Of a stretch of DNA of 64,000 nt, positions 1 through 64,000 are shown one piece after another. The number at the start of each line of letters is the position of its first letter. Within the stretch, counting starts at the first letter, position 1. The DNA lies in assembly GCF_016019955.1 (NCBI RefSeq), contig NZ_JAECRZ010000001.1:310001-374000 (forward strand), given 5' to 3'. Source of the DNA: Thiosulfatihalobacter marinus. GTDB taxonomy: Bacteria; Pseudomonadota; Alphaproteobacteria; Rhodobacterales; Rhodobacteraceae. A program made the translations under genes and the position numbers. Below the pieces are notes generated by a model. The model did not search any database. It saw nothing but the letters and a program-made list of their open reading frames with translations, and was not told the DNA's origin.

Positions 1-614
1 ACGGCGCGCAGGTGGTGGCCTGGCTGGTGAACTGGGCCGATGTGCGCGAGCGCAGCTTGCTTTTTCGCGGCGGCATCGGTGAAATCCGGCGGTCGGGCGG
101 GGCGTTTCGTGCCGAATTGCGCGGGCTGTCGGAAGCCTTGAACCAGCCCATGGGCCGGGTTTACCAAAAGCCGTGTACGGCGGTTCTGGGGGATGCACAG
201 TGCCGGTTCGACACGGCGCAGGGCGGGTATTTTGCGCGGCTGGATGTCGCAGAGTTGGAGGACAACCGGATCTTTCGCTGGGTCGGGCTGGGCGATTTTG
301 AGCCGGGCTGGTTCACCAACGGGTTCACGACCATCGAAACCGGCGCGGCGCAGGGGCTGTCGGGAACCGTCAAGCGCGACTATGTGGATGGCGAGGGCAG
401 GCGGATCCTGGAATTGTGGGAACCGATCCGCGCCGCGGTGCAGCCCGGCGACAGGGTCCACCTGGTGGCCGGGTGTGACAAGCGGTTCGAAACCTGCCGG
501 TTGAAGTTTTCCAATGCGCTGAACTTTCAGGGATTCCCGGATATCCCCGGGGAGGATTGGTTGACCAGCTACCCGGTGCGGGCGGGCGACAATTCAGGCG
601 GGAGTCGCCGCTGA
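1..614 (+). CDS. GTA tail-tip hub protein (DUF2163 family), 5' partial
   Basis: The reading frame is already open at the first base, so only the C-terminal ~204 residues are present; a GTG at 12 is internal. The sequence (GAQVVAWLVNWADVRER, then a NALNFQGFP motif near the end) resembles the DUF2163/BR0599-like protein that precedes the peptidase gene in Rhodobacter-type GTA clusters. Four cysteines form two pairs, a CX8C in the first third and a CX6C about 45 residues before the end. In related tail-tip hubs such cysteines bind an Fe-S cluster; that role here is inferred. The stop codon overlaps the next start (TGATG), so translation is probably coupled. Family assignment is fairly secure because the next two genes follow the RcGTA order. 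Confidence 0.85.
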   Translation, partial: GAQVVAWLVNWADVRERSLLFRGGIGEIRRSGGAFRAELRGLSEALNQPMGRVYQKPCTAVLGDAQCRFDTAQGGYFARLDVAELEDNRIFRWVGLGDFEPGWFTNGFTTIETGAAQGLSGTVKRDYVDGEGRRILELWEPIRAAVQPGDRVHLVAGCDKRFETCRLKFSNALNFQGFPDIPGEDWLTSYPVRAGDNSGGSRR

Positions 615-1054
615 TGGATGAATTTTCCGCGCGTGTGGTGGCCGAGGCGCGCAGCTGGATCGGAACGCCCTATGTGCATCAGGCCGCCCGAAAGGGGGCG
701 GGCACGGATTGCCTTGGCCTGATACGGGGCGTGTGGCGGCATCTTTACGGCGAAGAACCCGAGCGGGCTCCGGCCTATAGTCGGGACTGGTCGGAGCCGC
801 AGGGTGACGAACGGCTTTGGGCCGCGGCGCGGCGGCATTTGCTGGCGCGCCCATTGGACACGCTGGCGCCGGGAGGCGTGGTGTTGTTCCGCATGAAGGC
901 CGGTTGCGTGGCCAAACACCTGGGTGTGGTGGCGCAGACCGGCGCCAATGCGAGCTTTGTGCACGCCTATTCGGGCCACGGAGTGGTGGAAAGCCCAATG
1001 AGCGCGCCGTGGCGTCGGCGCGTGGTCGCCTGTTTCGAATTTCCAAGGAGTTGA
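614..1054 (+). CDS. GTA NlpC/P60-family cell-wall peptidase
   Basis: A 146-residue protein starting at the ATG that overlaps the upstream stop. It carries the NlpC/P60 catalytic pattern: GTDCLGL with nucleophile Cys33, and a histidine in AKHLGVV (His102). In RcGTA the homologous gene lies in the same position, between the hub and the large host-recognition protein, and the protein acts at the tail tip to open peptidoglycan during DNA delivery. No signal peptide is visible, as expected for a protein assembled into the particle in the cytoplasm. Only three bases separate it from the next gene, so it belongs to the same operon. Confidence 0.9.
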   Translation: MDEFSARVVAEARSWIGTPYVHQAARKGAGTDCLGLIRGVWRHLYGEEPERAPAYSRDWSEPQGDERLWAAARRHLLARPLDTLAPGGVVLFRMKAGCVAKHLGVVAQTGANASFVHAYSGHGVVESPMSAPWRRRVVACFEFPRS

Positions 1055-1057
1055 ACA

Positions 1058-4000
1058 ATGGCAACTGTAGTTTTGGCGGCGGCTGGCGCCGCGATTGGCG
1101 GCGGGCTGGGCGGCGGAATTGCCGGGGTCTCGTCGGTTGCGATCGGGCGGCTTGTGGGCGCAACGGCCGGCCGGTTGATCGATCAGGCCATTCTGGGCAA
1201 CGGCTCGAATGTGGTGGAAACCGGCAGGATTGACCGGTTTCGCCTGACGGGATCCGCCGAGGGCGCCGCCGTGTCGCGGGTTTATGGCCGGATGCGGGTT
1301 GCCGGGCAGGTGATATGGGCCTCGCAGTTCATGGAGACTGTCTCGGTTTCGGGTGGTGGCAAGGGGGCGCCGACCCAGCCCAAGACGCGATCCTACAGCT
1401 ATTCCGTTTCGCTTGCGATTGCCTTGTGTGAAGGTGAGATCCGGGACGTGGGGCGTGTCTGGGCGGATGGGATCGAGCTGTCCAGATCCGATTTGAACAT
1501 GCGGGTCTATACCGGCAGCGCGGATCAGTTGCCGGACCCCAAGATGGAGGCCATCGAGGGGGCGGGGAACGTACCCGCCCATCGCGGCACGGCCTATGTC
1601 GTGTTCGAGGATCTGGCGCTGGAGCCATTTGGCAACAGGGTACCCCGGTTCAATTTCGAGATTGTGCGCGGGACGCCCGAAGGCGTCGTGGATGCCGGAT
1701 CGGACATGGGCCGCAGCGTACAGGCTGTCGCCCTGATGCCCGGGACGGGTGAATACGCGCTGGCCACGACCCCGGTGCGCTTGCAGGTGGGGCCGGGACA
1801 TTTTCAGGCCACCAACGAACACACCCCGTCCGGCAAGACCGATTTTGTAACCTCTGTCGATGCGATCGAGGCGGAACTGCCCAATTGCGGTTCCGCCTCG
1901 CTTGTCGTCAGCTGGTTTGGCAATGATCTGCGCGCCGCACAATGCGAATTGCGCCCCAAGGTGGAGCAAACCGAACTGGACGGTGACACCATGCCCTGGG
2001 TGGTGAGCGGCGTTGCCCGGGGGGCGGCAGAAGCGGTGGCCAGGCTGGATGACAGACCGGTTTATGGCGGCACGCCTTGCGACGCGTCGGTGATAGAAGC
2101 GATCACGGAATTGCGGGCACGTGACAAACGCGTCACGTTCTACCCGTTCATTCTGATGGAACAGATGGCCGGGAACGGATTGGCGGATCCCTGGAGCGAC
2201 GCGGAAGATCAGCCGGTATTGCCGTGGCGCGGCCGGATTACCCTGTCCAGGGCATTGGGGCAGGAAGGCTCTCCTTCCGGGACCGTCCTGGCCGATCAGG
2301 AAGTGGCGGCGTTCTTTGGAACGGCTTCGGCGGCTGATTTCAGCGTTCAGAACGGGGAGGTCACATATACGGGTCCGCAAGACTGGGGCTATCGCCGGTT
2401 CGTTCTGCATTATGCGGCCCTGTGCGCGGCGGCGGGTGGGGTCGATGCGTTTTGCATTGGCTCGGAAATGCGTGGCCTGACGCAAATCAAGGGTGAAAAC
2501 GGATTTCCTGCCGTTCAGGCGCTGATCGATCTGGCCCGGGAGGTGCGCCAGCTTTTGGGGGCAGAAACCAGGCTGGGATATGCCGCGGACTGGAGCGAGT
2601 ATTTCGGATTTCATCCGCAGGACGGATCGGGGGATGTGTATTTCCACCTCGACCCATTGTGGGCGGATGCCAATATCGATTTTGTCGGGATCGACAATTA
2701 CATGCCCTTGTCCGATTGGCGCGATGACCCGGATCACCTGGACGGGAAAATTGCCGCTTCGATCTATGACCGGGACTACCTTGCCGCCAATGTCGAGGGT
2801 GGAGAGGGGTTTGATTGGTATTACTATTCACCGGAGGCACGCGCGGCACAGATACGAACACCGATCACTGACGGCGCGCATCAGGAGCCATGGGTTTTCC
2901 GGTACAAGGATGTGCGGGGCTGGTGGTCCAATTCCCACCACGAACGTGTCGCGGGCGTGCGTTCGGAAACACCCACCGCCTGGGTGCCGGGCAGCAAGCC
3001 GATCTGGTTCACTGAAATCGGATGTGGCGCGATCGACAAGGGCACCAATCAGCCCAACAAGTTTCGCGATCCGAAATCCAGTGAATCAGCGGTGCCTCAC
3101 TTCTCCTCGGGCGCGCGCGACGACTTCATTCAGCAGAGATATCTGCAAACGTTGCAGGACTATTGGGGCGACGCGGACAACAATCCGGTGGCGGCGGACT
3201 ATGACGGACGCATGATCGATGTGTCGCAGATGTATGTCTGGGCATGGGATGCCCGCCCGTTTCCGGCATTTCCCAACAGTCAGGATGTCTGGAGCGACGG
3301 TGAAAATTATGTCACCGGTCATTGGATCAACGGGCGCAGTTCGAACCGGTCATTGCAATCTGTGGTGGCGGAGATTTGTGCGCGCTCGGGTGTGGCGCAT
3401 TTCGACGTATCGGGGCTGGAAGGCGTGGTGCGCGGCTATGTTCAGGAGGATGTGTCTGACGGGAGGGCCGCGCTTCAGCCATTGATGGTGGCCTATGGGT
3501 TCGATGCGCTGGAGCGCGACGGCACGCTTGAATTTCGGATGCGCAAGGGGCAGAAAACCGTCGAACTGGCGTTGGAAACCTGCGCGGTTTCCAGTGAAAC
3601 GGACAACATTCTGGAAAAATCCCGGGAGCCGAATGCCGAGATAGCCGGGCGTATCCGGCTGAATTTCGTCGAGGCCGGAGCGGATTTCGAGATGGTTGCC
3701 GAAGAGGCCATTCATCCCACGCAGAGCACACATTCGGTGGCGCAAAGTGAAATGCCGCTGGCCCTGCTGCGCGGCGAAGGCCGCCATGTTGCGCAACGGT
3801 GGCTGGCCGAAGCGCGTGAGGCCCGAAACGGGGTGCGTTTTGCGCTTCCGCCGTCCCGGCTTTGGGTCGGGGCGGGGGATGTCGTGTTGTTGCAGGAGGA
3901 GGCGGTAGAACCGCGTACGATCCGTGTTGAGCGGGTCGAGCAGGGGGAGATGCAGCTTCTGGAAGGCGTCGCCGTGGAACCGTCGGCCTATGACGCCAGC

Positions 4001-4978
4001 CTTACCATTGACCAACTGCCCACCTACAAGAGCTTTGCCGCGCCTGTGCCGGTGCAACCGCTTTTCCTGGACTTGCCGTTGTTGACGGGCGACGAGATTG
4101 CGCACGCGCCGCACCTGGCTGTGACCGGTCGCCCTTGGCCGGGATCCGTGGCCGTGTATGACGCGCCCCAGGACGAGGACTATACGCTGAATAAGCTGAT
4201 GGGCGGGCGTGCAACGGTGGGTGTCACTCAAACACCCTTGTTCAGGGCGCGTCCGGGTTTGGTTGATCGGGGAGACGGTTTGCAGGTCAAGCTTGTGGCC
4301 GGAAACCTGCAAAGTATCTCGTGGGAGCGGCTTTTGGCCGGTGGCAACCTTGCGGCTATTGGCGACGGCGCTGCCGACCGGTGGGAATTGTTCCAGTTCC
4401 AGCAGGCGGATTTGGTGGACGAGTCTACCTACCTTCTGAAAACCCGGCTGCGCGGGCAGCTTGGCTCTGACACGGTGATCCCGGATGCCTGGCCGGCGGG
4501 AAGCTGGGTGGTGATTTTGGACAGCAATGTCGAGCAGGTCGACCTGCCGGCCAGTACTCGCAATGTCGCCCGCCACTATCGGATCGGCCCGGCGCGACGG
4601 GGGCTGGAGGACAGTTCCTATCGCCACCTGATCAGCGCGTTTCCCGGCGTGGGTCTCAAGCCCTATGCGCCGGTTCACCTTGGTGCCGAAACGCTGGGCA
4701 ATGGAGATATCCGGTTTGACTGGGTGCGCCGCACGCGTATCGAGGGCGATGGGTGGGATCTGGCCGAGGTGCCGTTGGGGGAAGAAAGCGAAACCTATCA
4801 AATTCGCGTTCTTGAACAGGGGAAAGTTCTTCGCGAAGTCACGGTTACGTCGCCCGAATGGATTTATCAGGCGTCAGATCAGGAAGACGATGCAGTCGAG
4901 TTACCCTTCAGCGTGGAGATTGCACAAGTTTCGGCACGTTTCGGGCCGGGAGACTATCGCGCGATCGAAATCGTGTGA
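1058..4978 (+). CDS. GTA baseplate / host-recognition megatron (TIM-barrel tail protein)
   Basis: A 1306-residue protein, matching the usual length of the last large structural gene of Rhodobacter-type GTAs. The N-terminus is a Gly/Ala-rich hydrophobic stretch that could insert in a membrane. Residues about 440-740 resemble the GTA TIM-barrel-like domain (GVDAFCIGSEMRGL, then FVGIDNYMPLSDW), a glycosidase-like fold. Residues about 765-930 resemble the phage-tail_3 domain. The C-terminal third is beta-rich and is where receptor binding is expected. It follows the peptidase gene by 3 bp, and its TGA overlaps the ATG of a 98-residue ORF. Domain limits are estimates from motif positions. Confidence 0.92.
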   Translation: MATVVLAAAGAAIGGGLGGGIAGVSSVAIGRLVGATAGRLIDQAILGNGSNVVETGRIDRFRLTGSAEGAAVSRVYGRMRVAGQVIWASQFMETVSVSGGGKGAPTQPKTRSYSYSVSLAIALCEGEIRDVGRVWADGIELSRSDLNMRVYTGSADQLPDPKMEAIEGAGNVPAHRGTAYVVFEDLALEPFGNRVPRFNFEIVRGTPEGVVDAGSDMGRSVQAVALMPGTGEYALATTPVRLQVGPGHFQATNEHTPSGKTDFVTSVDAIEAELPNCGSASLVVSWFGNDLRAAQCELRPKVEQTELDGDTMPWVVSGVARGAAEAVARLDDRPVYGGTPCDASVIEAITELRARDKRVTFYPFILMEQMAGNGLADPWSDAEDQPVLPWRGRITLSRALGQEGSPSGTVLADQEVAAFFGTASAADFSVQNGEVTYTGPQDWGYRRFVLHYAALCAAAGGVDAFCIGSEMRGLTQIKGENGFPAVQALIDLAREVRQLLGAETRLGYAADWSEYFGFHPQDGSGDVYFHLDPLWADANIDFVGIDNYMPLSDWRDDPDHLDGKIAASIYDRDYLAANVEGGEGFDWYYYSPEARAAQIRTPITDGAHQEPWVFRYKDVRGWWSNSHHERVAGVRSETPTAWVPGSKPIWFTEIGCGAIDKGTNQPNKFRDPKSSESAVPHFSSGARDDFIQQRYLQTLQDYWGDADNNPVAADYDGRMIDVSQMYVWAWDARPFPAFPNSQDVWSDGENYVTGHWINGRSSNRSLQSVVAEICARSGVAHFDVSGLEGVVRGYVQEDVSDGRAALQPLMVAYGFDALERDGTLEFRMRKGQKTVELALETCAVSSETDNILEKSREPNAEIAGRIRLNFVEAGADFEMVAEEAIHPTQSTHSVAQSEMPLALLRGEGRHVAQRWLAEAREARNGVRFALPPSRLWVGAGDVVLLQEEAVEPRTIRVERVEQGEMQLLEGVAVEPSAYDASLTIDQLPTYKSFAAPVPVQPLFLDLPLLTGDEIAHAPHLAVTGRPWPGSVAVYDAPQDEDYTLNKLMGGRATVGVTQTPLFRARPGLVDRGDGLQVKLVAGNLQSISWERLLAGGNLAAIGDGAADRWELFQFQQADLVDESTYLLKTRLRGQLGSDTVIPDAWPAGSWVVILDSNVEQVDLPASTRNVARHYRIGPARRGLEDSSYRHLISAFPGVGLKPYAPVHLGAETLGNGDIRFDWVRRTRIEGDGWDLAEVPLGEESETYQIRVLEQGKVLREVTVTSPEWIYQASDQEDDAVELPFSVEIAQVSARFGPGDYRAIEIV

Positions 4979-5274
4979 TGCGTCGCGTACTGCCCGGAGA
5001 TATCGTCGCGCTGGCTTGCGCGTTGCTTGACGTTCCAGGCGGTGCGCGTGCCGATTATTGCATGGTGACGTTCGAGCGGGCACATGCCGCCCACAAATAT
5101 TTCAAGCGGTTCGGCCGCGCCCACGGGCGATGGGGAAATGGCTCGCTTCAGGCGGTCTTTTCGCGGGTAAGGCTGGGAGCTGAGCCGGGATATGGCAATA
5201 CCGAGTATTGCCGGGCAACTGCTATTGTGCTGCTGTCTCTGGATGCCTGGCGGCGGCGTGGCTTTAGCCCTTGA
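4978..5274 (+). CDS. Small protein translationally coupled to the GTA megatron
   Basis: A 98-residue basic protein beginning MRRVLPGDIVALACALLDVP. Its ATG overlaps the megatron stop (TGATG), which argues that it is real and co-translated. It has several Arg/His residues in the middle (AHKYFKRFGRAHGRWGNGS) and no signal peptide or clear membrane segment beyond the mildly hydrophobic start. I do not recognise a defined function. It converges with the DksA-like gene and overlaps its end by 11 bp, so the GTA operon ends here. Possible roles are a small structural or assembly protein, or a cellular gene following the GTA cluster. Confidence 0.7.
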   Translation: MRRVLPGDIVALACALLDVPGGARADYCMVTFERAHAAHKYFKRFGRAHGRWGNGSLQAVFSRVRLGAEPGYGNTEYCRATAIVLLSLDAWRRRGFSP

Positions 5275-5593
5275 TGCAGCTGACGCATCTGACAACCGTA
5301 GGATTGAGCAACAGCCGTTGTTCATCCATCGCGTCCCCGCAATCTTCGCACCAGCCGAATTCGCCATCGTCGATCCGGCGCAAGGCTGATTTCAGGGCGG
5401 TTCGGCGCGCGTCCCGTCTGGATTGCTGTGCTTTGGCCATGGCCTGTGATTGCAGCGCGTCCATACGGCTGAGGCGCCCGACCGCCTGTTGATCCAGCGT
5501 CACGACCGACTGCCCGTCCTGACCGCGCGCATCCTCGCGGTCAAGTTCGGCGAGCATTTGCGCGATCAACTCCTGAAACCTGTCCGCATTCAT
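5264..5593 (-). CDS. DksA/TraR-family C4 zinc-finger protein
   Basis: A 109-residue protein with an N-terminal alpha-helical part rich in Gln, Arg and Asp, and a C-terminal C4 zinc finger (Cys82, Cys85, Cys103, Cys106; CEDCG then CVSC). This is the layout of short DksA/TraR-like proteins, which bind in the RNA polymerase secondary channel and modulate initiation. It is shorter than E. coli DksA (151 residues). The coiled-coil tip aspartates of DksA cannot be identified with certainty, so its action on polymerase is unproven. It is divergent from cysE and converges with the GTA operon. Confidence 0.85.
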   Translation of the reverse strand: MNADRFQELIAQMLAELDREDARGQDGQSVVTLDQQAVGRLSRMDALQSQAMAKAQQSRRDARRTALKSALRRIDDGEFGWCEDCGDAMDEQRLLLNPTVVRCVSCIKG

Positions 5594-5675
5594 TTTCGTG
5601 ATGGTCCCTTCAAAGGGTTTGAATTGGCCTGTATCTGACTATGTAGTACAGTTCCGGGCAAGAGAGGATGACCCC

Positions 5676-6479
5676 ATGGCAGAAACACGCGCGAAACTGA
5701 CGCAAGTTGATCCCGTCTGGCAACGGATTTCCACCGAGGCCGAAGAGGCGGTGAGGGAAGAGCCCTTGATGGGCGGGCTTGTTCACGCCTGTGTGCTGCA
5801 TCACAAGACGATGGAACGGGCGTTGTCCTACCGCTTTGCGGCCAAGCTGAATTCGAACGAGATGTCGATGGTCATCCTGCGCGAGATCGCGGATGAGGCC
5901 TTTGCCGCCGATCCGTCCCTTTTGGAAGCCGCGCGGGCGGATCTTGTGGCGGTCTATGAACGCGACCCGGCCTGCCACCGGCTTTTGCAGCCCATCCTTT
6001 ATTTCAAGGGCTATCAGGCGGTGCAGGCCTATCGGATCGGCCACTGGCTGTGGAATCAGGGACGCTATGATCTGGCCTATTTCGTGCAGATGCGCACGTC
6101 AGAGATTTTCGGCATCGACATCCATCCCGCCGCCCGGATCGGCAAGGGGATCATGATCGACCATGCCCATTCCATCGTGATCGGGGAAACGGCGGTGGTG
6201 GGCGACAATGTCTCGATGTTGCATTCGGTGACGCTGGGCGGAACTGGCAAGGAAGAGGAAGACCGCCATCCCAAGATCGAGGATGGCGTGTTGATCGGGG
6301 CCGGTGCCAAGGTGCTGGGCAATATCCGCGTGGGCCATTGCAGCCGCATTGCCGCCGGATCGGTAGTGTTGGAAGACGTTCCCCCCTGCAAGACCGTGGC
6401 CGGAGTGCCGGCGAGGATCGTGGGCGAGGCGGGGTGTGACCAGCCCTCGGTCAATATGGATCAGCGGTTCAAGGGGTAA
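5676..6479 (+). CDS. cysE: Serine O-acetyltransferase
   Basis: A 267-residue protein of the CysE family, which makes O-acetylserine from serine and acetyl-CoA, the first committed step of cysteine synthesis in the cytoplasm. The N-terminal ~110 residues are helical. The C-terminus is a left-handed beta-helix with hexapeptide repeats, containing the active-site DHAH (162-165; His163 is the expected base) and IGETAVVGDNVSMLHSVTLG, a hallmark of the family. The ATG at 5676 was preferred because AGAGAGG precedes it and upstream codons lack family similarity. A hairpin follows the stop. It is monocistronic by appearance. Confidence 0.96.
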   Translation: MAETRAKLTQVDPVWQRISTEAEEAVREEPLMGGLVHACVLHHKTMERALSYRFAAKLNSNEMSMVILREIADEAFAADPSLLEAARADLVAVYERDPACHRLLQPILYFKGYQAVQAYRIGHWLWNQGRYDLAYFVQMRTSEIFGIDIHPAARIGKGIMIDHAHSIVIGETAVVGDNVSMLHSVTLGGTGKEEEDRHPKIEDGVLIGAGAKVLGNIRVGHCSRIAAGSVVLEDVPPCKTVAGVPARIVGEAGCDQPSVNMDQRFKG

Positions 6480-6486
6480 ACCCCCG

Positions 6487-6511
6487 TCAGGCGGACATTT
6501 GTTCCGCCTGA
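6487..6511 (+). terminator. Hairpin after cysE
   Basis: A perfect 9-bp inverted repeat, TCAGGCGGA / TCCGCCTGA, with a 7-nt loop begins 8 bp after the cysE stop codon. There is no downstream T-run, so it may be a weak terminator or an mRNA-end stabiliser. Confidence 0.5.
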
Positions 6512-6529
6512 TCACATCCTATGCATCAT

Positions 6530-6558
6530 TTGCAAATGCTTCACATCCCCGCTATATA
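6530..6558 (+). promoter_or_regulatory. Sigma70-type promoter for the 34-residue ORF
   Basis: TTGCAA (6530-6535) and TATATA (6553-6558) are separated by exactly 17 bp, a near-consensus housekeeping promoter in otherwise GC-rich DNA. A transcript would start about 20 bp before the strong ribosome-binding site of the small ORF. Confidence 0.6.
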
Positions 6559-6584
6559 TCGGTGGACGAAGAAAGGAGGATACC

Positions 6585-6689
6585 ATGAGTTTTCGCCAAG
6601 CCATTCAGAAGTACAAAGTGAATGCCGCTCTGACCGGTATCTCTTTCCTTGGCCTTCTGGTGCTGGCCCAAGCGGCCATTCTGGGCTGA
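6585..6689 (+). CDS. 34-residue single-span membrane peptide
   Basis: A very short ORF with a textbook ribosome-binding site, AAGGAGGA, 5 bp before its ATG, and its own good promoter. The product starts MSFRQAIQKYKV, a basic amphipathic head, followed by a hydrophobic stretch (ALTGISFLGLLVLAQAAILG) long enough to span the membrane once, and then ends. The predicted topology is N-in by the positive-inside rule. I recognise no family. It lies between cysE and the convergent channel gene. It could be a regulatory subunit of a membrane complex or a stress-induced small protein; the partner is unknown. Confidence 0.6.
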   Translation: MSFRQAIQKYKVNAALTGISFLGLLVLAQAAILG

Positions 6690-6703
6690 AGGCAGGGCGC
6701 CCC

Positions 6704-7219
6704 TTAGCGCCTGTTGCCCAGATCAATCAGCAAGCCGACCACCATCCCGAGAAACCCGTATCCGATCAGCGCCTCGATTCCGGCGATGGTCCGCATGCGC
6801 ACGACCGGCTGGAAATCCCCATAACCGAGCGTGGTGAAGGTGACGGTCGAGTAATAAAGGCCGCTGACAAAGCCCTGATCCAGTTGCACGCCCCCTGATC
6901 CGGGCGTCACGGGCAGCCAGTCGCCGGAATGCGCCGTTCCGATCGGTGTCAGGAACCTTGGGTCCGACAGCATCACCGTGCTGGTTCCCGGACACAGCGG
7001 GGCGGTGCACAAAATGCCCTCGGTCCGGTACAGAAGCGCAAAAAACAGGATCAATGCGATGCCGCTGACAAAGATCGCCAGCCAGACCAGCCTGTCGTCC
7101 ACCCAATGGTTGAAATGCGACCGGAAGATCGAGAACAACGCAACGCAGATCAGCGCAAGCCCGAGGTAGATCGCCGGAACACCCAGAATCCGGTTGGACA
7201 GGATGTATTCCGCCCCCAA
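6704..7219 (-). CDS. Two-pore-helix potassium-channel-family protein (Ion_trans_2)
   Basis: The protein has two clear membrane helices, a pore loop with the K+ selectivity signature TTLGYGD, and a final membrane helix (TIAGIEALIGYGFLGMVVGLLI). No cytosolic RCK/TrkA_N domain follows, so gating is not evident. The assigned start is a TTG. In the same frame the sequence stays open back to the pdhC stop at 7313 and encodes another hydrophobic segment (CFLCLAALFAGLGAEYIL) but contains no ATG or GTG, so the true start is unclear. It is downstream of pdhC in the same direction and could be cotranscribed. Confidence 0.75.
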   Translation of the reverse strand: MGAEYILSNRILGVPAIYLGLALICVALFSIFRSHFNHWVDDRLVWLAIFVSGIALILFFALLYRTEGILCTAPLCPGTSTVMLSDPRFLTPIGTAHSGDWLPVTPGSGGVQLDQGFVSGLYYSTVTFTTLGYGDFQPVVRMRTIAGIEALIGYGFLGMVVGLLIDLGNRR

Positions 7220-7312
7220 TCCCGCAAACAGCGCCGCCAGACACAGGAAACAGGCCGGCGCCAGACAGTTGACGATTGTCGGCCAGATATGGTGCTGCGG
7301 CGTCCCTGTCCC

Positions 7313-8614
7313 TTATGCCAGCATCGTCAGGGGATTTTCCAGATTGTCGACGATGGCCTGCAACAATTCTGCCCCCAGCGCGCCGTCGATTACCCGGTGA
7401 TCCACCGATAGCGTGACGGACATCACAGTGGCCACCGTCAGGTCGCCATCCTTGCCGACCACGGGTTTTCTGACTCCCGCGCCGACCGCGAGGATGGCCC
7501 CATGGGGGGGGTTGATGACGGCGTCAAAGTTGTCGATGCCGAACATGCCAAGGTTGGAAATTGCAAAGCTGCCGCCCTGATATTCGTGCGGTGCCAGCTT
7601 GCGGTCGCGGGCGCGGGTAGCGAGGTCTTTCATCTCGGCGGACAGTGTCGACAGGGATTTCTTGTCGCTGTCTCTGAGCACGGGCGTGAACAACCCTCCT
7701 TCGATTGCAACCGCCACCGCGACATCCGAGGGTTTCAGCCTCAAAATCCGATCTCCGGCCCAGACCGCGTTAGCATCGGGCACCTGTTGCAGCGCGTTCG
7801 CACAGGCCTTGATGATGAAATCATTGACCGAGAGCTTGATGCCGCGATCCGCCAATTGCGCGTTCAACTCGCTGCGGAATTTGAGCAAGGCATCCAGCCG
7901 AATATCGCGGCGCAGATAAAAATGCGGAATCTGCTGTTTCGCTTCGGTCAGCCGGGCCGCGATGGTCTTGCGCATCCCGTCCAGCGGGATTTCTGCGTAT
8001 TCGCGATCCTGATACATCCTGGCGACTGCTCCGGCATCCGCCGAAGGCGTGGGGACTGGCGACGATTTCGGGGCCTCCGGTTCGGCCTGTGGCGCTATTG
8101 GCCCGCCCGCCAGGGCCGTTTCCACATCGGCCTTGACGATCCGACCACGCGGGCCGGAGCCTTTCAGGGACGCCAGATCAATACCCTTGGAGGCCGCGAT
8201 CCGGCGGGCAAGGGGCGACGCGAATATCCGGTCGCCTGTCGCGGCTATCGGTGCAGGCGGGGCGGCGGGCGCGTCAGAGCGCCTTGCAGGTGCGGCTTCC
8301 TTGCCCGTGTCGGCCGCAGAGGCGGCATCTGGTGCCGGTTGGGGCGGCATGGGGATGTCGTCAGCGGTTTCGCCATCCTCCAGCAACACGGCGATGGGCG
8401 TGTTGACCTTGACCCCTTCGCTGCCTTCCCCGATCAGGATCTTGCCGATCACGCCCTCGTCGACGGCCTCGAATTCCATCGTGGCCTTGTCGGTTTCGAT
8501 CTCGGCGATGATGTCGCCAGAGGCCACCGTGTCGCCTTCTTTCACAAGCCATTTGGCCAGCGTGCCTTCCTCCATCGTGGGGGACAGGGCGGGCATGAGG
8601 ATTTCTGTGGGCAT
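7313..8614 (-). CDS. pdhC: Pyruvate dehydrogenase E2, dihydrolipoamide acetyltransferase
   Basis: A 433-residue E2 component that moves acetyl groups from E1 to CoA. Domains in order: lipoyl domain at about 1-80 with the lipoylated lysine in ETDKATMEF; Ala/Pro-rich linker; peripheral subunit-binding domain around 130-165 ([16 protein letters not shown]); second linker; catalytic domain from about 215 with the acetyltransferase signature [14 protein letters not shown] near the C-terminus. It is one lipoyl domain shorter than enteric E2. It starts at an ATG after GAGGAGG, 10 bp past the pdhB stop. It is the last enzyme gene of the pdhA-VOC-pdhB-pdhC operon. Confidence 0.96.
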
Positions 8615-8626
8615 GTCTGGTCCTCC

Positions 8627-9991
8627 TCAGCGATAGGTGACGTGTTTGACGGCTGCGATCACCTCGTCGGTGGTGGTCAGCGCCAGTTTTTCGAGATTTG
8701 CCGCGTAGGGCATCGGAACATCCTTGCCGGTGCAGTTGATCACCGGCGCGTCGAGGTAATCGAAGGCCCGTTCCATGATTGTCGCGGACAGGTGATTGCC
8801 GATCGCGCCGACCGGGAACCCCTCTTCCACGGTCACGCAGCGGTTGGTCTTCATCACCGAGGCCAATACCGTGTCATAATCGATCGGACGCAGGGTGCGC
8901 AGGTCAATCACTTCGGCATTGATGCCATCTTCTGCAAGTTTTTCAGCGGCTTCCAGCGCGTATTGCATCCCGATGCCAAAGCTTACGATGGTCACGTCCT
9001 CTCCCTGGCGCCAGATGCGGGCCTTGCCGAAGGGAATGGTGAAATCCTCCAGATCCGGCACATCGAAGGACCGCCCATAGAGGATTTCGTTTTCCAGAAA
9101 GATCACCGGGTTGGGGTCGCGGATCGCGGTTTTCATCAAGCCTTTGTAATCGGAGGCCGAATAGGGCATCGCGACCTTCAGGCCAGGGATCATCGCATAC
9201 CAGGCGGCATAATCCTGAGAGTGTTGCGCGCCCACGCGGGCCGCGGCGCCGTTTGGGCCGCGGAACACCATCGGCGCGCCCATCTGACCGCCGGACATAT
9301 AAAGCGTTTTGGCCGCGGAATTGATAATCTGGTCAACAGCTTGCATGGCAAAGTTGAATGTCATGAATTCAACGATCGGGCGCAAACCGCCAAAGGCGGC
9401 GCCAACGCCGATCCCGGCAAAACCATGCTCGGTGATCGGCGTGTCGATCACGCGTTTCGAACCGAACTCGTCCAGTAGCCCCTGGCTGACCTTGTAGGCG
9501 CCCTGGTATTCGGCGACCTCCTCGCCCATGAGGAAAACGCTTTCGTCGCGCCGCATTTCCTCGGCCATGGCGTCGCGCAGGGCTTCGCGCACGGTTTGTT
9601 GTTTCATCGCCGTCCCGTCGGGCCAGTCGGGGCTGCTGTCGGGCCTCGGGGAGACGACGGGGACTGCCGGGGCGGGGGCGGTCGCCTCGGGGCTCCTTGC
9701 AGGAGCCGCCTTTGCGCCCGCGTCGGCGGACGCCTCCGGCACATCCTCGCCATCTTCGACCAGAATGGCGATGGCGGTGTTCACCTTGACCCCTTCGGTG
9801 CCTTCCCGGATCAGGATCCTGCCGATCACGCCTTCGTCCACGGCCTCGAATTCCATCGTGGCCTTGTCGGTCTCGATCTCGGCGATGATGTCACCTGAAG
9901 CGACGGTATCGCCTTCTTTCACCAGCCATTTGGCCAGCGTGCCCTCTTCCATTGTCGGCGAGAGGGCGGGCATCAGGATTTCGCTTGCCAT
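8627..9991 (-). CDS. pdhB: Pyruvate dehydrogenase E1 beta subunit with N-terminal lipoyl domain
   Basis: A 454-residue E1-beta whose first ~80 residues are a complete lipoyl domain ([15 protein letters not shown]) joined by an Ala/Pro linker to the transketolase-like E1-beta core (from about 130, [18 protein letters not shown]). The lipoyl-E1beta fusion is characteristic of alphaproteobacterial complexes. The core contains [25 protein letters not shown] and the C-terminal transketolase domain. The lipoyl domain is nearly identical to that of the downstream E2. It starts one base after the stop of the VOC gene, with GGGGAG as the ribosome-binding site. Confidence 0.95.
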
Positions 9992-9992
9992 G

Positions 9993-10382
9993 TTATTGCT
10001 CCCCTTCTGCGGACGCGATCATCCCAACGACATTGCCTTGCCCGTCCTCGACATAGGCACATCGGCCCACGCCCGGGAAATCCGTGGGGGGCAGGGCCTC
10101 GGCCCCGCCATTGGCCAGCGCCCAGGCATAGCGTTCGTCGCAATCGGTCACGTCGAATGTCATCGTACCGCCCCGGATCGGCGATCCCGATGGGGGCGCG
10201 GCGTCCATGCGTTGCATCAGACCGCCGGTCAGCCCGTGGTCCATGCCGATGTCACGGCCTTCGATCAGGTGATATCCAACATCCTCTCCGCCCGGCATCG
10301 GTTGGAACCGCCATCCGAACAGGCCGGAATAAAACGCCTTGGCGCGGTCAACGTCGGTTGCGTGTATCTCGAAATGCGGCAT
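9993..10382 (-). CDS. VOC (glyoxalase/bleomycin-resistance) family protein inside the pdh operon
   Basis: A 129-residue single-module VOC protein: [20 protein letters not shown] is the typical first beta-alpha unit of this fold, and [16 protein letters not shown] ends the second. The ATG at 10382 follows the pdhA stop by one base, so it is cotranscribed and probably coupled. His7 sits where many VOC enzymes carry a metal ligand, but the other ligands are not certain. The substrate is unknown. Its place between E1-alpha and E1-beta suggests a role linked to pyruvate or 2-oxoacid metabolism, such as repair of a side product; that is only a guess from context. Confidence 0.85.
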
Positions 10383-10383
10383 G

Positions 10384-11382
10384 TCAGTTGGCCTCCGCAT
10401 AGATGTCGGTCCACAGTTCGGACGGATCTGGCAGGGGGCTTTCCTTGGCAAACTCCGCGCTGGCATTCACCACGGCCTTGATGTTCTTGTCGATGGCCTT
10501 GAGATCGTCCTCGGTGGCGTGTTTGCCGTCCAGAAGCAGGTGGCGGACATGTTCGATGGCGTCGCGTTCTTCGCGCATTTTCTGGACTTCCTCGCGGGTG
10601 CGGTATTTGGCCGGGTCCGACATCGAATGGCCGCGATAACGATAGGTTTTCACTTCCAGGATATACGGCCCCTTGCCCTTGCGGCAATGCGCCACCGCGC
10701 GTTCGCCGGCGTCCTTGACGGCAAGGACATCCATTCCGTCAACAGCCTCTCCGGGAATGCCGAACGCCGCGCCACGGGTGTGGATATCCGGTGTCGAGGT
10801 CGAGCGTCGCTGCGCGGTGCCCATGGCGTATTGGTTGTTTTCAATGACAAAAATCACCGGCAGCTCCCAAAGTGCGGCCATGTTGAAAGTCTCGTAGACC
10901 TGTCCCTGATTGGCGGCGCCATCGCCGAAATAGGTGAAGGTAACGCGGCCATTGCCCTTGTATTTGTCGGCAAAGGCCAGCCCGGCGCCCAGTGGAACCT
11001 GGGCGGCGACGATGCCGTGACCGCCGTAAAAATGCTTCTCCTTGGAGAACATGTGCATCGAGCCGCCCTTGCCCTTGGAGTAGCCCCCGATGCGGCCGGT
11101 GAGTTCGGCCATAACCCCGTTAGGGTCCATGCCACAGGCCAGCATGTGACCGTGATCGCGGTAGGAGGTGATGCGCTTGTCGCCCTCCTCGGCGGCGGCT
11201 TCCAGCCCCACCACGACGGCCTCTTGTCCGATATAGAGATGGCAGAACCCCCCGATCAGACCCATGCCGTAAAGCTGGCCGGCCTTTTCCTCGAACCGGC
11301 GGATCAACAACATGTCGCTGTAGTATTGCTTCAGTTCATCGCCGGAGACGTTTGTCTTCTTCGTGCTGCGCCGTGCCGCCAT
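10384..11382 (-). CDS. pdhA: Pyruvate dehydrogenase E1 alpha subunit
   Basis: A 332-residue thiamine-pyrophosphate-dependent E1-alpha that decarboxylates pyruvate and, with E1-beta, acetylates the lipoyl arm. The TPP motif is clear (GDGAANQGQVYETFNMAALW ending in VIENNQYAMGT), and the phosphorylation-loop region YRYRGHSMSDPAKYR is conserved. It starts at ATG 11382 after GGGAGGAAG. It heads the operon pdhA-VOC-pdhB-pdhC. The region just upstream contains a perfect palindrome that is a candidate operator. Confidence 0.96.
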   Translation of the reverse strand: MAARRSTKKTNVSGDELKQYYSDMLLIRRFEEKAGQLYGMGLIGGFCHLYIGQEAVVVGLEAAAEEGDKRITSYRDHGHMLACGMDPNGVMAELTGRIGGYSKGKGGSMHMFSKEKHFYGGHGIVAAQVPLGAGLAFADKYKGNGRVTFTYFGDGAANQGQVYETFNMAALWELPVIFVIENNQYAMGTAQRRSTSTPDIHTRGAAFGIPGEAVDGMDVLAVKDAGERAVAHCRKGKGPYILEVKTYRYRGHSMSDPAKYRTREEVQKMREERDAIEHVRHLLLDGKHATEDDLKAIDKNIKAVVNASAEFAKESPLPDPSELWTDIYAEAN

Positions 11383-11406
11383 TGCACTTCCTCCCGAAAG
11401 TTTGGG

Positions 11407-11424
11407 TAGTTTAGTGTTAAACTA
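11407..11424 (-). promoter_or_regulatory. Palindromic candidate operator upstream of pdhA
   Basis: TAGTTTA and TAAACTA form a perfect 7-bp inverted repeat with a 4-bp spacer (GTGT), 25-42 bp before the pdhA start. A further TAGTTTA half-site lies at 11489-11495, just after the ftsB stop codon. The position fits repressor binding at a promoter or a 5'-leader hairpin. It does not match the enterobacterial PdhR site (ATTGGTATACCAAT type). The bound factor is unknown. Confidence 0.5.
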
Positions 11425-11501
11425 TGCTGAGAGAAATCGTAGCCCAGACACGCCGCTGAGGCGAGCGTAAAAATGGCAATAATTTCAGTAGTTTAGGAAG
11501 G

Positions 11502-11804
11502 TCAGCGAATGACGATTTCGTCAGAACGGATCATCCCCAACACATCGCGCGCCTGTTGGTCCAGAAGGTCCAGATCCAGAAAGTCGTCGCTGAGCCGCAA
11601 TGTCAGGTTTTCCATACGTTCCAGATCGCGCTGAACGGCGGCCAGCTCTGTCTCCAGCCGCTCTTTCTCGTCCAGAATTTCGACCCGGCGAAACAGCCCA
11701 TAGTCGCCCTGTACGGCGGCAAAGGTGAAATAGGAAGACAGTGCGAAGGCCAGCCCGAAAAATACGAGCGCGCCCATTGCCGGTTTTGCCTTTTGTGTCG
11801 TCAT
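11502..11804 (-). CDS. ftsB: Septum formation initiator FtsB/DivIC-like protein
   Basis: A 100-residue bitopic protein: short cytoplasmic head, one membrane helix (MGALVFFGLAFALSSYFTFAAV), then a coiled coil (residues about 40-72, RVEILDEKERLETELAAVQRDLERMENL). This is the size and layout of FtsB/DivIC, which binds FtsL and FtsQ and helps activate septal peptidoglycan synthesis. In alphaproteobacteria it commonly lies next to the pdh genes, as here. It is divergent from aidB. Family call is strong; essentiality is inferred from relatives. Confidence 0.85.
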   Translation of the reverse strand: MTTQKAKPAMGALVFFGLAFALSSYFTFAAVQGDYGLFRRVEILDEKERLETELAAVQRDLERMENLTLRLSDDFLDLDLLDQQARDVLGMIRSDEIVIR

Positions 11805-11967
11805 GTCTGCCTCTGCCGCCCTCTGCCGGGGCGTGTTCGGTCAGTATGACATACCTGATTCGCCATGTGAATCCCCTAAACCGGCGTTCGGTCCCTGAAT
11901 TTGTGACGCAACGGCCCGGTTGGCGTGGCGCGCGGGCTGCGGCAGGCTGGAGGCGGGAGGAGCCACC

Positions 11968-13608
11968 ATGACGCAATCGCATCCGGTCAGCCTGTTGGGC
12001 ACACATGAGGTATTCAACCAGCCACAGCCGCGCGGGGGGCGCGATTTGTGGGCAACGGACAGGGCGTTGCGGGATCATGCGCGCGCGTCCGGCGCCCGCG
12101 AGCGGGCATTGGCGCGAGCCGGGGTGCGGTTGGGCGCGGCAGAGATGTTGCAGGCCGGTGAGGATGCGCGACGCGATCTTCCAAGGCTGAAAATGTTTGA
12201 CCGGGCCGGTCGTCGCGTGGACGAGGTGGAGTTCCATCCGGGGTATCACGCGCTGATGCAGGCCGGGCTGGAGGAAGGCTATGCCGCCTGTGCCTGGGAC
12301 GGGGCGCCGGGGGGACATGCAAGCCACGCGGCGCTGGTTTATTACCAGGCACAGGTCGAGCCGGGGGTGGCCTGTCCGATGACCATGACCTATGCCGCCG
12401 TGCCTGCGCTTCGGGCTGATCCGGGGCTGGAGGAGACATGGGTTTCGCGTTTGACGTCAGGTATTTACGATCCGTCGACAACTCCGGTTGCGCAAAAGCG
12501 CGGGGCGACGATGGGTATGGCGATGACCGAGAAACAAGGCGGATCAGACGTGCGGGCCAACACCACGCGGGCGGTGCGGGACGGCGATGCCTACCGGTTG
12601 AACGGGCATAAATGGTTTTGCTCGGCGCCGATGTGTGACGGGTTTCTGACGTTGGCCCAGGCCGGGGGCGGGCTGACCTGTTTCCTGGTGCCGCGCTGGT
12701 TGGAGGGCGAGCGCAACGGGTTCCGTATCCAGCGGCTGAAAGACAAGCTGGGCAATCAGGCCAATGCCAGTTCGGAGATCGAATATGTAAACGCGCTGGC
12801 CTTCCGGCTGGGCGAGGAAGGCGCCGGGGTGAAGACCATTATCGAGATGGTGCACCATACGCGGCTGGACACGGCCATGGCGCCGGCGGGGCTGATGCGG
12901 GCGGCATTGAGCGAGGCACAGTGGTGGGTCAGCGGGCGCTCGGCGTTTCAGAGGCGGCTGATCGACCAGCCGCTGATGCGCACCGTGCTGGCGGATCTGG
13001 CGCTGGATGCGGAGGGCGCGCTGGCGGCGGGGATGTTCGTGGCGGGCGCGTTTGACCGGGACGACGACGAGAGCCGGGCCTTTGCACGGATCGGGGTGGC
13101 GCTGGCCAAGTATCTGAACAACAAGCGTTGTATCGCCGTGGTCGGCGAAGCGATGGAAGTGCTGGGCGGGGTTGGCTATGTCGAGGAAACGCCGATGCCG
13201 ATGCTGTATCGCGAGGCGCCGTTGAATTCGATCTGGGAAGGATCGGGCAATGTGATCTGCCTGGACGTGATGCGGGCACTGCTGCGCGAGCCGAAGACAG
13301 GCGAGGCGCTGTTGGCGGTGCTGCATGGCGTGAGCGGGGCGGACCGGCGCTATGATGCGGCGCTGAAGGCGCATCTGGCGCGCTGGCCGGGGGTGCCGCC
13401 GGAGGCGGAGGCGCGGTGGTTTACCGAGAGCCTGGCGACGTTGCTGACGGCGGCGGCGTTGATCCGCAGTGCACCGGAGGCAGTGGCGGATGGCTATGTG
13501 ACTTCGCGCGTGGAGGGCGCGCGCGGGTCGGTGCATGGTGCGATTTCCGGCATTGATGTGGATGCGATTCTGCACCGGTTGGCGCCGGAAACGGGCGATT
13601 CTGGTTAA
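11968..13608 (+). CDS. aidB: AidB-like acyl-CoA dehydrogenase family protein
   Basis: A 546-residue flavoprotein of the acyl-CoA dehydrogenase superfamily, close in length to E. coli AidB (541). Diagnostic features are MAMTEKQGGSDVRANTTRA in the FAD/substrate region, the SSEIEYVNALAFRLGEEGAG stretch, and the C-terminal helical domain that in AidB binds DNA. AidB is induced in the adaptive response to alkylation and is thought to protect DNA from, or deactivate, alkylating agents. The ATG at 11968 was chosen for its GGGAGGAG site. No Ada-type regulator gene is nearby, and an isovaleryl-CoA-dehydrogenase-like activity cannot be excluded. Confidence 0.88.
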   Translation: MTQSHPVSLLGTHEVFNQPQPRGGRDLWATDRALRDHARASGARERALARAGVRLGAAEMLQAGEDARRDLPRLKMFDRAGRRVDEVEFHPGYHALMQAGLEEGYAACAWDGAPGGHASHAALVYYQAQVEPGVACPMTMTYAAVPALRADPGLEETWVSRLTSGIYDPSTTPVAQKRGATMGMAMTEKQGGSDVRANTTRAVRDGDAYRLNGHKWFCSAPMCDGFLTLAQAGGGLTCFLVPRWLEGERNGFRIQRLKDKLGNQANASSEIEYVNALAFRLGEEGAGVKTIIEMVHHTRLDTAMAPAGLMRAALSEAQWWVSGRSAFQRRLIDQPLMRTVLADLALDAEGALAAGMFVAGAFDRDDDESRAFARIGVALAKYLNNKRCIAVVGEAMEVLGGVGYVEETPMPMLYREAPLNSIWEGSGNVICLDVMRALLREPKTGEALLAVLHGVSGADRRYDAALKAHLARWPGVPPEAEARWFTESLATLLTAAALIRSAPEAVADGYVTSRVEGARGSVHGAISGIDVDAILHRLAPETGDSG

Positions 13609-13643
13609 CGGCCTTTATTTGCGGGGAAATGGGCCTCGGCGGC

Positions 13644-13676
13644 GCGTCGGTATAATGTCGGTATTGCGTCGGTGGG
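13644..13676. repeat. 11-bp tandem repeat, three units
   Basis: Three consecutive 11-bp units follow the consensus GCGTCGGTATN: GCGTCGGTATA, ATGTCGGTATT and GCGTCGGTGGG. A matching array with the same period occurs at 43580-43623. Confidence 0.7.
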
Positions 13677-13784
13677 GGCGTGGGCGCGGCCGGGTGTTAC
13701 GGCAGCGCGCGCAAGGGTTTGGCAAGGATTGCGAACAGAGCGTTCACGTTGCCGGACCAGCCTTGGGGCCGGGGCAGGACACGC

Positions 13785-13811
13785 AAAAGGGCGCCCGGTT
13801 GGACGCCCCTT
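13785..13811 (-). terminator. Rho-independent terminator of fba
   Basis: Read on the minus strand, AGGGGCGTCC-AACC-GGGCGCCCT forms a strong stem with a 4-nt loop, followed by TTTT, about 20 bp past the fba stop codon. Confidence 0.8.
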
Positions 13812-13832
13812 GTCTGGCGAAGCGAGAGAGGA

Positions 13833-14726
13833 TCAGCCGGCGACGGACGCCTGGTAGATGCTTTCGATCGAGTCCGCGATCCTGGCATTGAAGGCGGTGT
13901 CGTCCTGTTGCGCGCTGAGACCTTCGGTCAGGGCGCGCGAGAAGCTGGCGATCATGCCGGATTGGCGCGACAGACGGGCATTGGCCTCGTCCCGGGTATA
14001 GCCGCCGGACAGGGCGACCACCTTCATCACGCGCGGATGCCGGACCAGCGGCAGATAGAGGTTGTCGGCCTCGGGCAGGGTGAGTTTCAGCATGACCTGC
14101 TGATCGGCGGGCAGGGCATCGAGCGCGGCCTGGAGTTCGGCCAGCAGCAGGTCTTCGGCCTGGGCCTTGTCGGGGGCGTTGATATTCACCTCGGGTTCGA
14201 TGATCGGCACCAGCCCGTGGCGCAGGATCTGTTCACCGATCATGAATTGCTGGGCGACGATGGCGGTGATGCCGTCGGGATTGGCGGAATTGACGACCGA
14301 GCGCATCTTGGTGCCGAAGACGCCCTTGGCCACGGCGCGTTCGCACAGCGTGTCCAGGTCGGGCATCGGTTTCATCAGTTGCACGCCCTTGGCCTCGGCC
14401 TCCAGCCCCTTGTCGACCTTGAGAAAGGGGACCACGCCCCGGTTTTCCCACAGGTAGGTGGCGGAAGGGGTGCCGTCGATGTCGCGGTCCATGGTCATCT
14501 CGAACAGGATGGCGCCGACCACCTTGTCACCGGCAAAGGCGGGGGCCCTGGCGATGCGGGCGCGCATGTCATGGATCAGGTCGAACATTTCGGCGTCGTT
14601 GCCATAGGCGTCTTCCTCGATCCCGTAAAGGCGCAGCGCCTTGGGGGTGGAGCCGCCGGATTGATCGAGCGCGGCGATAAAGCCCTGACCGGAGGAAATT
14701 CTTTCGGCTTGAGATTGTTTCGACAT
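13833..14726 (-). CDS. Class I fructose-bisphosphate aldolase
   Basis: A 297-residue class I (Schiff-base) aldolase that splits fructose 1,6-bisphosphate into glyceraldehyde 3-phosphate and dihydroxyacetone phosphate. The N-terminal GFIAALDQSGGSTPKALRLYG is characteristic of the bacterial class I family. The IIEPEVNI stretch and the VMLKLTLPE strand, which carries the lysine position expected for the Schiff base, follow in order. It lies 214 bp downstream of pgk in the same direction, so the two glycolytic genes form a functional cluster. The gap holds four hairpins, so the genes may be separately transcribed or expressed at different levels. Confidence 0.92.
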   Translation of the reverse strand: MSKQSQAERISSGQGFIAALDQSGGSTPKALRLYGIEEDAYGNDAEMFDLIHDMRARIARAPAFAGDKVVGAILFEMTMDRDIDGTPSATYLWENRGVVPFLKVDKGLEAEAKGVQLMKPMPDLDTLCERAVAKGVFGTKMRSVVNSANPDGITAIVAQQFMIGEQILRHGLVPIIEPEVNINAPDKAQAEDLLLAELQAALDALPADQQVMLKLTLPEADNLYLPLVRHPRVMKVVALSGGYTRDEANARLSRQSGMIASFSRALTEGLSAQQDDTAFNARIADSIESIYQASVAG

Positions 14727-14837
14727 ATCGGTTTCCGCTTGAAAATGAAGAGATTGAGGAAGGCGCGCGCCCGTTGGGGTGCTTCTAGTTCACAGTGGGG
14801 CGCCTTGCAATGTTGGTGGCGCTAACGCCGGGAAGGG

Positions 14838-14934
14838 GCGAATTGCGGCGCGCAATTCGCGGATTTTTCCGACGCGGAAAAAGGGTGGATCAAATCCGCG
14901 TCGGATTTGGGAGCGGATTTCGCGCCGAAATCCG
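14838..14934. repeat. Row of four short perfect hairpins between pgk and fba
   Basis: Four inverted repeats follow each other, each with a 3-nt loop: GCGAATTGCG/CGCAATTCGC (14838-14860), TTTTTCCG/CGGAAAAA (14864-14882), CAAATCCG/CGGATTTG (14891-14909) and CGGATTTCG/CGAAATCCG (14914-14934). They begin 7 bp past the pgk stop as read on the minus strand and could act as terminator, RNA-stability element or protein-binding palindromes. Confidence 0.75.
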
Positions 14935-14940
14935 GCCGGG

Positions 14941-16131
14941 TCAGGCTTCGAGTGCCGCCACGCCGGGCAGGGTCTTGCCTTCCATCCATTCCAGGAACGC
15001 GCCGCCGGCGGTGGAAATATAGGTAAAGTCCCTGGCGGCACCGGAGGCGTTGAGCGCTGCCACGGTATCGCCCCCGCCGGCCACCGAGATCAGGTCGCCC
15101 GACGCGGTGCGCGCGGCGGCCTTGAGGGCGGCGGCGTTGGTGGCGGCATCGAAGGGCTCGATTTCAAAAGCGCCCAGCGGGCCGTTCCAGATCAGGGTCT
15201 TGCTGTCCTGGAACACGGCATCGATGGCGGCCACGCTTTCGGGACCGGCATCCAGAATCATCGCATCCTCGGGGCATTGATCGGCCGGCACGGTTTCGTG
15301 GGGGGCATTGGCCTCGAACCTGCGCGCCACGACAACGTCGCGCGGCAGAAGGATGGTGCAGTTCAGTCCTTCGGCCTTGGTCATGATCCCGTTCGCGGTG
15401 TCGATCATCAGCCGTTCGGCCAGCGATGTGCCGATCGGCTTGCCCTGCGCGGCAAGGAAGGTGTTGGCCATGCCGCCACCGATCACCAGCGTATCGACTT
15501 TTTCGACGAGGTTGGAGAGCAGTTCGAGCTTGGTCGAGACCTTGGCGCCGCCCACGACCGCCGTGACCGGGCGGCGGGGATTGCCCAGGGCACTTTCCAG
15601 CGCGGACAGTTCGGCCTGCATCAGGCGCCCCGCGCAGGAGGGCAGGAGCGCGGCGAGCCCGGTGGTGGAGCAATGCGCGCGGTGTGCGGCGGAGAAGGCG
15701 TCGGAGCAGAACACGTCGCCCAAGGCGGCCATTTGCGCGGTCAGATCGGGATCGTTTTTGGTTTCGCCCTTGTGAAAGCGGGTGTTTTCAAGAAGCAGCA
15801 CCTGCCCGTCCTGCAACGCGTCCACGGCGGCCTGCGCGGCCGGGCCGACGCAATCGGCGGCAAACAGCACCGGCGCGCCGAGGGCCTGTTCCAGCGTGGG
15901 CACAAGCTGTTGCAGCGACAGGTTGTCCACCCGCTTGCCCCCGGGACGGCCGAAATGCGCCAGCAGGATCGGCTTGCCCCCGGCGGCAAGGATATCGCGC
16001 ACGGTGGGTACGATGCGGGTGATGCGGGTGGCGTCGGTGACGGCGCCGTCAACCACGGGTACGTTGATGTCCACACGTGTCAGGACGCGCTTTCCTGCCA
16101 GGTCCATCTGGTCGAGGGTTTTCCAGGCCAT
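14941..16131 (-). CDS. pgk: Phosphoglycerate kinase
   Basis: A 396-residue PGK, making ATP from 1,3-bisphosphoglycerate in lower glycolysis (or consuming it in gluconeogenesis). The family start [20 protein letters not shown] is followed by DINVPVVDG, which contributes the substrate-binding Asp and Asn; [10 protein letters not shown] and the C-terminal nucleotide-binding part ([13 protein letters not shown]) are intact. The ATG at 16131 was chosen over the one 21 bp upstream because it begins the conserved N-terminus and has GGAG ahead of it. It is transcribed toward the aldolase gene. Confidence 0.96.
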
Positions 16132-16260
16132 GTTCCCAATCTCCATATGCAAATCCGTTGCGCCTTTCCTAGCGGAATGTCCGGCGCGGTCAATGCGCTC
16201 TATTGGCTTTCCGGGGCGGGATGATTAACTAGCGCGGAACGTATTTCAGAGGAGGGCCCC

Positions 16261-16773
16261 ATGGCCGAGATCAAAGATCCCGAGAACACCATCCTGATGG
16301 AGCTGAAGGGCGGCACCGTCGTGATCGAGCTGATGCCCGATATCGCACCGGGCCACAGCGACCGCATGAAAGAGCTGGCGCGGGCCGGCGCCTATGACAA
16401 CGTGTGTTTCCATCGGGTGATCGACGGGTTCATGGCCCAGACGGGTGACGTGTCCAACGGCAACATGGAGAAGGATTTCAACCTGCGCATGGCCGGCACG
16501 GGCGGCAGCGATCTGCCGGACCTGAAAGCCGAGTTCAGCCGCATTCCGCATGATCGCGGCACGTTGGGCGCGGCGCGCAGCCAGATGCCTGACAGCGCGA
16601 ACAGCCAGTTCTTCATCAACTTCAAGGACAACCATTTCCTGAATGGCCAGTACACGGTTTATGGCCGGGTGATCGGTGGCCTGGAGCATGTGGACGCCAT
16701 CACGCGCGGCGAACCGCCCGCCGAGCCGGACCGGATGATCAGCGTGAAGGTGGCCGCCGATGTCGATGCTTAA
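16261..16773 (+). CDS. ppiB: Cytoplasmic cyclophilin-type peptidyl-prolyl isomerase
   Basis: A 170-residue cyclophilin without a signal peptide, catalysing cis-trans isomerisation of X-Pro bonds. Catalytic-core motifs are present: VCFHRVIDGFMAQTGD, with the active-site arginine after the histidine, and DSANSQFFINF. It starts with ATG after AGGAGGG. It overlaps the next cyclophilin gene by 14 bp, so the two are an operon, with one protein for the cytoplasm and one for the periplasm. Confidence 0.94.
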   Translation: MAEIKDPENTILMELKGGTVVIELMPDIAPGHSDRMKELARAGAYDNVCFHRVIDGFMAQTGDVSNGNMEKDFNLRMAGTGGSDLPDLKAEFSRIPHDRGTLGAARSQMPDSANSQFFINFKDNHFLNGQYTVYGRVIGGLEHVDAITRGEPPAEPDRMISVKVAADVDA

Positions 16774-17314
16774 GTTTGCCGCCGCCTTTGCGTTGCTGGC
16801 CGCGCCGGCCTGGGCAACGGGGCTGGAGATCGAGATCGAAGGCGAGGGCGCCAATGGCACCGTCACCATCGACCTGTTCGAGGATGTCGCGCCCAGGCAT
16901 GTGGAACAGATCACCGCGCTGGCCGCCGAAGGCGCCTATGACGGGGTGGTGTTTCATCGGGTGATCGACGGGTTCATGGCACAGACGGGCGACGTTCAGT
17001 TCGGCAGGATGGGGGCGGATATGCGCCGGGCCGGAATGGGCGGTTCCTCGCGCCCGGACCTGCCGGCGGAGTTTTCCGATATCGACTTTGAAAAAGGCGT
17101 TGTCGGCATGGCGCGGTCACAGAATCCGAACTCTGCCAATTCGCAGTTCTTCATCATGTTCGGCCCGGCCCCGCATCTGAACGGGCAATATACCGTGGTG
17201 GGCAAGGTCACGTCCGGGCAAGATGTGGTGGACGCGATCAAGCGCGGCAAGGGCCGCAATGGCGAGGTGATCGGCCAGCCCGACCTGATGAAAAAAGTCA
17301 CCGTGATTGACTGA
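16760..17314 (+). CDS. Exported cyclophilin-type peptidyl-prolyl isomerase
   Basis: A 184-residue cyclophilin with a Sec signal peptide (MLKFAAAFALLAAPAWA, cleavage expected near residue 19-20), so it should work in the periplasm, like E. coli PpiA. The catalytic core (GVVFHRVIDGFMAQTGDVQ, NSANSQFFIMF) closely resembles that of its upstream partner, suggesting a tandem duplication followed by gain of an export signal. Its start lies inside the end of the preceding gene, which points to translational coupling. Confidence 0.93.
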   Translation: MSMLKFAAAFALLAAPAWATGLEIEIEGEGANGTVTIDLFEDVAPRHVEQITALAAEGAYDGVVFHRVIDGFMAQTGDVQFGRMGADMRRAGMGGSSRPDLPAEFSDIDFEKGVVGMARSQNPNSANSQFFIMFGPAPHLNGQYTVVGKVTSGQDVVDAIKRGKGRNGEVIGQPDLMKKVTVID

Positions 17315-17602
17315 GCCGTGGCGCGTGCCACCGCACATGAGCCGGTGAACATGCCAGGACAGATTGCGCCGGGCCATTGATTGTCGATGGCCCGGCGAAC
17401 TTGGTTTTGGGGGCTGGCGTTTTCCCCCGCGCCACGGGTCTGCAATTGCGCGGCGGCGGGTGATCCCTGCCCATGGTGCGCGGATCGAGCGCGTTGGCGC
17501 GGCGTTTGTGGCGGTTCTGAAACGGGAGTGACGGGCTTGTGATCAGGTTTGGTTTTGCGCGGGGCGAGCGGCGGCGCAGGATCAAATCGGGAGGACCACG
17601 CC
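17315..17602. other. Intergenic region, no gene seen
   Basis: About 290 bp between the exported cyclophilin and the DUF3179 gene. Short open frames exist on both strands but lack ribosome-binding sites and protein-like composition. No strong hairpin or promoter stands out; the GGGAGGA site of the next gene lies at its right end. Confidence 0.5.
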
Positions 17603-18571
17603 ATGATCAAAGCACTTTCCGCCACCGCGCTGATTGCGCTGGCCGCGCCGGTATCGGCCAACCCGGACTTCTGGAAATATGAATGGCCCAACACGGATTT
17701 CAGCAAGACATCGATTTCGAACTGGGTCGAGATCCTGTCGGGTGGACCGCCAAGGGACGGCATCCCCGCGCTGAGCGATCCGCAGTTCATTCGCGCCGTG
17801 GATGATACGGATATCCTGCCAACCGAACCTGTCATGACCGTACAGATCAAGGGGGCCGAACCGCGTGCCTATCCGATCCGCTACCTGATCTGGCATGAAA
17901 TCGTGAATGACACGGTGGGCGGGATACCGATCGCGGTGACATATTGTCCGTTGTGCAATTCCGCGATCACGTTTGATCGGCGGATCGGGGGGCGAACGCT
18001 GACATTTGGCGTGACAGGCAAGCTGCGCAATTCCGGTCTTGTGATGTATGACCGTGAAACCGAAAGCTGGTGGCAGCAGGCGCTTGGCACGGGCATCGTG
18101 GGCGAGATGACGGGGGTTGAGCTGGAGGTCTTGCCGACCTGGATGGAAGGCTGGGCGCAGTTCAAGGCGCGCAACCCGGATGGGCTGGTGATGGCGGAGC
18201 CGGCCTATGGGCGCAGCTATGGCAGCAATCCCTACAGGCAATATGACAGCGCACAGCGCCCTTTCCTTTATAATGGCGAGATGCCGCCACATGGTATTTC
18301 GCCGCTGGCGCGGGTGGTGCGCGTGGGCGATCGGGCCTGGCCGCTGGAGCGTTTGGCCCGGGTCGGGACATTGACGGAGGCGGGTGTCGAGATCAGCTGG
18401 CAGTCGGGGCAGGCCTCGGCGCTGGACACAAGCACGATCGGGCGCGGCAGGGATGTGGGCACCATCCGCGTGCGCGACGCCCAGGGGCAGGATGTGCCGC
18501 ATGACCTGTTGTTTGCCTTTGCGTTTCACGCCTTCTGGCCCGACGGGGAATGGATGCTGGACGCGCGATAG
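17603..18571 (+). CDS. Exported DUF3179 domain protein
   Basis: A 322-residue protein with a signal peptide (MIKALSATALIALAAPVSA). The DUF3179 core is recognisable: TYCPLCNSAITFDRRIGG followed by LTFGVTGKLRNSGLVMYDRETESWWQQ. The CPLC pair is conserved in this family and may bind metal or form a disulfide, but the function of DUF3179 proteins is unknown. Start chosen at ATG 17603 for its signal peptide and GGGAGGA site. It stands alone between the cyclophilins and the Hint protein. Confidence 0.85.
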   Translation: MIKALSATALIALAAPVSANPDFWKYEWPNTDFSKTSISNWVEILSGGPPRDGIPALSDPQFIRAVDDTDILPTEPVMTVQIKGAEPRAYPIRYLIWHEIVNDTVGGIPIAVTYCPLCNSAITFDRRIGGRTLTFGVTGKLRNSGLVMYDRETESWWQQALGTGIVGEMTGVELEVLPTWMEGWAQFKARNPDGLVMAEPAYGRSYGSNPYRQYDSAQRPFLYNGEMPPHGISPLARVVRVGDRAWPLERLARVGTLTEAGVEISWQSGQASALDTSTIGRGRDVGTIRVRDAQGQDVPHDLLFAFAFHAFWPDGEWMLDAR

Positions 18572-18717
18572 GCGCCGGCCCTGACGGGGCGGCAATGCGG
18601 ACGGACCCGCAAACCGCCCCGAACCGTTCCAATTTTCGACAGAATGTCTGTTTAGCCTGAACCCTGGTTAACCCCGCCACGGGCGCGGGGACGTGTGTGA
18701 TTTTTCAAGGCGGGTTC

Positions 18718-19701
18718 ATGGCGATCGAGACAGTACAGGTTTACCGGATCACGGGAGGGGACAGTACATATCCCCATTTCGGCAATTTCACCATCGGCGA
18801 TGCCGGCCAGATTTCCATAGATGATTCAAACGGGTTTCGCGACGCTGAGTTCGGCGACTATACCCATACCGGCGGATCGGATGTGCCGGACCAGGATGTG
18901 GTGGCGTCGGATGTTGCGGGGATCAGCGTCGGGGACCGGGTGGATCTGCGCTACAAATACACCGTGACCGGATCGGACGGGTCCAGCGGCACGGTGTATT
19001 TCCTGGCGACAAACGGGCAATCGAATTACGGCCCGCTGATCGTTTCCGATTTCCCGCTGGATCCGGGCGTGACCTATACGTTCGGCACGTTCAACACCGA
19101 CGGCGCCGTGGACTATGACGATCTGGTGGTGTGTTTCACCGCCGGGACGCTGATCGTGACCGACCAGGGGCAGAAACAGATCGAGACCCTGCGCAAGGGC
19201 GACAAGGTTCTGACGCGCGACAACGGATTTCAGCCGGTGCGCTGGATCGGGCAGAAGACGGTACAGGCCACCCGGAAAACCGCGCCGATCCTGATCGGCG
19301 AGAATGTTTTGGGCACGCACGGGGCGTTGATGGTGTCGCCAAACCACCGGATGTTGATCCGTCCGCCCAGTTCGGAGATGTATTTCCAGGAACCCGAAGT
19401 GCTGGTGACGGCGAAGGGGTTGCTGCGCATGAAAGGGGTGCGTCGGGTCCGTCCCGGCCGGGTGACCTATGTGCATGTCCTGTTCGACCGCCACGAGATT
19501 CTTTTCGCCAATGGCGCGCCCAGCGAAAGCTTCTTGCCCGGACCACAGGCGATGAACGTTCTGGAAGAGGCGACACGGGCCGAAGTCCTGAACCTGTTTC
19601 CGGAACTGGCGGCGGCGCAGGAGCACGCATTTTCACAGGCGGCGCGGGTGTGTCTGAAGCCGCACGAGGCCGATCTGCTGTGCAAGTTGATGGTTGCCTA
19701 G
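18718..19701 (+). CDS. Hint (Hedgehog/intein) domain protein
   Basis: A 327-residue protein. Residues about 1-140 form an acidic, beta-rich region of unknown function (many Gly/Asp/Thr, YTHTGGSDVPDQD). From about 141, VVCFTAGTLIVTDQGQKQIE opens a Hint_2 module with the nucleophile-position Cys, continues through LRKGDKVLTRDNGFQPVRW and HRMLIRPP, and ends ANGAPSESFLPGPQAM. Such proteins are common in Rhodobacteraceae and often occur in secreted repeat proteins; autoprocessing is possible but unproven. No classical signal peptide is seen. Start ATG 18718 follows AAGGCGGG. Confidence 0.82.
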   Translation: MAIETVQVYRITGGDSTYPHFGNFTIGDAGQISIDDSNGFRDAEFGDYTHTGGSDVPDQDVVASDVAGISVGDRVDLRYKYTVTGSDGSSGTVYFLATNGQSNYGPLIVSDFPLDPGVTYTFGTFNTDGAVDYDDLVVCFTAGTLIVTDQGQKQIETLRKGDKVLTRDNGFQPVRWIGQKTVQATRKTAPILIGENVLGTHGALMVSPNHRMLIRPPSSEMYFQEPEVLVTAKGLLRMKGVRRVRPGRVTYVHVLFDRHEILFANGAPSESFLPGPQAMNVLEEATRAEVLNLFPELAAAQEHAFSQAARVCLKPHEADLLCKLMVA

Positions 19702-19713
19702 ACCCGGGGCTGA

Positions 19714-19743
19714 AAGAAAAACGCCACCCTTCCGGGCGGCGTT
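19714..19743 (-). terminator. Terminator after the bactofilin gene (possibly bidirectional)
   Basis: A 10-bp stem with one mismatch, AACGCCACCC/GGGCGGCGTT, and a TTCC loop is followed on the minus strand by a T-rich tract. It lies between two convergent genes and could serve both. Confidence 0.75.
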
Positions 19744-19767
19744 CGTCAATCAGCAGGTTCGGTCGGT

Positions 19768-20277
19768 TCAGGCTTGCGGCGCAGGGGCCGGTTTCTTGAG
19801 AGCCGGGGCATCGCCTTTCTTGGTCAGCGGATCATCCTGCCGCTGAACCGAGCCTTCGAAATGCGCGCCGCTCTCGATGGCGATGGTCTTGTGGATAATG
19901 TCGCCTTCGACACGGGCCGTCGATGTGAGGCGGACTTTCAGGCCCCGCACGCGGCCCACGATGCGGCCGTTGACCACGACATCATCGGCAATCACTTCGC
20001 CCTTGATGGTGGCGCTTTCGCCGACGGTCAGAAGATGGGCGCGAATATCGCCTTCGACGGTACCTTCGACCTGGATATCGCCCGTGGTCTTGAGGTTGCC
20101 GGTGATGTGCAGGTCCGAGGACAGAACCGAGGCGGGTGGTTTGGCCTTTGGGGCCGATGCCTTGAATTCGCTGCCTTTGGCAGGTGCCGCCGGAATGGCG
20201 GAGGCGTCTGGCGCGGCGGGCTTGGCCGGATCGGTGGATTTCGGCGCAGGTTCGTTGATTTTGCTCTTAGAAAACAT
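19768..20277 (-). CDS. Bactofilin (polymer-forming cytoskeletal protein)
   Basis: A 169-residue protein: Pro/Ala/Lys-rich unstructured N-terminal ~50 residues, a central bactofilin beta-helix (SSDLHITGNLKTTGDIQVEG through ARVEGDIIHKTIAIESGAHF), and a short Pro/Ala-rich tail. Bactofilins polymerise into membrane-associated scaffolds that localise cell-wall enzymes. The gene start overlaps the end of the upstream M23 peptidase gene by 11 bp, so scaffold and hydrolase are cotranslated. This pairing is known in other alphaproteobacteria, where it shapes the cell. Confidence 0.93.
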   Translation of the reverse strand: MFSKSKINEPAPKSTDPAKPAAPDASAIPAAPAKGSEFKASAPKAKPPASVLSSDLHITGNLKTTGDIQVEGTVEGDIRAHLLTVGESATIKGEVIADDVVVNGRIVGRVRGLKVRLTSTARVEGDIIHKTIAIESGAHFEGSVQRQDDPLTKKGDAPALKKPAPAPQA

Positions 20278-21580
20278 CTCTTCCAGCCTTGATAAATGTC
20301 ATCGCGTTCACCGCCCGGTCACCCACACGGATTTCATAGTGCAGGTGCGGGCCGGTCGAACGTCCGGAGTTGCCAATATCACCAATCCGATCGCCGCGCG
20401 AGACCCTTTGCCCGACTTTTACGCGGATTTTCGCCTGATGGGCATATCGGGTCTCGATCCCGGACGCATGTTTGATCTTGGTCAGGCGGCCATAGCCCGA
20501 AGACCACCCGGCATATGTGACGACTCCGTCGGCCGGCGCATAGATCGCCGTACCGTTGGGGGCGGCCATATCGGTGCCCTTGTGCGTCCGGCCCCAGCGC
20601 GGCCCGTAGCTTGAAGTCAGGCGGTAGGCGGACTTGAGCGGATTGTCAAAAGGCAGGGTTTCGGCGGCAATGCGATAGATGTTGATCTGGTCCATCTTGT
20701 CCAACAGGGCGTTGGCGCGCGCTGCTTCGGGAATGCTTTCGTCGCCCTTCGTGGACAGGCTGATCGGCATCAGCGGGCCACCCTGGCCGCTATAGCCGCG
20801 GCGCACCTCTTCCATCAGTTTCTTGGTATCCAGGCCGGCCGCCTCGAACATCTTGGTCAACGGTTCGACGGACACTGTCATGGCGTCTTCGAGCTGGCTG
20901 AAAATCTGATCGTTCTTTTCGGCCATCAGGGCCAGGTCCAGCCGCGCCTCTTCGGCCTCTTTCAGGGCCGTGCGCGCATTGGCGATGATCGTGTCGCGCT
21001 CTTCGGCCGTTTCGGCCAGTGCCCGGGACAAGGCGCCAAGCATTTCTTTGCCCAAGGATGAATTCGCCGCAAGTCTTGTGTTGGGGTCTTTCTGGCCGTC
21101 ATTCAGGCGATCCAGTTCGGCCAGCGCGGTCTCGCGTTCCTGCATGGTGCGGCGCAAGGTCGCCTGGATCACCTCGATCCCGGTTTCCAGTTCGCGCCGT
21201 CGGGTTTCGCTTTCCAACAGCTGTGACTGCATGACCGAGACCTGTTGCAGCGCCGTGTTGAACCGTTTTTGCGCCGCCAGCGCCTCTTCTGTGCGGGCAT
21301 CGCGTTCGGCGGACATTTCGTTAAGGCGTTGTTCGTAGGTTTGCTGGTCGCGCCGGGCCTGTTCGCGGAAATTGCCCGCGCCGATGGAATCCATCAGCAG
21401 GATCGCGGTGGCGACGATTGTCCAGGCCACGATCCCGGTGGCGCCGACAAAGGCAAACAGCTGGGTCGAGGGTTTGAGGCGGATGAAGCGGGTGTCGGTA
21501 TCGGACCTGAGAAACAGCCGCCGTTCCGGAAAAAACCGTTCCAGCAGCGTGTGAATTCGAATTGCGAACCGTGATCTCAC
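20267..21580 (-). CDS. Membrane-anchored M23 (LytM-type) peptidoglycan endopeptidase
   Basis: A 437-residue bitopic protein: cytoplasmic N-terminus (MRSRFAIRIHTLLERFFPER), one membrane helix (LFAFVGATGIVAWTIVATAILL), a long periplasmic coiled coil (about 75-250), and a C-terminal M23 domain with zinc-ligand motifs HKGTD and HLHYE, both intact, so it should be active. I chose the GTG at 21580 over an ATG 60 bp upstream because AAGGA precedes it and the added residues look non-protein. The short cytoplasmic head would face the bactofilin encoded by the overlapping downstream gene. Confidence 0.9.
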   Translation of the reverse strand: MRSRFAIRIHTLLERFFPERRLFLRSDTDTRFIRLKPSTQLFAFVGATGIVAWTIVATAILLMDSIGAGNFREQARRDQQTYEQRLNEMSAERDARTEEALAAQKRFNTALQQVSVMQSQLLESETRRRELETGIEVIQATLRRTMQERETALAELDRLNDGQKDPNTRLAANSSLGKEMLGALSRALAETAEERDTIIANARTALKEAEEARLDLALMAEKNDQIFSQLEDAMTVSVEPLTKMFEAAGLDTKKLMEEVRRGYSGQGGPLMPISLSTKGDESIPEAARANALLDKMDQINIYRIAAETLPFDNPLKSAYRLTSSYGPRWGRTHKGTDMAAPNGTAIYAPADGVVTYAGWSSGYGRLTKIKHASGIETRYAHQAKIRVKVGQRVSRGDRIGDIGNSGRSTGPHLHYEIRVGDRAVNAMTFIKAGRDVF

Positions 21581-21758
21581 CTTGCCGTTCCTTGTCTCAT
21601 CCCCATGGTCGGCGCCCCGGTCGGGGGCGCCTCGCGGCATGGTCTTAACGACAGGTTACTGATCGGGCAAGGAAATTGACCCATTTCCATACGCTTCTGT
21701 CTGGCGTGAAGGCCGGATTTGGGCGGGGAATTGCCGATCCGCCCCCGGTGGCGGCTGG

Positions 21759-22592
21759 TCAGCGCGCATAGGGCGGCGGTGTCTGGTCGGACAAGGGCCA
21801 GTAGAAATCCGGGGGCAGTCCGGCCTCTGCACGTTTTTCCTCGTTGAAAGGGGGTTTGAGGGCGCCGTGGAAATAGCGGCGCACCTGTGCATGAAACGTG
21901 GCCTTGGGATCCAGCGCGTCCCGGCCGCAGAGGAAGTTGAACCATTTGGCGCCATAGGCGACATGGCCGACCTCTTCGGCATAGATCACCCTGAGCGCCT
22001 CGACCGTTTGCATGTCGCCGGCCTTTTCAAACAGCGCGATCATGCCGGGTGTGACATCCAGCCCGCGCGCTTCGAGCACCATGGGCACCACCGCGAGGCG
22101 GCCCAGCAGGTTGTCGGCGGTATCTTCGGCGGCGCGCCACATTCCGGCATGGGCGGGCAGGGCGCCATAAAAGCTGTGCTTTGCCTCAAGACTGTCGCAG
22201 ATCATGTTGAAATGGCGGGATTCCTCGTCAGCGGATTTCACCCAGTCGTCATAAAAGCCCAGCGGCATGTCGGTGTCGGTAAAGCGGGCGATGATGTCCC
22301 AGTGCAGATCGACGGCGTTCAGTTCGATATGGGCGACGGCGTGCAGCATTGCCAGCCGCCCCTGTTCGCTGCCGGGGCGGCGGCGGGGCACGTCGCGCGG
22401 ATCAAGCAGGTCCGGTTTCTGCGGGCGGGCGGGGCGATCGGGCGGGGTGGCGTGGCCAATCGGCAGGGGGGCGCCGGCGTCGCGCGCGGCGAACCAGGCG
22501 GCGGCGTTGCGCCGTGACAAGGCGGTTTTGGCGTGGCCATCGGCGGTGGTCAGCACCTCGACCGCCATTTGGGCAAGGTCGCGCGCGCTCAC
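21759..22592 (-). CDS. DUF455 ferritin-like protein
   Basis: A 277-residue helical protein of the DUF455 family, related to ferritin-like di-iron proteins. Likely metal-ligand pairs are visible in HAVAHIELNAVDLHWD and ADEESRHF, and a third in YAEEVGHVAYGAKWF. Activity is unknown; relatives of the ferritin-like fold include hydroxylases and oxidases. It begins with GTG in a GTGA overlap with the peroxiredoxin stop, so the two are coupled and may share a peroxide or redox role. Confidence 0.88.
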   Translation of the reverse strand: MSARDLAQMAVEVLTTADGHAKTALSRRNAAAWFAARDAGAPLPIGHATPPDRPARPQKPDLLDPRDVPRRRPGSEQGRLAMLHAVAHIELNAVDLHWDIIARFTDTDMPLGFYDDWVKSADEESRHFNMICDSLEAKHSFYGALPAHAGMWRAAEDTADNLLGRLAVVPMVLEARGLDVTPGMIALFEKAGDMQTVEALRVIYAEEVGHVAYGAKWFNFLCGRDALDPKATFHAQVRRYFHGALKPPFNEEKRAEAGLPPDFYWPLSDQTPPPYAR

Positions 22593-23050
22593 AGGGCCTT
22601 CACCGCGTCCAGCACTTGGGCGGCGTGGCCGTCTACCCTGACCTTGGGCCAGGCGCGCGCGATGCGCCCCGTGCCGTCGATCAGGAAAGTGGACCGCACG
22701 ATGCCCATAAAGGTCTTGCCATACATCTTTTTCTCGGCCCAGACGCCGAACCGTTCGCAGGCATCGCCTTGTGCGTCCGACAGGAGCGGCACGGTCAGGC
22801 CCTGTTTCTCGATGAACCTGGCGTGGCTTTTCATGTCATCCCTGGAGATGCCGAACACCTGCGCGCCCGCAGCGCTGAACTCTGGCAGGAGGGCAGAGAA
22901 TTGCTGGTTTTCCCTGGTGCATCCCGAAGTGTTGTCGCGCGGGTAGAAAAACAGCACAACCGGGGCCGGGCGCAGGGCGGACAGGGTGACAGGGCCGCCC
23001 CGGGTCGAGGGCAGGGTGAAATCGGGGGCCATATCCTGGGCGGCAAGCAT
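22589..23050 (-). CDS. Thioredoxin-dependent peroxiredoxin (Bcp/PrxQ type)
   Basis: A 153-residue thiol peroxidase that reduces H2O2 and organic peroxides. The peroxidatic Cys44 lies in RDNTSGCTREN. The position five residues later, which is Cys in many PrxQ proteins, is not Cys, so resolution must use another thiol or an external one. Start at ATG 23050 after AAGGAG; an upstream in-frame start adds residues with no family likeness. It is the first gene of the pair with DUF455 and divergent from the AsmA-like gene. Confidence 0.92.
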   Translation of the reverse strand: MLAAQDMAPDFTLPSTRGGPVTLSALRPAPVVLFFYPRDNTSGCTRENQQFSALLPEFSAAGAQVFGISRDDMKSHARFIEKQGLTVPLLSDAQGDACERFGVWAEKKMYGKTFMGIVRSTFLIDGTGRIARAWPKVRVDGHAAQVLDAVKAL

Positions 23051-23153
23051 GTCAGACTCCTTGGGTCGGCAACGGGTTGGGTGTATAGTTGGCACGGGCG
23101 GGCAACCGATAACAGATCAATCCGAGGCATCAACCCTGAGTGACCAGCCCGAC

Positions 23154-26100
23154 ATGGCGCCAGACCAAAGGCGCAGGCCCCGAAGGGCAAGGCGCATTGG
23201 GCTTTTTGCGCTGATCAGCCTGGTCTTGCCGGCCGCGCTGTTGGCGGGGGCCGTGGTGATGGCGGTGGGCAAGCCGCTGGTGGCGCCAGGCTGGCTGCAT
23301 GACCGGCTGGAAGCGGAATTGAACCGTCAGCTGAAGGGTTTGGACGTGACGATGGGCGAAGTTTCGCTGATCGTCGAGGACAATTGGGACCCGCGTCTGC
23401 GGGTGCGCAACCTTGTGCTGCGCGCGCCCGACAACACCGGCAGCGTGACACTCGCGCGGGTGGACGCGCGCCTGGCGTTCGGCGCGTTGCTCGAAGGACA
23501 GGTGGCGCCCCGCGAGATTCGCGTGGCCGGGGTATTTATGCGGATCATCCGGCAGGGCGACGGCACGTTCAATATTTCTGTTGGGGATGGCGCGGGTGCG
23601 GGCGCGTTCGGACAGGCCACGGAACTGACCCGGCTGGGCGATCAGGTGGAAGGCTATCTGGACCTGCCGTTGCTGGCGCGGCTTGATGTGTTCCGGCTGG
23701 TGGATGTGACGCTGCGCTACGAGGATGTGCGCGCGCGCCGTGGCTGGACAGTGGACAGCGGGCAGATGCGGCTGGCGCGCAATGGCGACGACGTGACGAT
23801 CTCGACCCAGATGTCGTTGTTGGGTGGACGCGATTACGTGACCAGTATCGAAGCCTTCCTGAAGACGCGGTTCGGCACGTCGGAAACCGAATTCGGGGTG
23901 CGCTTTGAAGACATGCCGTCAGGCGACATCGCCTCGCAATCGGCGGCGCTGGCCTGGCTGGACATCCTGCGCGCGCCGATCTCTGGGTCGATGCGCGGGC
24001 AAACCGACGCCAGCGGAGGATTGGGCCCGGTCAATGTGGCGCTGCGGGTGGCGGAGGGGCTGTTGCAACCGGATGATGATGTGCAACCGGTGCCGTTTGA
24101 CGGGCTGAGCAGCCATTTGACCTTTGATCCGGCGCGCCAGGTGATCACCTTTGCCGACCTGTCGCTGGACAGCAAGTGGATCAAGGCGTCGGCCTCGGGG
24201 CAGGCCTTGTTGCGGGATCTGGAGCGGGGCCTGCCAAACACGTTGCTTGGGCAGCTTGAGCTGAGCCGGTTCGAAGTGAATCCCAAGGAACTGGACGATG
24301 TGCCGATGGTGCTGGACCGCTCGTTTGCGGATTTTCGGCTGAAGCTGGACCCGTTCGAGTTGGATCTGGGCCAGATGGTGATCCGCCTGCAAGGCAACCG
24401 GATGCAGCTGAGCGGCGCGTTGCGCACCAGGGGGCCGCGATGGGATTATGCGATCGACGGGCGCTCGGACGGGTTGGATGTGGGGCAGGTGCTGGATATC
24501 TGGCCGGATGCGCTCAAACCCAATCTGCGCAAATGGATCGACGAGAATATCCAGCGGATTACGCTGGACGACATCAACCTCGCGGTACGCAGTACGGGGG
24601 GCGGGCCGCCCGATGTTTATGTGGATTTCCAGTATCGCGATGCGGATCTGAAGGTGCTGAAGACCATGCCGCCGGTGCGCGGGGCCAGCGGCTATGCCAG
24701 TCTGATCCGAAACCAGTTCCGCGTGGCGGCGGAAAGTGGGCGCATCACCGCCGATCAGGGCGGCGACGTGGATGTGTCCGGGACCGGTTTCATCGCACTG
24801 GATACGACGCAGAAGCAATCCCCGGCGCTGGCCAGGGTCAGGCTGAGCGGCACGGCGACCGCGGCGGCGTCGTTGCTGGATCGCGAGCCGCTGCGGGTGT
24901 TCACCAAGGCCCGGCTGCCGGTGGACCTGGCCGACGGTCGGGTTGAGGCTCAGGGCAATGTGCGTTTCAGGATGAAGCCGAAACTGTTGCCAGAGGAGGT
25001 GCGGTTCGACGCTGCCGGTCATCTGTTGGATGTGCGCACGACGCAGTTCATCGAGGGCAAGGAGATTCGCGCAGACAGCCTGCACGTGACGGCCGACAAT
25101 GCGCAGGTGGAGATTTCCGGCGCGGCCACGGTGGGCGCCTTGCCGGTCGAGGGGCGCTGGCACGCGCCTTTGGGTCAGAAGACCGCGGGTGAAAGCTGGA
25201 TCGAGGGCACCGCGGAGCTGAGCCAGCGGGCGGTGGACGAGTTCGATATCGGGCTGCCGGATGGATCGGTTTCGGGGCGGGGGACGGCGCGGTTCGAAAT
25301 CGCGCTGGCCCGGGACCGGCCGCCGCGCCTGACCCTGTCTTCCGACTTGCGGGGCGTGGAATTGACGGCCGCCCCGCTTGGCTGGCGCAAGCGCGCAGCG
25401 ACCACGGGGGCGCTGGGGTTGACGGCCGATCTGACCAGCCCGCCGGTGGTGGACGGCCTGCGCCTGAAGGCGGATGGGCTGACGGCCGAGGGCGACATCT
25501 CGCTGAGCCCGGAGGGGGGGCTGGACGTGATGCGGCTGAGCTCCTTTGCCGTGGGGGAGTGGTTGCAGGGTACTGGGGCGTTGCGGGGGCGCGGGCCGGG
25601 ACGCGCGCCTGCCGTCGAGATGTATTCAGGCTGGTTCGACATGCGTCACATGCCGCGATCGTTGGACAGGCCGGGCGCGGGGGGCGACTCGGGGCCGATC
25701 ACCGCGCGGCTGGACCGGGTGCAGGTGACGGACAGCCTTTACCTGACCGGGGTTCAGGCGGAAATGACCGATCAGGGGCTGGGCATGTCGGGCCAGTTTG
25801 CCGGCGCGCTCAAGGGGGTGGCGCCGGTCAGTGGCAGGTTGATCCCGCATGAGAACGGCACCGCCGTGGAAGTGACCTCGCCCAGGGGCGGACAACTGGC
25901 GGCGGCGATGGGGGTGGTCAGGGCGGCGACACGGGGCGAGCTGGAGTTGTCGCTGGTGCCGCACAAGACACGCGGTGTGTATGACGGGGTGCTCAAGATC
26001 GCCAATATCAAGGTACAACGCGTGCCGGTGATTGCGGAATTGCTGAACGCGATTTCCGTGATCGGGCTGATCGAGCAGTTGGACGGGCCGGGCATCCTGT

Positions 26101-26432
26101 TTACGGAAGTCTATTCGCGGTTTCGCCTGACGCCGGAGCAGATGTTGATTGGCGAGGCCAGCGCGGTGGGACCGTCGCTGGGGATCTCGGCGGATGGCAC
26201 TTATACCTATGACGGGGCGCGGTTCGATATCCAGGGGGCGGTGTCGCCGATTTATGCGGTGAACTTCATCGGGCGTCCGATTTCAAAACGGGGCGAGGGG
26301 CTGATCGGGTTCAATTACACGATGCGCGGCACGACAGAGCGCCCGGAGTTCAGTGTAAACCCGCTATCGGCCTTGACGCCGGGGTTTTTCCGGGAGATTT
26401 TCCGCCGCCGTCCCCCGGACCTGAACAACTGA
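23154..26432 (+). CDS. AsmA/YhdP-like envelope protein (DUF3971)
   Basis: A protein of about 1092 residues: basic cytoplasmic head (RRRPRRARR), one membrane helix ([24 protein letters not shown]), then a very long beta-rich periplasmic part with DUF3971 and AsmA-like C-terminal sequence ([54 protein letters not shown] split across about 25 residues). YhdP/AsmA-type proteins are thought to bridge inner and outer membranes and move phospholipid. Start codon uncertain: ATG 23154 is preferred, but ribosome-binding signal is weak. It is followed 7 bp later by queA. Confidence 0.85.
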
Positions 26433-26439
26433 GCCTCTG

Positions 26440-27486
26440 ATGCAGCTTTCCGATTTCGATTTCGATCTGCCCGACGACCTGATTGCCACCCGTCCCGCAG
26501 AGCCACGCAGCAGCGCGCGCCTGCTGGTGGCCGGGCCGGACCGGATTACCGATGCGCATGTGACCGATCTGGTGGACTGGCTGCGCCCGGGCGACCGGTT
26601 GGTTCTGAACGACACAAGGGTGATCCCGGCGCGGCTTGCGGGCTATCGTGCGCGGTCAGGGCCCGGGGGCGAGACCCGGGCGCGGATCGAGGTGACGCTT
26701 TTGGAGCCGCGCGCCGGCGGGCGCTGGGCGGCGCTGGTCAAACCGCTCAAGAAGATCCGCGACGGCGAACGGATTGTCTTTGGCGCCGGTCTGACGGCGG
26801 TTCTGGAGGCGCGCGAAGCCGGGCAGGGCGTGCTGGCGTTCGATCTGGAGGGGGCGGATTTCGATGCGGCGCTGGCCGAGGCCGGCGCGATGCCGCTGCC
26901 GCCTTATATCGCCGCAAAACGCGCGGCGGATGACCGCGACAAGACCGATTACCAGACTGTCTGGGCGCGCCATTCCGGCGCGGTTGCGGCGCCCACGGCC
27001 TCGTTGCATTTCGACGCACCGTTGCTGGCGATGCTGGCGGAACGGGGGGTGGCATTTACCCATGTCACGCTGCATGTGGGCGCGGGCACGTTCCTGCCGG
27101 TCAAGGTGGAGAATGTCAAAGAGCACAGGATGCACGCCGAATGGGGCCGCGTGACGCCGCAGGCGGCAGCGGAAATCGCCGGGACGCGCGCGGCTGGCGG
27201 GCGGGTGATTCCGGTGGGCACGACCGCGCTGCGCCTGATCGAGAGCGCGGCGGCCGGCGGGGCGATCGCGCCCTGGGAAGGCCCGACCGACATTTTCATC
27301 TACCCGGGGTACAAATTCCGGGTGACGGATGCCCTGATGACCAATTTCCACCTGCCGAAATCGACGCTGATGATGCTGGTTTCGGCGCTGATGGGCCAGG
27401 ATCGGGTGCGCGAGATCTATGGTCATGCCGTGCGTGCGCGGTACCGATTCTTTTCCTATGGGGATGCCTCGCTGCTGATTCCGTGA
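26440..27486 (+). CDS. queA: S-adenosylmethionine:tRNA ribosyltransferase-isomerase
   Basis: A 348-residue QueA, which transfers and rearranges the ribosyl part of SAM onto 7-aminomethyl-7-deazaguanine in tRNA, the penultimate step of queuosine formation. The typical start [20 protein letters not shown] and the family blocks [19 protein letters not shown] and [19 protein letters not shown] are present in order and the length is usual. It starts 7 bp after the AsmA-like gene and ends before two strong hairpins. Confidence 0.97.
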
Positions 27487-27491
27487 GGGTA

Positions 27492-27545
27492 CCGGAATGC
27501 GACACGCATTCCGGCCCGCAAAAGGCGCCTTTTGCGGGCGTTTTC
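27492..27545 (+). terminator. Double hairpin terminator after queA
   Basis: A first hairpin, CCGGAATGC/GCATTCCGG (27492-27514), is followed at once by a 26-bp perfect palindrome GCCCGCAAAAGGC/GCCTTTTGCGGGC (27514-27539) and GTTTTCC. The second is a strong intrinsic terminator. Confidence 0.85.
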
Positions 27546-27662
27546 CTTGCGGTAAGACGCCATCCTGGCACGAGGGCGTAAACCTGCCTGTCTTTGCCGC
27601 AAACGGACTGGCAGGGAAGATCATGGTTTCGCATTCAGGGAGAAACGTGCGAAAGTCCTGAA

Positions 27663-28922
27663 ATGTTTCATTTTCTGAAAAGTGCCTGGGCCCTTTTGTT
27701 GGGCATGATGTTGTTGATGGTCGGCAATGGGATGCAGGGCACGTTGCTTGGTATTCGCGGCGAGATCGAGGGGTTTTCGACCTACGAAATGTCGTTCGTG
27801 ATGTCGGCCTATTTCGTGGGTTTCCTGGGCGGGTCGCGTCTGGCTCCTGAAATGATCCGCAGGGTTGGCCATGTGCGGGTTTTCGCGGCGTTGGCCAGTT
27901 TCATTTCGGCGGTGCTGATCCTGTACCCGACGCTGGCGGAACCCTGGGCCTGGGTGCTGGGGCGGGTGTTGATCGGGTTCTGTTTCTCGGGCGTGTATGT
28001 GACGGCGGAAAGCTGGCTGAACAATGCGGCCACGAACGAGAGCCGCGGACAGGCGCTGTCGTTGTACATGATGGTGCAGATGATCGGCATCGTGTCGGCA
28101 CAGGGGCTGTTGATGGTGGCGGACCCGTCGGGATATGTCCTGTTTGTGATCCCGTCGGTTCTGGTGTCGATTTCCTTTGCACCGATCCTCTTGTCGATTT
28201 CGCCCACACCGGCCTTTGAAACAACCAAACCCATGAGCCTGCGCGAACTGTATCATATTTCGCCTTTGGGCATGGTGGGCATGGTGCTGCTGGGCGGGAT
28301 CTTTGCGGCGCAGTTCGGCATGTCGGCGGTCTATGCGAGCAAGGCCGGGCTGAGCCTGCGCGAATTGGCGATTTTCGTGGCCAGCTTTTACGTGGGTGCT
28401 ACGGTATTCCAATACCCGCTGGGCTGGATTTCCGACCGGATGGATCGACGTGTGTTGATCATGTTCGTCGCCGTGGGCGGCGGCGCGGGCGCGGTGATCG
28501 GCTGGATATTCGGGGACAGCTATCCGATGTTGCTGTTGGCGGCAGTGATCGTCGGGGGCACGACCAACCCGCTATATTCCCTGCTGATCGCCCATACGAA
28601 TGACTTTCTGGAGACCGACGACATGGCCGCGGCCTCGGGCGGGCTGGTGTTCGTGAACGGGCTTGGCGCGATTGCGGGGCCGGTGGCGACCGGTTGGATG
28701 ATGGAGGTCTTCGGACCACCGGGCTATTTCGGGTTCCTGACGTTGATCCTGGTGGCGACGGGCGGCTATGCGGCCTATCGCACGACGCGGCGGGCCTCGC
28801 CATCGGTCGAGGACACCAGCGTCTACGCACCCGTCATGCCCACGGCGTCGCCCGTCGCGGTAGAGGTGGCCCAGGAATACGCCATCGAAACGCAACAGGA
28901 AGAAGAGGAAGGACAACAGTGA
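27663..28922 (+). CDS. MFS transporter (YcaD-like)
   Basis: A 419-residue 12-helix major facilitator. The N-terminal half has LGIRGEIEGFSTYEMSFVMSAYFVGFLGGS and AESWLNNAATNESRGQALS, which resemble the YcaD group of MFS proteins; the loop after helix 8 has WISDRMDRRVLI, a typical MFS signature. The C-terminal tail after the last helix is ~45 residues, Glu-rich and cytoplasmic. The substrate cannot be inferred. Start at ATG 27663 by alignment of the first membrane helix; the ribosome-binding site is poor. Confidence 0.88.
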   Translation: MFHFLKSAWALLLGMMLLMVGNGMQGTLLGIRGEIEGFSTYEMSFVMSAYFVGFLGGSRLAPEMIRRVGHVRVFAALASFISAVLILYPTLAEPWAWVLGRVLIGFCFSGVYVTAESWLNNAATNESRGQALSLYMMVQMIGIVSAQGLLMVADPSGYVLFVIPSVLVSISFAPILLSISPTPAFETTKPMSLRELYHISPLGMVGMVLLGGIFAAQFGMSAVYASKAGLSLRELAIFVASFYVGATVFQYPLGWISDRMDRRVLIMFVAVGGGAGAVIGWIFGDSYPMLLLAAVIVGGTTNPLYSLLIAHTNDFLETDDMAAASGGLVFVNGLGAIAGPVATGWMMEVFGPPGYFGFLTLILVATGGYAAYRTTRRASPSVEDTSVYAPVMPTASPVAVEVAQEYAIETQQEEEEGQQ

Positions 28923-29035
28923 CTTATGTGTCCTTTTGTTGTAATTTGTTACTGTGGAAATAGATCAATTTGAGTGTAACCTTTTTGAATGAAGCGCCTC
29001 CCGGGGGGGAGTTTTGAAACGAGGAGATTGGGGCA

Positions 29036-29617
29036 ATGGTGGGGCCCGATGAAATTCTTGAGTTCTGGCTGGACGAGGTAGGTCCATCCGGGTGGTATGA
29101 CGTTTCAGAGGAACTGGATCAGACGATCCGCGACCGGTTCGAAGAGACTTGGGACCGTGCGCAAGAGGGAAGTTTCGCCCAGTGGCTGACCTATCCCAGC
29201 GGCGCGCTGGCCTATATAGTGTTGAACGATCAGTTCTCCCGCAACATGTTCCGGGGCAGCCACAAGGCGTTTCGGTCGGACCGGCTGGCGCTGGCGGTGG
29301 CCAAGATTGCCATCGACAAGGCGTGGGATACGAAGATCGACGAACCGGCACGGCAGTTTTTCTACATGCCGCTGATGCATTCGGAAAACCTGTGCGATCA
29401 GGAACGGTGCATTCGCATGTTCCTGGAGCGGATGCCCGAAAGCGGCGCCGGCAATCTGCTTCATGCGCGGGCGCATCGCGAAATTATCCGCAGGTTTGGC
29501 CGTTTCCCCTATCGCAACGCCGCGTTGGCGCGCAGTTCCACCCAGCCGGAAATCGCCTATGTGGCGGATGGCGGCTATGGCGAGACCGTGCGCGAATTGC
29601 AGGCGGCGGCGGGCTGA
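29036..29617 (+). CDS. DUF924 family protein
   Basis: A 193-residue cytoplasmic helical protein matching DUF924: ILEFWLDEVGPSGWYD near the start, IVLNDQFSRNMFRGSHKAF in the middle, HSENLCDQERCIRMF, and RFGRFPYRNAALARSSTQPE near the end. Its structure class is TPR-like; function unknown. Start ATG 29036 follows GAGGAG. The AT-rich 113 bp upstream probably holds its promoter. Confidence 0.85.
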   Translation: MVGPDEILEFWLDEVGPSGWYDVSEELDQTIRDRFEETWDRAQEGSFAQWLTYPSGALAYIVLNDQFSRNMFRGSHKAFRSDRLALAVAKIAIDKAWDTKIDEPARQFFYMPLMHSENLCDQERCIRMFLERMPESGAGNLLHARAHREIIRRFGRFPYRNAALARSSTQPEIAYVADGGYGETVRELQAAAG

Positions 29618-29636
29618 TCAGCCCCTGGGCAGATCC

Positions 29637-29860
29637 GGGGAAACCGGTTCCGACGGCGCGGTGCAGCCGCGCAGCCGATAGATTCCGTTCATGATGCGGG
29701 TGGACGATTGGTTGATGGCCACGGTCATCAGCCGGTCCGGGGTTTGCGCGGGCAGGCTGAGTCCGGGATGGGGCGGGCGCCTTGAAACAGCCGGAGAATG
29801 CCAGGGAAATGGTGGCCTGACACCCGGATTCTGGCGCGTTGCGGGGTCGGGAGAGTTCCA
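29637..29860 (-). pseudogene. Possible decayed small lipoprotein gene
   Basis: On the minus strand one frame gives a lipobox-like run, ATISLAFSGCFKAPAPS (about 29780-29830), while another frame continues into a protein-like tail, AQTPDRLMTVAINQSSTRIM then NGIYRLRGCTAPSEP, ending at a TGA (29617-29640 region). A single-base slip around 29760-29780 would join them. No intact ORF spans both. The reading is speculative; simple intergenic sequence is the alternative. Confidence 0.25.
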
Positions 29861-29896
29861 CTAGGCTCGGGAAAAATGCGTTGGAGGAGGGATGCC

Positions 29897-31291
29897 ATGG
29901 CGGCGCAAGGCTTTGACATGATCGTGATCGGGGCGGGGCCGGGGGGCTATGTCGCGGCGATCCGGGGTGCCCAGCTGGGGCTGAAGGTTGCGATTGTCGA
30001 GCGCGAGCATATGGGGGGTATCTGCCTGAACTGGGGCTGTATTCCGACCAAGGCGCTGTTGCGCAGTTCGGAGGTGTTTCATCTGATGGAGCGGGCCGGG
30101 GAGTTTGGCCTGAAGGCCGAGAAGATCGGCTATGATCTGGACGCGGTGGTGAAACGGTCGCGCGGGGTGGCCAAACAGCTTAACGCCGGCATCGGGCACC
30201 TGATGAAAAAGAACAAGGTCACGGTGTTCATGGGCGAGGCCACGCTGCCCGCCAGGGGCAAGGTGCAGGTCAAGACCGACAAGGGCAGCGAAGATCTCAG
30301 CGCCCGGCATATCGTTCTGGCGACCGGCGCGCGGGCACGCGAATTGCCGGGGCTGGAGGCGGATGGCAAGCGGGTGTGGACCTACAAGCACGCGCTGGTG
30401 CCGCCGCATATGCCGCAAAAGCTGCTGGTGATCGGGTCTGGTGCTATCGGGATCGAGTTCGCGAGTTTTTACAACACGTTGGGCGCGGACACGACGGTTG
30501 TGGAAGTGATGGACCGTATTCTGCCGGTGGAGGATGCCGAGATCAGCGCCTTTGCCCGCAAGGCGTTTCAGAAACAGGGCATGACGATCATGGAAAAGGC
30601 CATGGTCAGGCAGCTTGACCGCGGCAAGGACAAGGTGACGGCCCATATCGAGACTGGCGGCAAGGTGACGAAGGCCGAATTTGACACGGTGATTTCCGCT
30701 GTCGGGATCGTTGGCAATGTCGAGGGGCTGGGGTTGGAAAATCTGGGCGTGAAGGTGGAGCGGACGCATGTGGTGACGGATGAGTTTTGCCGCACCGGCG
30801 TGGACGGGCTGTTTGCCATTGGTGATATCGCGGGCGCGCCCTGGCTGGCGCACAAGGCAAGCCATGAAGGCGTGATGGTGGCCGAGTTGATCGCAGGCAG
30901 GAAGGTGCATCCGGTCAGGCCCGAAAGCATCGCGGGCTGCACCTATTGTCATCCGCAGGTGGCGTCGGTGGGCTATAGCGAGGCCAGGGCCAGAGAGCTG
31001 GGCCATGACATCAAGGTTGGCCGCTTTCCGTTCATCGGCAATGGCAAGGCGATTGCGCTGGGCGAGCCGGAGGGGCTGGTCAAGACGGTGTTTGACGCCA
31101 AGACCGGCGCGTTGCTGGGCGCGCATATGGTGGGCGCCGAAGTAACGGAGATGATCCAGGGCTATGTGATCGGGCGGCAGTTGGAAACCACGGAAGAAGA
31201 CCTGATGAACACGGTCTTTCCGCATCCCACGCTGAGCGAAATGATGCATGAAAGCGTGCTGGACGCGTTCGGCCGCGTGATCCACATGTAG
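29897..31291 (+). CDS. lpdA: Dihydrolipoyl dehydrogenase (E3)
   Basis: A 464-residue flavoprotein that re-oxidises dihydrolipoamide with NAD+. The FAD-binding start MIVIGAGPGGYVAAIRGAQLG, the redox disulfide GGICLNWGCIPTK (Cys43 and Cys48), the NAD-binding GSGAIGIEFASFYNTLGA, and the C-terminal HPTLSE with the catalytic His are all intact. Start ATG 29897 follows GGAGGAGGG. The pdhA-B-C operon in this window lacks its own E3 gene, so this protein is the likely partner; other 2-oxoacid complexes may share it. Confidence 0.96.
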   Translation: MAAQGFDMIVIGAGPGGYVAAIRGAQLGLKVAIVEREHMGGICLNWGCIPTKALLRSSEVFHLMERAGEFGLKAEKIGYDLDAVVKRSRGVAKQLNAGIGHLMKKNKVTVFMGEATLPARGKVQVKTDKGSEDLSARHIVLATGARARELPGLEADGKRVWTYKHALVPPHMPQKLLVIGSGAIGIEFASFYNTLGADTTVVEVMDRILPVEDAEISAFARKAFQKQGMTIMEKAMVRQLDRGKDKVTAHIETGGKVTKAEFDTVISAVGIVGNVEGLGLENLGVKVERTHVVTDEFCRTGVDGLFAIGDIAGAPWLAHKASHEGVMVAELIAGRKVHPVRPESIAGCTYCHPQVASVGYSEARARELGHDIKVGRFPFIGNGKAIALGEPEGLVKTVFDAKTGALLGAHMVGAEVTEMIQGYVIGRQLETTEEDLMNTVFPHPTLSEMMHESVLDAFGRVIHM

Positions 31292-31307
31292 GGGTGCGAG
31301 CGGGAGG

Positions 31308-31667
31308 TCAGGCGGGCTCGATCGCGCCGCCGGCCTGCACCCAATGGCCCAGACCGCCGATATTGTGCAAGTCGCCATAGCCCAGTTGTTGCAACAGGCC
31401 GAGCGCGGTTTGCGAGCGCCCGCCGGAGGCGCAATAAAGCGCGATCGGCCCGGTCTGGCGGAACGCGTCGTCAAAATCGGGATGGCGCGGATCGGCCATG
31501 TCACGCAGGCGCGACAGCGGGACATGGATGGCGCCTTTGGCCTTGCCGGTCATGGCAACCTCGGCCCGTTCGCGCACATCGATCAGGGTCAGGTTTCTGT
31601 CATTGGCCGCCGCAACCGCCTCGGTGGGGGACATGCCGGTTCTGGGTCTTTTTCGAAACGGGAACAT
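31308..31667 (-). CDS. Rhodanese-like domain protein
   Basis: A 119-residue single rhodanese domain: LTLIDVRERAEVAMTGKAKG, HVPLSRL, and the active-site loop LYCASGGRSQTAL with Cys79. Persulfide transfer or sulfur sensing is typical of the family. The basic FRKRPR start is not a signal peptide, so it should be cytoplasmic. ATG 31667, with GGAAAG ahead, was chosen over an upstream in-frame start. It is convergent with lpdA. Confidence 0.88.
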   Translation of the reverse strand: MFPFRKRPRTGMSPTEAVAAANDRNLTLIDVRERAEVAMTGKAKGAIHVPLSRLRDMADPRHPDFDDAFRQTGPIALYCASGGRSQTALGLLQQLGYGDLHNIGGLGHWVQAGGAIEPA

Positions 31668-32022
31668 GGGCTTTCCGGTAATTTTACGGTGAGTCAATTT
31701 ATATTCCAAAAACAGAATGCAAATCCAGAAAAAACATCACGCATCCGGGCGTGAGGTAGGGTGGCCGGGAACGTGCGGGGCATCTTCGCCCACGTCCGGC
31801 GGTGGCCGCGCGTTCGGGATTTTGGGGAGGCACAGCGGAGCGCGCAGAACATTTTGATCCTATGGTCAATGCCGGGCGTAATTTTGGGCAGCGAATTCAA
31901 GGCGGTGCAACCGCAGGCAATATCCACCGGCGGCGGGTCATCAATGTTCCCTTTATGTTCGCGATTTTGGGTTGGCACGGCGGTCGTGCTGACTTATGTC
32001 TAAAGCGTTAACGGGGGCTTTC
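31668..32022. other. Divergent intergenic region before uvrA
   Basis: About 355 bp between the rhodanese and uvrA genes. The left third is AT-rich and probably holds the rhodanese promoter. The LexA box at 31946-31960 lies in the right third. No convincing gene; an open frame at 31761-32003 runs through the box and lacks a ribosome-binding site. Confidence 0.55.
31946..31960 (+). promoter_or_regulatory. LexA (SOS) box of uvrA
   Basis: GTTC at 31946-31949 and GTTC at 31957-31960 are separated by exactly 7 bp. GTTC-N7-GTTC is the established alphaproteobacterial LexA site, described in Rhodobacter and Rhizobiales. It sits 62-77 bp before the uvrA start, so uvrA should be induced by DNA damage. 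Confidence 0.85.
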
Positions 32023-34893
32023 ATGGCTGAGCTGAAACATATCGAGGTCCGCGGCGCGCGCGAACATAATCTCAAATCCATCGACGTGGACATTCCGCGC
32101 GATCAGCTGGTGGTGATCACCGGCCTGTCGGGATCGGGCAAGTCCTCGCTGGCATTCGATACGATCTATGCCGAGGGGCAGCGGCGCTATGTCGAAAGCC
32201 TGTCGGCCTATGCGCGCCAATTCCTGGACATGATGGAAAAGCCGGATGTGGACCATATCAGTGGCCTGTCCCCGGCGATTTCGATCGAGCAGAAGACGAC
32301 CAGCAAGAACCCGCGTTCGACCGTGGGCACGGTGACAGAGATCTACGATTACCTGCGCCTGCTGTTTGCCCGTGTCGGCACCCCCTACAGCCCGGCGACA
32401 GGCTTGCCGATCGAGGCCCAGCAGGTCCAGGACATGGTGGATCGCATCATGGCGATGCAAGAGGGCACGCGCGCCTATCTGCTGGCCCCCATCGTGCGCG
32501 ACCGCAAGGGCGAATACCGCAAGGAATTTCTGGAATTGCGCAAACAGGGATTCCAGCGGGTCAAGGTGGACGGGGCGTTCTTTGAGCTGGACGAACCGCC
32601 GACGCTGGACAAGAAATTCCGGCACGATATCGACGTGGTGGTGGACCGGATCGTGGTGCGCGACGGGCTGCAAACCCGGCTGGCGGACAGTTTGCGCACC
32701 GCGCTGGATCTGGCCGACGGCATTGCCGTTCTGGAAACCGCGCCCCGGGACGATGACCCGCAGCGCATCACATTTTCCGAAAACTTTGCCTGCCCGGAGT
32801 CTGGTTTCACCATTTCCGAGATCGAGCCGCGCCTGTTTTCCTTTAACGCGCCGTTTGGGGCCTGCCCGGATTGTGACGGGCTGGGGATGGAGCTTTTCTT
32901 TGACGAACGGCTGGTGGTGCCGGACCAGACGCTGAAAGTGTATGACGGTGCCCTGGCGCCGTGGCGCAAGGGAAAATCGCCCTATTTCCTGCAAACCATC
33001 GAGGCGATTGCCAGCCATTACCAGTTTGACAAGAATACCCCGTGGAAAAACCTTCCCGAGAAGGTGCAGAAAGTGTTCCTGTATGGATCGGGCGAAGAGG
33101 AAATTGCCTTTCGCTATGACGAGGGCGGGCGGGTGTATCAGGTGACTCGCGTGTTCGAGGGTGTCATTCCGAACATGGAGCGGCGCTATCGCGAGACCGA
33201 TTCAAACTGGATCCGCGAGGAATTCGAACGCTACCAGAACAACCGTCCATGCCACACCTGCCGCGGCCACCGGCTGCGCGAAGAGGCACTGGCGGTGAAG
33301 ATCGGGCACCCGGACGCGCTGCGCCATGTCGGGCATGTGGTGCAGATGTCGATCCGCGAGGCGCTGGAGTGGATCGACGATGTGCCCAACCAACTGACGC
33401 CGCAGCGACAAGAGATCGCGCGGGCCATTGTCAAGGAAATCCGCGAACGGCTGGGATTCCTGAATAATGTGGGATTGGAATACCTTACGCTGTCCCGTTC
33501 AAGTGGTACCCTGTCAGGGGGCGAAAGCCAGCGTATCCGCCTGGCCAGCCAGATCGGATCGGGTTTGACCGGGGTTCTTTATGTGCTGGACGAGCCCTCT
33601 ATCGGGCTGCACCAGCGTGACAATGGCCGTCTGTTGACCACGTTGAAGAACCTGCGCGACCAGGGCAATACCGTGATCGTGGTAGAGCATGACGAAGAGG
33701 CGATCCGCGAGGCCGACTATGTGTTCGATATCGGTCCCGGCGCCGGGGTGCATGGCGGACAGGTTGTGTCCAGAGGCCGGCCCGAGGAAATCGCCGCCGA
33801 TCCGGCCTCGATGACGGGCCAGTACCTGTCGGGCCAGCGCGAGATTGCCGTGCCCGCTGTGCGGCGTGCGGGCAATGGCAAATCGGTGAGCGTGGTCAAT
33901 GCCACGGGCAACAACCTGCGCGGGGTGACGGCGGAATTCCCGTTGGGCAAATTTGTCTGTGTGACCGGCGTGTCGGGCGGGGGCAAATCCACGCTGACCA
34001 TAGAAACCCTGTTCAAGACCGCCTCGATGCGGCTGAACGGTGCGCGCCAGACACCTGCACCTTGCGAAACCATCAAGGGGCTGGAGCATCTGGACAAGGT
34101 GATCGACATCGACCAGCGCCCGATCGGGCGCACGCCACGATCCAACCCGGCCACCTATACCGGGGCCTTTACCCCGATCCGCGACTGGTTTGCCGGTCTG
34201 CCCGAGGCCAAGGCGCGCGGCTACAAGCCGGGCCGGTTTTCGTTCAACGTCAAAGGGGGGCGCTGTGAGGCCTGCCAGGGCGACGGTGTGATCAAGATCG
34301 AGATGCATTTCCTGCCGGATGTCTATGTGGAATGCGAGACCTGCAAGGGCGCGCGGTACAATCGCGAAACTTTGGAAATTCGCTTTAAGGGCAAAAGTAT
34401 AGCCGACGTTCTTGATATGACGGTTGAGGAGGCGCAGGCGTTTTTCAAGGCGGTTCCGTCAATCCGGGACAAGATGGATGCGCTGGCGCGTGTGGGGCTT
34501 GGCTATATCAAGGTGGGCCAGCAGGCGACGACACTGTCGGGCGGCGAGGCGCAGCGTGTGAAGCTGTCCAAGGAGCTGGCCAAGCGATCCACCGGGCGCA
34601 CGCTATATATCCTGGACGAGCCGACAACGGGGCTGCATTTCGAGGATGTGCGCAAGCTGCTGGAGGTGCTGCACGAGCTGGTGGAGCAGGGCAACACCGT
34701 GGTGGTGATCGAACACAATCTGGACGTGGTGAAAACCGCCGACCACATCATCGATATCGGTCCCGAAGGCGGCGACGGCGGGGGCGAAATTGTCGCCGTG
34801 GGCACGCCCGAAGAGGTGGCCGAGGTGACGAACAGCCATACCGGGCATTATCTCAAGGAAATGCTGGACGGGCGCAAGGTGGCGGCGGAGTGA
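32023..34893 (+). CDS. uvrA: Excinuclease ABC subunit A
   Basis: A 956-residue UvrA, the damage-recognition ATPase of nucleotide excision repair. Two ABC modules are evident: Walker [15 protein letters not shown] near residue 30-45 and [14 protein letters not shown] near 655, signature motifs [12 protein letters not shown] and [12 protein letters not shown], and Walker [13 protein letters not shown] and [12 protein letters not shown]. Zinc-binding cysteines occur as CPDC, CHTC and CEAC/CETC groups. Start ATG 32023 (GGGGG ahead) rather than 31996. Controlled by the LexA box upstream. Confidence 0.97.
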
Positions 34894-34950
34894 CAGCGCA
34901 GGCCGCGGCGCCCCCGACCGGGACCTGGCCGGGCCGGGTGTGACATGCCT

Positions 34951-35823
34951 CTAGCCGCGTGCGCGTTTCTCAAACCGGGGCAGCATGGCCGAGAAATCGG
35001 TGCCCAGCCCGTCTTCGGATTCGACGAATTGTTCATATAGCGCGGCGGCCATCTTGCCCATGGGCGTGTCGGCATCCGCGCTTTCGGCGGCCTGTTGGGA
35101 CAGGCGCAGATCCTTGAGCATCAGTTCCGAGGCAAAGCCGGGTTTATAGCCATTGTCGGCCGGGGATTGAGGGCCAACGCCGGGGGCGGGGCAATAGGCG
35201 TTCATCGTCCAGGAATAGCCCGAGGAGGTGGAGACCACATCGAACATTTTCTGGCGGTCCAGGCCCAGCTTGTCCGCCAGCGCAAAGGCTTCGCAGGTGG
35301 CGATCATGGTGACGCCCAGGATCATGTTGTTACAGATCTTGGCCGCCTGACCGGCGCCGGACTCGCCGCAATGCACGGCTTTCTGGCCCATGATCTCAAA
35401 CAGCGGTTCGGCCTTGGCAAAGGCCTCGGCGCTGCCGCCGGCCATGAAGGTCAGCGTGCCAGCGGCCGCGCCACCGATGCCGCCGGATACGGGTGCGTCG
35501 ACGGCCAGAAGACCAGCTTCGGCTGCCTGTTGCGCAACCGCGCGGGCGCTGTCGACATCCACGGTCGAGCAATCGACCAGCGCGGCGCCCTTGGACATGG
35601 CCGGGATCACTTCGTTGGCCACGGCACGCAGGATCGCGCCGTTGGGCAGCATGGTGATGACCACGTCGGCCCCGGCGGCGGCCTTGGCGCCGGAGGCGGC
35701 CATGGTCACGCCGTCAATGGCCACGTCTGCCATGTCGAACCCGGTCACGTCATGGCCCGCCCTGGCGAGGTTGGCGGCCATTGGCGCGCCCATATTGCCC
35801 AGTCCGATAAATCCGATCTTCAT
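34951..35823 (-). CDS. mmsB: 3-Hydroxyisobutyrate dehydrogenase
   Basis: A 290-residue beta-hydroxyacid dehydrogenase oxidising 3-hydroxyisobutyrate to methylmalonate semialdehyde in valine breakdown. NAD-binding MKIGFIGLGNMGAPMAANLA, substrate motif DAPVSGGIGGAAAGTLTFM, and catalytic lysine in GAGQAAKICNNMILG are present. It is the last gene of the run acyl-CoA dehydrogenase, hydrolase, mmsB, starting 3 bp after the hydrolase stop. Confidence 0.93.
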   Translation of the reverse strand: MKIGFIGLGNMGAPMAANLARAGHDVTGFDMADVAIDGVTMAASGAKAAAGADVVITMLPNGAILRAVANEVIPAMSKGAALVDCSTVDVDSARAVAQQAAEAGLLAVDAPVSGGIGGAAAGTLTFMAGGSAEAFAKAEPLFEIMGQKAVHCGESGAGQAAKICNNMILGVTMIATCEAFALADKLGLDRQKMFDVVSTSSGYSWTMNAYCPAPGVGPQSPADNGYKPGFASELMLKDLRLSQQAAESADADTPMGKMAAALYEQFVESEDGLGTDFSAMLPRFEKRARG

Positions 35824-35826
35824 GGC

Positions 35827-36867
35827 TTAGTCTCCCTTTTCAAAACTCAGTTTCGCGCCCCCGAGCGGCATCAGCATCTTTGTCACCTCGATTTGGGACA
35901 TGTCCTCAAGCTGATGCTTCCATTGCGGGTTGCGGTCCTTGTCGATGATTTGTGCGCGGATGCCTTCGAGGAAATCGCCATGCTCCATGGCGCGGTGGGT
36001 AAAGCGGTATTCCTGATCCAGCGCAAAGCGAATGTCGTTGCGCACCCGTACGCGGTGAATGATCTCCAGCGCGCAGCCCATCGAAAGGGGGGAATTGCGC
36101 GACAGCTTCTTGAGCGCGTCGCGGGCAAAATCGCTGTTGGCGGCCTTGAGGGCATTCAGGATGTCGCGCAGGGTTTCGCCGCCGAAACTGGCATCGATCT
36201 CGTGGGCCTGTTCGGCGACGGGGCCGGGGGCGACCCATGCGCTGGCGGTGTCGATCAACGACCAGTCGCCGGTGTCTTCAAGCTGCGCGATCAGCGCCGG
36301 CCACGTGTCTTCGGGGATGTAGTAGTCGGCAAACCCCGCGTGAATGGCATCGCCCGCGTTCATCCGCGCCGCCGTCAGGCCCAGGTATTCCCCAAGCCGT
36401 CCGGGCGCATTGGCAAGGATGTAAGATCCGCCCACATCCGGCACCAGCCCGATCCCGCATTCCGGCATGGCGATCTGGCTGCTGTCGCCGACCACGCGAT
36501 GGCTGCCGTGACAGCCCACGCCCACGCCGCCGCCCATGGTAAAGCCCTGCATGAAGGCGGCCACCGGTTTGGGGAAGGTGAACATCTTGGCATTCATGCG
36601 GTATTCGTCGGCCCAAAAGGTCTGGCCATAGGCAAAATCGCCTTTGGTGCCGGTGTCGTAAAGTTCGGCGATGTCGCCGCCCGCGCAGAACGCCTTGTCG
36701 CCCTCTGCGTCAATGACCAGCATCTTCACGTCATCGTCGCTTTGCCAGGCATCGAGCGCGTCCTCGATGGCCAGGCACATCCGGTAGGACATGGCGTTGA
36801 GCGCCCTGGGCCGGGTGAAGGTGATGCGCCCGGTCTTGCCGGCCTTGCGGATATGGATGTCGCTCAT
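35827..36867 (-). CDS. 3-Hydroxyisobutyryl-CoA hydrolase (crotonase family)
   Basis: A 346-residue crotonase-fold protein. FCAGGDIAELYD and FMQGFTMGGGVGVGCHGSHRVV form the oxyanion-hole and active-site blocks, MPECGIGLVPDVGGSYIL the next, and the long C-terminal extension (SFGGETLRDILNALKAANSDFARDAL within it) separates hydrolases from simple hydratases. It would release 3-hydroxyisobutyrate from its CoA ester. ATGA overlap with the upstream dehydrogenase and close spacing to mmsB fit the valine pathway. Confidence 0.9.
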   Translation of the reverse strand: MSDIHIRKAGKTGRITFTRPRALNAMSYRMCLAIEDALDAWQSDDDVKMLVIDAEGDKAFCAGGDIAELYDTGTKGDFAYGQTFWADEYRMNAKMFTFPKPVAAFMQGFTMGGGVGVGCHGSHRVVGDSSQIAMPECGIGLVPDVGGSYILANAPGRLGEYLGLTAARMNAGDAIHAGFADYYIPEDTWPALIAQLEDTGDWSLIDTASAWVAPGPVAEQAHEIDASFGGETLRDILNALKAANSDFARDALKKLSRNSPLSMGCALEIIHRVRVRNDIRFALDQEYRFTHRAMEHGDFLEGIRAQIIDKDRNPQWKHQLEDMSQIEVTKMLMPLGGAKLSFEKGD

Positions 36868-38009
36868 GCCGCGTCCGCGATCAGCTGGCGCGAGATGATC
36901 AGGCGCATGATTTCATTGGTGCCCTCCAGGATCTGATGCACGCGCAGATCACGCACGATTTTTTCGATGCCGTAATCGGCAAGATAGCCATAGCCGCCAT
37001 GCAGTTGCAGGCAGCCATTGGCCACCTCAAAGGCGCTGTCCGTCACCATCAGCTTGGCCATGGCGCAGAATTTCGAGGCATCATGCGCGCCATTGTCCAG
37101 CTTCCATGCGGCCTGGCGCAGGAAGGTGCGCGAGGCCTGCAACCTGGTCTCGAACTCGGCCAGCTTGAATTGCAGCGCCTGGAACTGGTTGATGGGTTTG
37201 CCGAACGCCTTGCGCTCGGACATGTATTGCAAGGTCAGGTCCAGCGCCTTTTGCGCGCCGCCAAGGGCGGAGGCGGCGATGTTCAGACGACCGCCATCCA
37301 GCCCGGCCATGGCATAGACAAAGCCCTTGCCCTCTTCGCCGATCAGGTTGTCGGCGGGAACCTTGCAATCGTCGAACTGAACCTGTGCGGTGGGTTGCGC
37401 CAGCCACCCCATTTTCTTTTCCAGCGCGCCGAACGACAGGCCGTCGGCGCCGTCCTCGACCACCAATGCGGAAATGCCCCTGGGGCCATCGTCGCCGGTG
37501 CGCACCATGGTGACATAGGCATCCGAGTAACCGCCGCCCGAGATGAACGCCTTGGTGCCGTTCAGCACATAGCCGTCATTGCTGCGTTCGGCGCGGGTTT
37601 TCAGCGCGGCGGCATCCGAGCCGGAACCGGGTTCCGTCAGGCAGTAGGAAAACACCCTGGACATGGTGCACAGATCGGGAAGCCATTTCTGCCTGGTCTC
37701 TTCGGAGCCGAACTTGTCGATCATGCCGCCGCACATATTGTGGATCGACAGGAACGAGCCAACTGCGGGGCAGGACATGGCAAGGGCCTCGAATACGAGC
37801 GTCGCGTCCAGTCGCGAGAGACCGGAGCCGCCAAAGTCCTCGGACACGTAGATGCCGCCCAGCCCCAGTTCGGCAATCCGTGGCCACAGCTCTTTCGGGA
37901 TGGTTCCGGCGGCTTCCCATTCCTGCGCGTAAGGGGCGATGTTGTCTTCGCCAAAGCCTTTGGCCATGTCAAAGATCAGCGTCTGTTCCTCGGTCAGTGC
38001 GAAATCCAT
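36864..38009 (-). CDS. Acyl-CoA dehydrogenase, probably isobutyryl-CoA dehydrogenase
   Basis: A 381-residue FAD-dependent acyl-CoA dehydrogenase with CLTEPGSGSDAAALKT (FAD contact), YVLNGTKAFISGGGYSDAYV, and the C-terminal GGYGYLADYGIEKIVRDLRVHQILEGTNEIMR block, the region that normally holds the catalytic Glu. The neighbouring hydrolase and mmsB genes make the branched-chain substrate isobutyryl-CoA the best guess; sequence alone cannot separate it from short-chain relatives. First gene of the operon; palindromic sites lie upstream. Confidence 0.88.
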   Translation of the reverse strand: MDFALTEEQTLIFDMAKGFGEDNIAPYAQEWEAAGTIPKELWPRIAELGLGGIYVSEDFGGSGLSRLDATLVFEALAMSCPAVGSFLSIHNMCGGMIDKFGSEETRQKWLPDLCTMSRVFSYCLTEPGSGSDAAALKTRAERSNDGYVLNGTKAFISGGGYSDAYVTMVRTGDDGPRGISALVVEDGADGLSFGALEKKMGWLAQPTAQVQFDDCKVPADNLIGEEGKGFVYAMAGLDGGRLNIAASALGGAQKALDLTLQYMSERKAFGKPINQFQALQFKLAEFETRLQASRTFLRQAAWKLDNGAHDASKFCAMAKLMVTDSAFEVANGCLQLHGGYGYLADYGIEKIVRDLRVHQILEGTNEIMRLIISRQLIADAA

Positions 38010-38028
38010 CGGGCGCCTCCCAGCAAGG

Positions 38029-38048
38029 TTAAATGAACGTGCGTTTAA
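38029..38048 (-). promoter_or_regulatory. Palindromic candidate operator before the acyl-CoA dehydrogenase gene
   Basis: The 20-bp stretch from TTAAATGAAC to GTGCGTTTAA matches its own reverse complement at 16 of 20 positions, with TTAAA/TTTAA ends. It starts 20 bp before the gene. TetR-type regulators of acyl-CoA degradation bind sites of this form; none is encoded in the window. Confidence 0.45.
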
Positions 38049-38082
38049 TAATACAAAGCTTGCAGGAATATGTCAGGCCGAA

Positions 38083-38107
38083 TTTTTGCAAAACGTCTTG
38101 CAAAAAT
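38083..38107. promoter_or_regulatory. Inverted TTGCAAAAA repeat between the ligase and dehydrogenase genes
   Basis: TTTTTGCAA (38083-38091) and TTGCAAAAA (38098-38106) form a perfect 9-bp inverted repeat with a 6-bp spacer, directly after the YbdK-type gene stop and about 75-98 bp before the dehydrogenase start. The right arm plus the next T equals the TTGCAAAAAT seen twice before mmsA. It could be a regulator site, a terminator hairpin, or both. Confidence 0.5.
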
Positions 38108-39240
38108 CACAGATCGGCGTGGAATTCCTCGGTCAGGTGTCTGACCACCGCGCGCAGGGCCTGATCGGGTGTGCTGCCTGCCTGCAAGGCGTCGGCATGG
38201 ACCGCGCGCTGCCGGTCGGCGCTGGTACCGGTTTGCAGAATTGTCAGAGCGTGTTCGATTTCCGGAAGGCTTTGCAGCGCGTCGGCGTCTTGACCCACCA
38301 GTTCGATCAGCTCTTGCAAAAGCGTGTCAAAGGGCAGGATTTCGCGCTGGCCCCAATCGATCAACCCTTCGGAAATGCCATACCGCTGCGCGCGCCAGCG
38401 GTTTTCCTCGATCAGGAAGCGATCGTAAAGCCGCCAGCGTTGGTTGCGCGAGGCCAGCCGCCACAGCATCCGGCACAGCGCCTGTGTCAGCGCGGCGATG
38501 GTCAGTGTGGTTTCCAAAAGAGGGGACACGTCGCAGATGCGGCTTTCGATGGTGGGAAAGCGCGAGGACGGGCGCAGATCCCACCAGATTTTCGAGGAAT
38601 CCTCGATCACGCCGACGCGGGTCATGGCCTGAACCGAGCGTTCATAGGTCGACCAGCTGTCCATCTGGGGCGGGATGCCGGTGCGGGGCAGGTTGTCGAA
38701 TACGGTAAGCCGGTAGCAGGCAAGCCCGGTATCCTGTCCCTGCCAGAACGGCGAGGAGCAACTGAGCGCCAGAAGATGGGGCAGGAAATAGCGCATCTGG
38801 TTCATCACGTCGATGCGCAGATCAGGGTTATCGATCCCCACATGCACATGTTGACCGCAGATCAGCATACGCCGCACCACCCCGCCCAGATCGTCGCGCA
38901 GGGCGTTGTAGCGTTGCTTGTTGGTGTGATGCTGGTCGCGCCAGTCGGAAAACGGGTGGCACGAGGCGGCGATGGGCGCGAGATTGAAGCGCGCGGCCTC
39001 TTCGGCGACGGCGCTGCGCAGGCGGCGCAAATCCTCTCGGGCCTGGCCAATGGTGCCGCAGACCCGCGAGCCGATCTCGATCTGGCAGTTGAGATATTCG
39101 GGCGCCACCTGGTTTTCGAGCCGGACCTTGCAGGCCTCCATCAGGCCTTCGGGCGCGGGCGCCAGATCAAAGCTGTCCTTGTCGACAAGAAGATATTCTT
39201 CCTCGACCCCGATGGTGAAATCCGGTTCCTTCAGTGCCAT
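38107..39240 (-). CDS. YbdK-type carboxylate-amine ligase (glutamate-cysteine ligase 2 family)
   Basis: A 377-residue GCS2-family ligase: [13 protein letters not shown] carries the metal-binding Glu run at the N-terminus; GQHVHVGI and ESRICDVSP are family blocks. Such enzymes join a carboxylate to an amine using ATP, and E. coli YbdK has weak glutamate-cysteine ligase activity; the natural substrate here is unknown. Start ATG 39240 has GGAGGG ahead. It sits inside the valine genes but nothing in the sequence ties it to valine. Confidence 0.87.
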
Positions 39241-39337
39241 GATCGCCCTCCGCCCTGGCCGTTGGGCAAGTTGAACAGCAAACCCCCGCGTTTTCAAGAA
39301 GTTCCGCCGGGCCGACGGCGCGGGCAAGGGCCGCGCG

Positions 39338-39757
39338 TCAGCCGACCACGGTGGTTGCGGCCGACAATTCGGACGGATCGATGGCCAGTACCTCGCAGGC
39401 CTGCGCCAGGCTGGGCAGGACCAGCGGCACGACGGCGTGAAGGTTGTTCCACGACCGCAAAGCCGCCATTGCCATGGATTGTGTCACGTCATCGGGTGCG
39501 ACAAAAATCAGGTGAACCGGGGTCTTTCCACCCAGGAATGCTTCCGTCTGGTGGGCCTGCAATTCCATGATGCGGGAAAAATCGCGTTCATAGTCGCGAA
39601 CCTCGGTCAGATCGATCAGCTGTGACTGGTGCGGCCGGAAATCCGGATGCCGTGTGTAATTGTCGAATTCGGCAAAGGTTTCTCGCAGGTCAACTTGGCC
39701 GCTGAAACGAACATAAGCCAGGCTGTGGGTAGGGAGAATTCGAAATGTGACGGGCAT
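39338..39757 (-). CDS. Uncharacterised 139-residue protein, STAS/SpoIIAA-like layout
   Basis: A soluble alpha/beta protein, [20 protein letters not shown] onward. The arrangement of an opening strand pair ending in FSGQV, a helix ([14 protein letters not shown]) and then a strand QLIDLTEV resembles SpoIIAA/STAS-like small proteins, but I would not assign function from this. The ATG at 39757 is preferred to a TTG 21 bp upstream; neither has a clear ribosome-binding site. It follows the mmsA terminator, so it may have its own promoter or rely on readthrough. Confidence 0.6.
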
Positions 39758-39780
39758 TTTGGCTTTGGCGGTGGACAATG

Positions 39781-39807
39781 GAAAACGGGCGACCCGCGGG
39801 GCCGCCC
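39781..39807 (-). terminator. Terminator of mmsA
   Basis: On the minus strand GGGCGGCCC-CGC-GGGTCGCCC forms a 9-bp stem (one G-T pair) followed by GTTTTCC, 30 bp after the mmsA stop. Confidence 0.8.
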
Positions 39808-39836
39808 ATTTCCAATCTCATATTCTGATCTTTGGA

Positions 39837-41336
39837 TCAATCCATCGGCTTGAAGTTGAACTCGCCACCTTCCTTGATGCCCGAGGGCCAGCGCGATGTG
39901 ATCGTCTTGGTGCGCGTGTAGAATTTGAACGCATCCGGGCCGTGCTGGTTCAGGTCGCCAAAGGCGGATTTCTTCCAGCCGCCAAAGGTGTGATAGGCCA
40001 GCGGCACCGGGATCGGGACATTTACGCCGACCATGCCGATATTGATCCGGTTGGCGAAATCGCGCGCGGCATCGCCATCGCGGGTAAAGATTGCGGTGCC
40101 ATTGCCGTATTCGTGATTCATGGCAAGGCCAAGCGCCTCTTCGTAGCTTTGGGCGCGCACGGTGGACAGCACGGGACCGAAGATTTCCTTTTTGTAGATG
40201 TCCATGTCCGGGGTCACGTTGTCAAAGAGGTGCGGACCGACAAAAAAGCCGTCCTCATAACCTTGCAGGTTGAAATCGCGGCCATCGACCACCAGCTTGG
40301 CGCCCTGTTCGATACCGGTCTCGACCAGACGCAGGATGTTTTCCTTCGCGGCAGCGGTCACAACCGGGCCATAATCCACGTCATCGCCTGCGGTGTAGGG
40401 GCCGACCTTGAGTTTTTCGATGCGCGGCACCAGCTTTTCAATCAGGCGGTCGGCGGTTTCGTCGCCCACCGGAACAGCCACCGAGATCGCCATGCAGCGT
40501 TCGCCCGCCGCGCCATAGCCGGCCCCGACAAGCGCGTCGGCGGCCTGATCCATATCGGCATCGGGCATGATGATCATGTGGTTCTTTGCGCCGCCGAAAC
40601 ACTGTACCCGTTTGCCCTGGGCACAGCCGGTGCCGTAGATATATTCGGCAATCGGGGTCGAGCCGACAAAGCCGACAGACTGGATGATCGGATCATACAG
40701 GATTGCGTCCACGGCTTCCTTGTCGCCGTTCACAACCTGGATGATACCCTTGGGCAGACCGGCCTCTTCCAGCAGTTCTGCCAGCATCAGCGGTACGGAA
40801 GGATCGCGCTCGGAGGGCTTGAGGATGAAGGCGTTGCCGCAGGCGATGGCGGGGGCAAACATCCACATCGGAATCATGGCGGGGAAGTTGAACGGGGTGA
40901 TGCCGGCGGTCACGCCAAGCGCCTGGCGCATCGAGTAGATATCAATGCCGGGGCCGGCGCTGTCGGTGTATTCACCCTTGAGCATCTGCGGCGCACCGAT
41001 GCAGTATTCCACCACTTCCAGGCCACGTTGCACGTCGCCCTTGGCATCGGGGAATGTCTTGCCGTGTTCGCGGCTGAGCGCCTCGGCCAGCTTGTCCATG
41101 TCGCGGTTCAGCAAGTCGACGAATTTCATCAGCACGCGGGCGCGGCGCTGGGGATTGACGGCGGCCCATGCGGGCTGGGCGGCGGCGGCGATGGCCACGG
41201 CCTGGGCCATTTCCTCTTTCGAGGCGAGCGGGCATCTGGCCTGCACTTCGCCGGTGGCGGGGTTGAAAACGTCGGAAAAACGGCCCGACGTGCCTTTGAC
41301 ATGCGCGCCGTTGATATAGTGGGTCAGTTCTTGCAT
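39837..41336 (-). CDS. mmsA: CoA-acylating methylmalonate-semialdehyde dehydrogenase
   Basis: A 499-residue aldehyde dehydrogenase that converts methylmalonate semialdehyde to propionyl-CoA, the last dedicated step of valine breakdown and part of inositol breakdown. ITPFNFPAMIPMWMFAPAIA and GGAKNHMIIMPDADMDQA are diagnostic of MMSDH; the catalytic Cys lies in GAAGERCMAIS. ATG 41336 is preceded by GGAGGATC. It is divergent from a LysR regulator and separated from the rest of the pathway by two genes. Confidence 0.95.
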   Translation of the reverse strand: MQELTHYINGAHVKGTSGRFSDVFNPATGEVQARCPLASKEEMAQAVAIAAAAQPAWAAVNPQRRARVLMKFVDLLNRDMDKLAEALSREHGKTFPDAKGDVQRGLEVVEYCIGAPQMLKGEYTDSAGPGIDIYSMRQALGVTAGITPFNFPAMIPMWMFAPAIACGNAFILKPSERDPSVPLMLAELLEEAGLPKGIIQVVNGDKEAVDAILYDPIIQSVGFVGSTPIAEYIYGTGCAQGKRVQCFGGAKNHMIIMPDADMDQAADALVGAGYGAAGERCMAISVAVPVGDETADRLIEKLVPRIEKLKVGPYTAGDDVDYGPVVTAAAKENILRLVETGIEQGAKLVVDGRDFNLQGYEDGFFVGPHLFDNVTPDMDIYKKEIFGPVLSTVRAQSYEEALGLAMNHEYGNGTAIFTRDGDAARDFANRINIGMVGVNVPIPVPLAYHTFGGWKKSAFGDLNQHGPDAFKFYTRTKTITSRWPSGIKEGGEFNFKPMD

Positions 41337-41371
41337 GAGATCCTCCATCCAGGTTCGGCGCGAGAATAGAC

Positions 41372-41423
41372 TTGCAAAAATCCCTTGAAAAGAGACATGT
41401 TTTCAAAACGGCATTGCAAAAAT
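41372..41423. promoter_or_regulatory. LysR-type regulatory region between mmsA and its divergent regulator
   Basis: TTGCAAAAAT occurs at 41372-41381 and again at 41414-41423, flanking a perfect inverted repeat TTGAAAA-N8-TTTTCAA (41385-41406). The layout of repeated sites between a LysR gene and its divergent target fits an autoregulated activator. The same decamer appears before the acyl-CoA dehydrogenase gene at 38098-38107. Confidence 0.6.
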
Positions 41424-41436
41424 GCAGGATAGGGGC

Positions 41437-42333
41437 ATGAAAACCAATTGGGACGATCTGAAAGTCTTTCTTGCCGTGGCGCGCGAAGAGAGCCTGTCCG
41501 CCGCCGGGCGGCAGTTGTCCGTGGATCCGGCGACGGTGGGGCGGCGGGTGGCGCGGCTGGAGGCGGCCTATGGGATGGCGCTGTTTGCCAAATCGCCCAC
41601 CGGGTATGCTTTGACCGATGCGGGGCAGCGGCTGATGGGCCATGCGGTGCGCATGGAGCAATCGCTGGAGGAAGCCTCGGAAGAGATGATGGGGCAAAGC
41701 TCTGGCCTGTCGGGACAAATCCGGATCGGCGCGCCGGACGGGGCGGCCAATTACCTTTTGCCCCAGGTTTGCGCGAAAATCGCCGAGGACAATCCCGACC
41801 TGGAAATACAGATCGTGGCATTGCCGCGCGTGGTGAGCCTGTCGCGGCGCGAGGCCGATCTGGTGGTGGCGGTCAGCGCGCCGACGGCGGGGCGGCTGAC
41901 GGTGCAGAAGATCACCGATTACCGGCTGCACCTTGCGGCGGCGCGGTGGTATCTGAAGCAGCATCCGCCCATCCAAACGCTGGACGATCTGCGCGATCAC
42001 ATGGTGGTGGGCTATATCCCCGACATGATTTTTGACAAGGAACTGGACTATTTGCACGAAACCGGGGTGGAGCGGGTGCGGCTTGCGTCGAACTCGGCCT
42101 CGGTGCAGTTCAACTGGGTTCGGCGCGGGGCGGGGATCGGGATCGTGCATGATTTTGCCATACCGTCAGCCAAGGCGATTCAAAAGGTTTTGCCCGATCA
42201 TATATCGCTCTCACGCAGCTTTTATCTGATCCGTCACGCGGACGATCGGCGGCTGGAACGAATGAACCGGTTTTCCGAGGCTTTGTGCGACGGGCTGCGT
42301 CAGGAGGTCGCCAGACTGGAAGCGCAATCTTGA
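41437..42333 (+). CDS. LysR-family transcriptional regulator, probable regulator of mmsA
   Basis: A 298-residue LysR protein. The N-terminal winged helix-turn-helix is typical (DLKVFLAVAREESLSAAGRQ, VDPATVGRRVARLEAAYG), with an inducer-binding domain from about residue 90. It starts at ATG 41437, 100 bp from the divergent mmsA start. By the usual LysR rule it should act on that intergenic region; an inducer such as a valine-derived acid or CoA ester is a guess. Confidence 0.88.
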   Translation: MKTNWDDLKVFLAVAREESLSAAGRQLSVDPATVGRRVARLEAAYGMALFAKSPTGYALTDAGQRLMGHAVRMEQSLEEASEEMMGQSSGLSGQIRIGAPDGAANYLLPQVCAKIAEDNPDLEIQIVALPRVVSLSRREADLVVAVSAPTAGRLTVQKITDYRLHLAAARWYLKQHPPIQTLDDLRDHMVVGYIPDMIFDKELDYLHETGVERVRLASNSASVQFNWVRRGAGIGIVHDFAIPSAKAIQKVLPDHISLSRSFYLIRHADDRRLERMNRFSEALCDGLRQEVARLEAQS

Positions 42334-42394
42334 CAAGACCGATTCTTGCGGCAACGCTTGATTTTAAGGAACATTTTTACCGGAGGTCCGCCAC

Positions 42395-42829
42395 ATGCTT
42401 GTTCACCAGATTCTCAAGTCCAAAGGGTCGGAAGGGGTTTTGACAGTCAAACCCGGCACGCTTGTGTCGGAGGCGGCGAAGATTTTGGCGGAGAAGGGGA
42501 TCGGGACCGTGGTGGTTTCGGAAGATGGCACCGTGCCGGCGGGCATCCTGTCGGAGCGGGATATCGTTCGGGAACTGGCACGTACCGGTGTGGGCTGTAT
42601 GGCGGAACGGGTGGACGCCTACATGACCACCGAGCTTGTCACCTGCGCCCGCAATGACGACGCGGTCAATGTGTTGGAAAAGATGACCGCCGGGCGGTTC
42701 CGGCACATGCCGGTGATGGAAGACGGCAAGCTGGTGGGCCTTGTTTCACTGGGCGATGCGGTCAAGGCGCGGCTGAGCGAGCTGGCGATGGAAAAGGACG
42801 CGCTGGAAGGCATGATCATGGGGCACTGA
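42395..42829 (+). CDS. Two-CBS-domain protein
   Basis: A 144-residue protein consisting of a tandem CBS pair: LTVKPGTLVSEAAKILAEKG..GTVVVSEDG..GILSERDIVRELA (first) and MTTELVTCARNDDAVNVLEK..RHMPVMEDGKLVGLVSLGDAV (second). CBS pairs bind adenine nucleotides and act as energy or redox sensors; stand-alone forms in alphaproteobacteria have no fixed partner. ACCGGAGG precedes the start. Confidence 0.9.
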   Translation: MLVHQILKSKGSEGVLTVKPGTLVSEAAKILAEKGIGTVVVSEDGTVPAGILSERDIVRELARTGVGCMAERVDAYMTTELVTCARNDDAVNVLEKMTAGRFRHMPVMEDGKLVGLVSLGDAVKARLSELAMEKDALEGMIMGH

Positions 42830-42935
42830 GGCCCCGCCGGCTGCCGACACACAGGACAACCCAGGGGCGGATCGGCTCTTGCAATCGGGTGCGCAATATT
42901 GTTGCGTGCGTTCAGGCCAGATGCGGAGAACTGAC

Positions 42936-43433
42936 ATGCGGACAGCGCTTTACCCGGGCACGTTTGACCCGATCACCCTGGGACATATCGACATTATCCA
43001 GCGCGCGTCGGTGTTGGTGGACCGGCTGGTGATCGGGGTTGCGATCAACCGGGACAAGGGCCCGCTGTTTTCGCTGGAGGAGCGGGTGGCGATGATCGAG
43101 GCGGAATGTGCCAAATTGTCCGAACAGACCGGCACCGAGATCGTGGCGCATCCGTTCGAGAACCTTCTGATCGATTGTGCCAAGGATGTGGGCGCCCGGA
43201 TCATTGTGCGCGGGCTTCGTGCGGTGACGGATTTTGAATATGAATATCAGATGGTTGGCATGAACCGGGCGCTGGATGCGAGCATCGAGACCGTGTTTCT
43301 TATGGCCGATCTGAAACACCAGGCGATCGCCAGCAAGCTGGTCAAGGAGATCGCGCGGCTGGATGGGGATGTATCGAAATTCGTCACGCCGCCGGTGCGC
43401 GAGGCGTTGATTGCGCGGTTGGGCGAGCGGTGA
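42936..43433 (+). CDS. coaD: Phosphopantetheine adenylyltransferase
   Basis: A 165-residue nucleotidyltransferase making dephospho-CoA from 4'-phosphopantetheine and ATP. The start MRTALYPGTFDPITLGHIDI contains the TxGH nucleotide-binding motif; IIVRGLRAVTDFEYEYQM and the C-terminal block HQAIASKLVKEIARLDGDVS are characteristic of CoaD. Start ATG 42936 by conservation. Length is typical. Confidence 0.96.
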   Translation: MRTALYPGTFDPITLGHIDIIQRASVLVDRLVIGVAINRDKGPLFSLEERVAMIEAECAKLSEQTGTEIVAHPFENLLIDCAKDVGARIIVRGLRAVTDFEYEYQMVGMNRALDASIETVFLMADLKHQAIASKLVKEIARLDGDVSKFVTPPVREALIARLGER

Positions 43434-43749
43434 GGCCGTTCTGAGCGGGCCCTGTGGGCGCGCGGGTGGAATTTGAGTATTTTTGGCAAAATGAAGACAG
43501 GGGACGGGGGCGGATTTCCACGGTCCGCGCCCTGAGCGACGAATCGGTAGTTAACGATCTGGAATCGTTGGAAAATACCGGGTCGGCGTTGCGTCGGTAT
43601 CGCGTCGGTATCGCGTTGGTGGCGCGGGCGTGGTTTCGGGGGATTACCGTGGCGTGCGTTGCGCGGGCCGGGTGCCGGGCGATGGGCCTTGCATGGCGCG
43701 GGCGGGCGCGTCAGGTTGGCGGGGCAACAGGACAGACGAGGGGCGCGGC
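43434..43749. other. Intergenic region between coaD and DUF808 with several short motifs
   Basis: 316 bp without a convincing gene. It holds an AT-rich motif at 43474-43496 (TTTGAGTATTTTTGGCAAAA followed by ATGAAG), TTAACG at 43551-43556, a short inverted repeat AACGAT-CTGGA-ATCGTT (43553-43569), and the 11-bp repeat array at 43580-43623. Confidence 0.6.
43580..43623. repeat. 11-bp tandem repeat, about four units
   Basis: Units GGGTCGGCGTT (imperfect), GCGTCGGTATC, GCGTCGGTATC and GCGTTGGTGGC follow one another with an exact 11-bp period. It shares consensus and period with the array at 13644-13676. Confidence 0.75.
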
Positions 43750-44706
43750 ATGAGCGGGTTGCTGGCATTGCTGGATGACGTGGCGGGGATCGCCAAGGTG
43801 GCGGCGGCCTCGGTGGACGACGTGGCGGCGCAGGCGGCCAAGGCCGGGGCCAAGGCGGCGGGGGCGGTGATCGACGACGCGGCGGTGACGCCGAAATATC
43901 TTCAGGGGTTTTCGGCGTCGCGCGAATTGCCGATCATCTGGCGGATTGCCAGGGGATCGTTCAAGAACAAGCTGCTTTACCTGTTGCCGGTGGGGTTGTT
44001 GCTGGCCAATTTCGCGCCCTGGGCGATTTCGCCGCTGTTGATGCTGGGCGGGGCCTATCTGTGTTTCGAGGGGGCGGAGAAGGTCTGGCATGTGATGCGG
44101 CCGCATGACGAGGTGCAGGTTTTCAAGGAGGACGTACCGGGCGATCCGGCGCATTTGGAGGAACAGAAGGCGGCCGGGGCGATCAAGACGGATTTCATCC
44201 TGTCCGCCGAGATCATGACCATTGCGCTGGCGGCGATCCCGGACAGCAATATCTGGATGGAGGCGGCGACGCTGGCCACCGTGGGGATTGGCATAACGGT
44301 GGCGGTGTATGGCAGTGTTGCGCTGATCGTGAAGGCGGATGATTTCGGCCTGTTTCTGTATGCCAATGGCCGATTGGGTGCGACGCGCTGGTTCGGGCGT
44401 ATGCTGGTGCGCTTGATGCCGGGGTTCATGAAGGTGCTGACCATCGTGGGAACGGCGGCGATGCTGTGGGTGGGTGGCTCGATCGTATTGCACGGGCTGG
44501 ACGAGCTGGGCTTTGGCGGGTTGAGCCGGCAGATTTACGACTGGGCCTCGGGCGCGGGCCAGGCCGCACCCGCCGCCTGGGCCGGGATCGTGAAATGGGT
44601 TGCCAGGGCGGCGATGGACGGGGTGTTCGGGGTGGCGCTGGGGCTGGGGCTGATCCCTTTGGTGACCAAGGGTATCGCGCCGCTGATCGCGCGGTTGAAA
44701 TCCTGA
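43750..44706 (+). CDS. DUF808 family membrane protein
   Basis: A 318-residue inner-membrane protein of the DUF808 (YedI-like) family. MSGLLALLDDVAGIAKVAAA and DVAAQAAKAGAKAAGAVIDD are the conserved N-terminal block, followed by about six to seven hydrophobic segments (KNKLLYLLPVGLLLANFAPW, GVFGVALGLGLIPLVTKGI and others). Function unknown. Start ATG 43750. Convergent with the acyltransferase gene, separated by 4 bp. Confidence 0.88.
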   Translation: MSGLLALLDDVAGIAKVAAASVDDVAAQAAKAGAKAAGAVIDDAAVTPKYLQGFSASRELPIIWRIARGSFKNKLLYLLPVGLLLANFAPWAISPLLMLGGAYLCFEGAEKVWHVMRPHDEVQVFKEDVPGDPAHLEEQKAAGAIKTDFILSAEIMTIALAAIPDSNIWMEAATLATVGIGITVAVYGSVALIVKADDFGLFLYANGRLGATRWFGRMLVRLMPGFMKVLTIVGTAAMLWVGGSIVLHGLDELGFGGLSRQIYDWASGAGQAAPAAWAGIVKWVARAAMDGVFGVALGLGLIPLVTKGIAPLIARLKS

Positions 44707-44710
44707 CAGG

Positions 44711-45469
44711 TCAGGCGCGCGGAACGGGGCCGGTTCGGGATGTGGCGCGGTCGTAGGTGCGGACCATGGCCGCGCGCAGATCCGTCAGCGCCGCGTCGGT
44801 GCAGGTGGCGGTGCAGGTGGGGATGTCCATCTGGTCCAGCACGTCGATGCGGATGGTGCCCTTGCGGGGGAAGATGCGGCCGCGTGGCAGCAGCGTATCA
44901 GAGCCCGAGATGACGATGGGCCGAATGGCGCGCCCGGTGGATCGGGCGATCAGTACGCAGCCGGCCTTGAACGGGGCCAGCCCGGAGTGACGGGCGCGGG
45001 TGCCTTCGACAAACAGGATGGCCGAGCGGCGGGCGGGCATGTCCGCGACGGCGGCGGTGAGCGACTCCAGTGCGTTGCGGCCCTGGGCGCGGTCGATTTC
45101 CAGCAGGCCGGCGCCCTGAAAGCCGCGTTTGAGCAGGGCGGCATCGCATAATTCCTTCTTGGCGCCGAAAGTAACCCATTTTTCCGCCGGGATCACGTGC
45201 AACAGGCTGAACCCGTCCAGGTGGCTGCGGTGATTGACGGCGATGATCGAGTTGGTATCGCAGGCAAGTTTGGCGCGGTCCGCCTCGGAAATCTCGACCC
45301 GGACGCTGAGCAGCCACAAAAGCCAGGAACAGCTGCGCGAGACCGTGCGCCAGAACCAGCCGCGAAATCCGGGGCGGTGGCCGCACAGCACCGGGACAAA
45401 GGCGACAAACAGGAAGACGGCAGGGCCGATCAGGACGAGCAGCGCCCGCTTGGCAAAAACAGTGATCAT
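44711..45469 (-). CDS. PlsC-like 1-acyl-glycerol-3-phosphate acyltransferase
   Basis: A 252-residue membrane-associated acyltransferase: N-terminal hydrophobic segment (LLVLIGPAVFLFVAFVPVL), catalytic NHRSHLDG (His80 and Asp85, HX4D), and FVEGTRARHSGLAPFKAG, matching the EGTR motif that binds the phosphate. It would add an acyl chain to a lysophospholipid or related acceptor. Another family member in this window lies at 59867; which one makes phosphatidic acid cannot be told from sequence. Confidence 0.87.
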   Translation of the reverse strand: MITVFAKRALLVLIGPAVFLFVAFVPVLCGHRPGFRGWFWRTVSRSCSWLLWLLSVRVEISEADRAKLACDTNSIIAVNHRSHLDGFSLLHVIPAEKWVTFGAKKELCDAALLKRGFQGAGLLEIDRAQGRNALESLTAAVADMPARRSAILFVEGTRARHSGLAPFKAGCVLIARSTGRAIRPIVISGSDTLLPRGRIFPRKGTIRIDVLDQMDIPTCTATCTDAALTDLRAAMVRTYDRATSRTGPVPRA

Positions 45470-45620
45470 TGGCGGTATCCCTGACCCGTGGCGCTGCTGG
45501 CGCGCGGTGCCGGAGAGGAGCGGCGGGGGCGGGACAACCGTGCCTGTTTACACGGGAATGGCGGGAATGCCACGGGTCATTTGACCCCCGGGTCAGCGGC
45601 GTGGGGCGCCGGGAAAGACA

Positions 45621-45647
45621 AAGGGGCGCCCGGATGGACGCCCCCTT
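45621..45647 (-). terminator. Terminator of tkt
   Basis: On the minus strand GGGGCGTCC-ATCC-GGGCGCCCC pairs with one mismatch and is followed by TTTGTCTTT. It closely resembles the fba terminator. Confidence 0.7.
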
Positions 45648-45672
45648 GGGAAAATTGGCGGGTTGGCGCGGG

Positions 45673-47691
45673 TCAGAGCAGCGCCTTGACCTTGTCCACC
45701 ACGTTGGCGGCGGTGATGCCGAATTTTTCGAACAGCTCGCCAGCCGGGGCGGAGGCGCCGAAACGGTCCATGCCGACAAAATCGGATTTGCCGGGGCGGG
45801 CGCGTTCGCCCAGCAGCCACTGATCCCAGCCCTGACGCATGGCGGCCTCGATGCCGACGCGCACGGCCGCGCCCGCGGGCAGCACCTTGCGGCGGTACGC
45901 CTCGTCCTGTTCGGCAAACAGTTCCATGCAGGGCATGGAGACCACGCGGGTGCCGATGCCGTCGGCCTCCAGCCGGGCCTTGGCCTGCATCGCGAGCGAC
46001 ACTTCGGAGCCGGTGGCGATCAGGATGGCCTGACGTTTGCCTGTCGCCTCGGCCAGCACATAGGCGCCGCGCGCGGTGAGGTTGGCGTTCCTGGCCTCGG
46101 TGCGCACGGTGGGCAGGTTCTGACGGGTCAGGGCCAGCACCGAGGGCGTTTGCCTGGACGACAGCGCGATTTCCCAGGCCTCGGCGGTTTCGGCGGTGTC
46201 GGCGGGGCGGAACACATAGGTGTTCGGGGTGGCGCGGCAGATCGCCAGATGTTCGACCGGCTGGTGGGTGGGGCCGTCTTCGCCCACGCCGATGCTGTCA
46301 TGGGTCATGACGAACACGGTGGGGATTTTCATCAGGGCGGCCAGGCGCATGGAGGGGCGCGCATAGTCGGTGAAGCAGAAGAACGTGCCGCCATAGGGGC
46401 GCATCCCGCCATGCAGGGCCATGCCGTTCATGGCGGCGGCCATGCCGTGTTCGCGGATGCCCCAATAGACGTAGCGGCCCTTGCGGTTGTCGGTGTCAAA
46501 CACCCCGAGATCGGCCGTCAGTGTATTGTTGGAGCCGGTGAGGTCAGCCGAGCCGCCCACGGTTTCGGGCATGATCGGGTTGATCACCGAGAGCGCCATT
46601 TCGCTGGATTTGCGGGTGGCGACGGATGGTTTTTCCTCGGCCACCTGCTTTTTCAGCGCCTTGACCACGGCGGACAGTTTTTTCGGGGCGTCCAGCGCGT
46701 AGGCGCGGGTGAAGCGGTCTTGTTTCTGCCTGGAGGCTTCGGCAAAGCGGGCCTCCCATTCGGCGCGGGCGGAGGCGCCGCGGGTGCCGATGGCTTCCCA
46801 CTGGGCCTTGATGTCGGCGGGCACCTCGAAGGGGCCGCCGGGCCAGCCATAGAGCGCCTTGGCGGCGGCGAGCTGATCGGCATCGGTGAGGGCGCCGTGG
46901 CCCTTGGACGTGTCCTGTGCGGCGTGGCCGATGGCGATATGGGTCTTGCAGGCGATCATCGACGGCTTCCTGGCCTTCCTGGCGGCGGTGAGCGCGGCGT
47001 CGATCGCTTGCGCGTCGTGGCCGTCGATTTCCTGGACATGCCAGCCCGACGCCTTGAAGCGCATCACCTGGTTGGTGCGGTCCGACAGTTCGACGGTGCC
47101 GTCGATGGTGATGTTGTTGTTGTCCCAGAGCACGATCAGCTTGCCCAGCTGGTGGCGCCCGGCCAGGGTGATCGCCTCCTGGCTGATACCTTCCATCAGG
47201 CAGCCGTCACCGGCGATGACATAGGTGTGGTGATCCACCAGTTTGCGGCCATATTGGGCGCGCTGCATTTCCTCGGCCATGGCAAAGCCGACGGCATTGG
47301 CGATGCCCTGACCCAGCGGGCCGGTGGTGGTTTCCACGGCGTCCAGCAGGAAGTTTTCCGGGTGCCCGGCGGTCAGCGCGCCCATCTGGCGGAAGTTCCT
47401 GACCTGGTCCAGCGTGACCTGTTTGTCGCCCATGAGATAAAGCAGCGAATAGATCAGCATCGAGCCGTGGCCCGCCGACAGGATAAAGCGGTCGCGGTCG
47501 GGCCATTGCGGATTGGCCACGTCGAATTTCATGTGTTTTTCAAACAGCACGGTAGCCACGTCAGCCATGCCCATCGGCATACCGGAATGGCCCGAATTGG
47601 CCGCGGCGACCGCGTCCAGCGTCAGGGCGCGGATGGCGGTGGCCTTCATCCAGTGGGTGGGGTTCTTTTCACGCAGGGCGGCGATATCCAC
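45673..47691 (-). CDS. tkt: Transketolase
   Basis: A 672-residue TPP-dependent transketolase of the pentose phosphate pathway. [36 protein letters not shown] ending in [10 protein letters not shown] (TPP/metal site), and [17 protein letters not shown] in the pyrimidine domain are intact, and length is standard. Translation starts at a GTG (47691). It is divergent from the coiled-coil-zapA pair, an arrangement common in alphaproteobacteria. Confidence 0.95.
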
Positions 47692-47926
47692 GGGCGTCGA
47701 TCCTTTGGTTGGAAAATCGGGGTCGGGTGCTCAATACCAGCCTTGGGGCGAAGATCAAGCCGTGTGCCAAGTGGTTGATGTATATGGGGGCGCATTTTCC
47801 CCGGCCATTGGCTAATATCGGGCAAAGCCTTTCGGGCCGCGATTCGCGGTGCCTTCATGACGGGGCCGTGACGGGGCGCAGCGCGATGCGGTTGGGGGGG
47901 CAAAAAAGGAACGAGGAACGAGGCAT

Positions 47927-48598
47927 ATGAGTGACATCAGCGATCTTGAAAACAGGATCAGCGCCGCGATGGACCGGATCGGTCGCGGGTTGGAGGCGCT
48001 GGGACAGGCGCCGGAAGGCGATGGCGAAGACAACGCCGAGGCGGAACGGCTGGAGCGGGCGCTGGAAGACGAGAAGCTGGCCGGGCAGCAGCTTGAAGAG
48101 CGGGTGCGCGCGCTGACCGGGAAGCTGGAAACGCTGGAGACGGAGCTGGCCGGGGTCAGGGACGAGGCCGCGGCGGCGCAAGCGGCCAGGGCCGAGGCCG
48201 AAACCGCGCTTGAGATGGCCGCCGATGCGCGGGACGCGGCACAGGCGGCGCTGAGCGAGGCGCGCAATGCGGCCGCCGAGGCGGCGCCGGCGGCCTCGGA
48301 CGAGGAACTGGCTGCGGTGCGTCAGGAAATGAGCGAACTGGCCGGGCGGCTGCGCCGGATGCGGCGGCTGACCAAGAACTTGCGCGAGAACAATCAGCGC
48401 CTGCGTGAGGCCGCCGAGAAGGGCGTGGTCGATCCCGAGCTGATCAACGCGTCGTTGAAAGGCGAGCTGGAGCAATTGCAGGCGCTGCGCGAAACCGAGC
48501 TGGTGCAGACCGATGCGATCCTGGCAGGTCTGCGCCCGATGCTGTCCGGTGTCGCGCCGGTGGACGAAACAGACTCTGAACCGTTGGGGGATGGATGA
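47927..48598 (+). CDS. Coiled-coil protein coupled to zapA
   Basis: A 223-residue acidic protein that is almost entirely coiled coil from about residue 40 to 190 (LERALEDEKLAGQQLEERVR, ELAGRLRRMRRLTKNLREN), with no membrane segment. Its TGA overlaps the zapA start by 4 bp, implying coupled translation. Its size and coupling suggest a partner of ZapA at the division site, analogous in role to ZapB, but there is no recognised homology to ZapB. GAGGAACGAGG precedes the start. Confidence 0.75.
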   Translation: MSDISDLENRISAAMDRIGRGLEALGQAPEGDGEDNAEAERLERALEDEKLAGQQLEERVRALTGKLETLETELAGVRDEAAAAQAARAEAETALEMAADARDAAQAALSEARNAAAEAAPAASDEELAAVRQEMSELAGRLRRMRRLTKNLRENNQRLREAAEKGVVDPELINASLKGELEQLQALRETELVQTDAILAGLRPMLSGVAPVDETDSEPLGDG

Positions 48599-48993
48599 TG
48601 CCTGAGGTGGAAATCGAAATCGGTGGCCGCGTCTTTGAAGTGGCCTGTCAGGATGGCGAACAGCATTTCCTGCAAACCGCCGCCAAAATGCTGGATAACG
48701 AGGCCCAGGTTCTGACCAGCCAGACAGGGCGCATACCCGAGGCGCGGATGTTGTTGATGGCGGGGCTGATGCTGGCGGACAGGACGGGCGGTGTGGAAGA
48801 CAAGCTGCGCGATCTGGAAGCGCGGCTGGCCGAGCGGGAGGCGGAACTGGAGGCGTTGCGCAGCGCGCCCGCGCCCGAGCCGCAGAAGATCGAAGTGCCC
48901 ACGATCCCGGCGGAAGTGAGTGAGACCCTGGCCGAACTGGCCGCGCGCGCCGAGGCATTGGCGGCGGAAATCGAGGAAAAGACCGGCGGCTGA
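48595..48993 (+). CDS. zapA: Cell division protein ZapA
   Basis: A 132-residue ZapA-like protein. The N-terminal globular part (PEVEIEIGGRVFEVACQDGE, HFLQTAAKMLDNEAQV) fits the ZapA head that binds FtsZ; residues about 70-130 form a coiled coil (DKLRDLEARLAEREAELEAL) used for tetramerisation. The C-terminal extension is longer than in E. coli ZapA (109). Two adjacent ATG codons (48595, 48598) are both possible. Ends at a strong terminator. Confidence 0.87.
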   Translation: MMPEVEIEIGGRVFEVACQDGEQHFLQTAAKMLDNEAQVLTSQTGRIPEARMLLMAGLMLADRTGGVEDKLRDLEARLAEREAELEALRSAPAPEPQKIEVPTIPAEVSETLAELAARAEALAAEIEEKTGG

Positions 48994-49040
48994 AGGCCGG
49001 GGCGGTCGGCGTATCGATAAATCAAGTTTTTGAAGGAAAG

Positions 49041-49072
49041 AGGGCCGGGCCGCGGGGTGGCGGCCCTTTTTT
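49041..49072 (+). terminator. Terminator of zapA
   Basis: AGGGCCG and CGGCCCT pair around a GC-rich loop and are followed by six T residues. Confidence 0.85.
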
Positions 49073-49148
49073 GATGCCGCGTGACGGAAAGACGCGCGTC
49101 CTGCGTAGAACAGGCATTCCATGACGGAAATTTGCAGGAGGCGAAGAA

Positions 49149-49415
49149 ATGAAGGCCGCGATGACAGGGTATGACAGGGTCAACCGGGTAAACCATTGGG
49201 TGCTGGCGGCACTGATGATCGGGATGCTGATCATGGGGGTCTATGTTTTCAGGGTGTTGCCGGCCGGTCCGGGCAAGGGCGCGCTGGTGGGGGTGCACAA
49301 ATCGCTTGGGGTTCTGGTTCTTGTTCTGGCGCTGGTGCTGCATGTCCTGGGGGCGATGAAACATGCGCTGTATGATCGGGACGGGACCATGGCGCGGATG
49401 GTCCCAAGGCTGTGA
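49149..49415 (+). CDS. Shortened cytochrome b561-like membrane protein
   Basis: An 88-residue protein with two hydrophobic segments. The N-terminal YDRVNRVNHWVLAALMIGML resembles helix 1 of b561 cytochromes with its heme-ligand-type His. The second part, VGVHKSLGVLVLVL, starts like helix 2, yet runs directly into LHVLGAMKHALYDRDGTMAR, the usual helix 4 and C-terminus. The middle ~80 residues of a standard ~170-residue b561 are absent without a frame break. AGGAGG precedes ATG 49149. Histidines that could bind heme remain, so a dimer might still hold heme; this is inference. Confidence 0.7.
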   Translation: MKAAMTGYDRVNRVNHWVLAALMIGMLIMGVYVFRVLPAGPGKGALVGVHKSLGVLVLVLALVLHVLGAMKHALYDRDGTMARMVPRL

Positions 49416-49429
49416 GCTGACAGTACAAT

Positions 49430-49459
49430 GCCCCGGCGGATGCGCCGGGGCGGCGTTTT
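49430..49459 (+). terminator. Terminator after the b561-like gene
   Basis: A perfect 9-bp stem GCCCCGGCG/CGCCGGGGC with loop GATG is followed by GGCGTTTT. Confidence 0.8.
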
Positions 49460-49474
49460 CCGATGCGGAAAACG
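49454..49474. repeat. Perfect 9-bp palindromic hairpin, 3-nt loop
   Basis: CGTTTTCCG-ATG-CGGAAAACG. It shares core and loop length with one hairpin of the fba-pgk cluster (TTTTTCCG-ACG-CGGAAAAA at 14864-14882). It may serve as terminator for grxD on the minus strand. Confidence 0.65.
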
Positions 49475-49481
49475 GCCCGGA

Positions 49482-49844
49482 TCAGCCGTTGGCGTCGCGA
49501 ATGCGGTCGGCGGCGTCCTTGTCAAAGGTCACACCGTTTTCGGCAAACAGTGTGTCCAGTTCGCCCGACAGCGTCATCTCGGTGATGATGTCGCAGCCGC
49601 CCACGAATTCGCCCTTGACGTAAAGCTGGGGAATGGTGGGCCAGTCGGAATAATCCTTGATCCCCTGGCGGATATCTTCGTCGGCCAGCACGTTTACATC
49701 GGCGAAATCGACGCCCATGTAATTCAGCACGCCGGCCACGCGCGAGGAAAAGCCGCATTGCGGCATGTCCTTGGTGCCCTTCATATAGAGCACCACGTCA
49801 TTGGCTTTCACGGTTTCGTCGATGCGGGTTTTGGCGTCGCTCAT
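49482..49844 (-). CDS. grxD: Monothiol (CGFS) glutaredoxin
   Basis: A 120-residue class II glutaredoxin with CGFS (Cys30) in MPQCGFSSR, the WPTIPQLYVKGEFVGGCDI glutathione-binding block, and standard length. CGFS glutaredoxins carry or transfer [2Fe-2S] clusters and commonly work with BolA proteins. The bolA-family gene lies two genes upstream in the same operon, joined by start-stop overlaps, which supports a joint role in iron-sulfur supply or iron sensing. Confidence 0.95.
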   Translation of the reverse strand: MSDAKTRIDETVKANDVVLYMKGTKDMPQCGFSSRVAGVLNYMGVDFADVNVLADEDIRQGIKDYSDWPTIPQLYVKGEFVGGCDIITEMTLSGELDTLFAENGVTFDKDAADRIRDANG

Positions 49845-50077
49845 CCTGAGAGTCCTTTTTTGTGCTTTTGCGCCTTGGATCGGCGCGGCCTGTCCTGGAG
49901 CATGTCCTGAAGCAGGCTGGTATCGGTTGCGAATTGTCCCGGCGCTCTTTGAGAGATCCTGTCGGGCCGGGACCGGGCGAGGGGGCGTCTTGTCTGGCCC
50001 CTGACATAGGCTTCGATCCCGGCGGCGGCAAGCAGCAACAGGAAAAGCGCGCCGCCTATCAGGAGCGGGGCGGTCAT
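49841..50077 (-). CDS. 78-residue membrane protein between bolA and grxD
   Basis: A small protein with one N-terminal membrane helix (MTAPLLIGGALFLLLLAAAG) and a basic, Arg/Lys-rich hydrophilic tail ending KAQKHKKGLSG. Its ATG overlaps the bolA stop (TGATG) and its stop overlaps the grxD start (ATGA), so all three are translationally coupled. I know of no assigned function. The context suggests it might anchor or modulate the BolA-glutaredoxin complex at the membrane, which is inference only. Confidence 0.75.
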   Translation of the reverse strand: MTAPLLIGGALFLLLLAAAGIEAYVRGQTRRPLARSRPDRISQRAPGQFATDTSLLQDMLQDRPRRSKAQKHKKGLSG

Positions 50078-50313
50078 CAGTCGGGGGCCTTGGTGGTCAG
50101 GCCAAGGGCGTGGATTTCGCCGCTGGGCCCGTCCAGCTTGCCCTTGAGCGCGGCCATGACGGCGCGCTGTTGCTGGACACGGTTCTTGCCGCGAAAGCTT
50201 TCGTCGATGACTTCGGCGGAGAAATGCACACCGTCGTCGCCGACCACGGTGATCCGGGCATCGGGGAAACTTTGGCGGATCATGGCCTCGATATCGGAAG
50301 CGAGAATGGTCAT
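50077..50313 (-). CDS. BolA/IbaG-family protein
   Basis: A 78-residue BolA-fold protein: LASDIEAMIRQSFPDARITV, the central HFSAEVIDESFRGKNRVQQQRAVM, and the conserved C-terminal IHALGL. Short BolA proteins of this type bind CGFS glutaredoxins through shared [2Fe-2S] clusters; a histidine before the terminal ALGL is the usual ligand. First gene of the bolA-membrane peptide-grxD operon. Confidence 0.93.
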   Translation of the reverse strand: MTILASDIEAMIRQSFPDARITVVGDDGVHFSAEVIDESFRGKNRVQQQRAVMAALKGKLDGPSGEIHALGLTTKAPD

Positions 50314-50456
50314 TGGGTATATCCCTTCCTGTTTCTTGCCCTAGATTTAGGCGCGCGGTGGCGCGGGTGCAAGCGGGATCGGTGCGGGGCGCCGCCGCGC
50401 GCCGGTGCGTGCGCGGATTTGACCGGGTACGCGGCGCGGGGCGGCCAACCCGGCGC

Positions 50457-52616
50457 CTATGCGATGGCGCTGGCGAAAGCGGAGCGGTAGGTTTCGGCCA
50501 GATCGGCCAGCGGCGCGCCGGAATTGCCGAACCAGATGTGATCGCCGGTGAATTTACCCACTGTGGCAATCGGCACGCCGGCCTGGCCGGCGGCGATCAT
50601 TAGCGCCTCGGCCTGGTCGAAATTGCAGGCCACCAGATAGCGGGCCTGGTCCTCGCCAAAAAGGGTTGCGGTGTCGTCGGTGTCGATCTGGACCCCCACA
50701 CCTGCCGCCTCGGCCATTTCGAAGGCGGCCAGCGCAAGGCCACCGTCGGAGAGATCGGTGCAGGCCTTGATCAGGCCACGGTTGGCGCGGATGAATTCGC
50801 CGTTGCGGCGTTCGGCGTCAAGATCGACATGCGGCGCGTCGCCGTCTTCGCGGTTGAACACTTCGGCCAGAAGGGCCGACTGACCCAGATGGCCGGCGGT
50901 ATCGCCGATCAGCAGGGCGACATGGCCATCGCGGGCGGTGCCGTTGATCGGCGCTTCGTCGGCAGCGATCAGGCCCACGGCGCCGATGGTGGGGGTGGGC
51001 AGGATCGCGGAGCCGTCGGTTTCATTGTAGAGCGACACGTTGCCCGACACGATCGGCATGTCCAGCGCGGCGACAGCTTCGCCGATGCCTTTGATCGCGC
51101 CGACGAACTGGCCCATGATGTCCGGCTTTTCGGGGTTGCCGAAATTGAGGTTGTCGGTGGTGGCGAGCGGTTTGGCACCCACGGCGCAGAGGTTGCGGAA
51201 GGCTTCGGCCACGGCCTGTTTGCCACCCTCGAAAGGGTTGGCACGCACATAGCGCGGGGTCACATCCGAGGTGAAGGCCAGTTTCTTGTCGGTGCCGTGT
51301 ACGCGGATGATGCCTGCGCCCTGTCCGGGCAGGCGGGTGCTGTCGGCCATGACCATGGTGTCATACTGTTCATAGACCCATTGCTTGCCCGCGTAATTGG
51401 GCGAGGCGATCAGGCCCCTGAGACCGTCGATCGGATCGATTTGGGGCACGTCGGCGAGCGGCTCGGCGGCGGGGGTTTCCACCCAGGGCCGGTCATATTC
51501 CGGGGCGCGGCCCGAAAGCGGCGAAAGGGGCAGATCGGCTTTGACCTCGCCGTGATGCAGGATCAGGAAGCGGTCTTCGGCGATGGTTTCGCCGACGATG
51601 GCGAAATCCAGATCCCATTTTTCGAACACGGCGCGGGCTTCGGCCTCAAGCTCGGGCTTGAGCACCATCAACATGCGTTCCTGCGACTCGGACAACATCA
51701 TCTCGTAGGCGGTCATGTTGTCTTCGCGCTGGGGCACGTCTTCGAGGTTGAGTTTCACGCCCAGCTTGCCCTTGTCGCCCATTTCCACCGCCGAACAGGT
51801 GAGCCCGGCGGCGCCCATGTCCTGGATCGAGATCACGGCGCCGGTTTGCATCAACTCCAGCGTCGCCTCCATCAGGCGTTTTTCGGTGAACGGATCGCCA
51901 ACCTGAACGGTGGGGCGTTTTTCCTCGATCGTGTCGTCGAACTCTGCCGAGGCCATGGTGGCACCGCCAACGCCGTCGCGGCCCGTTTTGGCGCCAAGAT
52001 AGACCACCGGCATGCCCACACCCGAGGCGGCGGAGTAGAAAATGCTGTCGGTTCTGGCGAGACCGGCGGCAAAGGCGTTCACCAGGCAGTTGCCATTATA
52101 GGCGGGGTGAAAACGCACCTCGCCACCCACAGTGGGCACGCCGAAACAGTTGCCATAGCCGCCGACGCCCTCGACCACGCCATTGACGAGGCGGCGGGTC
52201 TTGGGATGGCCGGTTTCCCCAAAGGACAGCGAGTTCATCGCCGCAACGGGGCGCGCGCCCATGGTGAAGACATCGCGCAGGATGCCGCCCACGCCGGTCG
52301 CCGCGCCCTGATAGGGCTCGATATAGGAGGGGTGGTTGTGGCTTTCCATCTTGAACACAACGGCGTCGCCGTCACCGATATCGACGATGCCGGCGTTTTC
52401 ACCGGGGCCGCAGATCACCTGGGGGCCGTCGGTGGGCAGGGTGCGCAGCCATTTCTTGGAGGATTTGTAGGAACAATGCTCGTTCCACATGGCCGAGAAA
52501 ATGCCCAGTTCGGTGAAAGTGGGCGCGCGGCCGATGATCTCGAGGATCAGCTGATATTCGTCGGGCTTGAGCCCGTGCGCTTGGATGAGATCGGTGGTGA
52601 TGGCCGGTTCCTGCAT
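50457..52616 (-). CDS. purL: Phosphoribosylformylglycinamidine synthase II
   Basis: A 719-residue PurL (small, three-subunit type), converting FGAR to FGAM in purine synthesis with PurS and PurQ, which are not in this window. [20 protein letters not shown] near the start, the ATP site [20 protein letters not shown], and [17 protein letters not shown] are conserved, as are the internal repeat-type blocks ([20 protein letters not shown]). Same direction as the bolA operon but 143 bp apart. Confidence 0.96.
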
Positions 52617-52736
52617 GACAGTCGATTCCCCAAAGGCATGTTTGGGGGTCTCTTAAGCCATGTGGGGCAGGGGGGGAAGGGGGCGCGGGCGCGCATCCGG
52701 GCGCCCGCGACAGTGTGTGTCGGAGGCTGCGGCGGA

Positions 52737-55010
52737 TCAGTCCGGCCCCTTGGGCGCGGCGGCGGGGCCTTGCTCTTGCGGTTGGGCCGTGGCGGCTGCG
52801 GCCCCGGCGGCGGCGGCGGTGATGGCGGCCTTTTCGTCGTCGCTCAGATCATCGTGATGCTCCAGCCCGGGGATGGCGACGCGCACTTCGCGGCGCGCGA
52901 AATCGATCCCGGCCTCGGCAAAGGCGGCCTTGATCTTGTTGTAGATCTCCTTGCGGATCATGAACTGTTTGCCCGGCTTGGCCATGAACTTGCCCCGGAT
53001 TACCATGCCGACATCATCGATGTCGAACACGCCCTGCGATTTGAAGGGTTGCAGGAAGTCGTCCTTGTACAAGGGATCCTCCATCATTTCCTGACCGATC
53101 TTCTTGAAGATTTTCTTGACCTTGTTGGGATCGGTATCAAACGGCACGGTGAATTTCAGCTTCATGATCACCCAGTCACGCGAATAGTTGGTCAGCTTGG
53201 GAATCTCGCCATAGGGGATCGTGTGCACGGCGCCGCGGTGGTGGCGCAGCTGCATGGAGCGGATCGAGATCTTTTCGACCGCGCCCATGGTGCCGTCAAT
53301 CTCGACATAATCGCCGACGCGAAAGGCATCGTCGATCAGGAAGAACACGCCCGAGACCACATCCGTGACCAGTTTCTGCGCGCCAAAACCGATGGCCAGA
53401 CCCAGGACACCGGCACCGGCCAGAAGCGGGGTGATATCGATGCCGAGATTGCCGATGGCCAGAAGGCCGAAGACCACGATGATTGTGGCGCGCGCCGTCA
53501 ACAGCATGAGCGGCAGCACCGTGGACAAGCGTGAACCGCTGGCGCCGCCCATTTCGGCATCGGCATCTTCCTGGCTCATGCCAAGGGCGGTCATTTCGGC
53601 GGCCATGCGGCTGTTGATCCAGAGCGAGACCGCCTCGTAGGCGACATAGCCCACGACCACGGTCATCAGGAAGCTGAACAGGTTGTCCGCGATTCCGCCG
53701 CTGCCGGCCAGCAATTCGGCGATGGTCATGTCCCAGGCGCGGGCGATCAGGGTCATTATGATGCCGATCGCGATGACGCGCCCGATGCGCACATAGCTGC
53801 GTTTCGTGGATTTATAGGCGCTTTCGGCCGCCGGCCCTTCGCCGGTCATCGGGGGAACGACATGGCGCACGACGCCCCGGATGGCGGTGTCAATGACGGG
53901 CGCGGCAAGCAGCAAGACCATGGTGGTGTAATGCGCCCCCTGAAGCAGGGCGCTGACCTTGCCCAGGCCGATCAGTGTGGTCACAAGCACCCATGTGCCC
54001 GCGGCAACCAGGATCGCGAATCCGGGATAGATATCGGCCACGCGACGGTCAAAGGCGGTGGTATCGGGATCGGCGCCCAGCATCATCGTGCGCAGGCCGT
54101 CACGCGCGGTGACGGCAATGATGATGATGTAGACATACAGCGCGCTGTCGATCATATAGCCGAGCCGCGTGCTGCCCGGCGGCACGCCGTTGGCGGCAAG
54201 GAATGTCACGCTGAACAGGGTCAGGCCGCCCAGAAACACCAGCCCCACGATATTGCGGTGCAGGAACTTCGCCCAGTGGTCATCTATGTTGACAAGGCGC
54301 AGATCGGCGCGATGCGGGGCAAGCAGAAAACGTGAGCCCGCCGCCGCAAGGCGCGGCATCCAGATCAGATAGCTCACCAGAGGGGCCGCAAAGCGCAGCA
54401 TTTCCGGTGTCAGCAAGAGCCGACCAAAGAACCGGATCACGACAAAAAAGATGATCAGGCCGAAAATCTCGCGCAGGAAGCGGCGGAACAGGAAATGCAG
54501 CGTGTTGCGCAGGCTTTGCTCGCCGTCGGGATCGACCCGTTGGCGCACCCGGCGCATCAGGTAGGCCCGGACCGCGAATTCCGCCGCAAAGCCGATCGCC
54601 AGCACAAGCGCGATCAGGCCAATCCAGGTAAGCAATCCGCCCGATCCGGCGGCCTTTTCGATCTGGCGGGACAGCGCCACACCCAGATACTGAAACGTAT
54701 CAGGGAGTTTCTGCGCCACCTCGGTCAGGGGGGTGGTGAAGGCGGTCCAGAGGTTCTGGACCCGGTCGGCCAGCGTGACCACCTCTGGCGCTTTCTGCGC
54801 GCCGGAAGCGACGGCATCGAGCCGGTCCAGCAGCAGCGCGCGGACCTGATCATCGGACATGCGCGCCACCATGGCGTCGATCGCCTGTGGCGTCATCTTG
54901 GTTGGGTCGATTTGCGGGGCGGTCGCGGAACCGTCCTGAGCGGCCAGCGGCGCGGCAAGCAGGATCGTGACCGTGATCAGGCCAAAGACTTTTCTGAAAA
55001 GCGCGAACAT
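52737..55010 (-). CDS. Large MscS-family mechanosensitive channel
   Basis: A 757-residue protein with a signal peptide (ITVTILLAAPLAAQ), a periplasmic helical region (about 30-120), roughly ten membrane segments, and a C-terminal MscS core: ITPLLAGAGVLGLAIGFGAQKLVTDVVSGVFFL is split over the pore helix, followed by DYVEIDGTMGAVEKISIRSM in the beta domain. The tail is Ala/Gln/Pro-rich. It resembles the MscM/YbdG-like large forms rather than MscS (286 residues). It would open under membrane tension during osmotic downshock. It starts 102 bp past the sRNA terminator. Confidence 0.88.
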   Translation of the reverse strand: MFALFRKVFGLITVTILLAAPLAAQDGSATAPQIDPTKMTPQAIDAMVARMSDDQVRALLLDRLDAVASGAQKAPEVVTLADRVQNLWTAFTTPLTEVAQKLPDTFQYLGVALSRQIEKAAGSGGLLTWIGLIALVLAIGFAAEFAVRAYLMRRVRQRVDPDGEQSLRNTLHFLFRRFLREIFGLIIFFVVIRFFGRLLLTPEMLRFAAPLVSYLIWMPRLAAAGSRFLLAPHRADLRLVNIDDHWAKFLHRNIVGLVFLGGLTLFSVTFLAANGVPPGSTRLGYMIDSALYVYIIIIAVTARDGLRTMMLGADPDTTAFDRRVADIYPGFAILVAAGTWVLVTTLIGLGKVSALLQGAHYTTMVLLLAAPVIDTAIRGVVRHVVPPMTGEGPAAESAYKSTKRSYVRIGRVIAIGIIMTLIARAWDMTIAELLAGSGGIADNLFSFLMTVVVGYVAYEAVSLWINSRMAAEMTALGMSQEDADAEMGGASGSRLSTVLPLMLLTARATIIVVFGLLAIGNLGIDITPLLAGAGVLGLAIGFGAQKLVTDVVSGVFFLIDDAFRVGDYVEIDGTMGAVEKISIRSMQLRHHRGAVHTIPYGEIPKLTNYSRDWVIMKLKFTVPFDTDPNKVKKIFKKIGQEMMEDPLYKDDFLQPFKSQGVFDIDDVGMVIRGKFMAKPGKQFMIRKEIYNKIKAAFAEAGIDFARREVRVAIPGLEHHDDLSDDEKAAITAAAAGAAAATAQPQEQGPAAAPKGPD

Positions 55011-55111
55011 CTATCCCTCGATCTGTGATTCATTCAATTTGTACCGCCAGATTAACACCGGTGGCCAAAAATGCATTCACTTTGCAGAAATCGCGCAAAA
55101 GAAGGGCGGCG

Positions 55112-55194
55112 AAAAAAAGGCCGAGCAAACAAGCTCGGCCATAGTCCAACAGGGAGGTATGAAGTTGATGCGCTGTTAAGCAATCATCGCCTTC
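55112..55194 (-). ncRNA. Candidate AbcR/suhB-like (alpha-r15) trans-acting sRNA
   Basis: About 83 nt. Minus-strand promoter TTGAAC (55230-55225) and TAATTC (55207-55202) are 17 bp apart. The predicted RNA has a 5' hairpin (GATG..CATC arms around a TTAACA loop), an unpaired linker with an anti-Shine-Dalgarno-like ACCUCCCUG (complement of 55150-55158), and a perfect terminator GGCCGAGC-N6-GCUCGGCC followed by seven U. It lies immediately downstream of the LsrB/VtlR-type gene; AbcR sRNAs lie beside that gene in rhizobia. The 5' end is estimated. An alternative is a leader attenuator of the channel gene. Confidence 0.6.
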
Positions 55195-55201
55195 AAGGGA
55201 T

Positions 55202-55230
55202 GAATTAGTGATCAGTTTTGAAACGTTCAA
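55202..55230 (-). promoter_or_regulatory. Promoter of the candidate sRNA
   Basis: TTGAAC and TAATTC with a 17-bp spacer on the minus strand. The TTTCAAAA stretch inside the spacer could be part of a LysR-type site; VtlR is known to activate an adjacent abcR gene in Brucella. Confidence 0.5.
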
Positions 55231-55281
55231 GGTTTTTTATGTCGCAGGTGCAGCATGGCTGCTATGCGCCGGAGGCATGGC

Positions 55282-56187
55282 TTAGGGATTTCCCTTGTTC
55301 GCCAGTTGCTTGCGGTGTGAAATGATTTCTTCCTGCACAAAGTCCCGGAAGGCGGCGATGCGCTTGGATTGGCGCAGTTCCTCGGGGTAGGCCAGGAAAA
55401 CCGGCACTTCGGCGGATTCGATGTCGGGCAGGACGCGCACCAGATCGGGAAAATCCTGAATCACGTAATCGGGCAGAACCCCCACGCCCAGCCCGTGCAG
55501 AACCGCTTGCAGGACGCCGAAGTAATTGTTGACGTAAAGCAGCGATTGCACATCGTCGGCCAGCAGGCTTTGCACGAAGCTGGCCCCGGCGCCGACCTGT
55601 TCGGAGGTGATGTTCTGACAGATCAGGCGGTGGCGGGAGAGATCGGACAGCGCATTGACGGGGCCGGTTTGCGCCAGGTGCTGTTCGGTCGCGTAAAGGC
55701 GCATCCGCACGCTCATCAGGCGCTTGCGGATCAGATCTGCCTGCGAGGGCTCTTTCATGCGGATGGCCACGTCGGCCTCGCGCATGGGCAGGTCAAGCAC
55801 CTTTTCCTCGAGCATCAGGTCGATATTGAGATCGGGGTATTTTTCATAAAGCTTGGCCAGGCGCGGCGCCAGCCAGAGCGTGCCGAATCCGGTTGTCGTG
55901 GTGACGCGCAGTTCGCCGAACACCTCCTCTTCGCTGTCGCGGATTCGGGCGGAGGCGGCATCAAGCCGCTTGGTCATGGACTTGGTCGCGTCAAACAGCA
56001 ATTCCCCCTGTTCGGTGAGAATCAGCCCGCGCGCGTGGCGGTGAAACAAGGTGGTGTTAAGTGATTCCTCAAGCGCCCGGATCTGCCGGGACACCGCCGA
56101 TTGAGACAGGTGCAGCACATCGCCCGCATGGGTGAGGCTGCCGGCATCCGCAACGGCGTGGAAGATTCTGAGTTTGTCCCAATCCAT
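55282..56187 (-). CDS. LysR-family regulator, LsrB/VtlR type
   Basis: A 301-residue LysR protein whose N-terminus, MDWDKLRIFHAVADAGSLTH followed by LHLSQSAVSRQIRALEESLN and TTLFHRHARGLILTEQGELL, is of the kind found in LsrB (Sinorhizobium) and VtlR (Brucella, Agrobacterium), regulators of oxidative stress, envelope functions and AbcR sRNAs. The inducer domain is complete. The sRNA candidate directly downstream strengthens the assignment. It is divergent from the indolepyruvate oxidoreductase gene. Confidence 0.85.
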   Translation of the reverse strand: MDWDKLRIFHAVADAGSLTHAGDVLHLSQSAVSRQIRALEESLNTTLFHRHARGLILTEQGELLFDATKSMTKRLDAASARIRDSEEEVFGELRVTTTTGFGTLWLAPRLAKLYEKYPDLNIDLMLEEKVLDLPMREADVAIRMKEPSQADLIRKRLMSVRMRLYATEQHLAQTGPVNALSDLSRHRLICQNITSEQVGAGASFVQSLLADDVQSLLYVNNYFGVLQAVLHGLGVGVLPDYVIQDFPDLVRVLPDIESAEVPVFLAYPEELRQSKRIAAFRDFVQEEIISHRKQLANKGNP

Positions 56188-56284
56188 CCGGGTAACTTTC
56201 GCGACGTTTTCTTTTGTCTAGGCGAAAGAGGTGAAAAACAAAACCACGCGATAGCGCCTTTGTGACCGGCAGGTGAAAAAATAT

Positions 56285-56314
56285 TTGCTTAGGTCAGATA
56301 TTATGACCTAATAA
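56285..56314 (+). promoter_or_regulatory. Promoter and palindromic operator of the indolepyruvate oxidoreductase gene
   Basis: TTAGGTCA (56289-56296) and TGACCTAA (56304-56311) form a perfect 8-bp inverted repeat with a 7-bp spacer. It overlaps a candidate promoter, TTGCTT (56285-56290) and TAATAA (56309-56314), 18 bp apart. A dimeric repressor of MarR or Lrp/AsnC type would block transcription from here; no such gene is adjacent. Confidence 0.6.
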
Positions 56315-56361
56315 TGTGCCTATATTGTAGACAAGAGATCATCCAGCGAGGGGAGCGCAAG

Positions 56362-59300
56362 ATGAGCATCCAGAAAGTTTCCTTGAACGACAGGCTGGAC
56401 CTGGAAAAGCGCCACGTGCTGTTGAACGGCACCCAGGCGCTGGTGCGGCTGATGCTGATGCAGAAAGTGCGCGACACGGCCGCCGGTCTGAACACGGCCG
56501 GGTATGTGACCGGCTATCGCGGATCGCCGCTGGGCGCGGTGGACAGCCAGATGCTGCGCGCGCAAAAAGTGCTGACGGCGCATGACATCCGGTTTCAGTC
56601 GGGGCTGAACGAAGACCTGGCCGCCACCGCGCTGTGGGGCAGCCAGCAGGCCGAGCTGCGCGGCGAGGGCAGGTTCGATGGCGTCTTTGGCCTGTGGTAC
56701 GGCAAGGGGCCGGGGGTGGACCGCACCGGCGACGTGATGCGCCACGCCAATATGGCGGGCACATCGCAATATGGCGGCGTGCTGATGGCGATGGGCGACG
56801 ACCACACCGGCGAAAGCTCGACCGTGCTGCATCAGAGCGAATGGGCGCTGGTGGATGCCTACATGCCGGTCGTGTCACCGGCGGGTGTGCAGGAGATCAT
56901 GGATTACGGGCTTTATGGCATCGCTTTGTCGCGGTTTGCGGGTGTGTGGGTTGGCCTGAAGACCATGAAGGACACGATCGAGGCCACGGCGGTGGTGGAT
57001 GGCGACCCGCACCGTTTGTCTTTTGGTGTGCCGGAGTTCGACATGCCCGAGGGCGGGCTGAACATTCGGCTTGGGGACACGCCGCACGCGCAGGAAGCGC
57101 GGATGATCGACTATAAACGCTTTGCCGCCGAGGCATTTTCCCATGCCAACAAGATGGACAAGCGCATGTGGGGCAAGCCCGGTGCCAAGATCGGCTTTGT
57201 CGCGGCGGGCAAGAACTGGCTGGATCTGGTGCACGCACTGGACCTGTTGGGGATCGATGCGGCCGAGGCCGAGCGGCTGGGCATCACCACATACAAGGTG
57301 GGGCAGACTTTCCCGCTGGACATGAAGGGGTTTTACACCTGGGCCAACGGGCTCGACCTGATCGTGGTGGTGGAGGAAAAGCGAAAGCTGATCGAGATCC
57401 AGATCAAGGAAGCGCTGTTCGATGACAACCGCTATCGCGTCTATGGCTGGTACAAGGGCGGCGCGGGCGGCATGCACCGCGACGAGCTGTTCCCGACGCG
57501 CGGCGCGCTGGACCCGATCATGATTGCCGAGAAACTTGGCGAGATCCTGATCGAGGAGGGCCGTGGTACGGACGCGGTGAAGGCCGGGATTTCCAGGCTG
57601 ACCGAGGCGCGGCGTGCGGACAATGCCGAGGATATTGCCGTGCGCACGCCCTGGTTCTGTTCCGGCTGCCCGCACAATTCTTCGACCAGGGTGCCGGACG
57701 GCAGCCGGGCCTATGCCGGGATCGGCTGTCACTATATGGTACAGTGGATGGATCGCGAGACCGTCGGCTTTACCCATATGGGCGGCGAGGGCGCGAACTG
57801 GATCGGCGAGGCGCCGTTTTCAAAAACGACGCATGTGTTCCAGAACCTTGGCGACGGCACCTATAACCACTCGGGCGTGCAGGCCATTCGCGCGGCTTTG
57901 GCGGCAGGCACCAACATCACCTACAAGATCCTGTTCAATGATGCTGTGGCGATGACCGGCGGGCAGGCCAATGACGGCAATCTGAGCCCGCAGAAGATCG
58001 CCGGCGAAGTGCGTGCGATGGGGGTGGAGAAGGTCTTTGTCCTCTATGACGAAAAGGAAGACGTGGATCGGGCGGCCTTTCCCGGTGGGATCACGTTCCA
58101 CGAACGCGCCGAGTTGATGAACGTGCAGGAGGAATGCCGCAAGATCAGCGGTGTATCGGTTATTGTTTATGTGCAGACCTGTGCCGCCGAAAAACGCCGC
58201 CGCCGCAAGCGGGGGCTGTTTCCCGACCCGGATCGCCGGGTGTTCATCAATACCGACATCTGCGAAGGCTGTGGCGATTGCGGGGTGCAGTCGAACTGTA
58301 TCTCGATCGAGCCGGTCGAGACCGAGCTGGGGCGCAAGCGCAAGATCAACCAGTCCAGCTGTAACAAGGATTTCAGCTGTCTGAACGGATTCTGCCCGAG
58401 CTTCCTGACCATCGAGGGCGGCACAATCCGCAAGGGGGTGACGGCGCAGCTTGATCTGCCTCAGATGCCGATGCCGCGGATCGGGCCGATCGAGGGCACC
58501 CATAACGTGGTGATCACCGGCGTCGGGGGCACCGGGGTTGTCACCATCGGCGCGGTGCTGGCACAGGCCGCGCAGATTGACGGCAAGGCGGCGGGCATGA
58601 TGGAGATGGCCGGGTTGGCGCAAAAGGGCGGCGCGGTGCATATCCATTGCCGGCTGGCCGAAACGCCGGGCGATATCAACGCGGTGCGTGTGGCAACGGG
58701 CGAGGCGGATGCGCTGATCGGGGGCGACCTGGTGGTAAGCGCCGGGGCCAAGACGCTGGGCCTGACCAGCACGGGGCGCACGGGCGCGGTGGTGAACAGC
58801 CACGAGATCATCACCGGATCGTTTACCCAGGACACGGAATTCCGCCTGCCCACCGGGCGTCTGGAAGTCGCGCTTCAGGCGCGAATTCGCGAGCGGCTGG
58901 CGATGTTCGATGCGTCGGAACTGGCGCGGATCGTCATGGGCGATTCGATATTCTCGAACATGATGGTGTTTGGCGCGGCTTGGCAGAACGGGCTGGTGCC
59001 GGTGAGCCACGAGGCGATCACGGCGGCGATCGAGATCAACGGCGCGGCGGTGGAAAAGAACCTGCGCGCCTTTGAGATCGGCCGCTGGGCGGTGTTGTAC
59101 CCGGAAGAGGCGGCGGGGCTGCTGGACCCCAAGGTGGTGCAGAAACCCAGGACTTTGGAAGAAAAGATCGCGTTCCGGGCCGATCATCTGGTGAAGTACC
59201 AGGGCAAGCGGCTGGCCAGGCGCTATCGCCGGATGGTGGACGGCATCAAGGATGCGCGCCTGAAAGAGGCGGTCGCCAAGGGCTATCACAAGCTGCTGGC

Positions 59301-59775
59301 CTATAAGGACGAATACGAGGTTGCGCGGCTGCATCTGGAAAGCCGGGCGAGGGCGGAAGAGGTGTTCGAAGGCGATTTCACGATGAAATTCCATCTGGCG
59401 CCGCCGATCCTGTCCAGGATGGGGCCGAACGGGCGCCCGCTGAAAAAGGAATACGGGCCGGGCATGGTGCGCCTGTTCAGGATTCTGGCCAGACTGAAGG
59501 GGCTGCGCGGCACGCCGCTGGACGTGTTTGGCCGGAACGCAGAGCGCCGGATGGAGCGCGCGCTGATCGCGCAATATGAGGCGGATATGGCGAAGGTTAT
59601 CGCCGGGCATGGCGAGGCAGCTTCGGATGCGGCGGTTGCCCTGGCCGAACTGCCCTTGCAGATCCGGGGGTATGGACCGGTCAAGCAGGCCAACGAGGCC
59701 AAGGCCGCCAAGCGGCGCGAGGAATTGCTTGCGGCGCTGAAAGATGCGGGCACGGTGAAGGCTGCGGCGGAATAG
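56362..59775 (+). CDS. Indolepyruvate ferredoxin oxidoreductase, fused subunits
   Basis: A 1137-residue fused IorA-IorB-type enzyme that oxidatively decarboxylates aryl pyruvates (from Trp, Phe, Tyr) to acyl-CoA. The N-terminal part carries the 2-oxoacid oxidoreductase alpha-like domain (TAGYVTGYRGSPLGAVDSQM), then a TPP-binding part (WFCSGCPHNSSTRVPDGSRA; NITYKILFNDAVAMTGGQAN), a cysteine-rich Fe-S region (ICEGCGDCGVQSNC; CNKDFSCLNGFCPSF), and a gamma-type domain starting NVVITGVGGTGVVTIGAVLA. Start ATG 56362 has GAGGGGA ahead. Transcription appears controlled by the palindrome upstream. Confidence 0.93.
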   Translation: MSIQKVSLNDRLDLEKRHVLLNGTQALVRLMLMQKVRDTAAGLNTAGYVTGYRGSPLGAVDSQMLRAQKVLTAHDIRFQSGLNEDLAATALWGSQQAELRGEGRFDGVFGLWYGKGPGVDRTGDVMRHANMAGTSQYGGVLMAMGDDHTGESSTVLHQSEWALVDAYMPVVSPAGVQEIMDYGLYGIALSRFAGVWVGLKTMKDTIEATAVVDGDPHRLSFGVPEFDMPEGGLNIRLGDTPHAQEARMIDYKRFAAEAFSHANKMDKRMWGKPGAKIGFVAAGKNWLDLVHALDLLGIDAAEAERLGITTYKVGQTFPLDMKGFYTWANGLDLIVVVEEKRKLIEIQIKEALFDDNRYRVYGWYKGGAGGMHRDELFPTRGALDPIMIAEKLGEILIEEGRGTDAVKAGISRLTEARRADNAEDIAVRTPWFCSGCPHNSSTRVPDGSRAYAGIGCHYMVQWMDRETVGFTHMGGEGANWIGEAPFSKTTHVFQNLGDGTYNHSGVQAIRAALAAGTNITYKILFNDAVAMTGGQANDGNLSPQKIAGEVRAMGVEKVFVLYDEKEDVDRAAFPGGITFHERAELMNVQEECRKISGVSVIVYVQTCAAEKRRRRKRGLFPDPDRRVFINTDICEGCGDCGVQSNCISIEPVETELGRKRKINQSSCNKDFSCLNGFCPSFLTIEGGTIRKGVTAQLDLPQMPMPRIGPIEGTHNVVITGVGGTGVVTIGAVLAQAAQIDGKAAGMMEMAGLAQKGGAVHIHCRLAETPGDINAVRVATGEADALIGGDLVVSAGAKTLGLTSTGRTGAVVNSHEIITGSFTQDTEFRLPTGRLEVALQARIRERLAMFDASELARIVMGDSIFSNMMVFGAAWQNGLVPVSHEAITAAIEINGAAVEKNLRAFEIGRWAVLYPEEAAGLLDPKVVQKPRTLEEKIAFRADHLVKYQGKRLARRYRRMVDGIKDARLKEAVAKGYHKLLAYKDEYEVARLHLESRARAEEVFEGDFTMKFHLAPPILSRMGPNGRPLKKEYGPGMVRLFRILARLKGLRGTPLDVFGRNAERRMERALIAQYEADMAKVIAGHGEAASDAAVALAELPLQIRGYGPVKQANEAKAAKRREELLAALKDAGTVKAAAE

Positions 59776-59866
59776 CCGCGCCCCACAGCTCGCGGCAAAA
59801 TGAGCCCTGTTCAGGATTTGCGAAGCTGCGTATATCGCGGGCAGGACACCTGAATGGGGCCGCGCG

Positions 59867-60739
59867 ATGCAAGGCGACGTTACTCGGGAAATCAGCTATG
59901 CCCACTCTGCGGCCACGCGGGGCGGGCGCACCGTTATTCGGCTGTTGGAAAATGCCACAGGGCGGCTGGGCCTGATCCGGCGTGCCGCCGGGTACGAGGA
60001 CGATGTGGCGCGCGGGCAGGATTTCTGGCGTGTGATGATGGCACGCTACGGGATCAGCCTGGAGGTGATCGGCGGTTCGCTGGACGACATTCCGCGCGAC
60101 GGGCCGTTGTTGCTTGTGGCCAACCATCCGTTCGGCATTCTGGACGGGATGATGATGGGCCACATGCTGAGCGAAATGCGCGGCGATTTCCGCATTCTGG
60201 CCAACAGCGTCTTTCAGAAGGCCGACGAGATCAACCGGATCGTGCTGCCGATTTCCTTTGACGAGGATCGGGACGCGATAAAGTTGAACCTGCGCACGCG
60301 GCAGGTGGCGCTGGACTATCTGAAGGCGGGTGGCGCAATCGGCGTTTTCCCGGGCGGCACGGTGAGCACGGCGGCGCGCCCGTTCGGGCGCCCGCTGGAT
60401 CCCGGCTGGCGCAATTTCACAGCGCGGATGATCGCCAGGTCGCAGGCGCAGGTGGTGCCCGTCTATTTCGAGGGGCGCAACAGCCGCCTGTTCCAGATCG
60501 CCAGCCATGTCCACAGTTCGCTGCGGCTGGGGCTGCTGATCAAGGAATTCGGCAAGCGGGTGGATTCGCCGGTTCAGGCGGTGATTGGCAAGCCGATCGC
60601 GCGGGCCGATCTGGACCGGTTTGGCGGCGACTCGCGCGGGTTGATGGACTTCCTGCGGCAACGCACCTATGACTTGTCGCCAAGACCGATCCCGGCCAAC
60701 GGCTATGGGTTTGAATTCGAAGAGAAACACCGGGCATAG
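59867..60739 (+). CDS. Lysophospholipid acyltransferase family protein
   Basis: A 290-residue acyltransferase with NHPFGILDG (His87, Asp93), where five rather than four residues separate the catalytic pair, as in the hemolysin-like/OlsA-type branch of the family. [20 protein letters not shown] fills the role of the acceptor-binding motif. No strong membrane helix is seen, so it may be peripheral. Possible products are ornithine lipids, other aminolipids or phosphatidic acid; sequence alone does not decide. murI follows after 20 bp. Confidence 0.83.
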
Positions 60740-60759
60740 CCCGACGATTGGACAGTGCG

Positions 60760-61572
60760 ATGGCAGTTGGCATCTTTGACAGTGGCCTGGGTGGCCTGAC
60801 GGTTCTGGAGGCGGTGCGCAAGCGTTTGCCGGAACAGTCGTTTGTCTATTTCGGAGACAACGCCCATGCGCCTTACGGGGTGCGCGATGCCGAGGACGTG
60901 TACAATCTGACAACCGCCGCCGTGGAACGGATGTGGGAGGCGGGATGTGACCTGGTGATTCTGGCCTGCAACACAGCCAGCGCGGCGGCGTTGCGGCGGA
61001 TGCAGGAACGCTGGATACCTGCCGACAAGCGGGTGTTGGGCGTGTTCGTGCCGCTGATCGAGGCGCTGACCGAGCGCAGCTGGGGCGACAATTCGCCACC
61101 GCGCGAAGTGGCTGTCAAGCATGTGGCGCTGTTTGCCACGCCGGCCACGGTGGCGAGCCGGGCGTTCCAGCGCGAACTGGCGTTTCGCGCGATCGGAGTG
61201 GATGTCGAGGCGCAGGCCTGTGGCGGCGTGGTGGATGCGATCGAGGATGGCGATCTGATCCTGGCCGAGGCGCTGGTGCGCAGCCATGTGGACGCGCTGA
61301 AACGCAAGATGCCGCATCCCGAGGCGGCGATCCTGGGCTGCACACATTATCCGTTGATGCATGACACGTTCCAGGACGCGCTGGGGGCGGATGTGAAAGT
61401 GTATTCGCAAGCCAATCTGGTGGCCGAATCGCTGGCCGACTATCTTGAGCGGCATCCGAAAATGAAGGGCAGCGGCACCGAGTCGCTTTTCCTGACCACG
61501 GGGGACGCGCGCCGCGTGTCGGACCGGGCCACGCATTTCCTGCGACGACAGATCACATTTCAGTCTGTCTGA
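60760..61572 (+). CDS. murI: Glutamate racemase
   Basis: A 270-residue cofactor-independent racemase giving D-glutamate for peptidoglycan. The N-terminal [15 protein letters not shown] and the two catalytic cysteines, Cys70 in ILACNTASA and Cys194 in LGCTHYPLM, are intact. ATG 60760 was chosen because it opens the conserved start; a TTG 12 bp upstream is less likely. It may be cotranscribed with the preceding acyltransferase. Confidence 0.96.
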
Positions 61573-61634
61573 GCCGGTGGCTCTCGTAATTTGCACAAAT
61601 CTGAACTACATACCGACCCCGAAGAGAGGGCGGG

Positions 61635-61654
61635 CACGCCGGTGGGCGTGTTTT
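61635..61654 (+). terminator. Hairpin with T-run between murI and argC
   Basis: CACGCC-GGTG-GGCGTG followed by TTTT ends 20 bp before the argC start. It could terminate murI transcripts or act as a leader hairpin for argC. Confidence 0.5.
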
Positions 61655-61674
61655 GGAAAGGAAGCGGTCTGATC

Positions 61675-62703
61675 ATGACCCACAAAATCGCGATACTGGG
61701 CGCCAGCGGCTATACCGGCGCGGAACTTGTCCGGCTGATTGCCACCCATCCCAACATGGAGATCGTGGCGCTGTCAGCCGATCGCAAGGCAGGCATGGAG
61801 ATGGCCGCCGTGTTTCCGCATCTGCGCCATATGGATCTGCCAACCCTTTGCAGAATAGACGAAATTGATTTCGGCGCGGTGGATATGTGTTTCTGCGCCT
61901 TGCCCCACGCGACGAGCCAGGCTGTGATCCGTGATCTGCCCAAGGGGCTGAAGATCGTGGACCTGTCGGCGGATTTCCGGCTGCGTGACGCGGAGGAATA
62001 CGCGCGCTGGTATGGCGGGCAACATGACGCGCTGGAGTGTCAGGCAGAGGCGGTATACGGGCTGACCGAATTCTACCGTGACGAGATCCGCAAGGCGCGG
62101 CTTGTGGCCGGGACGGGATGCAACGCGGCGACCGGGCAGTATATCCTGTCGCCTTTGTTCAAAGCCGGTGTAATTGACTTTGATCATGTCATACTGGACC
62201 TGAAATGTGCTGTATCGGGGGCGGGCCGGTCGCTGAAGGAGAACCTTTTGCATGCCGAGCTGAGCGAAGGGTATCACGCCTATGCCGTGGGTGGCACGCA
62301 CCGGCATCTGGGCGAGTTCGACCAGGAGTTCAGCAAGATCGCAGGCCGCGAGGTGAAGATCCAGTTCACGCCGCATCTGGTGCCTGCGAACCGGGGGATC
62401 CTGGGGACCGGCTATGTGCACGGTGATGCGCGCGAAATATATGATACACTGTCGGCGGTTTATGCTGACGAGCCGTTCATCAGGGTACTGCCATTTGGCG
62501 AAACGCCGAGCACGAAACATATCCGGGCCTCGAACTTCTGCCATATCGGCGTGGTTGCGGACCGGATCGAGGGCCGCGTGATCGTGATCGCGGCACTGGA
62601 CAATTTGACCAAGGGCTCAAGCGGGCAGGCATTGCAGAACGCGAACCTGATGCTTGGGGAAGAGGAAACAGAGGGCCTGATGTTGGCGCCGGTCTTCCCG
62701 TAA
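61675..62703 (+). CDS. argC: N-acetyl-gamma-glutamyl-phosphate reductase
   Basis: A 342-residue ArgC, reducing N-acetylglutamyl phosphate to the semialdehyde in arginine synthesis with [25 protein letters not shown] is the nucleotide-binding start, and the catalytic Cys149 lies in [26 protein letters not shown] and [15 protein letters not shown] near the C-terminus are diagnostic. Start at ATG 61675 with GGAAAGGAAG ahead; upstream in-frame codons are not conserved-looking. ccmE follows after 21 bp. Confidence 0.95.
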
Positions 62704-62724
62704 GGCCCAAGAAGGGGATAGAGG

Positions 62725-63174
62725 ATGAAGAACCTCAAGAAACGACGCAGAATCCAGGTGATCATTGTCGCCTTCGTGGCGCTGGCCGTGTCGACGGCGT
62801 TGATCGGGTATGCCATGCAGGACGGGATCAATTTCTTCCGCTCGCCCAGCGAAGTGGCCGAATCGCCGCCCCCCGCCAGCGAGGTTTTCCGTATTGGCGG
62901 GCTGGTCGAGGAGGGCACGCTGAAGCGCGGAGAGGGCGAGATCGTGACCTTTTCGGTGACGGATGGCGGCGCGTCGATCAAGGTGACCTATGCCGGTGTG
63001 CTGCCGGACCTGTTCGAGGAAAAGCAGGGCATGGTTGGTACGGGCCGTTACATCAACGGCGTGTTCGAAGCGGATGAAATCCTGGCCAAGCACGACGAAA
63101 GCTATATGCCCCGCGAAGTGGTGGATGCGCTGAAGGCGCAGGGGGTCTATGTGGAGCCCGAAGAAGGCACCTGA
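62725..63174 (+). CDS. ccmE: Cytochrome c maturation heme chaperone CcmE
   Basis: A 149-residue bitopic protein: KKRRRIQVIIVAFVALAVST is the anchor, followed by an OB-fold periplasmic domain (SIKVTYAGVLPDLFEEKQGM). The covalent heme-binding His123 lies in KHDESYMP with Tyr127, the H-x3-Y arrangement of the standard form. It hands heme to CcmF/H for system I cytochrome c assembly; those genes are not in the window. Cotranscribed with argC by spacing. Confidence 0.95.
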   Translation: MKNLKKRRRIQVIIVAFVALAVSTALIGYAMQDGINFFRSPSEVAESPPPASEVFRIGGLVEEGTLKRGEGEIVTFSVTDGGASIKVTYAGVLPDLFEEKQGMVGTGRYINGVFEADEILAKHDESYMPREVVDALKAQGVYVEPEEGT

Positions 63175-63200
63175 GGGTCCGCCGGAACCACAGGTCGCGC

Positions 63201-63229
63201 GCCCGCCGTTGTCTGACGGCGGGCTTTTT
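63201..63229 (+). terminator. Strong terminator after ccmE
   Basis: A perfect 9-bp stem, GCCCGCCGT/ACGGCGGGC, with a 6-nt loop and TTTTT. Confidence 0.92.
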
Positions 63230-63325
63230 CGTGCCGGGATCGGGGCGGGGCGTACGGTGGTCTTGGGCGGTGTTAACGCCTTTGCGGCAATCTGTGGCGC
63301 ACCGAGATCAGCGCGAGGAGCTGCC

Positions 63326-63937
63326 ATGCTGGACGTTCGTCAGATAGCCCGAGAGATAATCGACCGCGAAGGCGGGTTCGTGAATGACCCGGACGATCCG
63401 GGGGGGGCCACGAAATACGGGGTCACGATCGAGACCGCGCGCCGGGTCGGGCTGGACAAGGACGGCGATGGCGACGTGGACGTGAGCGACCTGCGCGCGC
63501 TGAGCCGCGAGGATGCGGTACGGGTGTTCATGGAATACTATTTTCAGCGTCCCGGGATCGCAAGGCTGCCCGAAGTGCTGCAAGCGTCGGTGTTCGACAT
63601 GTATGTCAACGCGGGCGCGAATGCGGTGAAGATCCTGCAACGCCTGCTGGGCCAGATGGGGCATCGCGTGGACGTGGACGGCGCGATCGGGCCGCAAACC
63701 GTTGCTGCCAGCCAGGCGGCGGCAGCGGCGGCGCCCGATCACCTCGCGGATGCCTACGGGATCGCGCGGCGCAACTATTATTTCCGACTGGCCGACCAGC
63801 GCCCGGCCTCACGCAAATACGCGCGCAGCCGGTCGGGTGGCAAGGGCGGCTGGATCGAACGCGCCGAAGTGTTCATTTCGCCCCGTTATCACATGAGCGC
63901 GGCGGAGTTTCACAAGCGGGTGGCGGCATGGGACTGA
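63326..63937 (+). CDS. GH108-type N-acetylmuramidase (endolysin, GTA-release type)
   Basis: A 203-residue phage-like lysozyme: IIDREGGFVNDPDDPGGATK has the catalytic-position Glu15 of the glycoside hydrolase 108 family, and DVDGAIGPQTVAA belongs to the C-terminal peptidoglycan-binding module. Between them lies DKDGDGDVDVSDL, an EF-hand/dockerin-type calcium loop. No signal peptide, so a holin is needed, and a holin-like gene overlaps its end by 10 bp. In R. capsulatus an endolysin-holin pair away from the main GTA cluster releases the particles; the same is likely here. Confidence 0.85.
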   Translation: MLDVRQIAREIIDREGGFVNDPDDPGGATKYGVTIETARRVGLDKDGDGDVDVSDLRALSREDAVRVFMEYYFQRPGIARLPEVLQASVFDMYVNAGANAVKILQRLLGQMGHRVDVDGAIGPQTVAASQAAAAAAPDHLADAYGIARRNYYFRLADQRPASRKYARSRSGGKGGWIERAEVFISPRYHMSAAEFHKRVAAWD

Positions 63938-64000
63938 TCGAGCGGATATTGTCGGCGTTTTTTGGCGGCGGGCGCAACGTGGTGGCGCAAACCGCCGAGG
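63928..64000 (+). CDS. Holin-family protein, 3' partial
   Basis: Only the first 24 residues are present (MGLIERILSAFFGGGRNVVA then QTAE) before the window ends. The start overlaps the endolysin end. This opening resembles three-transmembrane phage-type holins that accompany GTA endolysins. Membrane segments lie beyond the window. Confidence 0.65.
   Translation, partial: MGLIERILSAFFGGGRNVVAQTAE

Follow-up and report, generated by a model that had tools for sequence, protein, structure and literature searches.

What kind of small RNA is encoded between a LysR-family regulator gene (55282–56187) and an MscS-type mechanosensitive channel gene (52737–55010) on the minus strand of Thiosulfatihalobacter marinus, and which regulator is likely to govern it, are the questions raised by this locus, which lies in a 64,000-nt stretch of DNA that was analysed as a whole (the window). 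An earlier note had proposed an RNA built on the AbcR/suhB (alpha-r15) plan, accompanied by an LsrB/VtlR-type regulator and directed at ABC-transporter mRNAs. The analysis supports a predicted free-standing small RNA gene with an anti-Shine-Dalgarno motif at 55112–55197 on the minus strand, whose 5' end (~55197, predicted from the promoter) lies ~85 bases past the lysR stop codon on the same strand. The gene comprises a 5' hairpin (55160–55195, from folding), an open linker ACCUCCCUGUUGGACU with the anti-Shine-Dalgarno CCUCCC (55143–55158, from the fold and an exact match of ACCTCCCTGTTGGACT on the minus strand), and an intrinsic terminator (55112–55140) consisting of an 8-pair stem (55140–55119) and a U7 tract (55118–55112). 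Both the hairpin and the U7 terminator had been described in the earlier note and are present. The claim that CCUCCC is unpaired holds for the centroid fold, while in the minimum-energy fold its last two C sit in a weak two-pair stem.

The 96-base stretch at 55110–55205 folds with −30.9 kcal/mol (z −4.1), and none of 200 shuffles did as well. Among relatives, all 103 distinct 5' domains, each folded apart, form one hairpin (mean z −3.5) whose end is no more than 4 bases from ACCUCCC, such that the sequence of the 5' stem drifts and its fold is kept. The linker and the terminator stem are almost invariant across the 44 sequences, from 84 diverse ones, that the relatives' alignment took in. In the MAFFT alignment, RNAalifold detected no covariation, as none of its 9 predicted pairs had changes on both sides, and it missed the 5' hairpin because the 5' stem was misaligned; the structural case therefore rests on conserved folding rather than on column-wise covariation. 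The covariance model of SorY-type RNAs (R1) likewise lacks the 5' stem.

At curated thresholds, no Rfam family matched anywhere in the 64,000-nt window. A relaxed search of 1001 bases returned SorY (RF02651; 57.6 bits, E 1e-10, cut-off 111) and SorX (RF02784; 41.2 bits, cut-off 46.6). The scan with the MmgR/suhB model (RF00519), set beforehand as the check on the AbcR proposal, reached 17.9 bits against a cut-off of 41, and that identity was rejected; the two RNAs have an anti-Shine-Dalgarno and a terminator in common. The SorY score falls short of the gathering score of 111 bits, so the RNA in the window is named a positional orthologue and not a Rfam-curated member. Two Gemmobacter loci (L053 and L048; 79.2 and 77.6 bits) miss the same value, which marks the SorY cut-off as narrow. 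A locus of Luteovulum azotoformans (L100) passes it at 111.4 bits and carries a LysR gene (77% identical) close upstream; since this SorY occupies the same locus, the predicted RNA in the window sits at the SorY locus and is its orthologue by position.

The closest described RNA is SorY, already studied in Rhodobacter sphaeroides, where it has its own promoter and start site and affects takP mRNA (PMC6238624), binds Hfq and is part of the RpoE/RpoHI/RpoHII network (PMC8307010). The RNA in the window shares with it the upstream LysR gene, the length, the 5' hairpin, the CAUACCUCCCUGUUGGACU linker, the terminator and a promoter of its own, and differs in the Rfam score below cut-off and in a 5' stem whose sequence has drifted under a conserved fold. 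Induction by singlet oxygen and control of takP are traits of the R. sphaeroides RNA, and for the RNA in the window a role under stress is a prediction from sequence; an Hfq gene is present in the genome, consistent with a probable dependence on Hfq. With SorX, the linker ACCUCCCUGUUGGAC and the terminator are held in common. In R. sphaeroides, RNase E releases SorX from the 3' UTR of an ompR-type mRNA (PMC6238624), whereas the RNA in the window follows a LysR gene, has its own promoter-like pair and is not in the 3' UTR of an OmpR-type regulator. The same genome (G000) has a SorX orthologue after an OmpR-type response regulator on contig 33 (L010:1470–1542, minus strand; 81.4 bits, above cut-off). 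A weak SorY match (20.5 bits) with two CCUCC and a terminator on contig 9 (37607–37689; L005:1501–1583, plus strand) is perhaps a third anti-Shine-Dalgarno RNA. The main text of the Ruegeria pomeroyi small RNA paper names neither SorY nor suhB (PMC4809877).

The SorY model matched all 36 same-family genomes, the own genome included, at E 0.01 or better, and 33 of these matches were strong (E 1.5e-8 or better); the weak ones (G028, G030 and G032) may be other RNAs. In other families, weak matches occurred in 7 of 24 genomes, and the control set gave a match in one of 14 (Caulobacter), rising to eight of the 14 at E 1. Among the 30 best-scoring matches of the 36 same-family genomes, the LysR gene is just upstream of the RNA in all 30 and mscS is downstream in 21. 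A pattern scan of named genomes, including Ruegeria, Leisingera, Roseovarius, Gemmobacter and Luteovulum, gave at least 118 stretches, 80 of which were examined as loci. In 73 of these 80, a same-strand LysR gene has its end no more than 400 bases upstream of the RNA; in the remaining seven, a LysR gene (73–79% identical) lies farther upstream (five loci) or the locus ends too early (two loci). The channel gene follows in 18 of the same 80 loci, at least three of which cover <300 bases downstream. In the window it begins ~100 bases past the terminator and lies outside the conserved unit.

The earlier note's view of the neighbouring regulator as LsrB/VtlR-type is borne out. Against solved structures, the 301-aa predicted protein best matches 9HH1 (239.8 bits; next, 105.1), which is LsrB of Agrobacterium tumefaciens (PMC11975290), and the latter, searched against the own genome, returns the LysR protein of the window first (239.5 bits; next, 125.8). 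The two are best matches both ways, with the forward search covering solved structures, and the predicted regulator is an orthologue of LsrB/VtlR. Across the class, an LsrB-type gene, one per genome, is found in 77 of 142 genomes at E 1e-60, with 65 having no match at that threshold. The trxB-lsrB order has been described as well conserved in the class (PMC7486931), and 63 of the 77 loci have trxB upstream in the same orientation, within 450 bases in 62. Neither the window nor one same-genus genome gave a TrxB match within 1.5 kb upstream of LysR; in the window, the product of the divergent gene at that place has POR and DUF6537 domains. Two cysteines (C144 and C273) are reported as conserved among rhizobial LsrB proteins (PMC11975290). 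All 99 same-family LysR proteins have V, I or L in place of C144 and A in place of C273, and among 74 other LsrB-type proteins of the class a cysteine occurs at 144 in six and at 273 in none, so redox sensing as in rhizobia cannot simply be transferred to this LysR. Another cysteine (residue 190 in the window) is kept in 85 of the 99 same-family proteins.

A 17-bp-spaced promoter had also been claimed, and a −35 box CTTGAA (55226–55231) and a −10 box CTAATT (55203–55208), found by promoter alignment and pattern count, are separated by 17 bases on the minus strand. The pattern CTTGAW-N17-CTAAWT, written after the site and its relatives had been seen, matches once in the window and in none of 100 shuffles. 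A generic sigma-70 scan of 54900–55500 found no promoter (0.4 expected), from which the promoter appears to be an RpoH-like or alphaproteobacterial form and not the E. coli consensus; the published RpoH1 form is CTTGAA-N16-CCTATAT (PMC8844928). An RpoH-type promoter of its own, a trait of SorY, is present as judged by sequence only (CTTGAA-N17-CTAATT), with similar pairs in relatives. The anchor search used for the relatives required TTG, favoured pairs resembling CTTGAT/CTAAAT and always returned a best pair, which in part predetermines the core-promoter logo and leaves only the strength of its consensus as evidence. The upstream dyad was not a target of that search.

This dyad, of the LsrB type (GCYATGC-N7-GCATRGC; T-N11-A), lies at 55261–55281 and begins beside the LysR stop codon. 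In 109 distinct aligned promoters, it appears as the block AGCYATGC-N7-GCATAGCRG-NNATG, 51 to 23 bases upstream of the −35 box, and its core ATGC-N7-GCAT, a T-N11-A LysR site, shows 83–88% agreement at each of the eight core positions. The window contains a single full dyad, with 0 mismatches, where 0.13 matches would be expected at ≤1 mismatch. Its right half in relatives, GCAT-N3-RG-N3-T, is conserved and one base from the LsrB box GCAT-N3-TG-N3-T of PabcR1 (PMC8844928); the counterpart in the window, GCAT-N3-AG-N3-T (55255–55267, minus strand), is likewise one base off the published box. As counted here, the box starts at about −72, versus −61 in Sinorhizobium meliloti. The exact core is present in 67 of the 80 named loci examined (from at least 118 stretches) and in 26 of the 30 best-scoring family loci. 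In all five loci with extra DNA between LysR and the RNA, the core is beside the RNA; because it stays with the RNA when LysR is farther away, the core belongs to the promoter of the RNA. A second, weaker dyad, ATGCTGCA-N2-TGCGACAT, lies between the box and the −35 box (55239–55256, minus strand); ATGCTGCA-N2-TGCGRCAT is present in relatives too and is possibly an activation site. Overall, the SorY promoter seems to unite LsrB and RpoH inputs.

The pairing of regulator and RNA extends beyond the family. The 77 loci of the class consist of 30 (the own locus, one of the same genus and 28 others) and 47 further loci, and counts out of 75 leave out the own and same-genus loci (L158 and L159). The exact core occurs within 450 bases past the LysR stop codon in 39 of 77 loci (37 of 75 without the own and same-genus loci); control DNA taken from inside LysR and from the region upstream of it has four occurrences in 176 kb. 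When 252 kb were searched with a model derived from 44 SorY-type RNAs, 34 matches reached E 1 or better, spread over 32 loci. All 34 are downstream of LysR on the LysR strand, in a portion that makes up 12% of the sequence searched. In 33 of 75 loci, a terminator is preceded within 45 bases by an anti-Shine-Dalgarno. Either sign of an RNA, model match or anti-Shine-Dalgarno, is found in 43 of 75, and dyad and RNA sign occur together in 30 (Fisher p 6e-5); with neither RNA sign in 32 of 75, the regulator-plus-RNA unit is common but not universal. Downstream of a single LsrB-type gene, three SorY-type model matches stand in a row (L162:2600–3180, plus strand), possibly a triplicated RNA.

Some of the same downstream regions carry motifs of the AbcR RNAs. 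The 10-mer CCTCCCTGTT, in common with SorY, is present in 34 of 75 downstream regions and absent from 171 kb upstream, and CTCCCAGACGT, with the AbcR motif CUCCCA as part of a hairpin, occurs downstream in 31 of 75 loci and never upstream. GTTCCC is not enriched, occurring in 8 of 75 downstream and 22 of 75 upstream stretches, the latter being longer. Rfam models for SorX, SorY or suhB matched at E 1 or better in 13 of 17 class loci, and no Rfam match at the curated cut-off was obtained in the same 17. As described for AbcR, CUCCCA is located in the first hairpin and GUUCCC between the hairpins (PMC5461406); both are absent from the RNA in the window. The abcR1 and abcR2 genes of A. tumefaciens and S. 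meliloti are placed beside lsrB (PMC7486931, PMC8844928), and the AbcR trait of a gene directly downstream of lsrB/vtlR is present in the window. For S. meliloti, one study reports that AbcR1 depends on LsrB and AbcR2 on RpoH1 (PMC8844928), and another, contrary to it, reports no control of AbcR by LsrB (PMC7486931).

Compared with AbcR1/AbcR2 (alpha-r15) of the Rhizobiales, the locus in the window has the same position downstream of LsrB/VtlR, an LsrB-like promoter box and an anti-Shine-Dalgarno, together with an RpoH-like core promoter as in AbcR2 of S. meliloti. It differs in having a single RNA and not a tandem pair, no first-loop CUCCCA, no GUUCCC and no suhB match. The AbcR/suhB plan proposed in the earlier note was therefore largely right in outline, while strict membership of AbcR fails on the two motifs and on the model match. 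The conserved neighbourhood suggests that the SorY and AbcR RNAs are branches of one old regulator-plus-RNA locus. We lean towards the view that they represent a single orthologous locus, in which an ancestral alphaproteobacterial arrangement of trxB-lsrB-[LsrB box]-anti-Shine-Dalgarno RNA would have shed its connection to trxB together with the motif of the first loop in the Rhodobacter-roseobacter branch, yielding SorY, and been duplicated in the Rhizobiales, yielding AbcR1/2, with LsrB controlling nutrient uptake through an RNA in much of the class.

Candidate targets were sought among the start sites of uptake genes. GGGAGG stands 3–9 bases before an in-frame ATG in 9 of 11 genes for DctP (TRAP) binding proteins in the own genome (L257–L267), in 3 of 11 for SBP_bac_8 (an ABC binding-protein family) and in 4 of 50 genes of the window (Fisher against the window genes: DctP, p 2e-6; SBP_bac_8, p 0.10), though the counting was not quite alike, as the DctP count demanded an in-frame ATG and the window starts came from crude calling with a score that favours Shine-Dalgarno sites. 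The 22 transporter starts give lower predicted duplex energies than do 26 LysR-type starts (p 8e-5), the latter being domain matches of which two (L291 and L301) may be one gene. Genome-wide there are 237 GGGAGG start sites, compared to 25 for the reversed pattern, and of the first 30 of the 237, 22 have an open frame of ≥60 residues, with seven of these 22 being transporter parts. The long seed AACAGGGAGG occurs before ATG at two sites. The long seed ACAGGGAG occurs at 19 sites in 18 distinct places, several with no plausible gene behind them, and one of the 18 places precedes a gene taken for a transporter on the basis of its protein sequence rather than a family scan. The reversed-pattern control for ACAGGGAG gave two sites and is weak because the reversed pattern is not Shine-Dalgarno-like. 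It is plausible, though unproven, that CCUCCC pairs with the TRAP start sites, and the motif could do so with any GGGAGG start site. The proposed control of ABC-transporter mRNAs has partial support: complementarity at start sites is greatest for TRAP genes (9 of 11) and lower for the one ABC family (3 of 11), and the long seed yields one transporter in 18 places.

Taken together, these observations make it probable, in our assessment, that the locus encodes a SorY orthologue that is activated by its LsrB-type LysR, with RpoH probably adding stress induction, and that represses TRAP and ABC uptake genes. The RNA (55112–55197, minus strand) would be a trans-acting small RNA, probably Hfq-dependent, transcribed from its own promoter just past lysR. 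The LsrB/VtlR-orthologous LysR most likely acts as its activator, bound to ATGC-N7-GCAT upstream of the −35 box, and an RpoH-type sigma factor probably adds induction under stress. The exposed CCUCCC is predicted to pair with GGGAGG ribosome-binding sites and so lower the translation of uptake genes, chiefly those for TRAP-type and some for ABC-type solute-binding proteins. What the sequence itself shows is how the gene is built, that it is conserved, where it lies, which type of regulator adjoins it, the conserved box and the match to TRAP start sites; its transcription, the binding of LsrB, the sigma factor used, Hfq binding and the targets are predictions. A SorY orthologue governed by RpoH-type sigma factors only, with the LysR a bystander of chance gene order, would fit the likeness of the core promoter to the RpoH1 form (CTTGAA-N16-CCTATAT; PMC8844928) and the assignment of SorY to the RpoH network (PMC8307010). 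It would leave unaccounted a LysR-type dyad that is conserved just upstream at 83–88% per core position in 109 promoters, stays next to the RNA when extra DNA sets LysR apart (five loci), and co-occurs with signs of an RNA in 30 of 75 loci of other families (Fisher p 6e-5), and we regard it as unlikely.

That the RNA is a true AbcR (alpha-r15/suhB) is quite improbable: the suhB score (17.9 bits versus 41), the lack of CUCCCA and GUUCCC (motifs as given in PMC5461406) and an anti-Shine-Dalgarno placed in the linker and not in the first loop weigh against its position relative to lsrB, which is that of abcR1/2 in A. tumefaciens and S. meliloti (PMC7486931, PMC8844928), against its LsrB-like box and anti-Shine-Dalgarno, and against the 3' element CCTCCCTGTT before the terminator, common to LsrB-linked RNAs in other families. 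Processing from the 3' UTR of the lysR mRNA, in the way that RNase E makes SorX from the 3' UTR of an ompR-type mRNA (PMC6238624), would suit an RNA that begins ~85 bases past the lysR stop on the same strand, and is very improbable given the promoter-like pair between lysR and the RNA, here and in relatives, and the own start site of SorY in R. sphaeroides (PMC6238624). Least credible of all is a leader of the channel mRNA, to which the start of mscS ~100 bases past the terminator might point; a strong terminator precedes the channel gene, and the channel is found in 21 of the 30 best family loci and 18 of the 80 named loci examined (from at least 118 stretches), whereas the RNA is in all of them.

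The RNA itself is of a known kind, and the new point is the link between SorY, LsrB and AbcR. This link was not found in the open-access literature searched, an absence that is weak as the original SorY and SorX papers lie outside that search. Within it, AbcR and SorY appeared in one open-access paper by chance co-mention only, no open-access paper joined LsrB, small RNAs and Rhodobacteraceae, and SorY with LysR and small RNAs returned titles on other subjects. SorY and AbcR have been described apart, the former as a photo-oxidative-stress RNA of Rhodobacter and the latter as an RNA of nutrient uptake and host interaction in rhizobia and related bacteria. If the two occupy the same locus, the LsrB-to-AbcR circuit predicts the regulator of SorY, and the work on SorY predicts a stress role for AbcR. 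In that case, the marine roseobacters would also gain a candidate switch of TRAP-type uptake, testable in R. sphaeroides and R. pomeroyi.
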